Positions 1 to 64,000 of a stretch of DNA of 64,000 nucleotides are shown here, in pieces. Origin of the DNA: Hericium rajendrae (taxonomy: Eukaryota; Basidiomycota; Agaricomycetes; Russulales; Hericiaceae); the NCBI GenBank assembly GCA_033439255.1, contig CM065890.1:1054001-1118000 (forward strand), given 5' to 3'. The notes below the pieces were generated by a model, which saw nothing but the letters and a program-made list of their open reading frames with translations, had not been told where the DNA came from and made no database searches. Numbering within the stretch: position 1 is the stretch's first letter; each line of letters opens with the position of its first letter. The position numbers were made by a program, and so were the translations under genes.

Positions 1-1247
1 AATACGAAGGCGGCGCGAGAAGTGGAAGATAAGAGCGCCGCCTCATCCCCGAGGAAACACTATAGCACATGAACGTGAAGTGAATAACTTGGGAAAACCG
101 GAAACTGATGGCGTGAACGCGGATGAAGGTATGCAACATTGCGTAAAAAGAAAGGGAGAAATGGATATAGCCGTACTTGATACACTGGGAGCATCCAGAA
201 CAGAAAAAACTGGCGCGAAGCACAGAAAATGGTAAAGGGTGAAGAATGTACTGCAGCGCACAAACAATGGCAAGAATGGCGCGCGCCGGGGGGGATAGAT
301 TACGGACTGGAGGGGAGGGAGGCGTAACAGTAGGAGAGTTCCAAGGATCCAAGAACACAAGGCGATGTCAAGCCAAGGGGGGTGACAGAAATAATAACCC
401 TGGTCGGCGCACCTGCTCCTCAACGAAGGAGAGGTACACCGATCCAAAGGGGATATATAAATAAGCAGGTCGAAAACCGCGGGCGACCAAACGACGTAAT
501 ATAGATGCGACGACGGCGAACTGTTGACGTTGACGGAGTTTATTATATTTTGCATTGTTGGTGTTCGAACGTGTCGCTCTTGTTACAACCACGGCTACCT
601 CGCTCTAAATTTGTGAAGAGGGCCGCGGTGAAAATTGCCGATGCGGAGTGCGAGAGCATGCGAGTGTCGATGTATTGAAACATTGAGCCGAGATTGAGTC
701 GGGACGATAGAGATATCGAGGCTGTAAAAAAAAAAAAGGGAACGAGCAGATGTCGCAATCCAGAGGTCTAAGGGAGCGGAAATTTAGACGGTGTGGTGAG
801 GGGCGGCAGTGGGGATGCGACAATCTAAACGGCGATCGAGGATGAATATCGATGCCGAGCCCGAAGAAGCGCGAGGTGTCCTGAGCGTGTAACCGATGAC
901 GTTGAAAATGACCGTGGGGGATGAGAACGAGGATGTAGGGAGATCTAGTCGGTCGAGCCGGATAGCCCGAGGGAGTACAATAAAGACCACAGAAAGCAAG
1001 GCAGAGCCAACGTCGATTGAATAATGATATCGTGAAGATGAAAGCCACAGCGCATTGCGCCAAGGAACGATATGTACGAAGAAAAGGCGTCGACGCCGGC
1101 CGGTCCAACCAGGTGGTTTTTTTTGACGGTAGGTCAAACGGATGCAATCCGACGACCCAATAGAATCTAAATAGTAATAAATTAAGCAACTGCTTCACCA
1201 TAGTAAAGCGGGTGTTCTGACCTCTACACTCCGATGTGCAGCGACGT
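1..1247. other. Non-coding stretch at window start, no gene recognised
   Basis: I see no convincing coding exon here on either strand. The open frames are short, overlap one another on both strands and show no family signature. A TATA-like string, TATATAA, lies at 454-460 on the plus strand, but nothing downstream of it up to the next gene looks coding. A run of eleven A residues sits near 726-736. The right-hand part is the 3' flank of the minus-strand decapping-activator gene. A gene ending or starting to the left of the window cannot be excluded. Confidence 0.5.
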
Positions 1248-2711
1248 TCAGAACGTCAACCCGAAGGCTGGCGGCGGCAACTCCTCAGGGCTGGGAGAGT
1301 TCTGAAAGTTCGAGCTGGCGAAGAAACCAGGCCTATCCTCCTTCCTCTCCGACTTGCTCGCGGGAGTCGAGTTGGCCGACACGATGCGCCGCCTGGACAT
1401 AAGGCCGACGATGGCCTTCAACTCTTCCGATCCGTCAGATGACGACGATGACGCGGAACTGTCATCGTCCATGAAGAGGTTAAAGACACTCTCGCTAGAG
1501 ACCCGCTGATGGTTACGCTTGCGATCCGGGGTAGGCGTCGAGGTCGGGGTGGGGTAGAATGGGAACCCAGAGAACGTGGCCGAAAGAGGAGCGGTACGTG
1601 GACCGTCCTCGAAGACCAAGGACTGCTGCCAGGTCTTCCCCTTCTCGCGGACGGGGGTCTCTGGAGGGCTGACGTCATCACCTTCCGCATCGGTCAGGTC
1701 GTCACAGATCGGGAAGCCGCCATGTGCAGCTGACTGTTGCTCGGTGGCGTAGTGCAGGAGACCGGGGCGAGTGGAGACGGTCGACGGCGAAGGTTGCGAA
1801 CGGGACAGCACCTTGGCGCCGTTGTCGCGGCCACGGCTCTGTGGTTGCTTGCTGCGGGGGACGGTCACAGCCTTCGAAGGAGCAGGTGTGGGCGTCCCGG
1901 GAACATCCGCGGTATTCTGGCGACGGTGAGCGAGCTTGCCTGACGGCCGCGCGGCCAACTTGAGGGCTTTATCACCCTGCTTGGGCTTCAGCGGAGACTT
2001 CATAAGCGCCGGCGCACCGATGGAAACCTCGTTATCGGAAGTGTTATTGACAAGGAAGGGGTCGAACGGGTTGAACTTGGTGTTGCGCCGATTCAGGGAT
2101 TGGGAACGGGTAGACTTGGGCTTAGAAGAAGCAGGAACCTCTGCCTGCGAGGATACGGGGGACGGGGGAGGAGGGGAACCTTGATGATGGGGATGGGGGT
2201 GGGGCTGACGGTGATTTGCATGAATCACCGGGGGCGACGTGATACTAATGTCGCCAATCAGGATCATTGAAAAAAAATCCTAGCGGTGGAAAATCGTATC
2301 CTACCTTGGGGTGACCTTCTCTTTCACCGGTGCGACGGATTGACGCTCTCGGAAGGCCTTGTCAGGCGTTGAGCTCGCCACTGGCGCCTTCAGAGCAGCG
2401 CCCTTGGGTGCTGAAAGCCTCTTGGTGGTGCTGTCGTCAACAGGCTGCGCCTTGGCTTCTGTCGGTTGAGGGGAACGTTGGTTGGCATGTTGGTTGGCAT
2501 TGCCAGACTTCCCCTTCTGAATCGAGCGGGGAGGGCGCTGTTGCTGTTGATATTGCTGGGGCCGCTGTTGGATAGCGTGGGGCGGCTTGCACAGGCTGAG
2601 AAGGCCAGGGGTGCGAGTGGATTGGACGAGGACGGCAGGCGGGGCGGACGGGTGCCTGCGATGGGCGGTTGGAGAAGATAGGGGGTGCATCGGTTTCTGA
2701 ACCATTATCAT
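1248..2711 (-). CDS. PNRC/Edc1-like mRNA decapping activator, proline-rich disordered protein
   Basis: Two exons (2711..2305 and 2244..1248) are joined by a 60-nt GT-AG intron. The phases agree and give 467 residues. Almost all of the protein is low complexity, rich in Pro, Ser, Gln and Thr. The informative part is the last 25 residues (about 443-463): an aromatic-A-x-x-x-F core (FFASSNF), then SPSP and ELPPPAF. This fits the Edc1/PNRC short linear motif, in which a YAGxxF-type segment stimulates Dcp2 and a following proline segment binds the EVH1 domain of Dcp1. A second conserved-looking patch, LLSLCKPP, lies near residues 36-44. The likely role is activation of 5' decapping in the cytoplasm. 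I chose the ATG at 2711 because the frame above it reaches no other ATG; an upstream non-coding exon or extra N-terminal exon is possible. The motif assignment is inferred by eye. Confidence 0.72.
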
Positions 2712-4102
2712 GGTCGTCTGGGGGGACGGAGAGGAGAAATTGGGAGAATAGTGAGAACGGTATGGTGGTCGACGGTGGCGAAGAATCGACGGCGACGGGA
2801 GGGTCGAGGACGACGGTGTGGACGATGATGGGGCGAGCAAAGGAGTAAGCGAAAAGTGGGCTGACGGGCTACGGGCGATCCGTTTTGTACATCCAAAGCC
2901 GCCTGCAAGGTTCGCAATGTGGCGCGGATTTCAAGCTCCGAAACCCTCGCCTCCGCACGGCCGTGACCCGCTTTCCGAAACGGGATGTGGACGCACCGCC
3001 ACTGCGCGCTACGCCCTCCGCGCTGTGAGAGCCGTGCTCGCCCTGTGGGTTCCTCCTCAGGCCAACTGACCTGGCACGAGGTTCCAGAAGTCCGTGGATC
3101 CTGCTATCGCATTCGATGCCCCCCCGGGCCCGGTCCAACCCTTGATGAATGCAAATATCTGCACATCCCACTCCAGGCCCCGTATCAGAAGCCCGGCGTG
3201 CTTTCTGCATTGCCGAATTCTTCGGTATTGTCCAGGGCAGAACCTGATGAGCGACGGCGGATGTAATTGTCTCCGAGTCGAGCCTGTACACGGCTGTCAG
3301 ATTCCAAGAGAAGCGTCTTAGCCCTACGTATGATGGCCATATGCAGCACAACATCCGCCTTGTCCCCGCATGAACGTACTGGATCTGGGGAAGGCTGGAC
3401 GCGACGATCAGTGCATCATGCATCATGTCACAGTTGCCGCGTTCTCATCGTTGCATGAACGCAACAAGCTGACGTTGGCCCTCATATGACGGCTTCGCAA
3501 TCGCATCATCGCCGCGATTCGAACACCAGCTGCTCTTCATTATAGCCTGCTTCCTCCCACGTCAATTGTCTTCGCGAACTGTGCGAGCTGCAGCAGCAAT
3601 TGTGCTCGCGCAGAGGGAGCGTCGAAAAAATCTGATGCCACTCACCTCGCAACCGGCCCAGCCCGGATTCAGACGCGGCCGGCCACCTCACTTCCGCGCG
3701 AATCCGGCGCCGTTCCACTGCCACCAGCATCGCGCGCACACTGCAGAGGCAGAAACGCATCGCACGGACGAGACGAGGTGGAAGAGAGATGCCAGATGGT
3801 GCGGGGCAAGTGCAACGTGTTTTAGGTGGGCGGAGTTTAGCGTTTGCCTACAGTGCACCTCGTGGCCCCGCACACCACAACGGCGAACCACAATCATTCA
3901 ACGCCTCTTTGTTCTCTGTCTGTCTGTCTATCTAGACTCTGTTCCCATGTCAACATGTGCACACGGATTAGAATAGGTGTCATTGAAGAATATATGTATC
4001 GCAAGCACAGAACATGGAACTAAACACCGAGCATGTTGACTCCGCTGCGCTTCGAACACCCCGTACCACCGCTGTCAGCCCTGACGATCGTGTTCACCAC
4101 GC
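2712..4102. other. Intergenic, 5' flank of decapping-activator gene and 3' flank of KGD2
   Basis: This gap holds the promoter and 5' UTR of the minus-strand gene to its left and the 3' end of KGD2 to its right. The longest open frame (about 185 codons, minus, 2869-3426) has no recognisable motif, no transmembrane or signal segment and no splice partners, so I do not call it. I see no repeat or RNA gene. Confidence 0.5.
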
Positions 4103-6120
4103 TCACGCGAGCAGCATCTTGCGGGGATCCTCAATGTACTCCTTCACTTTCACTATTCACATCCGCGATCATCAGCACGCCGATACAGCACAAGCAAAGC
4201 AAGCTACGCACCGAGGAAGGTAACTGCCTCCCGGCCGTCGAGGATCCTATGGTCATACGTAAGGGCGACGACCATGATGGGGCGGATCACGATCTGGCCG
4301 TTCACGACGACGGGCCGCTCCTTGATTGTGTGCATGCCTGTGAAGAGATTAGGGTGCAGATCGTCAGCAAAGGCATGTACAAGGTAAAGGGCACGCAAGA
4401 TGGTGCCTGCGGGAGTGCGTACCGAGCACGGCGGCCTGCGGCACGTTGATGATAGGCGTGCCATACAACGATCCAAAGACACCACCGTTCGAACTGCGAG
4501 ATCGAGAGAAGGCATGTCAATCAGCATTCTGACTCGACGATAAGCAGAGGGGCGGGCACGCACATAGTGAACGATCCGCCGGCCATGTCTTCAAGCGTCA
4601 GCTTGCCATCCCGCGCCTGGACGTCATCCTCGTCAATCTTGACCGATCTCGGAAGCAGCTTGCGGCAGCAGGAAGACGCACCTTCCTGCCAAGCGCTGTA
4701 ATCTCGCGCTCAATGTCCACGAAGCCCATGCTCTCCGCGTTCCTCAGCACGGGCGTGACCAGGCCCTTGGGCGTCGCAACCGCGACGCTCAGGTCCACGT
4801 AGTCCCGATAGACGATCGAGTCGCCCTACATCACATCATATCACACAACACGAAGACAATGCAGCAAGGTAATGGGCGAAATCAAATCCGAAATAGAACG
4901 CTCGTCAGAAAACAAAGCACACGCGAGATAGGCTCGACGCACCTCAATCGACGCGTTCGCCGCGGGGATCTCCTTGAGCGCGAGGCAGGACGCGTGCGCG
5001 AATGCGCTCATAAACCCGAGCTTGACATCGTGCTCCTTGAGCACCTGGTCCTTGAACTTCTTGCGCATCTCCATGAGCGAGAACATGTCGATCTCGTTGA
5101 ACGTCGTCAGTGACGCCGCCGCGTTCTGCGACTCCTTCAAGCGCTCCGCGATGCGCAGGCGCATGCGGTTCATCTTCACCTGCACGCACAAAACCACATC
5201 TCTCATCAATTGCCTGCGCTCTGCGGTTGAGGGCGTGAAGGCTCACGTACCCTAGTCTCATTGCGGGTGCCGGCGATAGGGCGCGGGGGCGCAGCCGGCT
5301 TCGGCTTCTCCTCCTTTGCGGGCTTCGCAGCCTCCTTCACCTCCTTCTTCGGGGCCTCGCTCGGCGCAGGCGGGGGCGGGGGCGGCAGCTTCTTCTCCGG
5401 CAGCTCCTCCTTCGGCTCCTCTACGACCTTCTGCTCCGGCTCTTTTGAAGGTTCGGCCGAAGGCTCGGGCTTCGTGGGGGCTACATACATGTGAACACAG
5501 TCAATGAAGCAGTAAATGGGGAAAGTAATAAAAGCACGTACCCTCGCCGGCGGCACCCGGCTCGAAGCGGAAGAGGTCCTGGCCGACAGCCACCGTGTCC
5601 TCCTCGTTCGCAAGCAGCTCAGTGATCTTGCCCGCAGCGGGCGCGTTCACAGAGACGTCGATCTAACCCAGCCAGCTTAAAGGCCTATTTGTCATTCATA
5701 AATCGGGGGACGCACCTTATCGGTCTCGATGGTCGCGACCTCCTCATCCGCCTCGACGGACTCGCCGACCTGCTTCGTCCACGACTTAAGCGTGCCCTCG
5801 GAGATGGACTCAGCCATCTGCGGGACCTTCACAGTCTCGGCTGCGAGATTCATGTCCATGCATGAGATTCGCTTGTGCGAGGGGAGGCTGGGATCTACGA
5901 TGACGTACCCTTCAACAAATGTGTAGTATGGAACTTTGCGCTCCTCGCATACGGGCTCGCAACCTCCCTAGAACGCCGCAGAAGCGGGATTAGATTAGCA
6001 CTTCATTCTCTGATAGTTCTCGTGAGTGGCTTACCAGCCACGCGACAGCGCACCGGCACCGCTGCCTCTCGCAAGCACACCGCGCCCGCGGGCAATAGCA
6101 ATGACGCGTTTTGACAGCAT
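4103..6120 (-). CDS. KGD2: Dihydrolipoyllysine-residue succinyltransferase, E2 of 2-oxoglutarate dehydrogenase
   Basis: This is the mitochondrial E2 core subunit, which passes succinyl groups from E1 to CoA in the TCA cycle. The ATG at 6120 opens a short basic, Ser/Arg/Ala-rich leader ([14 protein letters not shown]) typical of a mitochondrial presequence. Next comes a lipoyl domain whose acceptor lysine sits in EVATIETDK (just before an intron near 5717), then a Pro/Glu/Lys-rich hinge (about 5290-5480). The catalytic domain includes [32 protein letters not shown] and the active-site motif [11 protein letters not shown]. The last exon, 4152..4103, is fixed by an intron after TFL and encodes [14 protein letters not shown]. 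As in other eukaryotic KGD2 proteins there is no E3-binding domain between hinge and core. About eight short introns are present. The end of the gene is tail-on to the promoter of the decapping-activator gene. Confidence 0.97.
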
Positions 6121-6785
6121 TGCACTTGCGAGGCGAACAGTCAGGGATATGGGGAAGGAGGGTGGGTGATGGGGGTGTGATGTAGGGTTGGTGTTGGTGG
6201 ATGAGTGTTCGAGAGGAACTTATTTGTAGCGCTTTGGGCCTATGACGACGGCGTGGGTCGGCGATGCTCACTTGAGGCGCGTCCGTCCGCTGCCGCGGTT
6301 ACACTTCGTATCCAACGACGTTGCTTTCTCTTTCGAAAATTCAGAAAATAATCTAAGTATGTGCTACTCCGCTCGCTGCATCCCCTGTATCATCTATTGA
6401 CGAATCTACCGCCACTACGAGTCTCATACTTATTTCCTGGGCGAGTTTGCTGGCATAGACTGTCATGATGATTTCTCGCGCGCCAATTGGTTCGGCGCGA
6501 TTTGGAGGCGGGATATCCTCGAGCCTATAGCGTGCCGCGGGCCAACAACACGGCCGAGAAGCGTCCGAGTCAGGATCCTCTAAGAAGCGACGATTCCGTC
6601 AAGGTGACTGCAATTATTTAATAGCAATGTAACAATGTAGTGTGCAGAGTATATGAAACGGTAGTTGGAATGTTAGAGGTACAACTGTGTTTGGCGGGTA
6701 AGATGTGCGTGCAGAATCCAAGCAAGCCCAAAGCAATCTGGACACGAGAATTCCTGTCTTGAAGCATGAGACCTGAAGACATTCA
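6121..6785. other. Intergenic between KGD2 promoter and secreted-protein gene 3' end
   Basis: This holds the KGD2 5' flank (right of 6120) and the 3' flank of the next minus-strand gene. No coding exon, RNA gene or repeat is evident. Confidence 0.5.
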
Positions 6786-7555
6786 TCAAGGGAACGTCAG
6801 GATATACGCCTTCATGGCGTCCTCCCAGCTACACTGCGGCAGCGCATCCTGGCCATCGCTCGCCTGCCCGCCGCAGCTGTCCAGCAGCATCTTCGGGATC
6901 CCATCCACAATCTGCCGCAGCCCGCTCTGCACACTCTTCGCCCGCCGCGCCAAGTACGCCTCCTCCAAGTCGACCCCAGGCCGCATGTACCTGCGCACCA
7001 TGCGCGCGGGCCCGCTTCCTGCCTTCACGACCTGTGCCTCGACGCGCTGGTACGCGTCCGAACCAGGCCGCGTCAGCTCGCGCAGGATGTGCATCGTCTG
7101 GTTGTACGCGAGGAAGCGGAGCGTCGGGTAGAAGTGCACGAGCGAGCCCGGCGTGCCGCAGACAATGGGGCAGTCCGGGTTCGGGCACCCCGCGGGCTCG
7201 ACGCCGTTCTTGTCGAGGCACTTGCCGTGGAAATAGGAGGGGAAGATGGCGGTCTCCATGCTGTTGTAGGAAGTGTTGTCGTATGCGCTGCGGAGCGGTT
7301 GGACGAACGTCGCCGCGTCACCAGAATGCTGCGGGACGAGCTTTTTGACGATTTGTTGGCCCTAGCGGGTGGTGAACATCAGGAGGCAAATGTGGAAGGA
7401 AAGAGAAAGCATACAATGTTGTCGAATATGGAGCCGACGTGCGTGCTATAGTTGCCGAGGAACGTGTTCGTAATGCCGACTATGCACTCGCCTTCACATG
7501 CAGAAACAGTGGCCGGCACCGCCAGTAGCAGCAGAGGAAATAGTGAAGAGAACAT
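6786..7555 (-). CDS. Secreted protein of unknown function
   Basis: Two exons (7555..7415 and 7361..6786) with a 53-nt intron in phase 0 give 238 residues. The protein starts with a clear signal peptide, MFSSLFPLLLLAVPATVSA, followed by a cysteine pair in ACEGEC, so cleavage after the Ala-rich end is expected. The body includes a Cys-rich PAGCPNPDCPIVCG stretch near the middle, an N-glycosylation sequon (NYS) and another Cys pair near the C terminus. I do not recognise a named domain; the overall look matches conserved secreted proteins of wood-decay basidiomycetes. The start was chosen because the ATG at 7555 directly opens the signal peptide, while the frame upstream has no hydrophobic leader. 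It lies downstream of RPC31 in the same direction, with only about 240 bp between them. Confidence 0.8.
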
Positions 7556-7795
7556 GAGGAGATGTGTGGGAGCCTCGGGATGGTCGAAGTGGTGGGCAGA
7601 TACGAAAACCAACCTAACAATTACATCTGCAGGGTCATGAATTCCAACTTGGAATTCAACATGCGAACGCAAAACACGTGAGAGACACTGACACTCAATC
7701 GTGACGATGTCTTGACGAACTCCAATCGTTGTTGAGAATGAAAGCGGGATATAGGATAAATTACATGGAATTGGTGACTGCTCGTATGATGGACC

Positions 7796-8720
7796 CTAAT
7801 CCTCATAACCTGAAGAATAATTGTCAGCAATGGAACAAATCATGAAGCAAAGTCGTACCTCCTTCACCACCTCCACCGCCTCCTTCTAGGTCATCCAGGT
7901 TCTCCTCTTCTCCAGGATCAAAGTAGTTTTCTGCATAGTCATTGTCATATTCCTCCTCGACGTCATAGTCCTCCTCCGCAGCTTGCGAACCGACTTCCGA
8001 ACGTTCTTCCTCTTCCTTTTTCTGAGATGGGGATGCACTTTAGTGAAGCAAAAGACCATGAACTAGATGTACGAACCACTTCCTCGGCCTCCTCACCGAG
8101 CGCATCGAGGTTGAGCTTCTTCCCCTCTATCTTTTTCGCCACTGGAGGGGCAATGTGTCGTTAGAAACATATGGGCACTTCAGATCTGCAGGGCATTACC
8201 TCTTCTTTTTCTTCTGGGGTGGAAAAACGATTCGAACAACTCTGGAGGGAAGAAGTCCTTGTTGAAGTCTGATTCCTTCAATTTTGGTCTTGTCGCCGCG
8301 GACGGGCGATACTTGTCCGAGTATCGTTCAAGCTCTACAACCACAGCTCACGTTATGTTCAACAAGATATACGAAGGAAGCAGTTACCGTCCGTTTTTGT
8401 AGTTTCAATGATGTAGAAAGCAGAATTGCGCAGCCGGTCCTCAAACCCGAGCTGCAGTTCAGCAATTCGCTTTTCTTCCTCTGAATACTCAGTCAGAAGA
8501 GGCAATGGCTCCATAGGCTACACAGGTGTTATTCAGAATAAATGATTCACGACAAACGTTGATTGCACGAACGCACAGGATACAGAGCACTCGGTTCCCT
8601 CGACATAGCCTGAATGTCAGCGAACGTCAGTCCCATGGGTGGTAGACTATTAGCGCCAAAGCCGCCTCGTCCTCCGCCCCCGAAGCCTCCGCGCCCTCCT
8701 CCACGACCACCACGCGACAT
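7796..8720 (-). CDS. RPC31: RNA polymerase III subunit Rpc31 (RPC7/POLR3G family)
   Basis: Rpc31 belongs to the Rpc82-Rpc34-Rpc31 subcomplex of Pol III needed for initiation. The ATG at 8720 opens a glycine/arginine-rich start (MSRGGRGGGRGG) followed by the conserved LPPMGLTFADIQ. Then come PPMEPLPLLTEYSEEEKR, FYIIETTK, ERYSDKYRPS and FPPELFESFF. The protein ends in the long acidic tail expected of the family (about 7860-8030), closed by a Gly run and YED. The final exon is tiny (7809..7796) and was found because the phase across the intron gives G-Y-E-D-stop. Several introns of about 50-60 nt interrupt the gene. It is head to head with YRA1, whose start codon is 251 bp away. Confidence 0.92.
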
Positions 8721-8971
8721 GCTGGCTGATAAGGGATGAAATGGAAGACAGGGACAAGGATCAAGAACAAGAGGAGGCCCAGAAGCACAAAGTTACAAGA
8801 GCGCCAATTTCAAACTCCGCAGTTCCCATAAAGACTCGCGACGCGTGCTCGCTGTTGGCCACCGCTCTTCCCTTGTCCCACCATCCCCACAAGCCTTTCT
8901 CCCTCTATCGCCCGTCTTTGAGCTCATTCCGGCTCCTCACGACACCTTTTGAACACCAAACCACAGTAGAA
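8721..8971. promoter_or_regulatory. Divergent promoter shared by RPC31 and YRA1
   Basis: The start codons of the Pol III subunit gene (minus) and the mRNA export adaptor gene (plus) face away from each other across 251 bp. The region must hold both 5' UTRs and core promoters. No clear TATA box is visible. The YRA1 side is CT-rich just upstream of its ATG, as is usual for highly expressed fungal genes. Confidence 0.7.
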
Positions 8972-10627
8972 ATGGACAAGTCCCTTGACGAGGTGCGTTC
9001 AGACCCATTTTTGGCGTCGCCACAACGTGTCACTAATCGTCTTTGTCTTTGTTCTCTGTAGATCATCACCTCCAACAAGCCCAAGGGCGTTCGCCGTACG
9101 TCTAGCCGCCGAACGGGCAGACAAGAAATCCTCGGAAAGCCGACCACCAGCCCGGTCGCCCGTGCGCGCATCAATAACCCTATTCCCGGTGGGGCTAAGG
9201 CTGCCGCCGCCTCTCCCCAGCCTGCTGACAAAATCATGGTTTCCAACCTGCCGCTGGATGTGAATGAGGTTCAAGTCAAGGTTAGTACTTGTTGTGACCG
9301 CCGTGTCTTCTAGTCGTTGATGCTGACGAATCGTGCTACTTTCAGGAACTCTTCCACACCACTGTCGGACCCCTCCGCGAAGTCACCCTCCACTACGACG
9401 CGAATGGCCGTTCCAAGGGCGTCGCCTCCGTCCACTTCCAGAGGAGAGGAGATGGTACCAAGGCGTACCAGCAGTACAACAACCGGCTCATCGATGGAAG
9501 TTAGTATTCGACTGCTTTCGCCTCTTTCAACCTTCTGCTTCTAGCTCGTTGCTTCATCTTGAGCGGGTGCGCGGCACTCGCAATGCGTGGATCGCCGGAA
9601 ATCGTTGCTTTCTACCTCGAGGGTTCCCGAACTTGGACGCCGTTGCTCATACTACATCCCGGATGACGTTCACCTCGAGGCTGCTATTCTTAGCACGACG
9701 GGTGTATAGGGTCCGACCTGGTCAATCCGCCTTCCTCTTCGTGATGGCGTGATCGCAGGGCATATCTGCTCTGCGGTCTTCTAGCAACGCCCTTGTTCAC
9801 AGGTCTGATCAACCTTGTGACTGGTGGCCGTCCGCTGAAGATTAGACTATGATACTGTCAGGCTCCCTACCGATCGGTTGGTCGAGCCGAGTATAGGATT
9901 GGGGTCGAGGGATAGTGGGACGTCGATGGTTTGTGCCTTGGGGAGGGTTTTGGGAGTTGAAGAATGACTGGCTGTTCGACCGCCTTCCAGTGGGAGTGTC
10001 GAGCACTGGGATGAACTTCGTCTCGCAAGCGCAATATCGGGTCGCCGAAACCTGGACAGGATAGGAAAGCAACGAAGGACTGGTATTCAATTTTGGATTG
10101 GTTTCACGCTGATTGCCACGCATGTCGTTTCATTTCTTCATTTGCCTCACCGCCCTACCATGAACACCCGACTGACCAACTTCTCGTCTGCTCTCTCGCC
10201 ACATCACACTTCCGACTCCGCCATTCATAGAACGCCCCATGAAGATTGAAGTCATTGTTGACCCCGCTCGCCTCCCCCCCGCTCCGTCGCTCGCTTCCCG
10301 CGTGGCACCTGCCGCAGAGGCCGCTGCCAATGGAACTCAAGGCTCCAGGTCCGTGTTCCAAGGAAATGCCGGTCGCGGCATTCACTCAAGTGCCATCTTT
10401 CGTTACAGACGCCCTGGCGGTACTCGTGGAGGAGGAGTAGGACGCGGTGGACGACGCCCTCGTCGCAGCGAAAGGCCCCCGAAAACCGTGGCCGATCTCG
10501 ATGCTGAAATGGAGGTTCGTAGATTTGGGTAACGCTCTTGTCCGGCGATATTCTGACGTTCTTATGTCATTAGGACTACACTGCCACCAGCAATGGTCCC
10601 GCTGCGCCCGCCGCCACCACGGCTTAG
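8972..10627 (+). CDS. YRA1: mRNA export adaptor Yra1/ALYREF, RRM protein
   Basis: Yra1 couples transcription and splicing to nuclear export by handing mRNA to the Mex67-Mtr2 receptor as part of TREX. Six exons (8972..8992, 9062..9280, 9346..9499, 10231..10348, 10409..10514, 10574..10627) give 223 residues with all phases agreeing. The order is a basic N-terminal arm, one RRM (IMVSNLPLDVNEVQVKELF as RNP2 region, GRSKGVASVHF as RNP1), then IDGKRPMKIEVIVD closing the domain. An RGG-like box (GGTRGGGVGRGGRRPRR) and the C-terminal TVADLDAEMEDY helix, the second conserved Mex67/Sub2-binding element of REF proteins, follow. Four introns are 59-69 nt, but the third is 731 nt and splits the RRM between IDG and RPMKIE. 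Both ends of that intron are fixed by protein continuity. Confidence 0.95.
9500..10230 (+). other. Unusually long third intron of YRA1 (731 nt)
   Basis: The donor is GTTAGT at 9500 and the acceptor is CATTCATAG ending at 10230. The frame restored is IDG-K-RPMKIE. A CTGAC branch-like sequence lies some 50-60 nt before the acceptor. A normal-looking alternative acceptor, TTCTAG, ends at 9544. Using it would make a 45-nt intron but read into an in-frame stop, so it would yield a truncated product. Another acceptor, TTCACAG, ends at 9802 just before a segment reading LVTGGRPLKI. The other introns of the gene are 59-69 nt. Saccharomyces YRA1 is known for an exceptionally long, inefficiently spliced autoregulatory intron, so retained regulation is a reasonable inference. 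Confidence 0.8.
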
Positions 10628-11069
10628 TTTCCATATTTCTGCTTAGCGCATGGGTTGTATATATTGTAATGTTTTAGCCTTCTAGTTCTCTAACCTTGTC
10701 GTCTCTGTTGTCGCTCGTCATGACCAGTCTGTTCTGCGTGTTCGGACTGTCCGCGTAATTGAATATTTTGTTTTCCAAGGCGTCTACATACACCAGTGGT
10801 GCCATGCACGACGGCGTTGAAGCCATTCTCGACTCATCAGTATTGCATATTTCTTCGACACGTTGTCGCTCAAGTTTTAGTCCCAGAGAGCATGGCAGCA
10901 TTGGCTTGTGATGGAGTCGCTTTTGTTCTGGTTATGATAAGGCGTCTCATGCACCGCGCGTCTGGAACGCTCCACCAGACTCGACGGCTGCCCCTACAAT
11001 TCATCTCGCCTTCCTCTGCCTACCATCACTTTCCACTCCTCTACTTATTTGCTGCATTTCACTTGAGAG
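10628..11069. other. Intergenic, YRA1 3' flank and RAM2 promoter
   Basis: This contains the YRA1 3' UTR, AT-rich with TATATATTG near 10656, and the 5' flank of the prenyltransferase gene, which turns CT-rich before its ATG. No coding exon or RNA gene is seen. Confidence 0.5.
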
Positions 11070-12341
11070 ATGGACGATGAACCGCTCTTCGCCGAGCTGC
11101 CAGAATGGTCAGACGTGACGCCAATCCCACAATACGAGGGCATTACGCCGCTCGCGCCCATCTTCTACAGCGCTGAATGTCCGTAGCTCCTGCGTCGAGT
11201 TGTGAAGCGCGCTGACCACGATCAATCCCCATCCTAATCACGACCCTCCCACATCTGTACGTGCAGATAAGGATGCGACGGACTACTTCCGCGGCATCGT
11301 CAAGACGGGCGAGAAGAGTGAGCGGGTGCTGCGTCTGACGGAACGCGTCATCCGCCTGAATCCCGCACACTACTCTGCGTGGTATTCACCTTCCCCTGCT
11401 CTCCAGATGACCATGATGATGACCCGTCGATCCTAGGCAATATCGCTACCAGACGCTGATCGCGATCGGCACGCCGCTCAGGGATGAGCTAGCGCTCACG
11501 AGCGAGCTCTCGAAGGCGTTCCTCAAGACGTACCAGGTCTGGCACCACCGGCGACTACTGCTCCTCGCGTTGAACGACCCGCTGGACGAGCTCAAGTTCG
11601 TGGAGGAGGCGCTCGCGGTCGATGCGAAGAACTACCACACGTGGAGCTACCGCCAGTGGCTGCTTGCGCATTTTAACCGCGACGACATGTGGGTGGGCGA
11701 ACTTGCGTTCGTGGAGCGGTTGTTGGAGAAGGATCTGAGGAATAATTCGGCGTGGCACCATCGGTTCTTTGTGGTGTTTGAGAGGGGCAGCGAGTCTGGG
11801 GAAGAAGTTGTAAAGAACGAGCTTTCGTGAGTGAATCTGTGCTCAGTCCGTGTTTCAAAGCAGTGATGGATCGCATCGTAGGTTCGCGAAGGAGAATATC
11901 TCAGTTGCTTCTAACAATGCGTCGGCGTGGAACTATCTGCGCGGCATTCTTGACCACAAACGCATCCCGTATTCGACGCAAGCTTCCTTCGTCAAGCCTT
12001 ACACTAGAACATCGGCATCCGGTCAGGAGGACGTTGTGGATCTCGAAGACCCGCTCCCATCGAAGGATGCAGAGCTGCCAGCCGCAGCTGCTATCGAGTT
12101 CCTGGCGGATATCTACGAGACACTGGGAAAGAGCGGGCTACCCAACGCGACTGAGGTTTGTATCTGTCCTCCTCGTTGGAGATACTCGGACTGACTTGAC
12201 CGCAGCTCTGGAAATCACTGGCTAATGAACATGACACCATCCGGAAGAAGTACGTCGTCCTGTTGGGCCATATTCTCGATATTGAGACTCTTGTTCAGGT
12301 ATTGGGAATATCGCATCAAGGAAGCATGCCAGAATGCTTGA
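11070..12341 (+). CDS. RAM2: Protein farnesyltransferase/geranylgeranyltransferase type I alpha subunit
   Basis: This is the shared alpha subunit of cytosolic farnesyltransferase and geranylgeranyltransferase I, which prenylates CaaX proteins such as Ras, Rho and mating pheromones. At least five PPTA repeats are visible in order: YSAWQYRYQTL, YQVWHHRRLLL, YHTWSYRQWLL, NSAWHHRFFVV and ASAWNYLRGIL. The N terminus carries the family-typical WSDVTPIPQ and YKDATDYFRG. The ATG at 11070 is the only one that gives the conserved start. The last exon is defined by an intron after IRKK and encodes YWEYRIKEACQNA. Five short introns fit in phase. The length, about 340 residues, is normal for the family. 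Confidence 0.95.
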
Positions 12342-12857
12342 GGAGATCCGCGGTGACTGAAATCAATTGTACTTCTTATCTTCGCTGTATCTCTTCTTTT
12401 TCTTTGTTCTATGTGTATATTTTCAATGGCATACAAGCAAGTCTTGCACAGAATTCTTCGTGTCTATGTAGTAAGTTATAGTTGGACTCTGGAGGACTCA
12501 GCTTTCTATGGAGTGAGCGCTGTCCGGCAGCTTTAGTACTCTCGGATCGCCCACTAGATCCGGGGTCGAAATTACCTGATATCTAGTCTGATCGACAGAT
12601 GATCGTCTCGGTGAAGTTGACGACGTTCACCGTATCTTGTGAAGATGCGACGTGCGACGTTTTGGCCTCGCATGTGCACTAGAGCAACACCTATGCTGAC
12701 ATGGGCGTAAATTGAATAAGCGGTTGATGTGCTATGCGGAAAAGCACAAGACCGTACACGTCGCTCTCAGTGTGCCGTCGCCATCGAGTCAGGTCACGGC
12801 GCTTTGAGTTTGGCTGAAAGTCATGCTCTCATCGTGCGGAAGATCGTTTGCTTGACC
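12342..12857. other. Intergenic, RAM2 3' flank and decarboxylase promoter
   Basis: The left half is AT-rich, probably 3' UTR. The right half is the 5' flank of the decarboxylase gene. No coding exon, tRNA or repeat is seen. Confidence 0.5.
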
Positions 12858-14961
12858 ATGGATATCGAACAGTGAGTGTAACCTAGCATTTCTTAGACTC
12901 GTCTGAGTCGTCATGACTGATGCGAGCGCGACTGCCGCTTAGGTTTCGCAAAGCAGGCTACCAAGCCATCGATCGCATTTGCGACTACTATTACTCTCTG
13001 CGAGAGAAGCCCGTCGTATCCCAGGTCGAGCCAGGCTATTTACGAAAGGCACTGCCTGGTAGGTCTCATAGACCCAATAATAGTGTTTTTTTGTCCTCGG
13101 CCAGGGCTCTGGCTGACTTTAACTTTACCCAGATGCTGCTCCGGTAAAGGGAGAAGAATGGCAGGGCATAGCAGACGACTATCAGAAGCTCATTATCCCT
13201 GGTTTGCATCTTCCCTTTTCTTCTTTATATACGACCCTCAGCCCTTTCTATGACGGCGTCCAGGTTTGACTCATTGGCAGCATCCGCGCTTTTTTGCATA
13301 CTTCCCGACAGCCTCCACGTTCGAGGGTCTGCTCGGTGATATCTATTCCAGCAGCACATGCAATCCGGGCTTCAATGTGTGTGTCTCCCCCCTTATATCC
13401 TCGAAGACCATGTCGCTGACGCAGTCTTAGTGGTTTGCGAGCCCGGCATGCACGGAACTCGAGTCCGTCGTGATGGACTGGGCCGCGAAGATGTTCGGCC
13501 TGGACAGAGTCTTTCATAACATCTCAGAGATTGGCGGTGGTGTAATCCAGGCAAGCTTGCACTCAGCACCATCCCTAATCTTCCCGTCCCCTTATTTTAT
13601 ACTATATCCAGACGACGGCTTCAGACTCGGCCTTGACCGCCATCGTCGCCGCACGCGCCCGATACACCACAGCGAACCCCGGCGTCCCGCTCGAATCGCT
13701 AGTCATCTACGTGACCAGCCAGACACACTCCTTTGGCAAGAAAGCGGCGCTCATACTCGGCCTGCGCGTGCGCGCCATCGACGTCGACGAGGACGTGCGC
13801 GCCGGATGGGGTTTAGATGGCGCCAAGCTGCGGCGGTCCATCGAGGAGGACCGGGGCGCTGGCTTGCATCCGTTCATTCTGGGTTGGTTCATTTCGCTTG
13901 GTTCTGCCGCGTTGCTGAGCATTTGTGTTAGTGGCTACTGTTGGAACGACCAGCACTGGCGCAATTGACCGTATCGCTGATTTGGGAGCGACGAGTGAGT
14001 GGTCAATACAACACTTCCCGTAGAGCACCGCTCAAATGGTTTGGTATTGCAGTCAAGGAGAATTTCCCGTCCCTGTGGCTGCACGTTGATGCCGCCTGGG
14101 CGGGCGTGACGCTGTCCTGCCCAGAGCATCGGGAGAAGGCACAACTAGCGGGCATCAACGAATACGCAGACAGTCTCTGCGTCAACTTCCATAAGGTCCG
14201 CGCAACGCGTCCATCGTAAACTGCCCTCCTGATACACTCTTTTCACGCTGTGCAGTGGGGCTTGACGAATTTTGACTGCTCTGCACTTTGGGTCCGCGAT
14301 CGCGGGCTGCTGGTGAACGCGCTGGACGTGACGCCGGAATACCTGCGCACTAAACACGGAGACGCGGGTATGTGAATAATTTCGGCTTACATTCACCACC
14401 TGCCGTGCTGAGCTGGCTTGCCGTTTTCGTTTTAGGCACGGTCATAGATTACAGAAACTGGCACCTGTCGCTCGGCCGTCGGTTCCGCTCGCTGAAGATC
14501 TGGTTCGTCCTGCGGAGCTTCGGCATCGAGGGATTCCAGTCCTACATTCGGCAGGTACGTCTTCCGCATCATCCGTCGATACACGCAGCTTACGCCCCGT
14601 CCAGTGCATCGCCTTGAGCGACGTTTTTGTGAAGTACATCCAAGAATCCGACATATTCGACTTCGTCGCGCCCCCGTCCTTCGCGTTGACTGTCTTCCGC
14701 ATCGCGCCCGCGTCAGAGCCAAACGCCGATCTCGCGCAGCTGAATGACCTGAATCGCGCGTTCCATGAGGCGCTTGATAGCCACCACGCTGAGCTGGTGT
14801 TGACGCAGACTGAAGTTGGAGGCGTGTTCTGTATACGGCTGGCTGTTGGGGCTGCTCGGACGGAAGAGAGGGACATCGTGCAGGCATGGACTATTATCAA
14901 GGGAGTGGCAGAGGAGGTTTTGGTAAGATGGAAGGATGGGAAGCTGGAGCCTAAGAACTGA
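12858..14961 (+). CDS. Aromatic L-amino acid decarboxylase (PLP, group II)
   Basis: This is a pyridoxal-phosphate enzyme that decarboxylates aromatic amino acids such as L-tryptophan, L-tyrosine or L-DOPA to amines. The first exon is only 14 nt (12858..12871, MDIEQ), then [16 protein letters not shown], as in animal DDC. Key sites visible are the cofactor-stacking His in [11 protein letters not shown], the PLP-pyridine Asp in HVDAAWAG, and the Schiff-base Lys in [16 protein letters not shown]. It also has HPRFFAYFP and [13 protein letters not shown] near the substrate pocket and [12 protein letters not shown]. About ten introns keep the frame, and the length near 490 residues matches the family. 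Exact substrate cannot be read from sequence; basidiomycete relatives include characterised tryptophan decarboxylases. It converges on HOM6, with only 149 bp between the two stop codons. Confidence 0.95.
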
Positions 14962-15110
14962 AATTTATTGCTGTAGAAATGAGGGTTGTACTGTATAATC
15001 TACAGTGTCCGGTAGCTTTTGTGGTTATTAGGAGGATAGATCTGACATTGGATTTACACACTCTAGAACTACAACTACGTCTTCGTCATCCTCGTCCACT
15101 TTGTTTTGGA

Positions 15111-16366
15111 TTACACAAGCTTGAGCATGTCGCTCATCACGCCCATAGCAGTTACAGCGGCTCCAGCACCTGCGCCTTGAATGATCAGGGGCCGTGCGCC
15201 ATATCGCTTGGTGTGGAACATGATGATGTTGTCGGAGCCTCCGAGGGAGGTCGCAAATGGATGGGTATCGGGATATCTGGAACCGTCAATTTTAGACGGG
15301 AAACTCTGAATTACGCATAGCTGGTACACACTTTTCCAGGTCGGCCTTGATATGGCCGTTCTGCACATCTATGACACCAACGAAGCGGAGGACCTTCTTT
15401 TCCTTTGCAGCCTCGGCCCTGATCTGATCGAAGTGCCCATCGAATTCGGGAAGACGCGAGATGAATTCGTCCCCAGTTGCGACGGCCTTCAGGGCCTCGG
15501 GGACAAGAGACGTGGTCGTGACTGACTTGTACCCGTCAGGGAGTGCAGATCGGAGGGAAGGGATGAGACGCGACAGGATGGTCAGTTTCCGGGCGACATC
15601 TGCGCCGTTTAGGTCGTCCGCTGGATGAGGCTCCTGCAATAACAGTCAGAGCAGCACAAGCTTTTGAATCAGATAAACTGACCGTATATCCCTTCTCTCG
15701 TGCCACCTTCACAACAGATGAAAAGCTCGGTCCGTCGGCTTTACCTGTCGAGAACTCGTTGAAGATATAGCTCATCGTGCCGGAGAAGACACCCTCAATC
15801 TTTGTCACCTGTTCATGCTGTTAGCCAATGCGGAAGCACACCGATCGTTTACAGAGACTCACCGTGTCGCCAGTACCAATCAGATCCTTCAACGTCGAGA
15901 TGATAGGCAATCCCGCGCCGACAGTAGCCTCGTTCAAGAACTTAGCTCCGCTCTCCAGGCTCGCTTCAACTATCCGCTCATACAGCGAAAGCTCCCCTGA
16001 GTATGCCTTCTTGTTCGGCGTGATGACATCAAGACCCGCCTTCAGGAAATCGGGGTAGAGCGCCGCGACGTCGTCGGACGAGGTATTATCCACGACGACA
16101 ACATGCGAGCCGCGCTTGACCGACGCCGCCAAATCCGGGATGACGTCCGACAGGCTCAGCTTCGGGCTCGAGGTCTTTAGGAGACTCTTCCAGTCGCCAT
16201 TCGGAAAGCAGATGCCGTCCGGCGAGAAGATGGTCGTTTTGGACGAGGAGATGAGGACGACGCGGAAGGGGTGCGGCGACTCGAGGACTTGTTCTAGGAA
16301 TTCGCTACCGACGAGGCCGACGCCGATGACGGCGACGTCGATGGGTTTGACCTTGTCGTTTGGCAT
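15111..16366 (-). CDS. HOM6: Homoserine dehydrogenase
   Basis: This catalyses NAD(P)H-dependent reduction of aspartate semialdehyde to homoserine, the branch point to threonine and methionine. The ATG at 16366 gives [20 protein letters not shown], with the Rossmann GxGxxG turn. [12 protein letters not shown] and [12 protein letters not shown] are the NADP/catalytic region. [14 protein letters not shown] and [16 protein letters not shown] carry the homoserine dehydrogenase signature with the catalytic Asp and Lys. The C-terminal exon encodes [18 protein letters not shown] and ends in MSDMLKLV. There is no aspartokinase or ACT domain, as usual for fungal HOM6. Four exons join in phase; the last intron uses the acceptor GAG just before TTTCCC, since the CAG two bases earlier breaks the frame. 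Length is about 370 residues. Confidence 0.95.
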
Positions 16367-16955
16367 GTCGGAGGGGTTATGGACGAATCGTCTGTGAAGC
16401 CTGAGTGAACGAGAGTTGATACAAGTCCTTGGCAATTGCAGTGACCGTTGTCTCTGCAAATTGACGGGACAACTTCGCAATACGGATAGCATGATCAGAG
16501 TGTCCAAATCCGATAATCCCTATACCGAGGCCTGGCAAGGCCGAAAGCCGCTCCGACATCTTGGAAGGATATCTCGAGTGTTGTATCGTCGTCCATGTAT
16601 TGGATGGTATACAGTGATGCAATGGTGAGTCGGCGTACAAGAGCAAAAATGAAATGTGATGGAGCACTTGATCGAGCAACATATCCCGGACGTCCACAGG
16701 ACATTTAATCATGTTGCTTGGTTGGATCACGACAGTGTCCATGAGTTCACGCCGCAATGAGCAGATCATAAGTTCCAAGGATTCCAAGATCATGCAGTAC
16801 AGTGTGTCTACAGACGCTGCATTATAATACACTGCCCATGTTCCAGGGCAAACCATAGAGCCGTATGTAGGTATCGTTTAATCATCTAATCATAAGTAGT
16901 GCATCCAGAACAACGTGGGTGTATGCGTTATAAATACCATTGATAGGCATGAAGC
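16367..16955. other. Intergenic, HOM6 promoter and 3' flank of membrane WD40 gene
   Basis: This holds the HOM6 5' flank on the left and the 3' flank of the next minus-strand gene on the right. Open frames here are short, overlap on both strands and lack family features. No RNA gene or repeat is seen. Confidence 0.5.
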
Positions 16956-19900
16956 TCATGATGGGAACGATCCCAGTGCCTGCGGCTCCGTGAACGCGAT
17001 TGTCCGTCTTGACGGCGGCCCATGATCTTCTGTCGACTCCCCTCGATGCGAGATGTTATCGAAGTCCTGCTGATTCGGGCTGTCCGTGCGGTACTCCGTC
17101 TCCAAGTACGCACTCGACCTATTCGTGAGCGGCGTGATTGTCCCGTGGTGCGAGCTGCGCTGGGAGGCGTCTGGTGGTGCACCAAGAGTTGGCGGCGACG
17201 TCCAGATGCGTACGGCACCGTCGTGGCTGCCCGTCGCGAACATGAAGGGGTCTGCGGCGGGGTTCCAAGCGATGCAGGTGAGGTCGCCGCCGAGTGCTTG
17301 CGCGCGGACGTGGTGCAGCAGCGAGGCGGATTCGCGGTCCCAGATGTGTATGTCTCCCGCTGCAGAGCATGTCATCATCCACGGGATACGGCTTTTCGGA
17401 GTGAAACTGACCTTTGCCGGCACAGAGTACGATCTGATCGTCTTTGCCTCCGAAGTAGCTTGGGCCCGCGAAGTCGACAGGGAATTTTGGCATGTAGGTA
17501 TGCCGCAACGATAAGCGCGAGGTCACGCTTGATTCACCTTTTCCTCTGTCCCTAACCATTTCCAGCTTCCATAATTGTGGTGGAGCCTACTGCTATTCAG
17601 CCGAAATATCGCTAGTATCAGGAGGATGTCTTGCCTTGAACTCGTAGCTGACTAGAGCTACGTCATGGTTCCGTGCCAGAGTTATATCCCGAATGTCATG
17701 GAGAACCGGAACTTGGCTATCAGGAACCAGTGAGTACACTATCGATTGCACACATTTTTAGAGACAATGTACTTCTCGATTTCCTTCTTGTCCAAACTGT
17801 ATGCTGTTCACGACGTCGGTATAGTTGAGTGCTTGTCAAAAGATAAGAGACCGACCTATGATCTGCTTCTCAGCTCGGCATTTGCTTGGCTGAAATCCGT
17901 CTTGCGAAGATAATAATGTGCCGACGCCGAGCATGCGCTGGCCATCTCGCGTAGCGGTGACGTCGAGGATCGTAAGACGTTCGAAGCTGTACTTGTCAAG
18001 AACCTGTAGACCACATGAGACAATAGTCGATTAGGCAAGGCATGATACATACCTTGCCAGTTAGATCCTAGAAAGCACCCGTCAGATCGGTATAAAAGCA
18101 GTCTCGATGATGCAAACATACCAATTTAACGACGTCGCCACCTTCCACAGACATGAACGCTGCGTCATACATACCGTTAGATACCCTATCAAGTAGCACT
18201 CCAAATGAACACACCTTCGCCGCCCGGAAGCCAGCAGATGGACTGCACCAATTTCGGCCGGTCGATCGTCTTGGTGCACACACCGGCCTGGGACACACAA
18301 ACGAAGCAAACGAAATATCGGTCAGACACTGCTTTGATCGACCGCGCTCTGCAATGCATGGCGTGTGGTTCTTCAACCCACCTCCGTCCACACTTTGATG
18401 GCACGGGTCAGCTTGGTGAGGAGCATGTTGCCGCTCGGCGACCTGAGAAAGAGCTCGTAGTCAGCATTTTGCGGGTGGACGTAACGAGGAACACGCACCA
18501 AGCTACTTGGCTTACGAACCCGGCAGGGTGAGCGAGTGTTCGATGATGTGTGAATGGATCCTGATAATGACGACACAGTGTTGGCGAACAGCACCACGCT
18601 CAAACATCAGACCACTCACACCGACGTGGAAAATCACAGAGGTCCTGTCCCAACTGCACCGACATCATGAGCATCATCCGCCATCGCATTCTACAAACAC
18701 GCACCTCGATGTCGCCAAGAACTTACCATTCGGCGAGAACTGCAGGTGCCGCACCAGCGCCGTATGCGCCTCGATATCCATCGTCGCCTGCAAATGCTTC
18801 AGCTTCGGCACGAGATTCGCCACGCGGCTCGTGCGCATCGGGATCGCGACGCCCTGCGTCTCTCGCCGTCCCCCGCCCGGGCTCGACAGCGCGGACGACA
18901 GCGTGCGCTGGCGGCGCGCATTCGTCATCGAGCCCGCGCCCGCACGCATCATCATCACGCTGCGCACCGCGTTGCGCAGGCGCGTGCGCCCGGGCGACGG
19001 CACTTCGGACACAGGCCCGGGGCTCGTCGGGCTGCTCGCGACGCTCGGCACGCGCGCGTGGCCCTTCTCCGAGAGCGCAAAGTCGCTCGTGCTCGCGAGC
19101 GTCGGCGATTTGGGCTCGAGCCCGGAGGTCGCGTGCGTGCCGTCGGAGCCGCGGCGTCCGCGCAGGGATGTGAGCACGGATTCGGGCGCGAGGCCGGGCG
19201 AGAATGCGCTGGGGAGCGAGTTCTCGGACGAGGACGGGCCGAGCGCGTCGAGCGAGGGGCGCGAGGAGAAGAGGTTCGTGAGCGTCGAGCTGGCATTCAC
19301 GGCTGCGCTGCGCGTATGGGCGAAGAGCGAGATGATGCGCTGGGAGAGGTCGGCAGTCTTGTCGACGAGCCAGGGCAGAGGCGGAATGCCCATGAGTTTG
19401 TCCCAGAAGTCGTCGAGCGAGTCTTCGAGCCATTTCTTGCCCTTGTGACGGCTGAAGACCCAGCGTTCGGAGGCGAACCAGGTTGACACGGCTGCGAGAC
19501 CGAAGGAGCTGAATGCGGTGAAGACTGTGGTGATGGTCGAGACGACGTAGTTCTGGAGCAAATCATTAAACAAATCGCGATGAGGGAGACAAGCTGCGCA
19601 CGACTAACCTGCTTGGACGAATACGCGAACAGGACAAGGCCGACTGAGAAGCACGCGACGGACAACACCAGGAAGACGAGAGGGGAGCGCTTGATCCAGA
19701 TCAGGACCCACCATGGCACGCGATGCCCCGGCGACCGGCTGCAGACAGTCAGATGTTCAACCCGCTCAACTAACAAACAAAGCACTCACTACATCGCCTG
19801 TTTCCAAGTCAGTCCAAGCAGACTGTTCACGGCTGCCGCGATGCTGAATACCATGGAGGTGAACCAGAACGCATTCACACTGTCCGACAGAGGCGTGCCC

Positions 19901-21331
19901 GTCATGTCGAAGGAGTACTGCAGCGTTGTCGCCGTGACGGCGGAGAAGAAGGTCGCGACTGTAGATAGATTAAGCAGATTGCTCGCGCCATGCTTCTGGG
20001 CGAAGCGGATTGTGGGGACACCTGCAGATACACGGGATGATTCAGCACAGGCTGTGTAACCAGAAGGTTGGGAAGCAGACCGATCTCAATGAACATGGAG
20101 AGCGATGACGTGATGGACTCAATGTGCTCTCCCATTTCGGAGGTAAGGTCATGCAGGTATCGTTGTACAGCTGGGTATCGGAATTGTCCTGCACCACGCG
20201 GCGACTGAGATTAGCTATGAACTCAGACCGTGAACCACCCTACAATGTTAAGACTCACCTTCATACGTTTTGAGGCATGATGCCCAATACTGCGTACCAA
20301 TGAATCCAGGATTCTTATGAGTTACATAGAACCACACACCTTCAGATCTCCCTCAAACGCAATTATCGACGCGTTAACACCTTCATCCGTGAACTCAGGA
20401 AACTCGTTCAAGCAATGCAGGAACGTTACTACCTCCCGCGCAAACCAGCCCAACTGCGCCGGGAAGTCCTCCGGATCGAGGTCCCCGACAATGAGCGGGC
20501 GGCGCACATGCGGAGGGGCCTTCGAGCGCGCGCGCTTGCGCGAGCGGGGCCCAATGTTCGGCGAGACGATCGATTCTTTCGGCTGATGCGAGACCTTGCG
20601 GGGGAATAGGTCGGCTGCGTTTTCGCGGAAGAGGTAGGCTATTTGCGTGAGGCGCTCGCGCAGATGGAAGGCGGAGGAGAGGATGCCGACGGAACTTCCG
20701 AGCTGCCGGGCAGCGTTGGAGAAGTTACGAAGCTGCCAGAAGATGAGTTGTGCTTTGAGGCGCAAGACGGCAGAGTACACACCTCTTTGTCGAGATTATT
20801 TACTCTCCTGAGGTGCCGTCGTGTTAGCATACATTACGAGCCGAATGGAAATGGCACATACCTTTGAAATCTGTTCCAAGATTCAGCGCCGACTTTCTGA
20901 AGATGCTCGTCGACCGTTGCTATATTTACACCGTCAGCATCCTGACCTCTGTCCCTCTGCGAACCACTCACGGACGTCTCGATCATCCTCAAAACTAGGC
21001 TGCAAACTCAGATCTTATCCACCGCATATAGTCAGCCTTACGCCACGTCGCTTTACCACAGGACTAGACCACATACCCAATTCCGTTCCCATACTCTCGT
21101 CCTTGCTCAGCTCGTTCAGAGCATCGAGCAGCGTCATCAATGTTTGTCGTCGTCGCGTATTCCCGCCATGCAATTCAGCGCTACGCAGACCAGCGCTGGC
21201 AGGCGCATCGGCGCCCACGGTGTTCAGGTCATTTGGATAAGTGGGCGTGAATCCAATTGGATTCACTGTAGATTCATGCTGGGTCAGACATCCAGCCCAC
21301 TCCGATACGGTGATCACTCACTCTGGGGCAT
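16956..21331 (-). CDS. Membrane-anchored WD40-repeat protein, function unknown
   Basis: A large multi-exon gene of roughly 1,050-1,150 residues. It starts with a 10-nt exon (MPQ plus one base at 21331, donor GTGAGT). A soluble N-terminal part follows with MTLLDALNELSKDESMGTEL and NRFQRRVNNLDKE. Between about 20060 and 19480 come four hydrophobic segments: TVATFFSAVTATTLQ, FWFTSMVFSIAAAVNSLLG, PLVFLVLSVACFSVGLVLF and TITTVFTAFSSFGLAAVS. A Ser-rich low-complexity region (about 18850-19300) leads into WD40 repeats, the first being HTALVRHLQFSPNGKFLATS. Further blades carry IKVWTEV, SICWLPGGEGVF and, near the end, GDIHIWD and ATGSHDGAVRIWT. The last membrane segment and the first WD repeat lie in one uninterrupted exon, so the fusion is real. 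The WD part resembles fungal WDR26/Gid7-like propellers, but I would not assign a function. More than fifteen introns are implied; some small exons remain approximate. Confidence 0.8.
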
Positions 21332-23297
21332 TAGAGAAAGAGACTGCTATGGGGGCGTAGAGTAGTCGTACTAATCGTCTTCCCTCGCGATAGAATTAGC
21401 TTGAACGGGGTAAGCGAAGAGTTATATTTGGACGACAACGGCGCTCGATGATGGCACGCTTGCAAGATAGACGTGATATGTCGTTGAATGCGGGTTTTCG
21501 TAATTAAGCGTGGCGCAGGACAATGGAATTCGACAAAGATGAAGGGGAGAAAGACAAGAGTGAGGCGGAATGACACACGAAAGCTTGGACCGCGGTGCGC
21601 GAGCAAGTTGGGGCGAGGTGTAATAACCGGTTGCTGAGATCTGTCAATCGAAGCCGGAGTGACGGCCTTCGCCCCCTGGGGAACCACTAGATTACAGGGC
21701 GGCCTCGAGGCAGGCTAGGGCCCTTAAGTCTGCCGTATGGCCTAATACAAGGATCTACATCAACTTTTACGATTGTGGGCAATTAGAAAGAGACGCGACG
21801 CGTTTGTTGACGCGTCTCGGGACGCGACAGTCTTCCCGACCTTGGCATCCTTCGACTCTATTGCATACGGATATGAGGCGGTACTTTCGATGCATAGCTT
21901 GGTATCTTCCGGGGGCGCTTAAGGTCTCCGGACGACGGAGACCCACTTCCCGCCGGCTGTTGCGGCTTGTTAGGAACTTTATGATCTCCGGCCGCGAGCG
22001 CCTCGCTCATGCGGCATGTCGCGACCCTGCTCCGCGAACGTGGACGCTTTATGGGTGGAAATACTCGTTCTATTGCTGCGGCTTTGACAAACAAAGAGCT
22101 ACTTTTGCTCAACAAGTCGAGTGTAGAAAGGCAGTGGTGACTAGAAGAAGAGAAGAGAAACGGAATTCCTGGATCCTACTGAATGTGGTCCTCGTGACTC
22201 TAACTACGGCCTCTCGTGACCTTGTCAAATCGCATGCGTCATCAACACGCGCGTCGCGTCGACGCGTCTCGAGCGTCCAGATCTACCAGCACCAAGGAAT
22301 CAGGCCTGCAGGAATCAGGAAGACGACGCTTCGGACGGCCGATCGTCCATCGATGCGTTCATCTGACTGAAACCTTGCCGCTGTTAACCAAATGAACGCC
22401 AATAGGCTATGTATGTGCACGTACTCAGTGAGCCGGCCCGCTTAACGGTAATGACAAACACGCCAGACACGCCGATATCCACGAAGGAGACACCTGGCAA
22501 AGATATAGGTGTGCCACAAGCTTGCAGTCGATCGTGTCGGCACACCATGCTCAGCACGCATGATGCACCTAATCAAATAGCACAAGCCCACGTCATTGCA
22601 CCGATCGTGTCTAGTGCCCTCTCGATATGATATCCTCTCTGAGACCGCGCAGATCGTGCAGAGAACTGAAGCTGCTGCGAATCGCCTCGAGGAAATCGCC
22701 AGGCTGTGATATTCGCAGCATCTAGACGCCCCATTACGTTGGCAGGAAGACGAAGACTCTGCAACAAGTACGCGGTAATTGACAAGAAGAGGAAGACATT
22801 ACGAGGTCGGATGAAAGCGTCCCAAGGCACGATGTTTGAGTAATCATCTACTCTGTGTTAGGGGGACGGGTTACGAGGCGGCAAGAAGAGGAAGACCTTG
22901 CGACATGAAATTCGTATGCCCGCGGACAGGCTGACCAAGGCTGGACCTGGCCGACACACTCAACGATGGCTTCACGATAGGTAAAACGGCACAGCGGGTA
23001 GTATAATTAATGAACAACGAAAGTATGTTCGGGAATGCGATAAATACGTAGCTCGCATGGACGAACAAGGAATGTATGCTGCCCGTCACAAGGCGAACCA
23101 AGAAAATGGGTGGTAACAAGTACTCAAACAACCATGTGTGTGCCGTCTGATGTGTGCCGTCTGACGAATACAATCACGCTGCGGCGGCGGTAGATATCCA
23201 CGTAGATGTACCCAACCTGCCAAATCCGCAGGGGTGTATCCTGAGTTTCCAAGATATGTACAGGCGCCGCAAAGGGGTATCGCGACATGCGTATGGC
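21332..23297. other. Gene-poor gap containing a small inverted-repeat element
   Basis: About 2 kb without a supportable gene. It contains the promoter of the membrane WD40 gene on the left, the inverted-repeat element at 21792-22260 (listed separately) and the 3' flank of the UBE3D-like gene on the right. In that flank a 14-nt unit (TGTGTGCCGTCTGA) is directly duplicated near 23138-23165. The open frames here, the longest about 188 codons, have no recognisable content. Confidence 0.5.
21792..22260. repeat. Short element bounded by imperfect terminal inverted repeats (MITE-like)
   Basis: A 19-nt sequence at 21792-21810, GACGCGACGCGTTTGTTGA, recurs inverted at 22242-22260 with 17 of 19 bases matching. 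The interval is 469 bp, in the size range of miniature inverted-repeat elements. Both ends are followed in direct orientation by GACGCGTCTCG (21809 and 22261). Inside is a perfect hairpin, GGTCTCCG at 21923-21930 paired with CGGAGACC at 21936-21943. No target-site duplication is obvious and no transposase is encoded. The ACGCGT strings are also MluI cell-cycle boxes, so a paired regulatory site is the alternative reading. Confidence 0.45.
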
Positions 23298-26200
23298 TCA
23301 CGCGCGGAGGAGCCAGCCGACGTCGAGCCCGGTCATAGTGCGCATGCCCCCGGGATAGCATGCGTTACTCTCCTTGAGCAGCATCGCGAGCCGCTGGCAG
23401 ATCTCCATCGGGTAGAGCAGCTGCTCGGCCTGTGGGAAGCCCGGGTATTTGCCGAGCAGGCTGTCGGCAGAGATGAGCCATGGAAGATGTCATAGATATG
23501 AAAGGAAGGGAAGACGTACGAGGGCAGATCGGTGTAGGCCGTTGATGGGCCGATGGTCTTGTACAGCACCTTCGCCGCCTGGACGACGCCGCTCTGCGGG
23601 ATGGAGTAGTACGTGGGCGCGGCATATGAGAGGCGCATGCTCGGCTTGAACAGCCAGATCTGCGAAGCAGTTCCAGTTAGGATGAATGCATCGTGCGAAG
23701 AAGAATTCCACGCACCAGTAACCGCGGCCGCTCTTCTTCCTCATCCAGGATGACGAAACGGTAGGTGGCATGGGCCGAGGCAAGCTCCGCCATGTCTTCC
23801 ACTATGAACGCCGAAAGCGGGATACGCAGCGGTCTGTTCACATACATGAGCATATCGCATGAGATCAGGAAGATAGGACACGTACTCAGCAGCTGGGCTC
23901 ACAGGCCGCAAAGCGTACTTCACCAGCCTATATGCAGTAGTGCGTTCGCCCGACTCGGTCGTATACTCCTGACACCGCCCTGCGAACGAGCCGCAGATGC
24001 AGCGCACGGTGCGGAACTCTTCGCCATGCTGCACGACAAGAGTCAGTACAGTTCGCATAGAATGCTTCGAAAATGAAATAAAACAGGAAGAGAAATGAAG
24101 GAAATGGATGTCTCCTCGCGCGTAGCTCCCGCAGACACGGACCTCAGAAACGAGAGTTGTTAGACGAGCAACCGCCGAAGCGTTAATCTCGGACGATTTG
24201 TATCAGCCATATACTGCCGCCCCATCCGGCCACCACCACGCCCAAACCGGGCCAAAACCTGCAAGGGCTTCGACCCGGCTCGAGCGCAGACAGACCGGAG
24301 GGGCAAGCAGCCGCTGGTGGAATCCCAGCGTCGGCCTTCTTACCGTCCTGAAGCAATAACCAAACAAGAACGAAGAGAAAGAGTAGAATAGAACACGGCA
24401 CGCACCTTCGGCTGCTCCGCAACCCATAAATTGCTCCTCATTACAACACGCCCCTCAAACAGCACATAGCTCCCGCCGACGAGCGCCTGGCCCTCTCTCG
24501 GCCAGAAGCCGCTCCCGTGCTGAGCGACCTGCGCAGACAGCTGCTGGTCCGCATGGCACATCCACGCCTCGACGAGCTCCGCCCAGTGCTCGCTCGGTAG
24601 GTCGTCGTACCGCGTGACACGCGCTCCCTGCACCAGTGGCAGCGAGCACGATGCGCAGATGAACGACGTCGGAGCCGCAGTTGTCAGCTGGGCTGCGTCG
24701 AGCAGTGGGGTGGGGACATGTGGGGGCGGAGGGGAGGGTGCGGGGAGCTTGACCTCGTAGTGTGTGCCTTGCACTCTGATTTGTTGTGGGCCTGGCGTGA
24801 CGGGTGCGGGGAGGGGAAGGGGTGACGAGGTTACAGCGCCGCTGTGAAGGACGAGAGATGTGGGCAATGATGGCGGGGGAGAGGATGAAGAGGAAGGTGC
24901 TGAGGATGAAGGAACTTCAGCTTCAAGGTTCACGCCAGCGACGCCGCCCTTAACATTAAGGAACGCAATAACATGCCGTAGGCTCTCATGGTGCTCTGCG
25001 ACGTAGTGGATCGACAATTCTGTAATATAGTCTCAGTAACCCAGTGAGACAGGTAGCAAAAGAGTACACGCACCAACTGGCGTCGAGCGTCGACCACTTG
25101 ATGAAGTTGGGCGAGAACTCGGTCGACTCGACTTCGCCGAACGCGAACCTCGATCCAAGGAGCTCGCAGAAAGTAGCCAATCAAAGCCTGGTGCGGACAT
25201 GCTCCGCGAACGAAACTTACCCGACAGAGTCCGACGGACCTGGGGAGGCGTCGCCGCAGGCACAGGGGCAGGGGCAGGCGGAGGCGGAGGTGCAGCTTCG
25301 CGCACAAACTCCGGGAGTGTAAGAAGCGTGTGTGGGTCTGGCTGAGGCAGAAGAGCACTGGGTACGGATTCCCGCATGAACTCGGGGAGAGAGAGTAAGG
25401 CGTCGGGGTCCTTCAGCTTGGACGTCTGGAAGGAGGCGTCTTGTGAATGCATGCGTCCAGCGTCTGAGTGTTCGACCAGTTTCGAGACGAAAGCTTGTCG
25501 CTAATGCCAGAAACATCATGAGGCTTCCACACAGTTGTAGAACTGAGAATACAAACTCACCTTCTGCAGATCCCGACGCCGTGCCTTTTCGAGCTGACCC
25601 TTCATCCCACCTTCCAGCACAACCGTCTGGTCAGACAAACGCCTTTCCGACGCACGTCCAATCATGTCAACAATACGATCCAGGTCTCGCTCCTTCTCTT
25701 TCAGCTTCGCCATCCCATCCTCGCCCCGAAGCCGTGCGCGCTCGAGCTCCGCACGCTTCTTGGACTTAAGTTCGACGCGCTGATTAAGCAGCTGGGGCGC
25801 GACGTCGTACAGGCGGTCGATCGCCATCGTGACCGTGTCGAGGTCAAGGCGCATCTTTTCGCTGATGTGTGGAGATGTTTTGGACATGGACGCCTGCGCA
25901 GGCACCTTGGCCTCCGACGGGATGGTCCCAAAGTCATATTCATACTTTGGCGGGCCCTCGAACTCGTAGTCAGCGGGGTCATACTCTGGCGGGAGCTGAT
26001 CCTGCGACACACGCGGCGGCAGAAGAGCTTCAGCGCGTTCGCGGCAGAGGCGAAGCACTGTTTCAAGATTAGCGTCGATGCTACTCCACAGGAGTGCCTG
26101 CTCTACAGCCTGGACCGGCGGGATATCTGCGCTTTCCGAGCGAGAGCGCGCGTGATGCTGCTGCACTTGGAAGTCGCTGAGCTGGCGACTGAGTGCATTG

Positions 26201-26947
26201 AAGATGTCAACGCTGTCACGTCGTTCCGGTGACGCAGGTAATGCGGAGTGGAGTTGAGGCAAGGCTAGAGCGGACGATGAGGAAATGCCAAGCACAGATA
26301 GACGATGTAGTTGGGAAAGAAGGGCGACTAGTGTTCGGGCAAGCTCGGCATCCTCGGGTTCGAGCACCGCTGAGATAGTATCAACGCGAGCCCGCAATTC
26401 ATGCAGCATTTCGGCCTCGTCGGATGGTAAGGGTCGAACTTGCTGCATTTCTGACGATGGAGTTCGCGCGCGGAGATTAATGAGAAGTTCCTGGAGGGCA
26501 GGTTGTGGGTCGAGTGTATCCAGCGGCGTGGAGCGGGTTGCATCCGTAGGAAGAGAATGGCGACGGTCAGGAATAATAGAGAGCCATGGAGAAGAGACAG
26601 AAATCAGATCGTTCAGAGTTATGAGGCATGATTTCTGGACGTAAGTGATTGAGGGCAAGACGTCCTTCCAGGCAAGGTTGAGTACATCGTCAATATAGAG
26701 GGAAAATACATACCTGGCTCTCCGCCGCGACCTCCACTTCGTCTTCATCTACGGCCGCAACATTATCAGCGAATGGGTCCTTCTCCTCACCCTCAGCATC
26801 TGCCGAGAGTTGCTCGACATGTCGATCTTCAACTAGTCGTGGTGATTCTTCTAGTGAGGGAAAAGGAGTGGGTACAGTAGATGCAAGTACAGAAAGCTGG
26901 TCTTCGTAAGTCGTGACTTGAGTAGGCGACCTGGTGAGCGTAGCCAT
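23298..26947 (-). CDS. UBE3D/Ipa1-type protein (HECT-like E2-binding domain) with long unknown N-terminal region
   Basis: One gene of about 1,000 residues by phase-consistent joins. The N-terminal half starts at the ATG at 26947 (MATLTRSPTQ) and has an acidic segment, a helical region (ELRARVDTISAVL, SDEAEMLHEL), then GPPKYEYDFGTIP. A long basic helix, probably coiled coil, follows (KSKKRAELERARLRGEDG, LKEKERDLDRIV). A link with two LLSLPEFMRE/LLTLPEFVRE-like copies and FGEVESTEFSPNFIKWSTLD leads to the C-terminal domain. That domain shows SFICASCSLPLVQG, LPSEHWAELVEAWMCH, EGQALVGGSYVLF, VRCICGSFAGRCQE and HATYRFVILDE, the layout of human UBE3D and yeast Ipa1, which works in pre-mRNA 3'-end processing. 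The exon between VAEQPK (24403) and HGEEFR (about 24027) is uncertain: either a 380-nt intron or an extra Cys-containing exon. Residues after the domain end in DVGWLLRA. Two separate genes are possible but less likely. Confidence 0.8.
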
Positions 26948-28766
26948 GAAAGGGTGGGCGAGATTGACGACAGACGGGGGGGGGGAGCTACCTCGTCACA
27001 GGCGCCCGAGGATATCTTCATTCGCGCCGCCACATCACCTGATTCGGGTCAGAACCTGTGCCAATTCCCCTTTTCGGATGAAAATTGGGACTGCCCTCTG
27101 CAGAGCAACCTTGTCTCTTGACAAACTCCTTGCAGAGCTCGATGGCACATGGTGGGACATGATCTGTGCGGTCGACGTCGTCGTAGGAAGGAAGGGTGAT
27201 GCAGACGTCGTCACCCCGAAACCTGTCTCAGAACACGCGTTTGTTCTGAACACAACGTAAGTCATCTGCATCAGCCGACTGCCGCATTGAGTGTGCCGAT
27301 GTTTCCACTTACCATCTTCCCATGTCCACGAGCAACTGCCGCCCGACCTCTCCATGAACGACGAACCATTGGTAGCAAATATCTCCTAGTGTGACGCGAT
27401 CAGCATGGGTCGTGGGGGGGTACACATGATGTTGACCGCCCTTGTCTGTTTCAGCAGATGATCCCAACTTCGACGAAGGCTCGACAATACCTCGCTCCCA
27501 TGCCGTATCTCGACTGCGGGATCAACTAAGACTATTGAGGTGGGCCTGGCAGACTCCCTGAAGTGCGGCTCTGCATCTTGATATCATCCCGCGGAACACA
27601 TCATGATTTCCCCCTTCACCTACGCAACAGTGCTTCATCCCAGAGATCGCCGTGTCGTCGGCAATCTACAGTAAACCGCATCATGATTCGGGCCGCAAAC
27701 TATCTTTATGTCGCCTCATCATGGGGATTGAAGCGTAGGTAGATCACAATTGTATAAGGCTGTGGACCCAGCAGCGTCAATTCCTGCGCCAGCACGCCGG
27801 GTAACAGCTGCACAGGGATGATTTTGCTATCGCATGTCCTGTGCAGCTTCACGCATTCTCTACGTCGCTCTCACGAAGCGCGGTTCGAAACAGTCCAGCA
27901 TTATCATTAACGTTGGTAAGGTATCTTGTCGCAAGTATACTAGGCTGAGCCGAGGGAGATAGAGGGCAAGAAAGGGAAGCGAGGAGAGGAAGATCGTGCG
28001 CACAAGTGCCCGCAGACCATGCTTCCTCCAATCTGCAGGCGCGAGCATGCGGACTGCAGGAAGCACGGTTGGCGGATCTTTATGGCTATGGTGCCTAGAA
28101 ATCGAGACATATGATGGCACGTCAATTTCGTCAACACCCGATGCTGCGTAACGCGGCTTAACAGCACACCATGCGTTGACTTGGTGCTGGCCCGTCTGCA
28201 GAGAGGTATTCAGCCGACGGGCGGTGGATTGGCAGTCAATAAGACTGACATGTCATCTCCCAATTTATAGGCATACGCCGGGGAAGCAGGTGGTGAGATA
28301 TCTGCGTTGTATCGAGTTCGAGGTGGATAGCCTGCGTGCAGGCGGATGTTCCATGAAATACTTTATCATGCCGCGCGGCAGCCGACCCAGGATGCAGACA
28401 ATAACTAAAGTATAGACTGCGATGTAGGCAAGCTGGTAGAGTCGGGCGCAGTCAGAGATGGGCAGTGTGCTTTGGATCAGAGACTCTGGAGGAGGGCGGT
28501 CTCTGTTTCATAGGTCGGAAGGCTTGTCAAAGCTATCCTCGTCCATATGTAGCGTGCCGTGACAATCATTTATGCGCCGATGGCAAAGCGCACCCACAGC
28601 AAGGTGACGCACCTTGTGCCTGCATGAGCCATGTAAGTCGGAGTCTGTCGCGAGGTCGATGCGACACCGCCAGATCAAAGGCTTGAAGTCCATGCTTGAA
28701 TTGCAATAGAATACATGATTGAAGTACAGCCATGCTCTCACTAAAGTATGCCATGAGATTCCAGTC
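26948..28766. other. Intergenic, 1.8 kb, no gene recognised
   Basis: This holds the promoter of the UBE3D-like gene at its left end (with a run of nine G near 26980) and the 3' flank of the F-box gene at its right end. Open frames are short and unconvincing. I see no tRNA, repeat pair or transposon end. A B-box-like GGTTCGAAA near 27884 has no matching A box upstream. Confidence 0.5.
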
Positions 28767-30824
28767 TCAGAACAAAAGCAAATCCATAGCAGACAGTTGC
28801 CCGCTCTGCTCCCTCTGCAACACAATCGCTCGTCAAAACCGCAGCCACCGACGCCAACTTCAAAACACACCTTCAAGCACAGGATCCGGCTATCATCCAT
28901 CATCACATCCGACACCTCCATGACCTCCTCCGTCTCGACCTCCCGATACGGCAAACACGACACCACCTCATGCGCAAACGCCGTCCCCGCCGGAATCGTC
29001 GACGGCTCGCACACAAGCTTTGCGCCGCCCGCCTCGCCGCCCTCCCGCCGCATGCGCTCGCGCGCGACGACATGCGGGTTATAGTCGCGCACGCGGATGC
29101 GCGCGCGCGCCTGCTGCGGCAGCGCATCGAGCGGGAGGCGCTCCTCCGTCACGCGCTCGACGGTGCGGAAACCGCTCACGGAGTGCTGCCAGTCGCTGCT
29201 GAGCAGGTCGCCGAACCAGCGCGTCGCGCGCGGGCCCCAGTCCGCCCACGGCACCTGCATCGGGCTCGCGGGCTCGCGCGCGAGCAGCGTGCGGATGCGC
29301 ACGAAGAAGACGAAGCAGTCGAGCGCGGCGTGCGTGTTTGGGTCGAGTGTGCCGAGCGAGCACGCGACGAGGCCGTCGGCGGGCGTCGAGTAGAATGGCG
29401 GGAGTTCGGGCGGGTACGGCGGGTCGGGTTCGGTGGGAGGTGGTGCATGAGTAGCGTCGGATTCGGGCGCAGGCGCGGCGGTCGGATCGGGTGGTTCTGA
29501 TGGTGGTAGTGGCTCGGGTGTAGCCGAATCCGGCGCAGGCGAGGGCGATTTTGCAGGAGTGGGTTCAGTGGCTGGCATCGATGAACCCTGCCCGGCCTTG
29601 TTTTTCTTTCGGGTCAAATGCGAATATGCCGGTCTCTTTTGACTTGCTCCAGCTCTCCTGGGCCTTGTTCCTGGAATCGGGTTCGCAGTCGCAGAGATAT
29701 ACCAGTAGTGATGTCCCTCTTTGAGAGTCGGCAGACAGAAACGGCGGCGTAGTATCGGATAGCCGCGATACCAACCTGGATTGTGAAAGTAATATATGTC
29801 AAGGAAGCCCCGCGGGATGACGATCAGGAACTCCGTATGCGAAAGAAAACAAAAATCATCGACACCCATCGACAGTGGCATGGTAGTCTATCATCGACAT
29901 CAGTAACGGGCCAGAAGGAAGGGGTGAATATCGCACCTGAGCCTTGGCACCCATGCGCCAGTTCCAGATTGCGATGAAAGCCGCGGACGTGTGGAAGACA
30001 TCCTTGATAAGCAGTGCGAGGTAGTCATCGAGGATTTGGATACGAAAGGATGTCCAGGAATCGGGCGCTTCGGGCCCCATAGCGCGCTTGCATTCGAGGA
30101 CGGGCGAGGGCGCCAGCGGATGCGGCTCGTTTGTTGACAACGTCCGAAGATGAACCTGGTAATCACTTCTGCAGAACAATGATTAACATGCTCTCCGCGT
30201 CAAGTGAGAGGAAGCGCGTACTCTGAAGTTGAGGACACAAGGACAAGCAGGTCCTGAGATGGATCCATGCTAAAGTCGATGATGTTGATGTCGTACTCCG
30301 TTAGCGTCCACGATGGCACTCGTCCGCCTTCCAGAAGCGCCTTTTCTCCGGCTGCAGTCGGGAACTGATAGAACGTGATCTTTCCCGAAACGCGACGATC
30401 ATCACCTTGCCCGTGCCCGTTCCCATACACCCCGCCAACGAACTCGTATATGGAGCCTGCGGCAGGGACTGGGGTCGTTACCTTGTGTCTCCAGCTGAGT
30501 GTACTCCACCGCTGTTCGCGCTCGTTTAGAAGGCGGCGCTGTGCGGCGATGGATGTTTGTGGGGAAGGCGAGAGGAGCACCATCTGGTGCTCGGCGAGGT
30601 CGATGGTATATTGGAGTCGTGGCGTGTCAAGGACGAGGCCGCGTAGAAATCTGCATGTCTACACATCGCATCGAATGTTCAGGTCAGTTCATAATGAGAG
30701 AAGCAAATGTACGCACAACCGTACAGGTAAGGAGATCATGCATGTCCAGAAAGGAAAGGATATAGCAGACGAGCTCTACTGGCAGATGCAACCATGGCGA
30801 AAACCGAGTTAAGGAGCCGGGCAT
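28767..30824 (-). CDS. F-box protein with proline-rich insert
   Basis: The protein starts at 30824 (MPGSLTRFSPW) and enters an F-box at once: LPVELVCYILSFLDMHDLL, then CRFLRGLVLDTPRLQYTIDL across an in-phase intron. F-box proteins link substrates to the SCF ubiquitin ligase through Skp1. The C-terminal part is the beta-rich substrate-side region common in Polyporales F-box families (SWTLTEYDINIIDFSMDPSQDLLVLVS, divided by introns, and WTSFRIQILDDYLALLI). A Pro/Ser/Ala-rich stretch of about 110 residues (28-29.6 kb side, coding 29430-29590) interrupts it. The last exon is short (28808-28767), fixed by phase, and ends SAMDLLLF. The insert is unusually long for the family. Its substrate is unknown; these families are large and fast-evolving. 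A 5' gap of about 1 kb separates it from the next gene. Confidence 0.88.
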
Positions 30825-31858
30825 GCGAGCGTACAATTGGGGAAAAAGCAGCTGGGAAGTATTTGGGGTGTGCATCGTGTTTGTTGAACAGAAAAGGGCT
30901 GAGCTGATGATTGTGCGGCGTGACGGCAGACGTCGGGATATAACTGGGGATCGTTGTTCTGGGCGATCGTCGATATAAAGCTAACAGTGCATGGTTGGGA
31001 AGAGGTCAGGGTGACTGCAAAGAACAACAGCACGACGACGACGGCGAAAATCCAAGGATGTCGAGTGAGGACAGGATGCTTTACAAGTCTCGGAGCGCGC
31101 GCCCCACTGTATCCGCTCGCTCTCACGGAGTCTCACGCTTGAGTCCGAGTTGGTCCTCCGTTGATTTCATACATCCTTTCCGATTTGCGTCCTTCGCACA
31201 AACTTGTCGAGTCGGCAGAGCTCGCGGGCCTGTCATTACCTTGTTCTTGGGAGTCTAAAAACGAATAAAGAATGAGCCTCGACAGCGCAGGAAAATGCCG
31301 AGACTGGCGTCAATCACCGCCGCTGGCGCACAGCTTCGAGATGGCCTATGACATTGACAAGAACAAAGGATTCATGCACCCACGGTCATTCCAGGGCTGC
31401 ATTAGAGCTATTTATCTATGGGCGACCGTGTCAAAGATATTTTCCGGACGCTTCCAACGCGAGGGTGATCCACTTGGTTTTATACAAGATACGTCTTACT
31501 GCTCAATTGTGCCGTGTGTTAGTCAGTATACTGTCGGCGTGCTTTGACCTTTTCATTCCTTGAAACAAGGTTGTTATCAGGACCATCTTGAAGATCCACC
31601 GGCCTTGCCATGGTGATTTGGGGGTATACGACTTTGCCATACAGTCTGATGTCCCCACACCATAATTGGGTCGTACCCTCATTTTACTCGAGGTGTACGT
31701 CTACATGCGCTTTGACTGGCCCAAGCGACTGATCGTCAAAGCTCACTGATCATGTGCACTACTACGTATCCTAGTAGCCCTCGACCTATATAGCACACAG
31801 GTCGCCCTTCAGGGCCCATCGTCTTCCCCCCATCTGATGACCTCGATCCGTATCCGCC
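30825..31858. other. Intergenic between F-box gene and acidic repeat-protein gene
   Basis: Divergent 5' flanks of the two neighbouring genes. A minus-strand frame at 30809-31126 contains a hydrophobic run (VVVVLLFFAVTLTSS), but it overlaps the F-box start and has no partner exons, so I do not call it. Nothing else is recognised. Confidence 0.5.
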
Positions 31859-33429
31859 ATGGATAACTTTGACTTCTGTATCCTGTTCTATATCCTGCTC
31901 TACCCACTCGCCCGTGCGGCGTTTCACACCCTCTCCCATATCATATTCTACCTCAGGTTCCTCGCTCCCGTCCTTGGGCCTATTCTGAGCCCGGTAATAT
32001 ACGCAAGCATCTTCGGCATCTTCCTGAGCGCTCTGAGCGCCCGCTATGAGGCATTGCAAAAGTGAAGCTCATGTCGCTTCATGACATCTGTAGCTGACGC
32101 ATCTGCAGGTCCGAACGGCTGTTGGCGCAGGCTGATCCTTCGAAGGCGGGTGAGGCCACCTTATCGAGGTACGGCGTGTGCTCATACTTGTCGCGTGCAT
32201 GCAATCTACTGAATACGTTTACGCTTAGCTTCACGGTGTCGGATCCCGAAGCTTCCGGTACTCAATACAACGACGTTCTTCCGGCTGTCGGACTTGAGGA
32301 GGCTATCCTTGCACCTGCGCCCTCTGGTGAAGATCTTACGCCTGAGGCTGCATGCGAAGATGTTCTGCCGTCTACCGAGGAACCCACGCCTGCTTTTGAT
32401 GATAATGCTCTACAAGACACTACCCAGAAAGTTATGCCGTCGCAGACTCAGGAACTTGAAGACGTCCCGCCCCAGACCCATGAAGATGTACCTGCGCAGA
32501 CCCACGAACACTTGCCGCATCTTCACGAAGACGTCGCGTTGCAGACCCACGAGGACATCGCGCCGTCTGCTCAGCAAGTGGCATCGGAACCCGATTCTCT
32601 GAAGGAATCTGGTGGCGACCTTCTATCTCAGACCTTGGAAGGCGTTGAACAGGCTGAACTGGAATATCGTGCTCCAGGAGGATTTGACGGGGATGTTGTA
32701 CCTCAAACCTTCGAACACGCCTCGCTGTCTGCTGAACAGGACGCTGTAGGACAAGAACCTCTAGAGGTTCAGTCTGGCGCGGCTGTTCCGCCGTTCAATT
32801 GGGATCTCTATGCAGGACGCGAAGGTGCTCCGCCACCTCCGGAAATTATACGAACTCTCTTCGAGCAGGACGCAAGATTTGCTCACAACGAAGACCTCCC
32901 ACCTCCGCAGAACGATGCCGGAACTGAAAACATCCCATCGCGAATGTCCTTTTCCGAGGCTGCCCAGGCGCTGTTTCTAGCGCAACCTAATTCTACTCCG
33001 AGTCAGAGCGATGCTGCGAAGGTTCCTGAAACCAAGAACAATGACGATCCGCCAGCGCTGGATGCCGATGTGGAGATTTCCGACGACTCGGAAGACGAGG
33101 TCTCCGACCCACCGCAGGGTGAACCCTGGCAGTCATATCGGGACTACTATGGTCCGTGCTACTTCGACGACGGTCCCACCCAGGAGGAAATGCACGCAGC
33201 TTTCTTGTTGCCGCCGCCTGATTACACTGCCCGCGACCCATACCTTATGGATTGGGAGCCGGTGCCTCCTGAGCAGCGCGTCCCGAATTATTGGAGCCCA
33301 TGCGTGGATCCAGACGTCCAGGTCCTCGAGATGATGGTCCTGGATCTTTCGGGGCGGGTGGACAGACTGGACCTGGGCCCGAAGGTCAACGAAGTGCCAA
33401 TGGGGGATGTCGACTGGGATATGCTATAG
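31859..33429 (+). CDS. Acidic membrane-anchored protein with QTHED repeats, unrecognised family
   Basis: Two exons (31859..32061 and 32109..33429) with a 47-nt intron in phase 2 give 507 residues. I do not recognise the family. The first 65 residues are strongly hydrophobic (ILFYILLYPLARAAF, IFYLRFLAPVLGPILSPVI, YASIFGIFLSALSA) and could form two or three membrane helices or a hairpin. The rest is very acidic and probably disordered. About residues 115-165 carry degenerate copies of an 8-10 residue unit built on QTHED (QTQELEDVPP, QTHEDVPA, QTHEHLPHL, LHEDVAL, QTHEDIAPS). A related QTLEGVEQ and QTFEHASLS lie further on. A more ordered-looking C-terminal segment is rich in Trp, Tyr and Pro (GEPWQSYRDYYGPCYFDDG, YLMDWEPVPPEQ) and ends in PMGDVDWDML. 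Uninterrupted frame and biased codon positions support a real gene. Confidence 0.75.
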
Positions 33430-34251
33430 GCATGAGGCGCGTTAGATCTATGTCGCACGCGTCTCGAGGACCTATCGTTGGAGCGTTTCTTCTTTCTATT
33501 TTTCTCTCGATTTCTCGCATTCAGCATAGTGGTGGGCTGTGTTATGTTTCTCGTCTGGTCAGTTTGCGGCTCCGGCCGACTATGTTTTGTGTTGTCTGCA
33601 ATGCCCGCCTGCATATTGCAGGAAGCGTGGTCTGCCTTATGGACAGTGTCTGTTTCTTTACCGTTAGATTTCTCCTCCTGTTCTGTCAGCTCCTAGAAGA
33701 CGTATATGTATCTAGCCAATGGAAATGGCAGCACCGTGCTGCTTTCAGACTATACCGCGTGAAACCGTCCTATAGACTACAATTGCAATAGGCTTGATAA
33801 TGTTGCGACTTCACTGGCACCAGAATGGTTTCCCCAGAGTTAATCTCTACAGATTGAATCAGTGGATATTGAACGTTGAATGTATCATCACCGCGAGACA
33901 TGTCGAGCGTGGATATATGCATGTGTTATGGGCATCCGATTTCGGCCATTGGGAAAACCAAATTACGCTGCGAACACTAGCGACTAGCGATGTATGAGGA
34001 AACCAAGAAGACAGCGATGAGTCCACGAAGCAGGTGGACGAAAGGAGTGTCATGGTCTACATCCTTGGTCGATGACATTATAGGACTGCAATTGAGAAGG
34101 TTGCATATGTGCATAAGACGACAGTCGTAACAGTCTCCAGTGCACGCGTCAGCTTCCCTCGACAACAAGGTGAGATGAGAATAACCGCGAGTCTATAAGC
34201 ATCAATGAAGTTTTGTAGCGCTGTAATTTGATCACTGATACTTACTCTAGC
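33430..34251. other. Intergenic between two convergent genes
   Basis: 3' flanks of the acidic repeat-protein gene (plus) and the DUF4436 gene (minus). T-rich after 33478 as in a 3' UTR. No gene, RNA or repeat is recognised. Confidence 0.5.
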
Positions 34252-35818
34252 TCACGAGCTCGCCTTGACAGGATTCTTCATATAGTCCTCGCCGAAGAGA
34301 AAACAAAGAAGGCAGAACAGGGTCTAAACGAGCCACAAATTATGCAGCATAAAATGTGCATAGACTGTAAATACGCACCGACATGATCAAGAATGCGAAC
34401 GTCGGCAATGTCCCAACGAAGTCTGCACCCAAGCTCAGCGTGAGTGAATGTCATTCCACGTCATAATCATGGCATACGAACCAATGATTGCGCCTGTTAT
34501 GGGAAATATGAGCCACATGCGCGCGTTTGAACATACATGGCACCGCTTACCGAATGACGCAGGAGCACCAGGCATCGTTCCTCGCAATGACGTGAAGGCG
34601 AACAAAGTTGAGACAGGCACGACGAGCACACTCGGCTCCATGCGATATCGAAAGCAGACGGCCTTGATCATAATCGCTGTCAGGACCAGATTGACGAGCC
34701 CTGCATCGATGCACAATAGACGTACTCAGTGCTTCATCCTCAAATCCCATAGCATGGACGTACACATAGCCATGATAATGACAATGGCATAGACCCGCAC
34801 AAGCACCGTCCGGTAGATGATGAAATTCAGATCTGTCACCCCCTCTAAGCTGAGAATGCTATCAAGATGGTCTGGAGGACCCAGCAACGCCTTGTACCCA
34901 CTGCGAATGCCCAAACTTCATCAGCAGACAAGTTCAAAAGGCGGAAAATGAGACTAACGTAGCGACACCTTCGGTGTTGTACACGGAAATTCCAACTGGG
35001 TCGCCGGTCCCATTCGTCAAACCAAAGAGACGTATTTGAGAGGCGTATCTGCATCAGAAATGCAAAATGAAGGCGGCTCGATTATGCTGGAACTTGACGC
35101 TTACCGGTCGAAGGGGTAGTTCTCAGTGCTCGATTGCAACGTCCTGACGTTCTCGTATAGATTGACCACCGTTCGAAAAAATGGTGCGTTGGACCAGTTG
35201 TCAAAGTGCAAAGCAGTGGCATTGAACTGAAAGACTGCCTGATCGGGGCGGCCGTTTGAAGGCGTGCTGGAGTCACCACCAGAGCTTTGTGCCAGCAAGT
35301 TCCTAAGGGTGCCGGCATCTGAGTTACGAGATACTACAGATGCATGATGTTATTATCGATACTTACTGGTCGAAATATATATTGACGAGAGGGCAGCCGA
35401 AGATATCACTTGGTGTGTTTGCCTGGGTTGCCTCTTGGATGCAGTCGTCACCGTTGATGGTCCAATCAAAGGTGACAGTGTCCATGCTAGTATCTATCGC
35501 GATCAGCCGCATGTTCACATAGAGCTGGATGTATAATGGCCTGGGTCAGAACAGCCAAGGCCAATCCACACAAACAACACTCACCTTCCTGCCGACGAAC
35601 ACGGAGTCCACCCCTGGATCCTGCAGCTGCCTGGTCCTAAACCTCCATCCAAGGGAAACACCAAGCACAATGGTGACCACAGTCCCAATGATGCAGGCGA
35701 TGACCCATGCGTATGGTTTCTTCAGATACCCAACCATCGCGCCATACGCGCCCTGCACCGGCCTAAAAAGGGATGTTTTCTGAGCGGTTTGCCCTGAGGA
35801 TTCTGCGGATCCAGTCAT
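34252..35818 (-). CDS. DUF4436-family membrane protein
   Basis: Seven or eight exons are joined in phase. The ATG at 35818 gives a short soluble start (MTGSAESSGQTAQKTSLFR), then one membrane helix, AWVIACIIGTVVTIVLGVSL. A lumenal or extracellular beta-rich region follows (DGRK-like VGRK, VNMRLIAIDTSMDTVTFDW, DIFGCPLVNIYFDQ, FQFNATALHFDNW, with several N-glycosylation sequons). C-terminal membrane helices include AIVIIMAM, GLVNLVLTAIMIKAV and the signature FAFTSLRGTMPGAPASF-GAIIDFVGTLPTFAILIM. The last exon, after a phase-0 join, encodes TLFCLLCFLFGEDYMKNPVKASS. The TMPGAP plus IIDFVGTLP pattern is what I associate with DUF4436, whose function is unknown. A close paralog begins at 63709 near the right edge of the window. 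Confidence 0.85.
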
Positions 35819-37253
35819 ATCGGGATTATTGCACTCGCAGTTAGGTGAGGAAAGGGTGAGGAACACGTTATCGATGATTCAGACCTCCTTGTTCTAGTCT
35901 CCTGCCTTTATAGTTGGCTGTGTTGGTTAATAAATTCGGATAGCCGCTCATAAACACGTTAAGACCTCACGCAAGTGCTGCCCACAGACCTGTGTAAATG
36001 AATACATTGTTGTCCATTCGATCAGAACGTTGAAATGAGGTTGCCAGCATTCGAGCGTTTATCGTCCTTCACTATTAATGAAGTTAAGTGGCCACGGTCA
36101 TGCCACTGCAGCACCGCAGAGATATAGCATTTCGGAACATGCGCGGAGGGAGTAAAACACGCACCGCGTAACAGATGATTGCCATTTAAGTATAAAGATG
36201 GCGATACGCGTCGTCTGCGGCAGGTTGACATGCGCCGCGGTATGATCACGCTTAGCCTTTCGAGTCGCAGGAAGGCATGGTGCTTCTGTGAAAGTGGACA
36301 CGTTGGGTGTTGATTATAGCAACACAAATATGCCGAAGAACTTCTGTGCTGCTACCGTTCGAGCAATATGGCGTCTGGGAGACTGCTCAATGGATATATG
36401 GCGTGCACAACGCGTTTGAATACTGTGCATACTGCAGATGCGCGGAGCACGGTGGGCTGAGCGAAAGAATTCCAGATCCGACATGTTCTGGCGCTCGCCC
36501 GATGCCAAAGCTACGAAAGCAAGACCCAATCAGCCCGAGCGTCAACGCAGCAGTAAGACGTACCCAACTTGCTTCACTCCACCTGGACGAGCATGCAGAA
36601 AGGCAGTCGACTGTCGGTCTGTCGACCATACCATCAGTTCCGAGACCGCAAGGCGCTATTATGGATCGCGTTCGGATTTGGAAGCTGACAGCAGGCGTAG
36701 TATGTTATCGATACAGCCATGATTCGACAAAGGCTGAGGACTGCAAGTGACCTCCATTGTCGACTTCACACAGAAGATAACAATGGAGGTTGTCTCAGGG
36801 AGGCGTTTCGACGCCGCGAACCAAACGTGGTGATGGTCGGCGTCTCAGCGTCTCGGCATATCCCGGTCCACGTCCCTGGGTCGACGAGACCTGATAGTGC
36901 TCGAGGGACACGACAACGTCGCATTAGACAGATTATCAGAACATCGCACATTCAGGAATCGTCACATAATGGTCATAACAATTCATAAATACAACATGTC
37001 GACCTCCGTCGGCAGTTGCAGTTCATGAATACAAGACTAATGGCGAGTCTCTAGATAAAGCAAAAGATGCCGATGTATGTCGGTGTCGGTGTAAGTTGAG
37101 TTACAATGATGTATAGGGTCGTACGATAGTTGGGAATGCGTGGAAGACGATGATAATACATGGACGAGTATGGTGAACATATTATCAACGGCGGGGTGCT
37201 CGCGACCGTCTAGAAAGTAAGTATGGGATATGGGCATGGTATGAGTGCGCCGC
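35819..37253. other. Intergenic, 1.4 kb, holds one perfect hairpin
   Basis: 5' flank of the DUF4436 gene on the left and 3' flank of the DUF2156 gene on the right. A perfect 11-bp inverted repeat, ACCTCCATTGT at 36750-36760 and its complement at 36780-36790, encloses 19 nt. Open frames in the middle (about 36300-36750) overlap on both strands and have no recognisable content. Confidence 0.5.
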
Positions 37254-39189
37254 TCAGTGGCGCAGGCACTTTATGAGCAGGTTCACAGCCTCGAGCCCGA
37301 AGCCCTGCTCGGAGGGGTATGCCACGTACATCGGGACATGATCCGAGTGGAACTTACTCTGCAAACCATCGTCAGCATTCCTCGTGCGCAAACAGAGGAT
37401 AACACGCACTCTGAAGTCGCCACGCTTCGTGAGACCAGTGACGTCCATAATCTTCTTGTAGGTCTTACTCAGCCAGGTAATCTTCCATCCGGTGAGGTTG
37501 TGCACGGGCGTGAGCTTGTCCGACGCCGACGCGCCGAACGTGACCATCAAGCAGCTCCTGCGCTGCAGGTGGCTATCGATAGTTGTGGGCGGGAGCGACG
37601 ATGCGGACGATGCGGACGAGGTGGCGGGGCTGGAGAGCTTCGTCGAAGGTGTCGACGTAGACATCGAGCTCGATGAGGACGACGTGGTATCGTGGCGCCG
37701 CGGCTCGCGCGTCGCTGCGTTATGGCGCGCCATTGCTGCCTCGATGTCCTGTCGCTGGAACAAGGGCCGATCCGGCCTGTTCTGGCGCGTTTGTACCTCT
37801 GCGGAGCGCTTGTCGGCGTGCTCGGCGTCTTGAAGGTCGTGCATGGTGGTGTAGATTAGGTACTCGCTCGTCCCACGAGGGGCATCAGGGAACATGACAC
37901 AATTCTTGATCTGGTATGTGTACGGGTGGATGGGCGCAAGGATAAGGATCCCGACGGGCTGGATCCAGATGATGGTGAGTGAACGACGGCGTCTAATTGG
38001 CTTATAGAAAGTGCCGTATACACACCTTGCCGTCGTGCTCCGCAATCCAGTAACGACGATGCTGGAAATCCAGCCAGGGCTGGAACGAGGTCTGTGGCAC
38101 GGGCGGTCATCAACAAAGAAAATTGACACGAAGGATAGATGGACTCACCGAAGCGATCTGGATGCCATGTCGGCCGCGTTTCCACGCAATCACGCCGTCC
38201 TCGACCTGCTTCCTCTTCTCGTCTGTCCATTCCTCCGCATGAAGCTCGCGCACGGACAGTTCGCCGCGTTCGGCCCGTCGCAGATTCTTCTTGAAATCCT
38301 TGATCTCAGAGCCGCCGCCCGGCGCGTTCGCGATGCGCACGACAATCTCGGGATCGAGCACGTCCTCGTTGATGCATGTAAGCGTGCTCCACTTGAACTT
38401 GCTCCCCTCGCCGCCGAGCACGTTCTCCATCGCCGCGTCGATGCATAGCCAGATCATGCGCGCCTTCTGCTCCTTCACCCACTGCGTGAACTCGAGCGCG
38501 GTGGGCTCGAGCGCAGCAGGGTCCGACACGAGCGGGTTGCCCCAGGCGAAGATGTACGAATCCGCGCGGAGATAGCCCTGTACGGGCACGAAGGACGACT
38601 GCGGAATGGGTGCGGAGGGCCGCCAGATCTTGTAGCGGTCGAACTCGAGCCAGGCGGTCGCAGAGGAGTGCCCGTACGCGGCGACGATCTCGGCGATCTC
38701 GCTCTTGTCGGTGGAGGGCAGCTCCATGGGGTGGTTCTTGGGGGAGTTGTCCGGCGTGAAGAGCTGTATGTCGGAGGAAGCTGGGGAGGGGGATTCTGAC
38801 ACATCTTTCAGAACGAGTTTCGCGATGTCGAGGTCCTCCAAGTCCGCGAGCGCGATGGCGCTGTCGGGCGTAGGGGTGGTGCCCTCATCGCCATTCGGTA
38901 TGCTTTCGCCGGGTGTGAGAGTGTTGTCGATAGGCCTGAGGGTGCTTTCCCGAGGTCTGGGAGTGTCCTCGACAGCAATATGAGTGCTACTGGTAGGCTT
39001 TGGCGTGTATTCGACAGCTTCGAGATCGGCCTGTCCAGGTGCCTCCTCAGCTGGCTCCGTCCTCACGATCTCGATGCGCTTCTCCGCCAGAATAGTTTCG
39101 CTCTGTTCCTTCTCGTGCTTCTTGTCACCGCTGTGGTGCCGCGAGCGAAACACACGATGGACGTGATGGAAGGTAGAGCGCAACGTCAT
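37254..39189 (-). CDS. Stand-alone DUF2156 protein, candidate tRNA-dependent lipid/sterol aminoacyltransferase
   Basis: The ATG at 39189 starts a disordered region of about 120 residues, Thr/Pro/Glu-rich. A DUF2156 (tandem GNAT-like) domain follows: EIVAAYGHSSATAWLEFD, SSFVPVQGYLRADSYIFAWGN, DFKKNLRRAERGELSVREL, STSFQPWLDFQHRRYWIAE, KPVGILILAPIHPYTYQIKN, FPDAPRGTSEYLI and VTFGASASDKLTPVHNLTGW. The domain closes with WLSKTYKKIMDVTGLTKRG. This is the domain that in fungal ErdS is fused to aspartyl-tRNA synthetase and moves Asp from tRNA to ergosterol; free-standing relatives (ErgS) use Gly-tRNA. No synthetase is encoded next to it here. Between the helix ending MHDLQDAEHAD and the strand VTFGASAS lies a basic and Ser-rich insert of about 80 residues (roughly 37560-37810) that the family normally lacks. 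Three introns fit in phase. Confidence 0.85.
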
Positions 39190-40267
39190 GGCGAGAGGCG
39201 GAAACGGTGATGACGGTGTGTTCCAGAGGGAATAGAGGTGCTTGTTAATCGGCTATGAGGGCCAGAGCGGATAGGGGCCTTTATAAGACAAGCTGCGGCA
39301 GAGTACGGGGGTATGCGATGGTCCGTCGTGGGCAGCAGCAATACCCCGGGCACACGGTACGATGTGACGAAGATGATGACACACGCGTCCACGTTGTATG
39401 TTCGTGAGTGGGTGGCACGCAGAAACTGCTTCGAGAGAGAGAGGAGATGATATGTTCTTGGCGGCCAATATAGAGTGGTCAGTCCGGGAGACTTACCGCG
39501 GAACGTTCGGACCCGAAACTCAAATACAAGTGACGACGGAGCCATGTGGTAGCGCTGCATCGAGTCTGGAGTGCCCACGCACGGTAGCCGGGCCAGAGCG
39601 AGATGCGCAGGCACGACGCACCTGCCTGCCTGCTAACCCCAAGATAGGGTCGACCTCCGTGCCTGTGACTCAGCCTGCTTCTGTCATTCATGCTATCCGC
39701 GCTGGACATTACGAGTTTCCATACAGTCTAACAGAGAGATTCATTTCTGGGTGAATCAGCATCTGAGATTGAAGCTTCAAGTGTGAAACACAGCTGAATA
39801 AGACGAGAAGACTGTACCTATAGATCCTATCCCGACACTATCGCTTTCGGTCCCTCATTCCCAACGCCAAGACTATCGTTGTTGAAGCCGTGGACCACGC
39901 ACGGACGAAAACTGCGTATCCGCAGTCCATAGTCCAACCCATGGCCGGTCACTGACGTCGCCGCCGCCGGGCTGCGTTGCAGGAGAAATTTGACAAACCT
40001 TGTATCGAAGATCCGGTCGCGGGGGGGATGAAAAGAATGAAATTTGCGTGCCGTGGACGATAAGATAACCCAGAAACGGCCAGGTTCATGGCCACAGCAT
40101 CCGTGCATTCTAAACCGGTGTCAAAAATGCACACTTGATTGGCAAAATCTAATGCCTTGCATCAATGAGTTAGTATAGCGCAGCAGTTAAGCAATACAAC
40201 AGGCGAAGAGTGAAAGTGAAGGAAAGAAAAAAAGAATGACCTGCAGCATACTCTATGTGGTATAACC
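39190..40267. other. Intergenic, DUF2156 gene promoter and hydrolase gene 3' flank
   Basis: No coding exon is recognised. The left part is the 5' flank of the DUF2156 gene, the right part the 3' flank of the hydrolase gene. A run of eight G lies near 40021. No repeat or RNA gene is visible. Confidence 0.5.
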
Positions 40268-41938
40268 CTACACCGCGTCCGCCTCAAGGTCCTTCATCCA
40301 TTGCCCGATGTCCCGCCACACCTGCTCGCGTACCTTCTCATCCCACGTCGCCAGCATCAGCAAATCGTGCACCGCGTCCGGCGCCCATACCATACGCACG
40401 CGCACGCCGTCGCGCTCCATGCCCTTCCCTAGCGCGACTACCTCGCGCTCCAGCCGCTCCGCGTCGCCCACCACGACCAGCGCCGGAGCGAAGCCGGTAA
40501 ACAGCCCATGGCCCGCCGGCAGGCAGATGTGCGGATTCGGCAGGGACACGGCGTCCGTGGGCCCGTGGAACGTCGTGAGCACCCATTCCGAGGCAGGCGA
40601 GACGTACGGCGAGTACACCATCTCCGGCGCGTGCCTGCCTAGGAAGGTGCGCTGCAGGATTGCGCGCGGCTCGGGTGTGTCGAGGAGGTAATCCGTGGAC
40701 GAGTGCGGGCGGGGCTGCTCGGAGGAGGGGACCAAGGGGAGCGTGTGCGAGGGGTCGCAGGAGGGGGACAGTAGCAGCATCCCGTCAGGTGAAGGGAGCA
40801 GGCCCTCATCCCGGATCCAGCGGGCCAGGGCCAGGACGAGATTTCCACCCGCGCTGTCGCCGATAAGGACCACCTTTGGGCGCGGTGACTGCGAAGCATT
40901 CAGAGGGGAACAGGATGGCTTGCCTTCTATCTCGATGGAGGAGCGGGAGCCGGATGCGCGCTTGCGCGATAAGCTGGGTTTCGAGTGGTCTAAGACGGAG
41001 ACGTCCGGGTAGTGATAGGCACCGTCGGCACCTTTGGTAGCGCCGAGGACGGAGGCGACGACGTGCGCATAGGCGGCGGCGGCATCTTGGATAGCGCCTG
41101 GGATGGGATCATGTTGGAGTAATCGATATTCGACAGCTAGATAAATAAAATGTGAGTGAGGCAACTATGGAAAGTGGCTGGTCCAACGTACCGTAGATCT
41201 CAGAAAATAGCTTGTCCTGGACGAGAAAGAATTGGTTATGTGACGACCAAGATGCAAGACGAAACGGACCTTGATCAGCCGTCGGGGTATTCGCGAAGTC
41301 CCAGACTTCTCATGCGCCGACATGTGGCAGTATCCTCCCCCATGCAGGAATATCCCAATCGCCTTCGGCGCTGGTTCCCCTCCCGCCTCCACGTCAACGT
41401 CGGCGCTGGATTTGTTGGAGTATGGGAGAGTCGTCGCTGCACGGTCCGAGAGGGTATCGGCCGACACCGACGTAGCGACCTGAACCTGCTCCTGCGGTTT
41501 CTCACTCGGCGAAGAACGGCGCGGGCGTACAGGGCGATCCTTCGGCCAGATATACGCCCCGACGGGCTTGCACTGCACATGCGCGTCGTCAACGAACCCC
41601 GTAACGAGCTCCTTGGGCAGCGCCGGGAGCCACTCAAAGCGCGTCTCGCGTAGCGACCCCTCGCGCGGCGCGAGTGCAGGGTCACGCGTACCCCAGGTGA
41701 CGCCGGCGACCTCGGTGACCTTGTAGATTCGCTTCGTGAACTTGACGAGGAGAACCTGGCTGAGCGACCACGAAGGTCTTGGGCGGTGTGAGCGCGGGGC
41801 GAGCGCGTAGTAGACGGCCCAGAACAGCGCGACGAAGATGGTGGTCAGGACGCGCGAGAAGACGTAGACTGACTTCCAGGGCTCGTGTGCCCAGCGAAGA
41901 TGCGCATGGTGGGGGTATACTGGATGCGAATCGTACAT
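40268..41938 (-). CDS. Membrane-anchored alpha/beta hydrolase, hormone-sensitive lipase family
   Basis: The HSL-type esterase/lipase layout is plain. The oxyanion-hole motif HGGG lies in IGIFLHGGGYCHMS. The nucleophile elbow is GDSAGG in VVLIGDSAGGNLVLALARW, and the catalytic His is in WAPDAVHDLLML; the acid is probably the Asp in VVVGDAERLE. The N terminus (ATG at 41938) carries one hydrophobic helix, VLTTIFVALFWAVYYALA, after about 30 residues, so the enzyme is likely an ER-anchored type II protein like fungal steryl acetyl hydrolase Say1. Two low-complexity inserts, one before HGGG (SPSEKPQEQVQVATSVSAD) and one before the elbow (SRKRASGSRSSIEIEG), enlarge it. The total is about 520 residues. 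Substrate is unknown: sterol acetates or other short esters are plausible. Confidence 0.9.
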
Positions 41939-42612
41939 CGCAGGGGCGAATGGGTTGGTGGGAAAACCAGACCGGTCGCAGGACTCAGGCCTTTGTAGTG
42001 GCTGAAAACAGGAAAATGGTGAGACTCGAAATTCCCGATCTCACAGAATCTGCGCCGTGTTCAATCGACTCTAGTGCCGCCAGGACCCAGGTCCTGAGGT
42101 TCTGGCCGCAATGCCCCGTGTCCCGTGACGCGGCGCACAGCCTGAGCCTTCCCCCGAGGGACTTTGTCGACGACGATGACGCTGTCGAGAGCGAATTTTC
42201 ATTTATTATTGGTCTACGTGTCTCCAGCCCAACATGTTGCAGGCGTGTCGACACTCGGGTCATGAAGAACGGCGGCCTGACGTCTTTAAAAGAGCATGAT
42301 TTGTGCTCCAGGATCCGGCCACGTCGTACTTCCAAATGAGTATTCTGTCATGCCGCAATATCCCGGACCAGTCTTCGCGCAAGTGTCGTCAGACAGCAAC
42401 TGCAACACTGGATCAGCGACGTTGATGCACACGATGATGGTGAGCCAAAGAGCAAATGTTTGGAAGGAGGGCCGACTGGCCTTAACCCAGAATTGAGGTT
42501 AGGGGCAGGGACGAAAGGGCCGGCAACTGGTGCGCATAGTCACGACTGATTTTTATTTCTCTTCAGCGACAACTACCGCATAACATCTCCATCGACCTTT
42601 GGATTTCCCTAG
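41939..42612. other. Divergent intergenic region, hydrolase and gluconokinase promoters
   Basis: The hydrolase (minus) and gluconokinase (plus) start codons face away across about 670 bp, so this region holds both promoters. No TATA box is clear. No coding exon, RNA gene or repeat is seen. Confidence 0.5.
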
Positions 42613-43505
42613 ATGTCCAGCACAACGGATTTAATGTCTTCAGAACGAGTGCCAGAGGTCAGAGCTCGTTACGGTGTCACCAACACCGCCCTACCCGCTC
42701 ACAAGGCCACCAACAGAATGGAACTCACTCATCTACGGAATGCCCAGTCCTCATCGTGGTAATGGTGCGTCGCAAACAAAGCAAAGAAGCATCTCAGTAG
42801 AAGTAAGAACAAGATCGCTAACTAGACCCGCAGGGCGTTTCAGGCTGCGGCAAGTCGACCCTTGGCAAAGCGATCGCCCAGGCACTCTCGATCCCCTTCC
42901 TCGACGGCGACGATCTCCATCCACCCGCAAGTGTCGAGAAGATGAGTCGCGGCATCCCACTCACAGATGCAGACCGCGCGCCATGGCTCGTGCGCATTCG
43001 CGACCAGGCGCGCAGGGCCATCGATGAGACGCGCACAAGGGGCGTAGTCGTCGCATGCTCCGCGCTGAGGAAGAGCTACCGCGACATCCTGCGGGGCACG
43101 CGTATCACGCTAGAGGAACGGGAAACGGAGTCAAAAGATGTGCTCCGCAGCGCGCGTGAGCACGCGCCGCCGGAATACCCATCGCAGCCGTTCGACAGCC
43201 CCGAGATGCGCGAGGCGCGAGCGCATGCAGGACCGGATGTCCCGGCGCACGAGCCCCTGCGGGCGCATATGCTCCGCACGGTGTTTGTGCACCCGTGTGG
43301 GCTGCGCGACGTGCTGTTGAGACGGATGGAACAACGGCAGGGTCATTTCATGAAGGCGGAGATGCTAGAGTCACAGCTGGATACGCTGGAGGATCCGCGC
43401 GAGGATGGGACGGATGATGTCATTCAGGTTGACCTGCAGAAGCTGGTGGATGCGCAGGTGCAGGAGATTATGGAGAGGCTGAAAGGCATGAATATTGTAC
43501 CCTAG
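42613..43505 (+). CDS. Gluconokinase
   Basis: This phosphorylates D-gluconate to 6-phosphogluconate with ATP, feeding the pentose phosphate pathway. The P-loop is GVSGCGKSTLG. It is followed by the family signature FLDGDDLHPPASVEKMSRG, IPLTDADRAPWL and VVACSALRKSYRDILRG. The C-terminal half has RMEQRQGHFMKAEMLESQL, matching the RxGHFxxxxLLxSQ motif. Between RDILRG and the strand MLRTVFVH sit about 55 residues (TRITLEERETESKDV and on) where bacterial enzymes have almost nothing; human IDNK also has an insert here, so eukaryotic length variation is normal. The start is the ATG at 42613. The first intron donor is uncertain: GTGTCA at 42671 gives the right phase into VLIVVM, while GTCAGA at 42658 does not. 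About 245 residues. Confidence 0.93.
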
Positions 43506-43918
43506 ACCGGTGATCTGTCTCTGGATACCCAATTGCAATGACGGAGGAATCGAACACTGTCACTTTGTATGAGAAGTCCTGATTGGTGCTTGTCAGAGAA
43601 AAATGAACAACTTCAAGAGAATCTCACAAGAAGTGGATCCAGGAGAGACAGTTCCTACAAGAGATCGTATGGGTGCGCGAGCAGCTTGGCCGGAAAAGCT
43701 GCACGAAGGCGGAGGGTGACATTTCGGCAAGGTCACGTGGGACCATTACGTCTGGGCGAGCGGAACAGGCGCGTTCGTCGCCTTCTCCGTCTTCGACTGC
43801 AGCGTGCCCGACAACTGACAACTGACTGGAACCGTGGGCGGATGCTCAATTAGCCCAGTCACATCCTTCATTCCTTCTATATTCCCAGATCTGTTGTTTT
43901 TATCCTCCAGAGCCACAG
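43506..43918. other. Intergenic between gluconokinase and ATG11
   Basis: Gluconokinase 3' flank followed by the ATG11 5' flank, pyrimidine-rich just before the ATG11 start. A tRNA-like T-loop string near 43545 was examined and rejected. Nothing else is recognised. Confidence 0.5.
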
Positions 43919-46900
43919 ATGCTGCAGATATGCCGTGCGGAAGACGGCGAGATCTTCCAGGTGCGTAACGCGCATCGCTGTGGTATCTGCAGTACTGATT
44001 CATGGAGATACCATCAGGTGAATGCCACACTCTGGGATATTGAGAGGTAAGGCATTACAGCGCGACTTTGTATCAGCGGGGGCTCACCCATCGCTTCTTC
44101 AGAGTAGGAAGCCTCGAGCTATTTCTTCACCAAGAAATAGGAGTAGAGCAGGACGCTGTCCTAGCTTATCTTTCGGACGGACAGAGACTCAGAAACGACA
44201 ATGTCAGAGAACTCGCTGGGGCACAGGATCAGGTATGCTCTACGTCTCATATTGACGCCCATGACACACCTATCTCGCTGCAGTCCATCTTCGTATTTAA
44301 TAAATTCTACCTGGACGAGGACCTCGATGACGTCCTGCGCCACCTCCGCGTCGAAGCGCCTCTTCAGCCCTCAATCGACGGTAAGTATCACTCTCCCCGT
44401 GCCCCGCCCATCCTGACGTCCACAGACACCATCTCTGCCACGCCGCCCGTCCGCCCATCACAGCTCGGCGCGTCCTTCCTGCGTGCCGCACACGCGCACC
44501 ACCAATCCACGGCGCACACACTCCTCTCCCTGCGCTACCAGCAGTCCGCGCTGCGGATCGCCTCGAACAGCCTCGACCTGAACGTGCTCGCGATCAACGA
44601 CGCGTTCGAGGGCATCGCGGGGAACGCGCAGCGCGAGGCGGATCGGCAGGCTGGCCTGCTCGCCGCGTACCAGACAGACATGGACATGATTGCGCGCGTG
44701 TACGTCCACCGCGACTTCCTGTCGCCCGCGATGCGCAAGGCGGTCGATGCGGGCGAGCGCGGGCGTACACTGGCGCAGTATGTGCACCGCGACAAGATGC
44801 AGCAGGTGTTCGAGATGTGCAGGCGCACGCATGGTAGGTGTTGTGTCTGGGATGGCTTGAATCTGGCTGAGAGGTTCGTTTAGCGGACTTTCGGGAGCGG
44901 TTTACGGGAGCGCAGGAGACGATGAAGCGTCTTTCGGACGGCACTGCCGATGTGCGGCTCGTCCTCGCCGACAGCCAGTAAGAGGCCTCACTTTTGTCTT
45001 CGTGATGAGATCTTCTTACCCGTTCCAGTCTGGTAGATGAGGCTGAAGCTCTTGTCCAGCGATCGCAGGACGTCTTTGACCGGATATCAGATGCAGTGGC
45101 GACACTCGAAAGTTCGTCGCCATTGCTCCGATGTGCTCCTGCATGTGCTAAGAATCATATACAACAGGCCCTGCGACCGATTCAGATAGCATCCTTCAAG
45201 GTATGGTCCTCCCGGCTGACCCTGGCTCTCGTCTCACCTTTGGCAGAGCTCCGACATAGCGACACGGCCCTGCGAGACAACCTGATAGCTATCACAGACA
45301 TCAAGGTCTGAAATATATATCATTTTTGCCGTCTACGTTTGATCCTGAATTTTACCTAGAATACCTACACGGAACAATGCATGCGCGGCCTCCGCCAGAT
45401 CAGCCTTCTCAACAACGACCTGATCCATTTCCCTGCCTCACTCACTACTTTACAGAACAGCATACGGGCGAAGACAAGTTTCGTGCATCTGCAGAAGCTG
45501 CACAACATGATATACTTCTACGGTGCTACGCTTATCGAGATCGTCCGCAGAAAAGAGTTTGGTGCGTTGCGTTTGGGATTGCTCTCATGTTCGTTCTGAT
45601 CTGTCCTCAGGAAGGTTCTTCTACCAACGAGCCCAGGTCATACTAGAAGTGATGGCTAAGCTTTCGTGCGTCTGCCGGTTCTCATCCCCCACGCTGCACG
45701 TACTCACTGTCCCCAATGATTTTATAGGTCCTCTGAGCGGAAAAGGCGGCAGCTGTACCGTGGTGAAATCGACGGCCAAATACCATGGGACATATCAGGC
45801 ATGAAGGACCCTGTGCCCAGCATCGACTTTTCGCCTACAGGAGGGAACGAGCTAGACGATGTCTACTCTCTCGAGCGCTCCGACGTTGACGGTGGGCTAT
45901 TTCTACCGTATACTAGATTTAGCTTCTTTTGACCTATCTGTGCCGGGATAGATCTTCTGCACGTGCTCGACGACTTGGAGCACTTCGCCGAGACGCTGGA
46001 TGACAAGGATGAGGCGCTGCAGGCTCTGCATGAGACACGGGCGGGTCTCGAGAAGCTCATCAGCAAGATGGATTCGCTCGAATCTGGATTCGACCGGATT
46101 GCGGAGCGATCGTGTACGTTTCTCAGGGTGAGAGCTGGTTGTCCCGTTCTAACCACTTTGGTCCCACAGTGCTTTCGTCATCCCGGCTGGCTTCATCGCG
46201 CCGACGCTGTAAGTTACACGCGTCTTGCCGAGGATCCGTGTATTGATCCCATGTACACACCACAGTAACAGACGTGGACGAGCAGGCGTTTCAAGAACTC
46301 CACGAACAGCTGAGGGACGTACAGCATTCCAAACTCGTTCAGGAAACAGCATTCAATGAAGAGCGCAGCACTCTACAAGCGGAGATCGAGCAGCTCAAAG
46401 GCCGTCTTGATGGTACCGATCAGGATCGCGCCGACAGATCGGAACGAGAGCTGCAGCAGGTGCGTGCGCAACTGGAGAGCGAGGCGACAGCGCGCCGGGT
46501 ACTGGAGGATCGCCACGCGGAGATGCTCGCCGACATCGACACCTCGCGACGCGAGCTTGCGCAGGCTCTCGCGGAGGCGACGAGCCAGACGAAGTCGGCG
46601 GAGGTACTTCGGCAGCAGCTGGTCCAGACGCGATCCGAGTTTGAAGACGTCAAAGCACTCGAAGCGCGTAACTCGGCGAAGGTGGCGAGTCTGCTCCAGG
46701 ACCAGGAGGACACGTTCCGCAATCTCGAAGAGGCCCGCGCGCGGGGCGAGGACCTCCAGGCGCAGATCCGGGCTGCGCGCGAGGAGAGCGAGGACGTTAA
46801 GCGCGCGCTGGAGGACGCAGGGCGGGAGAAGGACAGGCTGCTCCGGGCACAGGCTAGCGAGCATGATCGGCAGATGCGCGACTACGTGGCGGAGGCGGAT

Positions 46901-48855
46901 GGAGATCGTGCTGTGCTGGAGCACCAATTTTTCGAGCTGCGTGCGGAGATGGAGGATATGGAGCGCCAGGTGAAAGAGGCGTCCGCGCAGGTGGAGATGA
47001 AAGAGGCCGACGCGGTCGGTCTTCGCGAGGAGCTACAACGGATCGAATGCGAGCTGAGGGACGCGCAGCACGTCGAGCGCGTGCTGCGAGAAGACCTTCG
47101 CGCTGGCCGCGCTTCCCAGTCTGACTACGAGCAAAAGGTGGAGGAGGCGAACCGGCTCGTGGCGCAGCTGCTGGATGTCGCCATTGCATATCGTGCCGCG
47201 CATGTCAAAGCCATCGCACTCGCGACCGCGGCTACCTCGCATCCGTCCATGGCTAAATCCGTCACGCATCTAACGGATTCTCAAGTTTTCGCCTCGACCC
47301 CTCGACATCCGCCCATGTTGCCCGATGAGCCATCGCCCATCGATCCGGCGGATCCTCTCGCTGCGTTGGAGACTCTGCGCAACTTCGACCACGATCACTT
47401 CATTGAAGTCATTGCCAAGACGGGTTCGACCATCCGCAAATGGCAGAAGCAGTGCAAAGAATACCGCGAGCGTGCGAAGGGCAAGATCTCGTTCCGCAAT
47501 TTTGCGAAAGGGGATTTGGCGCTCTTTCTGCCCACTCGAAACTCAGTGTCAAAACCATGGGCCGCGTTCAACGGTAAGCTTGGTTCCTTATCTTTCTTAT
47601 ACGGGGATCTTTGTTGTCTGGCCCCGAATGTTGCGAAGAGGTGCCGTACTGATCCCCGACTACTCTCCCATCAGTTTCGTTCCCCCATTATTTCCTTCAA
47701 GCTACGGGACATCTTGCAGACCAGCTCAAAACACGAGAATGGATTGTCGCGAGGATTACATCGATTACAGAGCGTGTTGTTGATCAAAAAGTGCGTCCCA
47801 ATTCCCAAATTTCTTTGTTCAATGTTCTGAGTTTCTCCGTGATGGGCGCTTAGGACCCTAGCAGTAATCCGTATGGTCTCGGCGATGGCGTCAAATACTA
47901 CATGTTGGAGGTCGAGGACTGGACTCAGCCTAGCTCGTCAAAACGCAAGGCGACTTCGCGGAAGGCTTCAGCCGCTGAAACGAAAGAGGAGGATATTGCA
48001 CCTCTATCAGCGCCCGCCACGCTCACCACCAGTCCCCCTGAGAACGAGGTGGAGGAGTCTTTTCAGGCCACTAGAGCCCCAAACTCACGTTACTTCCCGG
48101 CAAGGGCGCGAGCTAGCTCGACCCCAACCGCAGGACCTTCTTCACTATCTCGTCTCCTCGCCCAGGCTGGTCCGTCATCAGAATTGAACGGACTCGGGCT
48201 CGACCCCATCCCACCAACTCCTGCGGAGCATTCCCGCTCGCCATCGCCCCTTGCACAGCCTTTACTCCTTTCCCCTTCGCCTCCCATCGCCCCGCCATCA
48301 CCTTCACCCCCCAGCGCTGCCCCTCCACCAACCACGATCCCCCTTCCACGCGCAGTTGGGACACCCCCTTCGCCCTTGAGGTCAGGGTCGCGCGCCTCCA
48401 AAAGATCATCATCTTCGCGATTCTCGACCGTACGGCTTCCGCCGTTCGGGAATGCCTCGCCCGCTACTGCTTCCGCCCCAACGGTCACCAAGGCCGCAGC
48501 CACGACCGCCCTCTCGCCAGGCCCTGCTGAGACAGACCTTCCACCGCCGGCCGAGGAGCCCTCTTCTGCAGAAGGATCTACCGAGGATATATCGAATTCG
48601 ATATTCGTTCGGCGGCGCATGTCGTCGTCTCAACGTGTCTCGCATGCGGGCTCGCCCCTCGCGACTAGTAGCACCACCGTTACGGGCACTGGTGCGAGCG
48701 GAGCCTTTGCAAGCCTGGCAAACTGGGGCGTCCCGTTTGGGCGGCGGCGGCGGATCGATTCGATGGGGCTAAGCACCGCTGCCGCGAGCCCTGCTAGTCG
48801 TGTCAATGGCGCAGAAGACCAAGGCTCTGCTCGGCAGCTGCTGCGAAGATTTTAG
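43919..48855 (+). CDS. ATG11: Autophagy-related protein 11 (selective autophagy scaffold)
   Basis: Atg11 is the cytosolic scaffold that links cargo receptors to the Atg1 kinase in selective autophagy, related to animal FIP200. The ATG at 43919 opens an N-terminal ubiquitin-like region: MLQICRAEDGEIFQ, VNATLWDIER, LELFLHQEIGVEQD, VLAYLSDGQRLRNDNVREL. The helical Atg11 core follows (FVFNKFYLDEDLDD, LDLNVLAINDAFEGIAGNAQ). A coiled coil of about 330 residues (46274-47250) comes next. The C-terminal claw is split over three exons: NFDHDHFIEVIAKTGSTIRK with NFAKGDLALFLPTRNS, then a central strand region, then NPYGLGDGVKYYMLEVEDW. After the claw there is an extra disordered Ser/Pro tail of about 310 residues. 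Roughly fifteen introns are implied; some small exons between 44.9 and 46.2 kb remain approximate. Confidence 0.93.
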
Positions 48856-51368
48856 CAGGTCACCCATTTACGCCCAACATCTGGTTCTAGCGGCTCTGGT
48901 CGCCGCTTTCGTTGTTTTCGCTCCTTTCCTTCGCTCCTTGCATCAGTCATGAATTGGCATTTCAGATTTACATACATTGGAGGGATCTCATTCGATATCG
49001 TAGCAAGTACATACCGACATAGGTCAAAGCCTAGCGGGTAAATGAAGAAGTTCATTGTCAGCTGTCATTATTGCTGCTGTGTTGGAGCTTCAGTGTCACC
49101 ATCGAGCAACGATTAGGACGGTCAGGTGCAGGATGTTATCCACCGCACATTTTGATTGATTCTGCCTCATGTGTTGCGGGCGTAGTTGACTGAAGACGGT
49201 TGCGTCTGTTTCATGCGGCGTCGCTCGTCCTGCAAAAAATCCAGTGAGGAGGTGAACGACTGCCATTCCGGGAAAGGTATCAAGGTTTTTTGAGCAGTTG
49301 GCAGCGCGTCTGTTGCGAGCGACAATCAACATCACGGCCCCTTATCACGGCCCCTCCGCGTCCCTGGCCCTACACGGAATATCCTGTTGTCATGGGACAC
49401 CCAATTACGGACCTAAGTGTCGGTCGGCGTAACGAAGACTTGCACGTTCTGCGCGCCTTTGCATACCTAGCGGGAAGACAACGAGGTAGCCTTCTCATGC
49501 GAAGCATCTTGATGTGCCGAAGACTTCATATTTGGCCATGGAGCTCATGCTTCGTCGCGTGATTTTCCTTTCTGGCATCATGCTGTGGGCACCGTTGTCC
49601 ATGACAAGAAAGACAAAAGAAGGTACCGTCTTAGTGCTAGACGCACCAAAATCAATATGGCGGTCGGACTATTTTTGGAGATTCTTGAAGATGTCTTGAT
49701 CGGCACGCGACCGCACGCAGGATATGAAATCATCGCGGGGAGGAAATAATATTGATGTGCTCCTGCTCGAAGGCCGACTTTGGATGTATCATAGCCTGTT
49801 CGCTGGGACGCAACCCGAATCGGCGCATCCTCGGCGATTGCGTGTACACGCCGGCGGTCTAGGGCGGGGCGGGGCGCTGCTAGGGGCATGGAAAGTACCT
49901 GATTGTTGTATGGGAAGTGCGACGGTGGCGCGAGGGAGTCAGAAGTTGGTCTGTCACTCCATCATACGTCTTCCCGGAGGACCGGTCCTACAGGGATTCT
50001 GCGGCAGCAGTAAGTTCGGTGCAGGTCTCAGAGAGGCATGCCGTTACTGCAAAATGGAATCGGAACCGGAACTGGAACCGTGCGTCTGTTCGAGCTCCAT
50101 TCCGGACAGATCTGGCAGCGGGCGGCAAACCGCAGATGGGACCGTAACACGCGGAAATGTGAAAGCTGCCAGCGAAATGCGGATTTGGGAGATCTGTTCA
50201 GGCCGGTGCAGTACTAGGTCCAAAACTCCGTCTGAAATCCGCGGATAAAGTATTCCATGTTGTAACAGAGCAGATCTTGGCAGACCTGTAACATTGGACC
50301 AAGATCGATTTTGCTGGAAACAAAGCACGAGGAAGCGAAGGCATCACTGCCGTCGACAGAGCCCATGGCATGGTTCACGTTGAAGATAGCAAACCCATTT
50401 ATGGAAATTGTTCAAGAACGATTGCTCCCTCCATCCTATGACGAAAGAAAAGGAAACGACAGTGCAAAAGCTCCGTTTTTTTCGCTGTTCATTGAGAGAT
50501 GAGGGCAAAGTTAGAATTCCTGATGGAATCGGGAAACAACGCACCGAATGATGCAAAGTTTTTGGTTTGACGTTTATCCAGTGGGCGTTTATTCCAGATT
50601 TCCAACCGATTTACCGGGACTAAGAAGATCTTCGTGAAAGCCGAATTCACGGAACAAACTAGCGATGCTTCCGTTGAAAGTGAGTATTTAGTCATTATAA
50701 GCTTCCCCGTCCGCTTTGCAATTGGCGTAAACATCACTGGAACTATACAGCTGGCACGCTGGCATTGGCAGCAGAACCACAAAGATGAGTAGAAGAATTG
50801 GCAAATCTGTTGATTTCCCCACGCAACCCCATGCAAACCCCACGGGGTGTGGACCTGGTCAAGCGGAGCCTGAACAACTCGTGCTCAAGGGTCACCATGT
50901 GACAAATGCTCAAACACCTCACATCATTCAATCGACTCGTCCTATTTTCCCATTCAAATCTCCTTAACAATACAGTACTAGAAGCTTATGCTAGCTGTTC
51001 CAGGATGGCATTTTTGAAGTTTTTTCGCTCTCTTCGCCTGCTTGGCCTGCTGTTTTGGAACGGCGGGTACCAAGAACGATCGCCCTCCATCGTCATGTCC
51101 GGGGCTCCAGGTGCCCCCGTGCAACGGCGCAAGGTACGAACAGGGCAGAATTCCGTGCGGGATAACTCTTCGCGAGGCGAAACTTTGGAGAAACCCACAG
51201 AGCTAGATCACCTGAACGTCCAGGCGCCAAACCAGAACAGCTACCGAACTTCAGTTCTCGCCCGCCCATGTCGAACTATGGCTGTATAAAAAGACTTCTC
51301 ATGGTTCTTTTTTCGTACCCCACCCCGCCATCCAAATCTTTCGTACCCAGACAGCTATCAAATCAATC
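48856..51368. other. Gene-poor gap of 2.5 kb before the sugar transporter
   Basis: It starts with the ATG11 3' flank and ends with the transporter promoter. No supportable gene. A short degenerate hexamer run (GGAATC, GGAACC, GGAACT, GGAACC) lies at about 50056-50080. AT content rises between 50.3 and 50.8 kb. Open frames of 100-170 codons in the middle have no motifs and overlap on both strands. No transposon ends were found by eye. Confidence 0.45.
51285..51292 (+). promoter_or_regulatory. TATA box of the sugar transporter gene
   Basis: TATAAAAA lies about 84 bp upstream of the transporter ATG at 51369, a usual spacing for a TATA-driven, inducible fungal gene. Confidence 0.65.
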
Positions 51369-53445
51369 ATGGGTGCCGGTGCTGTCACGGTCCGTGGCGA
51401 CTCGGAGGGCTTCTGGCAGTTTGTTAATCCTAACAAGACGTGGTACAACAACAAGCGGTAGGCACTCTTGACCACCATTGTCATGATTTGCTGATCTGGT
51501 TGCTCCAGGATCATCGCGCTCAACGGATGGATTGTGCTGCTGTATGTACTGTTTTTGACCATTAAGTTTGACGTGGCATCTGAGCCGTCTATCGCAGCCT
51601 GATCACGTCTTCCAACAATGGTTATGACGGGTCGATGATGAACACGCTTCAAGCCGAGTGGCAGTGGAAGGATTATTTCGACCACCCAACAGGTCCAAGG
51701 CTCGGTCTGTTGAACGCCATCCAGGTAAACAGTCTCGCAGTCTGAAGTCTTGCTGAAGAATATTGACGAAGCACTTAGAACATCGGTGCGCTTGCGGGCT
51801 ATCCCTTCGCTCCGTATCTTTCGGATGGTATCGGCCGTCGCGCAACCGTCGCGGTTGGCGCCATCATTATGCTTGTCGCCGTGGCTCTCCAAACCGCCGC
51901 TCAATCAACGGGAATGTTCATTGGATCCCGGTAAGACGCCCAGAGCATTTTATTTTGAGGGAAATCGTCTGAACTGTCTGCCAGTTTCCTCATTGGGTTT
52001 GGTCTGACATTTGCTGCGAACGCTGCGCCTATGCTCGTGACTGAGATCTCCTACCCTGCGTACCGTGCGCCGCTCACGTCACTGTACAACTCGCTTTGGT
52101 ACTCTGGCGCGATTGTGTATGTCTTCAGAGCTCTGTGAACCCCTTCATCAGCTCATTTTCTTTCCCTGGCAGTGCCGCTTGGACTACGTTCGGTACAGAG
52201 TTCATTGGAAACACATGGGCATGGCGTATCCCTTCTCTGCTTCAAGGCATTCCTGCGTTCCTTCAGGTCTGCATGATCTGGTTTGTTCCCGAGTCCCCAC
52301 GTTGGTTGGTCAGTAAAGGTCGCGACCAGCAGGCCATCAAGACTCTCGCATACTATCACGCGGACGGTAATGAGTATGTCACCATTGTTTTGCTCGGTGG
52401 TCGTGCAGCATTGACTGACTGTCGTCCAGGGATGACCCCTTGGTCCAGTTCGAGTACCAGGAAATCAAGACGCAGATTGACCTTGACCGTCATGGTAAGC
52501 ATCTTATTACGACTCCTTGACCAGGATCAGGATCTCACCTATCTTTCAAGTCGTCGCGAAGGTTGGCTATAAATCGCTTTTCACGACACCTGGAAACAGA
52601 AGACGTATGGCCATCATCGTCGCCCTCGGCTTCTTCTCTCAGTGGTCCGGAAATGGTCTCATCTCTTACTACCTTACGCAAATTCTCACATCCATTGGCA
52701 TCACCAATACGACCATCCAGCTCTTGATCAACGGTATCCTGCAGATCTGGAACTTGGTCTGGGCTTGCGGCGCCTCCTTCGCTGTCGAGCGTGCCGGCCG
52801 TCGTGTGCTCTTCATCAGCTCAGTTTGCGGCATGCTGCTATTCTTCATCTTCTGGACGATCTGCTCCGCACTCTTCGCAGAGAACGGCGACACTCAAGCC
52901 GCCCATGCTGTCATTGCATTCATCTTTTTGTTCTATGCTGCTTATGAGTACGTTCCGCATCTCCTGCATATCCGGAGTTATTTGAACTAACTGATCCGTT
53001 TCAGTCTCGCATTCACCCCGCTCATCGTCTCATACACGGTCGAGATCCTGCCGTATTCCGTTCGTGCGAAAGGTTTCAACATCTTCAACTTCACCATCTC
53101 GGCTGCGCTCATCTTCAACCAATACGTGAACCCCATCGCCCTCGATGCCATCAACTGGAAGTACTACGTGCGTACAATGTCATTCAACGCTCTGTTCACT
53201 GAATGCTGACTTTCCCTCTCCAGATCGTCTACATCGTCTGGCTCTGCTTCGAGCTCGTTTACGTCTGGTACACCATCATCGAGACCAAGGGCCTCTCCCT
53301 CGAGGAGACCGCGGCACTCTTCGACGGCGACGAGGTGAAGGGCGAGCTGCAGGGGCGCGCTGCCGAGCATGCAGTCGGCGGCGTCCCGGACTCGCCCAAG
53401 GACGAAAAGGATTCGGCCCACTTCCACGACCACTCGCCTGCGTAA
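51369..53445 (+). CDS. MFS sugar transporter (hexose/lactose permease type)
   Basis: A plasma-membrane proton symporter of the major facilitator superfamily. The start, MGAGAVTVRGDSEGFWQFV, and ALNGWIVLL and SSNNGYDGSMMNTLQ fit the fungal lactose permease/hexose transporter group. Family marks in order are DGIGRRATVAVGAII (loop 2-3), FGLTFAANAAPMLVTEISYP (helix 4), WRIPSLLQGIPAFLQ (helix 6), FVPESPRWLVSKGR (PESPR motif), FFSQWSGNGLISYYL (helix 7), VERAGRRVLF (loop 8-9) and ETKGLSLEE (after helix 12). Twelve hydrophobic helices can be followed over about 540 residues. At least seven short introns keep the frame, several falling in loops. The C-terminal tail is charged and ends HFHDHSPA. The exact sugar cannot be told from sequence. 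Confidence 0.95.
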
Positions 53446-56400
53446 GCCGATCCGCATGCCTTTTCCTTCTTCTATGGGACGGGATGGACACAGGGTCTGG
53501 ACGCGCTGTCGTAGATCCGCTGTTGTGCCCAGTGGTTGAGTGGTATTGCGTGTTGTGTGCATCTCGCAGCTTGTATATTATGTATCATTACGCCGTGCCC
53601 TCGACGCAGGGCCGCCCGCATATCTAGGTACGAGTCGCACGTCTTAATGAATTCACAGGAGTATATTATACCCTTTTCAATCATCACTTCTAATTCCAGA
53701 ACTCAGAAATTAGTACGACCTCAACGAAAACTGATGTTCAGACGCCAAGTCCAGACTTTCAGGCATCCCATGCTCTTCAAATTTCTCCGGTCGGTAGCTT
53801 GGGATACACTCAGCGGACGCCAAGGAACTCGTAAATACATAATGTCCGACGGCGGTAATACGACCTTTGAAACGTCTTCTGTCCGGGACCGATTGAAGCC
53901 GATGTACGCAATCAGAATCTTCCAGGGCTGCAGCATGAGCACAATGTGCGGGATAGACCGGTCCGCAAGTCTATTATCGCTCGAGCATTGCGGAATCCAG
54001 CCATAATCTTCCACGGGGCTCGATGGCGCTATGGTGGCGTCGGACCCACAAGACAGATCGCACGGATGCCGTCACTTTTCGCGTTCTAGGGGACTTCAAT
54101 TATGTCAAACTTCCCTGGCTGTCTGGCCCAGCGTCACTCGGCGGACCGTCGCGCCGCGTGTGATCCGCACTGGCAACGAAAGCCATGGGGCTTGGGCGGT
54201 GTGACGTGCCGAACTAAACAGGGATCCATGCCGCGACATAATTGGCATCGCGATACATCGAAGTCAGGGTCGTAAATCCATGGAAGGTGGGAACGGTTGC
54301 GATCAAATACCATCTGGGACTATCACGATAGGAGTACTCGTGAAACAAAGGTATGTTCTTAGGGAGACAACGGGACGTTGTGCAGGACAGTGTGAATTGT
54401 CAAATATAATCGGCAACATCAGATATCGCTCTCTAGCATTCAAGCTCACCAATCTCTACGTTCCCGAAGCGATCCTTACCCCACCGACGGACGATCGACA
54501 AGAAGTTCGCCTGATGTCGAAGCCTTGCCAGAAGAAGTCATGGAGTGGAGCGTAATCAAAGACGAGCTGTATTCTGGGAACAAATCTTAGTGATTCGTCG
54601 AGATTTGGCGGGATCACCGGAGCGGCGGGGCGGTAGAATGAATGAGTGAATGGACATGGGTCGCGGAGAATTATCGGAGATTCTCCACGTTTGAGTTTGA
54701 TACCGCTGATGGGATCATTATTGGATCGTTTGATCCATTTGCGGGCCTGAGCCGATGTCCCCGAATCCCCATCAAGATGATTTTGTCTCATTTTGCGTTC
54801 AATCTGAATATTATGATGCGAAGTCGGCGCTCGAGAATTTTGCTCGTGAATGACGTGAGGAACGGCATGAAAGAGGTACACTCCTCTTCATCCCACCACC
54901 ACGAGCTCGAAAGCAGAGGTGCACACCTGATCACAATTTGCTAAGAGGATTAATGGCACTGCATTTCGCTGTTCATAACAACGCGACGTGCCTAGAGAAC
55001 GGCAGAAAGCGTGAGAGCTGTAGTAAATGCGAGTGAGTGTTGGGCGGGTGCGTATGCGCATCGATCTTGCAAGCTACTAGGAGCAAGTGTCAACCGCGAA
55101 TGCTAAGATGTCTATATCGCCGTTACGGGGCAAGGAGCGTGGTGGTGAGGTCTGGACACCGAACACGGAGCTGATTGCATGATGAGGAACCATGTAGAAA
55201 CGGGAGAGTTAGCCAGCCCTCACGATGAACACGCACAGACGAAGTGCGGAGCGGCGCATGTCGCATGGTCGTAAAGACATGGTCCGGGACGAGGCCATTC
55301 CTGCTCCTGCAATGGTGTCCAGGCTAGAAGACCGATAAACCCGGTCGAGAGATTGAGGGAGTTGTCAGCCGTAGCATGTCACGGACATGCCCTGTCAGCC
55401 GCCAGTCCGAGACACGTCAGACCAGCCCGATTGTGAACCAATCCGGAGGGAAATGGCAAAGAAAATGGCCGCGGAAAGACAGTCCAAGACAACGAGGCAT
55501 CAGCAGATGCCCGGCCAGACGCGCAATGCAAGCGAGGCACAGATATAATGACGATAACCTTGAGCGAATAAGGCTTGCGCTTGAAAGCCTAGGGACCAGA
55601 CGTCGAGACACGCACTGAACAAGATGCCTTGAAAAAGCGCGCAGTAGTGCACAAGGAGTTCCAGTCCCAGCGAAGGCCTTCCGACCCTCCTTGATCCGGC
55701 AGGAAGACAGCGGAAAACGAAGGCGGGAGATACGCACCTGACGATGAGAGCCAGCCCCGTTCATGCGTATGCGGTGTCGCCCAGCCTACGACAGGACGCT
55801 ACGGAAGGTGCCAGCTATGGTCCCAGAAGACTTACTCCGATGCGCGAGGATGGACTGCGACGTCACGTAAAGGTGGATATCGCGGACAGTGATGAGATGC
55901 CAAGGATCCCGGGGGGAGAGGAAGCGGAGTACTCACCGGAGAGGTGATGGCGGGAGGGGACAAGAAGCGGATGATGGAAATGCGAAAGATTGGAGGTCTT
56001 AAGTAGCTCGCTGGGCTGACACCATTTGGTCCGAGACAAACATCTGTTCCAGACCGGCACGCGGCTTCAGGCCTTCAGGCCTCAGGGCTAAAACAGTCGA
56101 AATCGAAATGTCGGTGTTCCGAAGTGAATCTGCCGCGAGAACAGCAATGAATGGTCGACAGACGAGACAGATAACGGAGACAGACTACCAATGAACATGA
56201 ACGTGTCCTCAGAAGAGGCGATGTGACAGATTTTGTTTGTTGCTTCGAATGCGAAATCAGTTCAAAACTGTTCCGCATCGGTGAGGTGTCTCTCTACAAC
56301 TCGTGAACAAAGCAACCAGAACATGGCGATTGCCCGGTGATGCAGGTTTTGAGATACTCACAAGCAAATGAAGCACGTCTTCGTTACTCGGAGGAAGAGC

Positions 56401-56542
56401 AACTTGACACGAAGACGCCGAACAAAAGAGGTAAGTTCTTCCCACGTTGCATCTGCAACGCTGTGCGCGCTTCGACACCACGTCCTGCTCGTAATTACCG
56501 CCTCCCGCCTCTAATCCCGCCGCCGCTCCCCATCGTCTATGC
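53446..56542. other. Gene-poor gap of 3.1 kb between transporter and RUD3
   Basis: It begins with the transporter 3' UTR (AT-rich to about 53680) and ends with the RUD3 promoter. I find no coding exon with recognisable content in either strand; the open frames are at most about 155 codons and mutually overlapping. A short perfect palindrome with a 3-nt centre, CATGTC-ACG-GACATG, lies near 55376-55390. No repeat pair, RNA gene or transposon end was recognised. Confidence 0.45.
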
Positions 56543-58340
56543 ATGGCGGCCGACTCCCAACGCTCCTCCCTCGACCTTTTCTCTCCCCCGCGCTCGCTCA
56601 GCCCGCCGTCCGCCGTCGCAGCCGCCCTCCGACTATCCTCCGACAGCGAGCCCGAGAGGAGTAAGTCGCCACCCGCCCTCAATGGCGTCAACGGCAGCGG
56701 CGCTTTGAATGGCATATCGCATGCGAACGATGTAGGCTCCGACGGGGAGGCGCTCGACCCCGTGCAGAAGCTGCAGCGCGAGCTCGAGCGCACGCGCGAG
56801 GAGAAGGAGACGCTGGCGACGCAGTACCGCAATCTGCTCGCGAAGCTCACGACGATGCGCAACACGCTCGGCAATAAACTCAGGCAAGACGCGGTACGTC
56901 GCGACGTTACTGTCTGCTGGGCTTTAGGTGCTGATCGTATGGGTACAGGAGGAGCTTGACCGGCGAGAACAGCTTGTCCAACAGCTCACGGCGCAAAACG
57001 AGGACCTGGTCTCGACGGTAGAAACGCTTAAAAGCGAAGTGATCGCCTCGAATGAGGATGCCGAGCGCTCGTCGCGCGAACTCGAGGCTCTGCGGAGCCG
57101 CGCGCTGCAGGAGAACGCACAAGAGGCGTTCGCACGTGAGCGCGAGCTCAGGGAGGCGCAAAGTGAATTAGAGCGGTGTCGGATTGAACGAGACGAGTGG
57201 GAACGGGAGACGCTGCAGGAACGAGTGCTGCTGGACGAGGCGAGGTCGGAGGCGGAGATATCGAGGAGAGACTTGGAGATGGAGCGGGAGGCGCGGGGAA
57301 GAGATGTTTCAGAGCTTGAGGCGGAGAGGGAGAAGGCGGCGAATCTGCAAAGCGTGCTTGAAGATTTCCAGGCTGGTATGTCGGGAACGTTGTATCATTT
57401 GCGAGTACTTATTGTCTTTCAGCGAAGGACCATGAGCTCAAGCAGGCTGTCCAGGAGTACGATTCTCAGCTGGTTCGGGTTACCCAGTCATTAGCAGAGT
57501 ACAAGCACAGAGCGCTGCAGGCAGAGGTGGGTCGCGCCCTTGCTCGAAAGCAGACCAGACCAATGCATCCCGCTCCCAGCTCACTCTGGAAGAATCGACT
57601 ATCAACAGTTCACGGACGCATGAACTCGAGAAAGAAGTGAAAGAAAAGAGTCTTCTCATCAGTAAACTACGACACGAGAGTGCGTATCGTTTATTCCATA
57701 TCACGCCCGTCATTAATGTGTCTGCAGCCGTTATCTTGAATGAGCACCTAATGGAGGCCCTGCGTCGCCTCCGTCGTAATTCCACCGATACGAACGTAGA
57801 CCGGCGCCTTGTGACCAACGTCCTCCTCCAATTCCTCACGACACCACGTGCGGACGCGAAGCGTTTCGAGATGCTGAACTTGCTCGCGTCCATTCTGTCA
57901 TGGAACGACACAGAACGCGAGCGCGCAGGGCTGCAACGCAGTTCAGCGCCCTCGGCAGGAAGCATGCTCTTCGCGCGGACGTCCCCGGCGAACGGCAGGC
58001 CGCCAGAGCTGGAGAAGACAGATGAGACCGAGGTACGTCCAGCCTTTCAACATCCCCCGCATGCTTATGCCAATCCCACGAGAACCTGCAGTCCTTCTCC
58101 CGCCTCTGGGTCGAGTTTCTCCTCACAGAAGCCGCCGGTGGCGACCCTGGCTCGCCACGCTCCTCATCACATTCGCAACCGCAATCCCCCACCACGCGGC
58201 GCGACTCGCTGCCCGGCATGCCGCCCAGCCTCTCGCCGCTCTCGCGCGCGCCCGCGCTCTCACAGACCGCGATGGCAAGCTCGCCCAACCTCCTCGGGTC
58301 GCCGCCATCGCGGAAGGGCAAGGAGCGCGCGATCAACTAG
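56543..58340 (+). CDS. RUD3: Golgi coiled-coil protein Rud3 (GRAB-domain golgin)
   Basis: Rud3 is a cis-Golgi golgin (GMAP-210 relative) recruited by Arf1 or Arl-type GTPases to tether vesicles. The ATG at 56543 starts a disordered Ser/Pro N terminus (residues 1-65). A long coiled coil follows from VQKLQRELERTREEKETL to KEVKEKSLLISKLRHE. The GRAB domain comes next: AVILNEHLMEALRRLRRN, DRRLVTNVLLQFLTTPRADAKRF (in part) and LNLLASILSWNDTERERAG. The C terminus is Ser/Pro-rich and ends RKGKERAIN. The NVDRR...LLQFLTTPR...LLASILSW pattern separates it from classical GRIP golgins such as Imh1. Six short introns are needed. It is upstream of, and in the opposite direction to, the histone H2B gene, with which it converges. 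Confidence 0.93.
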
Positions 58341-58925
58341 ACTCACTCCGCAGGCCGCGAGGTCCACGGACGCGACACCTTTCCCGATTCTCCTCTCTCG
58401 CTTTTGGTTTGGCATACACACATGCAGCATATCTACGCACTCATACATACCTGGATTCGCGCATCCGGCCACGCTTGTTGGTCGCGGTCGCTGTCCCCAC
58501 CTCTTTCTTTTGACTGTATGTTTTGAGAAGTCACATTTAGCTTGTTTGCTTACTCGTTCGCCATTGATGGACTACATATCATGTATTATTTTGGATGGCA
58601 TATAATTTCCTCTGATTCTCGCAAGCCATTGTTATGTCGTCTAGATTGATTGTTTAGTGCTCAAGTATACCAAGCAATGAATCAACTGGAAACCCCAACT
58701 GCTTGATCACTTATCGCATTCAGAACGATAACTCCTGTGAGATACTGTCTTGCGTTGCTGAGGATCCTAAAGCCACTAGCATCATGGTGAAGGTCGCTAA
58801 CGAAAGGCTCAAATAATTGGCATGTCAACTAGAACAACATAGTCCTATACATCCAGAAGATAATATCATACAATACAGGGGGAGGATACAGATACGACAG
58901 AACAAAAAAAGCCCAATAACAATAT
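58341..58925. other. Intergenic between convergent RUD3 and H2B
   Basis: 3' flanks of both genes, T-rich on the left side as in a 3' UTR. No gene, RNA or repeat is seen. Confidence 0.5.
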
Positions 58926-59530
58926 CTACTTGGCACCCGCGCTCGAGAACTGCATATCCAAGTCAGTGACATGCTATGATACAGTTGAGGAAGGCAACGT
59001 ACTTTTGTTACTGACTTAGTACCTTCAGAGATAGCGTGCTTGGATAGCTCTCCTGGAAGGATAAGGCGGACGGCAGTCTGGATCTCCCGAGATGAGATGG
59101 TCGACTTCTTAGAGTATGCGGCGAGCTCTGAAGACACGAAGGTCAGCATGGCATGTTGAAAGTAGGGCAAAGACATAGACGCACTGGAAGCTTCTGTCGC
59201 GATACGCTCGAAGATGTCGTTGACAAAGGAGTTAAGGATGGCCATCGCCTTGTTGGAGATACCCGTGTCCGGGTGCACCTGCTTCAACACTACGAGTTCG
59301 ATAAGCAACCGAACACGAGAGCACAAAACAAAAAGCGTACCCTTGTAGATGTAAGACGAGTACGTCTCCTTCCTCACTTTGCGGCGCTTCTTCTTCCCCT
59401 CCTCGCCCGCCGCTGCGGCAGTCTTCGAAGTCTTCTTCGCCGCCTTGGACCCCTCGGTGGTCTTAGCGGGCGCCTTCGAGGCGGTCGAGGCGGGGGCTTT
59501 GCCAGCAGTAGAAGCAGGTTTGGGTGCCAT
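58926..59530 (-). CDS. HTB1: Histone H2B
   Basis: Core nucleosome histone that pairs with H2A. The ATG at 59530 opens the basic Ala/Lys tail ([34 protein letters not shown]). The histone fold follows: [57 protein letters not shown] and [19 protein letters not shown]. The Lys in AVTK/SVTK near the end is the expected monoubiquitination site region. Three introns interrupt the fold; the last exon, 58955..58926, encodes FSSAGAK. The tail is slightly longer than in yeast. It shares its promoter with H2A. Confidence 0.97.
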
Positions 59531-59853
59531 TGGAGCGTAAGGTGAAGAGGGGGAGCGCTAGAGAGTGGTAGTTGCGGGTAGAAATAGATGGCGTGCGGCG
59601 AGGACCGCGCCCCTATATATATGTACACGTGACTTTGTGGCTGTTTGGCGGAGTCAACGGCGACGCGTGATTCGACGCGCGCACGCGCCTTTGTTGATTA
59701 CTGAACCTTATTCGCGTCGCGCCACCCCTATATAAGCCACCGCCTTGCTCCTGCCTCCTCACCTTTTGCTCTCCCACCACTACAACGACGTCGTCGTCGC
59801 ACTTACACACGACTCTTACACAAGTCACTTCTCTTACTTCGTCCACATTCGCA
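59531..59853. promoter_or_regulatory. Divergent H2B-H2A promoter with two TATA boxes and CGCG-rich core
   Basis: 323 bp separate the two histone start codons. A TATA box lies on each side: TATATATAT at 59614-59622 for H2B and TATATAA at 59729-59735 for H2A, 84 and 119 bp from the respective ATG. Between them is a CG-rich block with a full MluI box, ACGCGT at 59663-59668, further GACGCG and ACGCG copies, and flanking GTCAAC (59653) and TTTGTTGA (59690-59697) strings in inverted orientation. MluI boxes bind MBF-type S-phase factors in yeasts, so replication-linked co-expression is likely. Confidence 0.8.
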
Positions 59854-60426
59854 ATGTCTGGAAAGGGCGGCAAAGCTGGCAAGTCTGGAGGAAAGACCAC
59901 CGCTGAGGGTGGCAAGGCGCAGTCCCGTTCGGCGAAGGCGGGTCTCCAGTTCCCTGTTGGCCGTGTCCACAGGCTCTTGAAGCGTGGCAACTACGCTCAG
60001 CGTGTCGGCGCTGGTGCACCTGGTACGTCTTGTGAAATCTGTCAGTTGGCGGATTGGCTGACTTCGCGGCTTAGTTTACCTCGCCGCTGTCCTTGAGTAC
60101 CTTGCTGCGGAGATTCTCGAGTTGGCCGGAAACGCCGCTCGCGACAACAAGAAACAGCGTATCGTTCCTCGTCACCTGCAGCTTGCCATCAGGAACGACG
60201 AAGAGTACGTTCAACTTGCTTATCGTGTTCTATCATGTTCTCATCGCTTCCTCAGGTTGAACAAGCTTCTGGGCGACGTTGTCATCTCGCAAGGTGGTGT
60301 TGTGCCATTCATCAACCCTGAGGTACGTTGTCGCATCTCTGGACTCTGAGATGGTTGGCTGATCTTCGTTCACAGCTCCTGCCCAGCAAGACGCAAAAGG
60401 GCAAGAAGGAGAGTCAGGAGGTTTAG
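59854..60426 (+). CDS. HTA1: Histone H2A with C-terminal SQEV
   Basis: Core histone. Four exons (59854..60022, 60075..60204, 60256..60322, 60376..60426) join in phase. The sequence runs [89 protein letters not shown]. The end, KKESQEV, keeps the S-Q-acidic-hydrophobic motif phosphorylated by Mec1/Tel1 kinases after DNA breaks, so this canonical H2A also serves as H2A.X, as is usual in fungi. It is divergent from H2B. Confidence 0.98.
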
Positions 60427-63400
60427 ATGCTTTCGGTTGATCACTGTTGTATTCTGATTGTATTATTACTCTACTATCTTATTCCACTTTGGTGTCTTTG
60501 CGACGAGCATTCTGCCTGTCTGAATTCAATCCAGCCAGATGACTGTCCTGCCTTTAAGTTGTAGACTGCGTGATAAAGCTCTGAAGCTGAGGCTTCTGAC
60601 CGTGGGAGACGACTCGACAACCATCGCCAGGCCTTTTTCTGGTCTCTGATGGCGGTTGCCTATCCTACCTGTATTCGTGTTCTAAAACTTACCGCTGTAC
60701 AACGTTGAAGACTTCTCGATGGACGGCTATGAGCTTAGAATCCGTTGAAGACTTTATAAAGCGTCTACGATCCAGGAGATGCCTTCAGTAGCGTTTGGCT
60801 GTTTATCTTCCCAACATCGACGTACACATACCCTAGCCGGTATGTATCAGCCTATTAATCCGCCTTGTGCAATCTACAAGCTGCTGCAAACTCTGGGATC
60901 CTGAGCTCAAGTCTTGTTAATAAAGGATTGGGTCCCAGCGTCGCATGTGGTATTCCTACGAGTTGCCAGTGCACGTCTTGTTACGACTCCATATCGGTGC
61001 GTCTGCTACTTTCTTTCGTGGCGTTTTGTTGTTGTCCTGTTTTGCTGCCACTAGGATGGGCCGATCGCTTTCAAGCCTGCCGATCTTCATATCATTCGTA
61101 TACGAGCCCCAGCGTGCGTTGCGCATCCTCCTCCCGTCCCGACGGCTCATGCTCGGAGATGCCATCGTTACCATCGCGGGGGATTCACATCGGTACGTCG
61201 AGATTTCGATCTCGACTATGTCGGCCCCGAAGCCGCTCATCTTTGACGGGCATTACCGTGTTTCAAGTTTGTCTCGGGTCTAATACTGTCAGCCCAACTG
61301 AGCTACTTAAGGCCAACGACTGTGACTGTCTGCCTCCCGGACATCCTCTTCTCATTTCCTTCCCAAATCATCTTCGGGGCACGTATCCCTCCCGGCTCCC
61401 GTCTTGGCCTCAGACGCTTCTTCCTTTATCCTATCTCACAGGTTCTTTTCACCCTTGAACATCCAAGCTTGGCTTCCCAATTGCTATTAGGACTGTGGTT
61501 GACACCTTCGACGGCGTCTCCTCGAAGGCTTGGCGACAGTCTCCACTTGCAGATCTCTCGTGAGTGGCTTTCACTCCCAGATGCGCTAGCAATTTCATCT
61601 CTTGCCGGACCGTCAAGCAGAAACGAAAGGTCTTGCTCGCCCTGATGCCACCAGGATCCTGTGGTCTGTGGTCTAGTTCGTGCTACCTTATGGTGGCGCC
61701 GAAACCGTGTATCTGCGATGACCGCTGGTATCGTCTATCTGTAGTCTACGGCGGAGGCTAATTCCAATCCTCAGCATCTATCAACTCGATGCCGCGTTGT
61801 TAACGCAGATCAACGCTCAGCGGTCAGCTTCGAAATTCAAGGTAAATACACATAACTAGGTATACAAGGGTTGCGATCTCGGAGACTGACATCAGTGACG
61901 GATTGACGGCTGTCTCGCAGATTTCCTCCTCAGATATCATTATTCGGGAACACTCAACGCCTGCTTCTCCAAGTGCTGAGGGCTCGCACACTAGAGACTC
62001 TGTCAATATCAGACCGCGGTTAGATCCCGAGCAGGGAAATACAGGGGAGGCCGCCTCCCCTGTGTCCATACAAAGAATAGCTTATGATGAGCCACTGGCC
62101 GCCCGATGAAAGAAGGAAGGCTAGATTGAGATGAATATCAGTCCAACTCATGCTGCTCTCTATGTTCCACACTTGAAGAACCTCCGATCTTGATGAAGGG
62201 AATGGCTGTCCACACGAGGATCTGCACATCATGGGTCATGATGGTTACATGCTATGAATGTTTCTCCTGTAATGCCCATCTTACTACTCACATCGATTTC
62301 GATTGTAGCTCTGCTTCTCAGCGTCAGTCCTCTCCCTCGCATTTGAATACCTCTCAAACTACCGTCAAAATTCTTCTGCAGCATACTGATTGCACAGCCC
62401 AAATGCTCGCGATATCTGATTATCATATCCTCGCAAGGCACGTTCATGCTAAGTCGCAGAGTTCCGAGATACTTTACAACATCACGTCTCGAAGAACTTG
62501 ATGCACTGCCCTCTTCTCAGGGAGCGCTACCAAGTAGCATGCCCTACAGCGCTAGTTTCTCCCCTTCACCCCAACTTGCTTGTCGACGAGGCTTCCAGTC
62601 GCCGGGGCTACGGCATCTAGTCTCGGCGATGATCAAATGGCCATTCAACTTGGGGCTGGGTGAAGCTCGGGAGGCATCTTACCTTCAACTCCGCGTCTTC
62701 CGAGGCGATAGTCCATCTTCGAAAGTGTGGCCGTGTTGTGAGAACTTGAGCTACTGCACGCGGTACCGCACGTCGGAGAAGCCGACGGTATGCTCACTAA
62801 TGATCTGATTCCGCGGGTTTCATAGATTCTAACGGGGACTCCTCGCTGGTGGCATCCAGTTCGCAAAACCTTGGGCTGACGTTCGATACCTATCCCTGGT
62901 GTAAGGATCCCAACAAGCCGCATTTTGGCGCCAATCGATGATCGACAAGCCCAAACCTGTGCCCGGTATTGTGGCAGCTAGACCATCCTCCTGCCATGCC
63001 GAGCACGCCTTACCCAGATTCTGAATAGTCCCGCCGCCGCCGACCCAGGCCATAATTATCCCGCCCACATGATTGACGGCGAAACTCTAGCAAATCTGGT
63101 GAGCTCTTCGTCGTATGTTGGCGCTTTTTTTCTGCCATGAGGTTCGGCGTTCAATTCAAAGCGTCGTCGCCGCGATGGCCACAAGGCTGCCTCATTTCCA
63201 GCGCTTCGTTCGGGCTTTGGGTGCATCTCATCAGGCGAACAATGAAGGTGAGGTCGAGTTCTGTGATGGAGAATGCTAGGAGACGCTGTTCCAATACAAT
63301 TGCTTTGGCGCCGAGCAGCCTGGACACAACTTCGGGCGCTGATGGCAGGCGATTACTCTCCCCTTCTCCGCCGTTGCACAGCTTCTACAGATTGTCTGTT

Positions 63401-63708
63401 ACACGAGAGAGACGCCCATACGTCCGCCAGCAATCAGAGGTATCAAGAAGTACACGGTGGGACCTGTTCTTTGATTCTCCTCGCTGTCTAGACACCTCAT
63501 TTCGTGCCATCAGATTAGCCGACGCGCGCGTTGCGACGACCCAACTCGGTCATTTAAGTAAGATCGACCCATGTCAGAGGTACGAAGGTACCGAGAGCAA
63601 GCCAGAGCTCGGGGGTCCGAACAGCTTTGCGTATTAAGAGAGAGACAGAGAAGACGTTCGGGTAGGTCGTAGGCCCATCTTTCCTCCCGTCCCCTCCGTT
63701 CCCGTACG
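60427..63708. other. Gene-poor gap of 3.3 kb with one long palindrome
   Basis: It starts with the H2A 3' UTR and ends with the promoter of the second DUF4436 gene. No gene is supportable: the longest frames (about 197 codons at 60865-61458, 166 at 63137-63637) have no recognisable motif and no splice partners. A perfect 23-nt palindrome, an 11-bp arm ACAGGGGAGGC with a single central base, lies at 62041-62063. The stretch 60.9-61.8 kb has a somewhat coding-like look in one frame, so a decayed or unknown gene cannot be ruled out. Confidence 0.45.
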
Positions 63709-64000
63709 ATGGCTGAATCCAGCGCTACTCAGACCAAGCCGGGATACCTCAGCACACAGGCGAGCAAGCTCAGCGTAGCCTATCGCGCCTATCGCGTGAC
63801 GAGGAAGGGCCTGCGCCTCCCTTGGATCCTGGCATGTGTTGTTGCCACCATTATCACCATCGTGCTTGGTGTTTCGCTCGGGTGGGCGTTTCGAACCAAG
63901 CCTCTGGAGGATCCGGGGGTGAGCTCTGTGTTCGACGGTAGGAAGGTGAATAGACCCTTGGATTCGCCAACTGCGTCTGACTGAGATGTCCCGTCAGATA
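63709..64000 (+). CDS. DUF4436-family membrane protein, N-terminal part (cut by window end)
   Basis: Exon 1 runs 63709..63945 and ends at a GTGAAT donor after VFDGRK; the rest lies beyond the window. The soluble start (MAESSATQTKPGYLSTQ) is followed by one membrane helix, PWILACVVATIITIVLGVSL, then GWAFRTKPLEDPGVSSVFD. This matches the DUF4436 gene at 35818 position for position (ACIIGTVVTIVLGVSLGW, FRTRQLQDPGVDSVF), including the intron site after GRK. The two are therefore close paralogs about 28 kb apart and in opposite orientation. Confidence 0.85.

Follow-up and report, generated by a model that had tools for sequence, protein, structure and literature searches.

A 731-nt intron in a Yra1/ALYREF homologue of Hericium rajendrae and its position relative to the long intron of yeast YRA1

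In Saccharomyces cerevisiae the YRA1 gene carries one very long intron within the RNA recognition motif (RRM), and the same is seen in a gene of this family in the basidiomycete Hericium rajendrae. This raises the question of whether the basidiomycete intron may control the level of the encoded protein, and whether it could be the yeast intron by descent. We addressed both points within one window, meaning the whole stretch of 64,000 nucleotides that was analysed; all coordinates are positions in this window.

The gene and the length of its third intron

The gene is located at 8972–10627 on the plus strand and comprises 6 coding exons (8972–8992, 9062–9280, 9346–9499, 10231–10348, 10409–10514 and 10574–10627 including the stop codon) encoding 223 residues. 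These are separated by intron 1 (8993–9061, 69 nt), intron 2 (9281–9345, 65 nt, phase 0, at the K80/E81 junction), the long intron 3 (9500–10230, 731 nt, phase 1, donor GTTAGT, acceptor CATAG), intron 4 (10349–10408, 60 nt) and intron 5 (10515–10573, 59 nt). For all introns GT/GC-AG pairs were tried at up to 8 bases around the initial boundary guesses. Nine splice combinations gave a frame of 200–240 residues, and all nine included the intron 9500–10230. The 223-residue model was picked among them using splice consensus and alignment.

When the predicted protein was compared with solved structures using phmmer, THO complex subunit 4 (ALYREF, chain 7znk_L) came out top of 28 matches with an E-value of 6.7e-23. 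Pfam identified RRM_1 with 50.2 bits (cut-off 20.7) and a C-terminal FoP_duplication with 35.7 bits (cut-off 24.6). At its two ends yeast Yra1 aligns with MDKSLDEII at the N-terminus and DLDAEMEDY at the C-terminus of this protein, and the C-terminal box pattern DLDxEMxDY is found together with an RG-rich linker, as in REF export adaptors. Both comparisons rely on a provisional yeast sequence, whose last 30 residues match PDB 5sup_G. The N- and C-terminal boxes of Yra1/ALYREF (REF) adaptors bind helicase. The structure match and the two Pfam domains bear out the identity proposed in the first-pass annotation: judged by its sequence, the gene is a Yra1/ALYREF homologue.

Intron 3 breaks the RRM between LIDG and KRPMK. 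Both ends are pinned by the protein, as claimed before, since LIDG/KRPMKIEV aligns with LDG/RPMNIQLV of ALYREF and the FoP_duplication match follows downstream. The alignment shows zero missing residues, and the interior of the intron is therefore dispensable for the main protein.

To place the 731 nt among the introns of the window we relied on a gene finder written for this analysis and trained on the 64-kb window alone, which yielded 21 gene models with 114 introns. The median predicted intron length was 57 nt (n=114). Only 4 of the 114 exceeded 150 nt (1125, 480, 277 and 159 nt), and without these the median was 56 nt and the 95th percentile 87 nt (n=110). Three of the four were judged by eye to be mispredictions: the 1125-nt intron fuses two genes, the 480-nt intron skips a good exon of an apparent homoserine dehydrogenase, and the 159-nt intron consists of open coding sequence of an apparent transporter. 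The 277-nt intron (24019–24295, minus strand), in a large gene, is the sole other candidate for a long intron among the predictions. Intron 3 itself is missed by the gene finder, because its length model ends YRA1 at 9504; under a permissive setting, discarded since it merged genes, an intron of 731 nt was listed in round one and gone later. With 731 nt against 59–69 nt for its siblings and a window median of 57 nt, the exceptional length noted at first pass holds. Judged within this window, intron 3 alone is clearly long. Elsewhere in the window we noticed a divergent gene pair (58926–59530 on the minus and 59854–60426 on the plus strand), whose predicted proteins resemble, by eye, histones H2B and H2A.

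With 114 introns in 28,389 coding bases, the gene models average about 4 per kb of coding sequence. This agrees with the description of basidiomycetes, in the available part of PMC3488318, as rich in introns that are exclusively short. As an exception among basidiomycetes, a mean intron length of 426 bp is given for the smut fungus Pseudozyma hubeiensis in the accessible text of PMC8476143.

Splice signals and contents of intron 3

For the assessment of splice signals 108 controls were used, i.e. the 114 predicted introns minus the 2 predicted YRA1 introns and minus the 4 introns above 150 nt. In the main scoring the matrices excluded YRA1 and each control being scored. The combined score of intron 3 exceeded that of 23 of the 108 controls. 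When a 62-nt branch window was allowed for intron 3 alone, 35 controls scored lower, and 31 when the same window was allowed for all introns. All its parts are under the median, with lower values in 28 (donor), 38 (acceptor) and 27 (branch) of the 108 controls. By the same left-out matrices introns 1, 2, 4 and 5 outscore 79, 107, 59 and 93 controls; the strong signals of intron 2 include TGCTGAC. An earlier scoring had put intron 3 above 16 of the 108 controls, or 32 with a distant branch site allowed. That scoring and the percentiles for single sites given below are partly circular, because their matrices included YRA1 introns 1 and 2.

The best branch-site candidate, GACTGAC at 10170–10176 on the plus strand, lies 55 nt before the last intron base. 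This is unusually far: a branch at a distance of at least 50 nt was found in 1 of the 67 short introns with a best branch match above 4. Among the five introns of the gene, intron 3 has the poorest splice signals, but within the window they are only mildly weak. Read from these signals, the sequence suggests that intron 3 may be spliced inefficiently.

A hidden gene or non-coding RNA inside intron 3 was considered and rejected, as coding potential, Rfam and tRNA scans all speak against it. No Rfam family matched the window at gathering score. With E-values of up to 10 the region 9400–10330 gave a single match (E 0.86), on the minus strand in exon 4, and none inside the intron. A tRNA scan of the window found none. 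Coding bias, assessed on each strand in 13 windows of 100 nt, reached at best +0.009 per base in the intron, compared to 0.012–0.137 in four YRA1 exons. A minus-strand ORF of 93 residues (9842–10123) was discarded, the windows covering it being without coding bias.

A zipper stem or other special RNA structure was ruled out by folding of shuffled sequences: 20 of 20 and 57 of 60 shuffles were as stable as intron 3 or more so, giving no structure excess (z = +2.4 and +1.4 in the two shuffle runs). Locally, 4 of 68 windows had z below -2 (-2.5 to -4.5), and all four contain a 12-bp hairpin at 9751–9778 on the plus strand (about -20 kcal/mol). A 40-nt fold as stable as the hairpin region occurred in 6 of 60 whole-intron shuffles. 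The hairpin sits directly upstream of two internal acceptors, 9784 and 9802. We also noticed a perfect 11-nt inverted repeat (9602–9612 and 10065–10075) which spans most of the intron.

An origin of intron 3 from a transposon or a duplication was likewise set aside. The window holds no substantial repeat of it, blastn against the rest of the window returning two matches only (17 and 19 nt, E 0.47), and the similarity of intronic DNA to exon 4 is no better than chance (equalled by 155 of 300 shuffles).

Retention and a possible control function

If intron 3 is retained, translation runs into an in-frame TAG at 9502–9504 (plus strand), giving a 132-residue product ending in NNRLIDGS. Introns 4 and 5 sit 3' of this stop. 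The use of internal acceptors has a similar outcome: for all 28 internal AGs at least 40 nt past the donor, the predicted products have 132–192 residues and lose the normal C-terminus. The first-pass annotation had singled out one of them, at 9544 on the plus strand. This acceptor exists and would produce a short intron (45 nt) with a premature stop after a tail of 40 residues. It is a poor site, with acceptor and branch score at the 9th percentile (partly circular matrices), and is too weak to carry any weight.

We consider it evenly balanced whether intron 3 is an inefficiently spliced, NMD-coupled control intron for the Yra1 level, at a site different from that in yeast. Its removal would then be slow and incomplete and would act as a control point. 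After retention, or splicing to an internal acceptor, translation would terminate immediately or some dozens of codons later; the stop-bearing mRNA would be degraded by NMD or yield a truncated RRM protein. High Yra1 would lead to more retention and thus close a negative feedback. For such a role argue the length of the intron, the lowest splice score of the five, the retention stop with introns 4 and 5 downstream, and the literature on other fungi. Counting against it are the mildness of the signal weakness (23–35 of 108 controls lower), the lack of a structure excess, the size result from Cryptococcus and the mechanism in Yarrowia, both discussed below, and the long introns of some basidiomycetes.

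The regulatory reading plausibly fits what is reported on YRA1 introns. The yeast intron has an unusual branch site according to the parts of PMC4818039 at hand, and the candidate branch of intron 3 is unusually far from the acceptor. A stop upon retention is shared by the two introns, the yeast side being our own inference. Excess Yra1 is described as harmful in yeast in the same source (PMC4818039). According to the available sections of PMC2864733 the yeast YRA1 pre-mRNA is degraded via Edc3 and evades NMD. In hemiascomycetes, YRA1 homologues have a long intron with a divergent branch site in almost all species, as stated in the accessible part of PMC2911113. Retention of the 850-bp intron 1 of Yarrowia lipolytica YRA1 is visible in NMD mutants (excerpts of PMC2911113 and PMC6351623), and despite the long intron the yeast decay mechanism is probably not conserved there (PMC2911113, same excerpts). 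The YRA1 gene of Saccharomycopsis schoenii has introns measuring 850 and 748 bp according to the text available from PMC13148404. These two ascomycetes thus resemble H. rajendrae in having long YRA1 introns.

Closer by relationship is Cryptococcus neoformans, a basidiomycete like H. rajendrae. Retention in its YRA1 gene (CNG03240) rises upon deletion of UPF1; the available text of PMC5006051 leaves the size and position of the retained intron unstated. In the same excerpts NMD-controlled retention is not predicted by intron size, and 98% of ORF retention events are not raised by UPF1 loss (PMC5006051). As far as these excerpts go, length alone therefore says little. In the parts of PMC11913375 at hand, C. 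neoformans introns above 500 nt are spliced worse than those of 40–60, 60–100 and 100–500 nt, and introns below 40 nt are also poorly spliced.

A further parallel is offered by srp2/SRSF5, a different gene from YRA1 that also encodes an RNA-binding protein and has an exceptionally long, NMD-coupled intron in fungi. The retained intron is among the longest 1% in Aspergillus and 3% in Neurospora (accessible text of PMC4379411). Its position is conserved with animals, whereas that of intron 3 differs from yeast's. Judging from the sources in the form available, it is already in print that long fungal introns are tied to NMD-coupled control of RNA-binding proteins, and so is YRA1 intron retention in a basidiomycete. 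A literature search combining ALYREF, intron and basidiomycete found no paper, and the available portion of a Ustilago helicase paper (PMC12511879) contains nothing on a YRA1 intron.

Intron 3 could instead be an ordinary intron that grew neutrally, is spliced adequately and has no regulatory role. We take this as a serious alternative, if somewhat short of probable. It would account for an intron in which Rfam, tRNA, coding and overall folding scans gave no clear signal, whose splice signals are inside the normal range, and which shows no recognisable insertion, repeat or duplication beyond weak matches. It also agrees with the C. neoformans result that size does not predict NMD-controlled retention (PMC5006051, as excerpted). 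Against neutral growth speaks that the one clearly long intron in this window falls into a gene with long or regulated introns in other fungi.

An improbable alternative concerns the candidate exon 9803–9852 (plus strand) behind the internal acceptor CACAG (9802), which reads SLINLVTGGRPLKIRL in frame and then a stop. Used as an alternative terminal exon it would supply GGRPLKIRL as the end of the RRM, a peptide within this frame resembling the true RRM end GKRPMKIEV. The resulting short Yra1 would lose the RG-rich and the C-terminal helicase-binding parts and could serve as a poison isoform or as a functional competitor. Shuffles matched the RRM end equally well or better in 2 of 300 and 26 of 3000 cases, and in 17 of 3000 when a usable acceptor was demanded. 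The acceptor is a fair one, at the 71st percentile, while its sum with the poor branch falls to the 18th (partly circular matrices). In addition the exon has no coding bias, and likeness to exon 4 DNA is at chance (155 of 300). Since it was spotted post hoc, we treat it as a lead only.

Position relative to the yeast YRA1 intron

According to the legend in PMC2864733, the yeast intron is bounded by nucleotides 285 and 1052, and the stop codon ends at 1447. Taking 1–285 as exon 1 and 1052–1447 as exon 2 makes a coding sequence of 681 bases or 227 codons. When the boundaries are taken the other way, the bases do not add up to complete codons; the yeast intron therefore lies after codon 95 in phase 0. 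The yeast Yra1 protein sequence used for the alignment is mostly provisional; its length agrees with that legend. R95/E96 of yeast pair with K80/E81 of H. rajendrae in a gap-free stretch. Intron 2, preceded by 240 coding bases and in phase 0, is located exactly at this yeast-aligned site. Intron 3 is preceded by 394 coding bases, which puts it about 51 codons downstream of that site and towards the RRM's end; it is in phase 1, and the gene has five introns in all. Since sites and phases differ, intron 3 and the long yeast intron are not one intron, as read from this provisional yeast protein. The site common to intron 2 and the yeast intron probably marks an old intron, judging from this alignment.

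The idea that both long introns come from one ancient regulatory intron, attractive in that each gene has a single long intron within its RRM and that long YRA1 introns occur across hemiascomycetes (PMC2911113, as excerpted), is highly improbable, because yeast boundary 285 aligns with the short intron 2 in the same phase, and conservation of the yeast intron structure is listed as Saccharomycetaceae in the table seen from PMC4937481. The position contradicts such descent unless there is an error in the provisional yeast sequence, or unless the long site is ancestral and was lost in Saccharomyces. Descent of intron 3 from the yeast regulatory intron thus finds no backing here. Of the two options offered at first pass for intron-based autoregulation, an age beyond the split of Asco- and Basidiomycota or two separate origins, the positions lean to independent or shifting use. 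The difference in site is an addition of the present analysis and is absent from the cited literature, in the parts available.

Under the control-intron reading, intron 3 would accordingly be a functional parallel of the yeast YRA1 intron and not its positional homologue. It is conceivable, though rather doubtful, that YRA1 has no fixed regulatory intron: in Saccharomyces it would reside at the site equivalent to K80/E81, while in H. rajendrae the intron at that site has stayed short with strong signals and the same NMD-coupled control would have moved to another intron. If such turnover is true, autoregulation itself would be what is selected while the intron site changes. For factors whose excess does harm, fungi apparently have a recurrent means of setting the level, namely a long and poorly spliced intron in the gene of an RNA-binding protein. 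If the control site differs between the phyla, YRA1 would make a clean case for distinguishing inherited from rebuilt feedback circuits.
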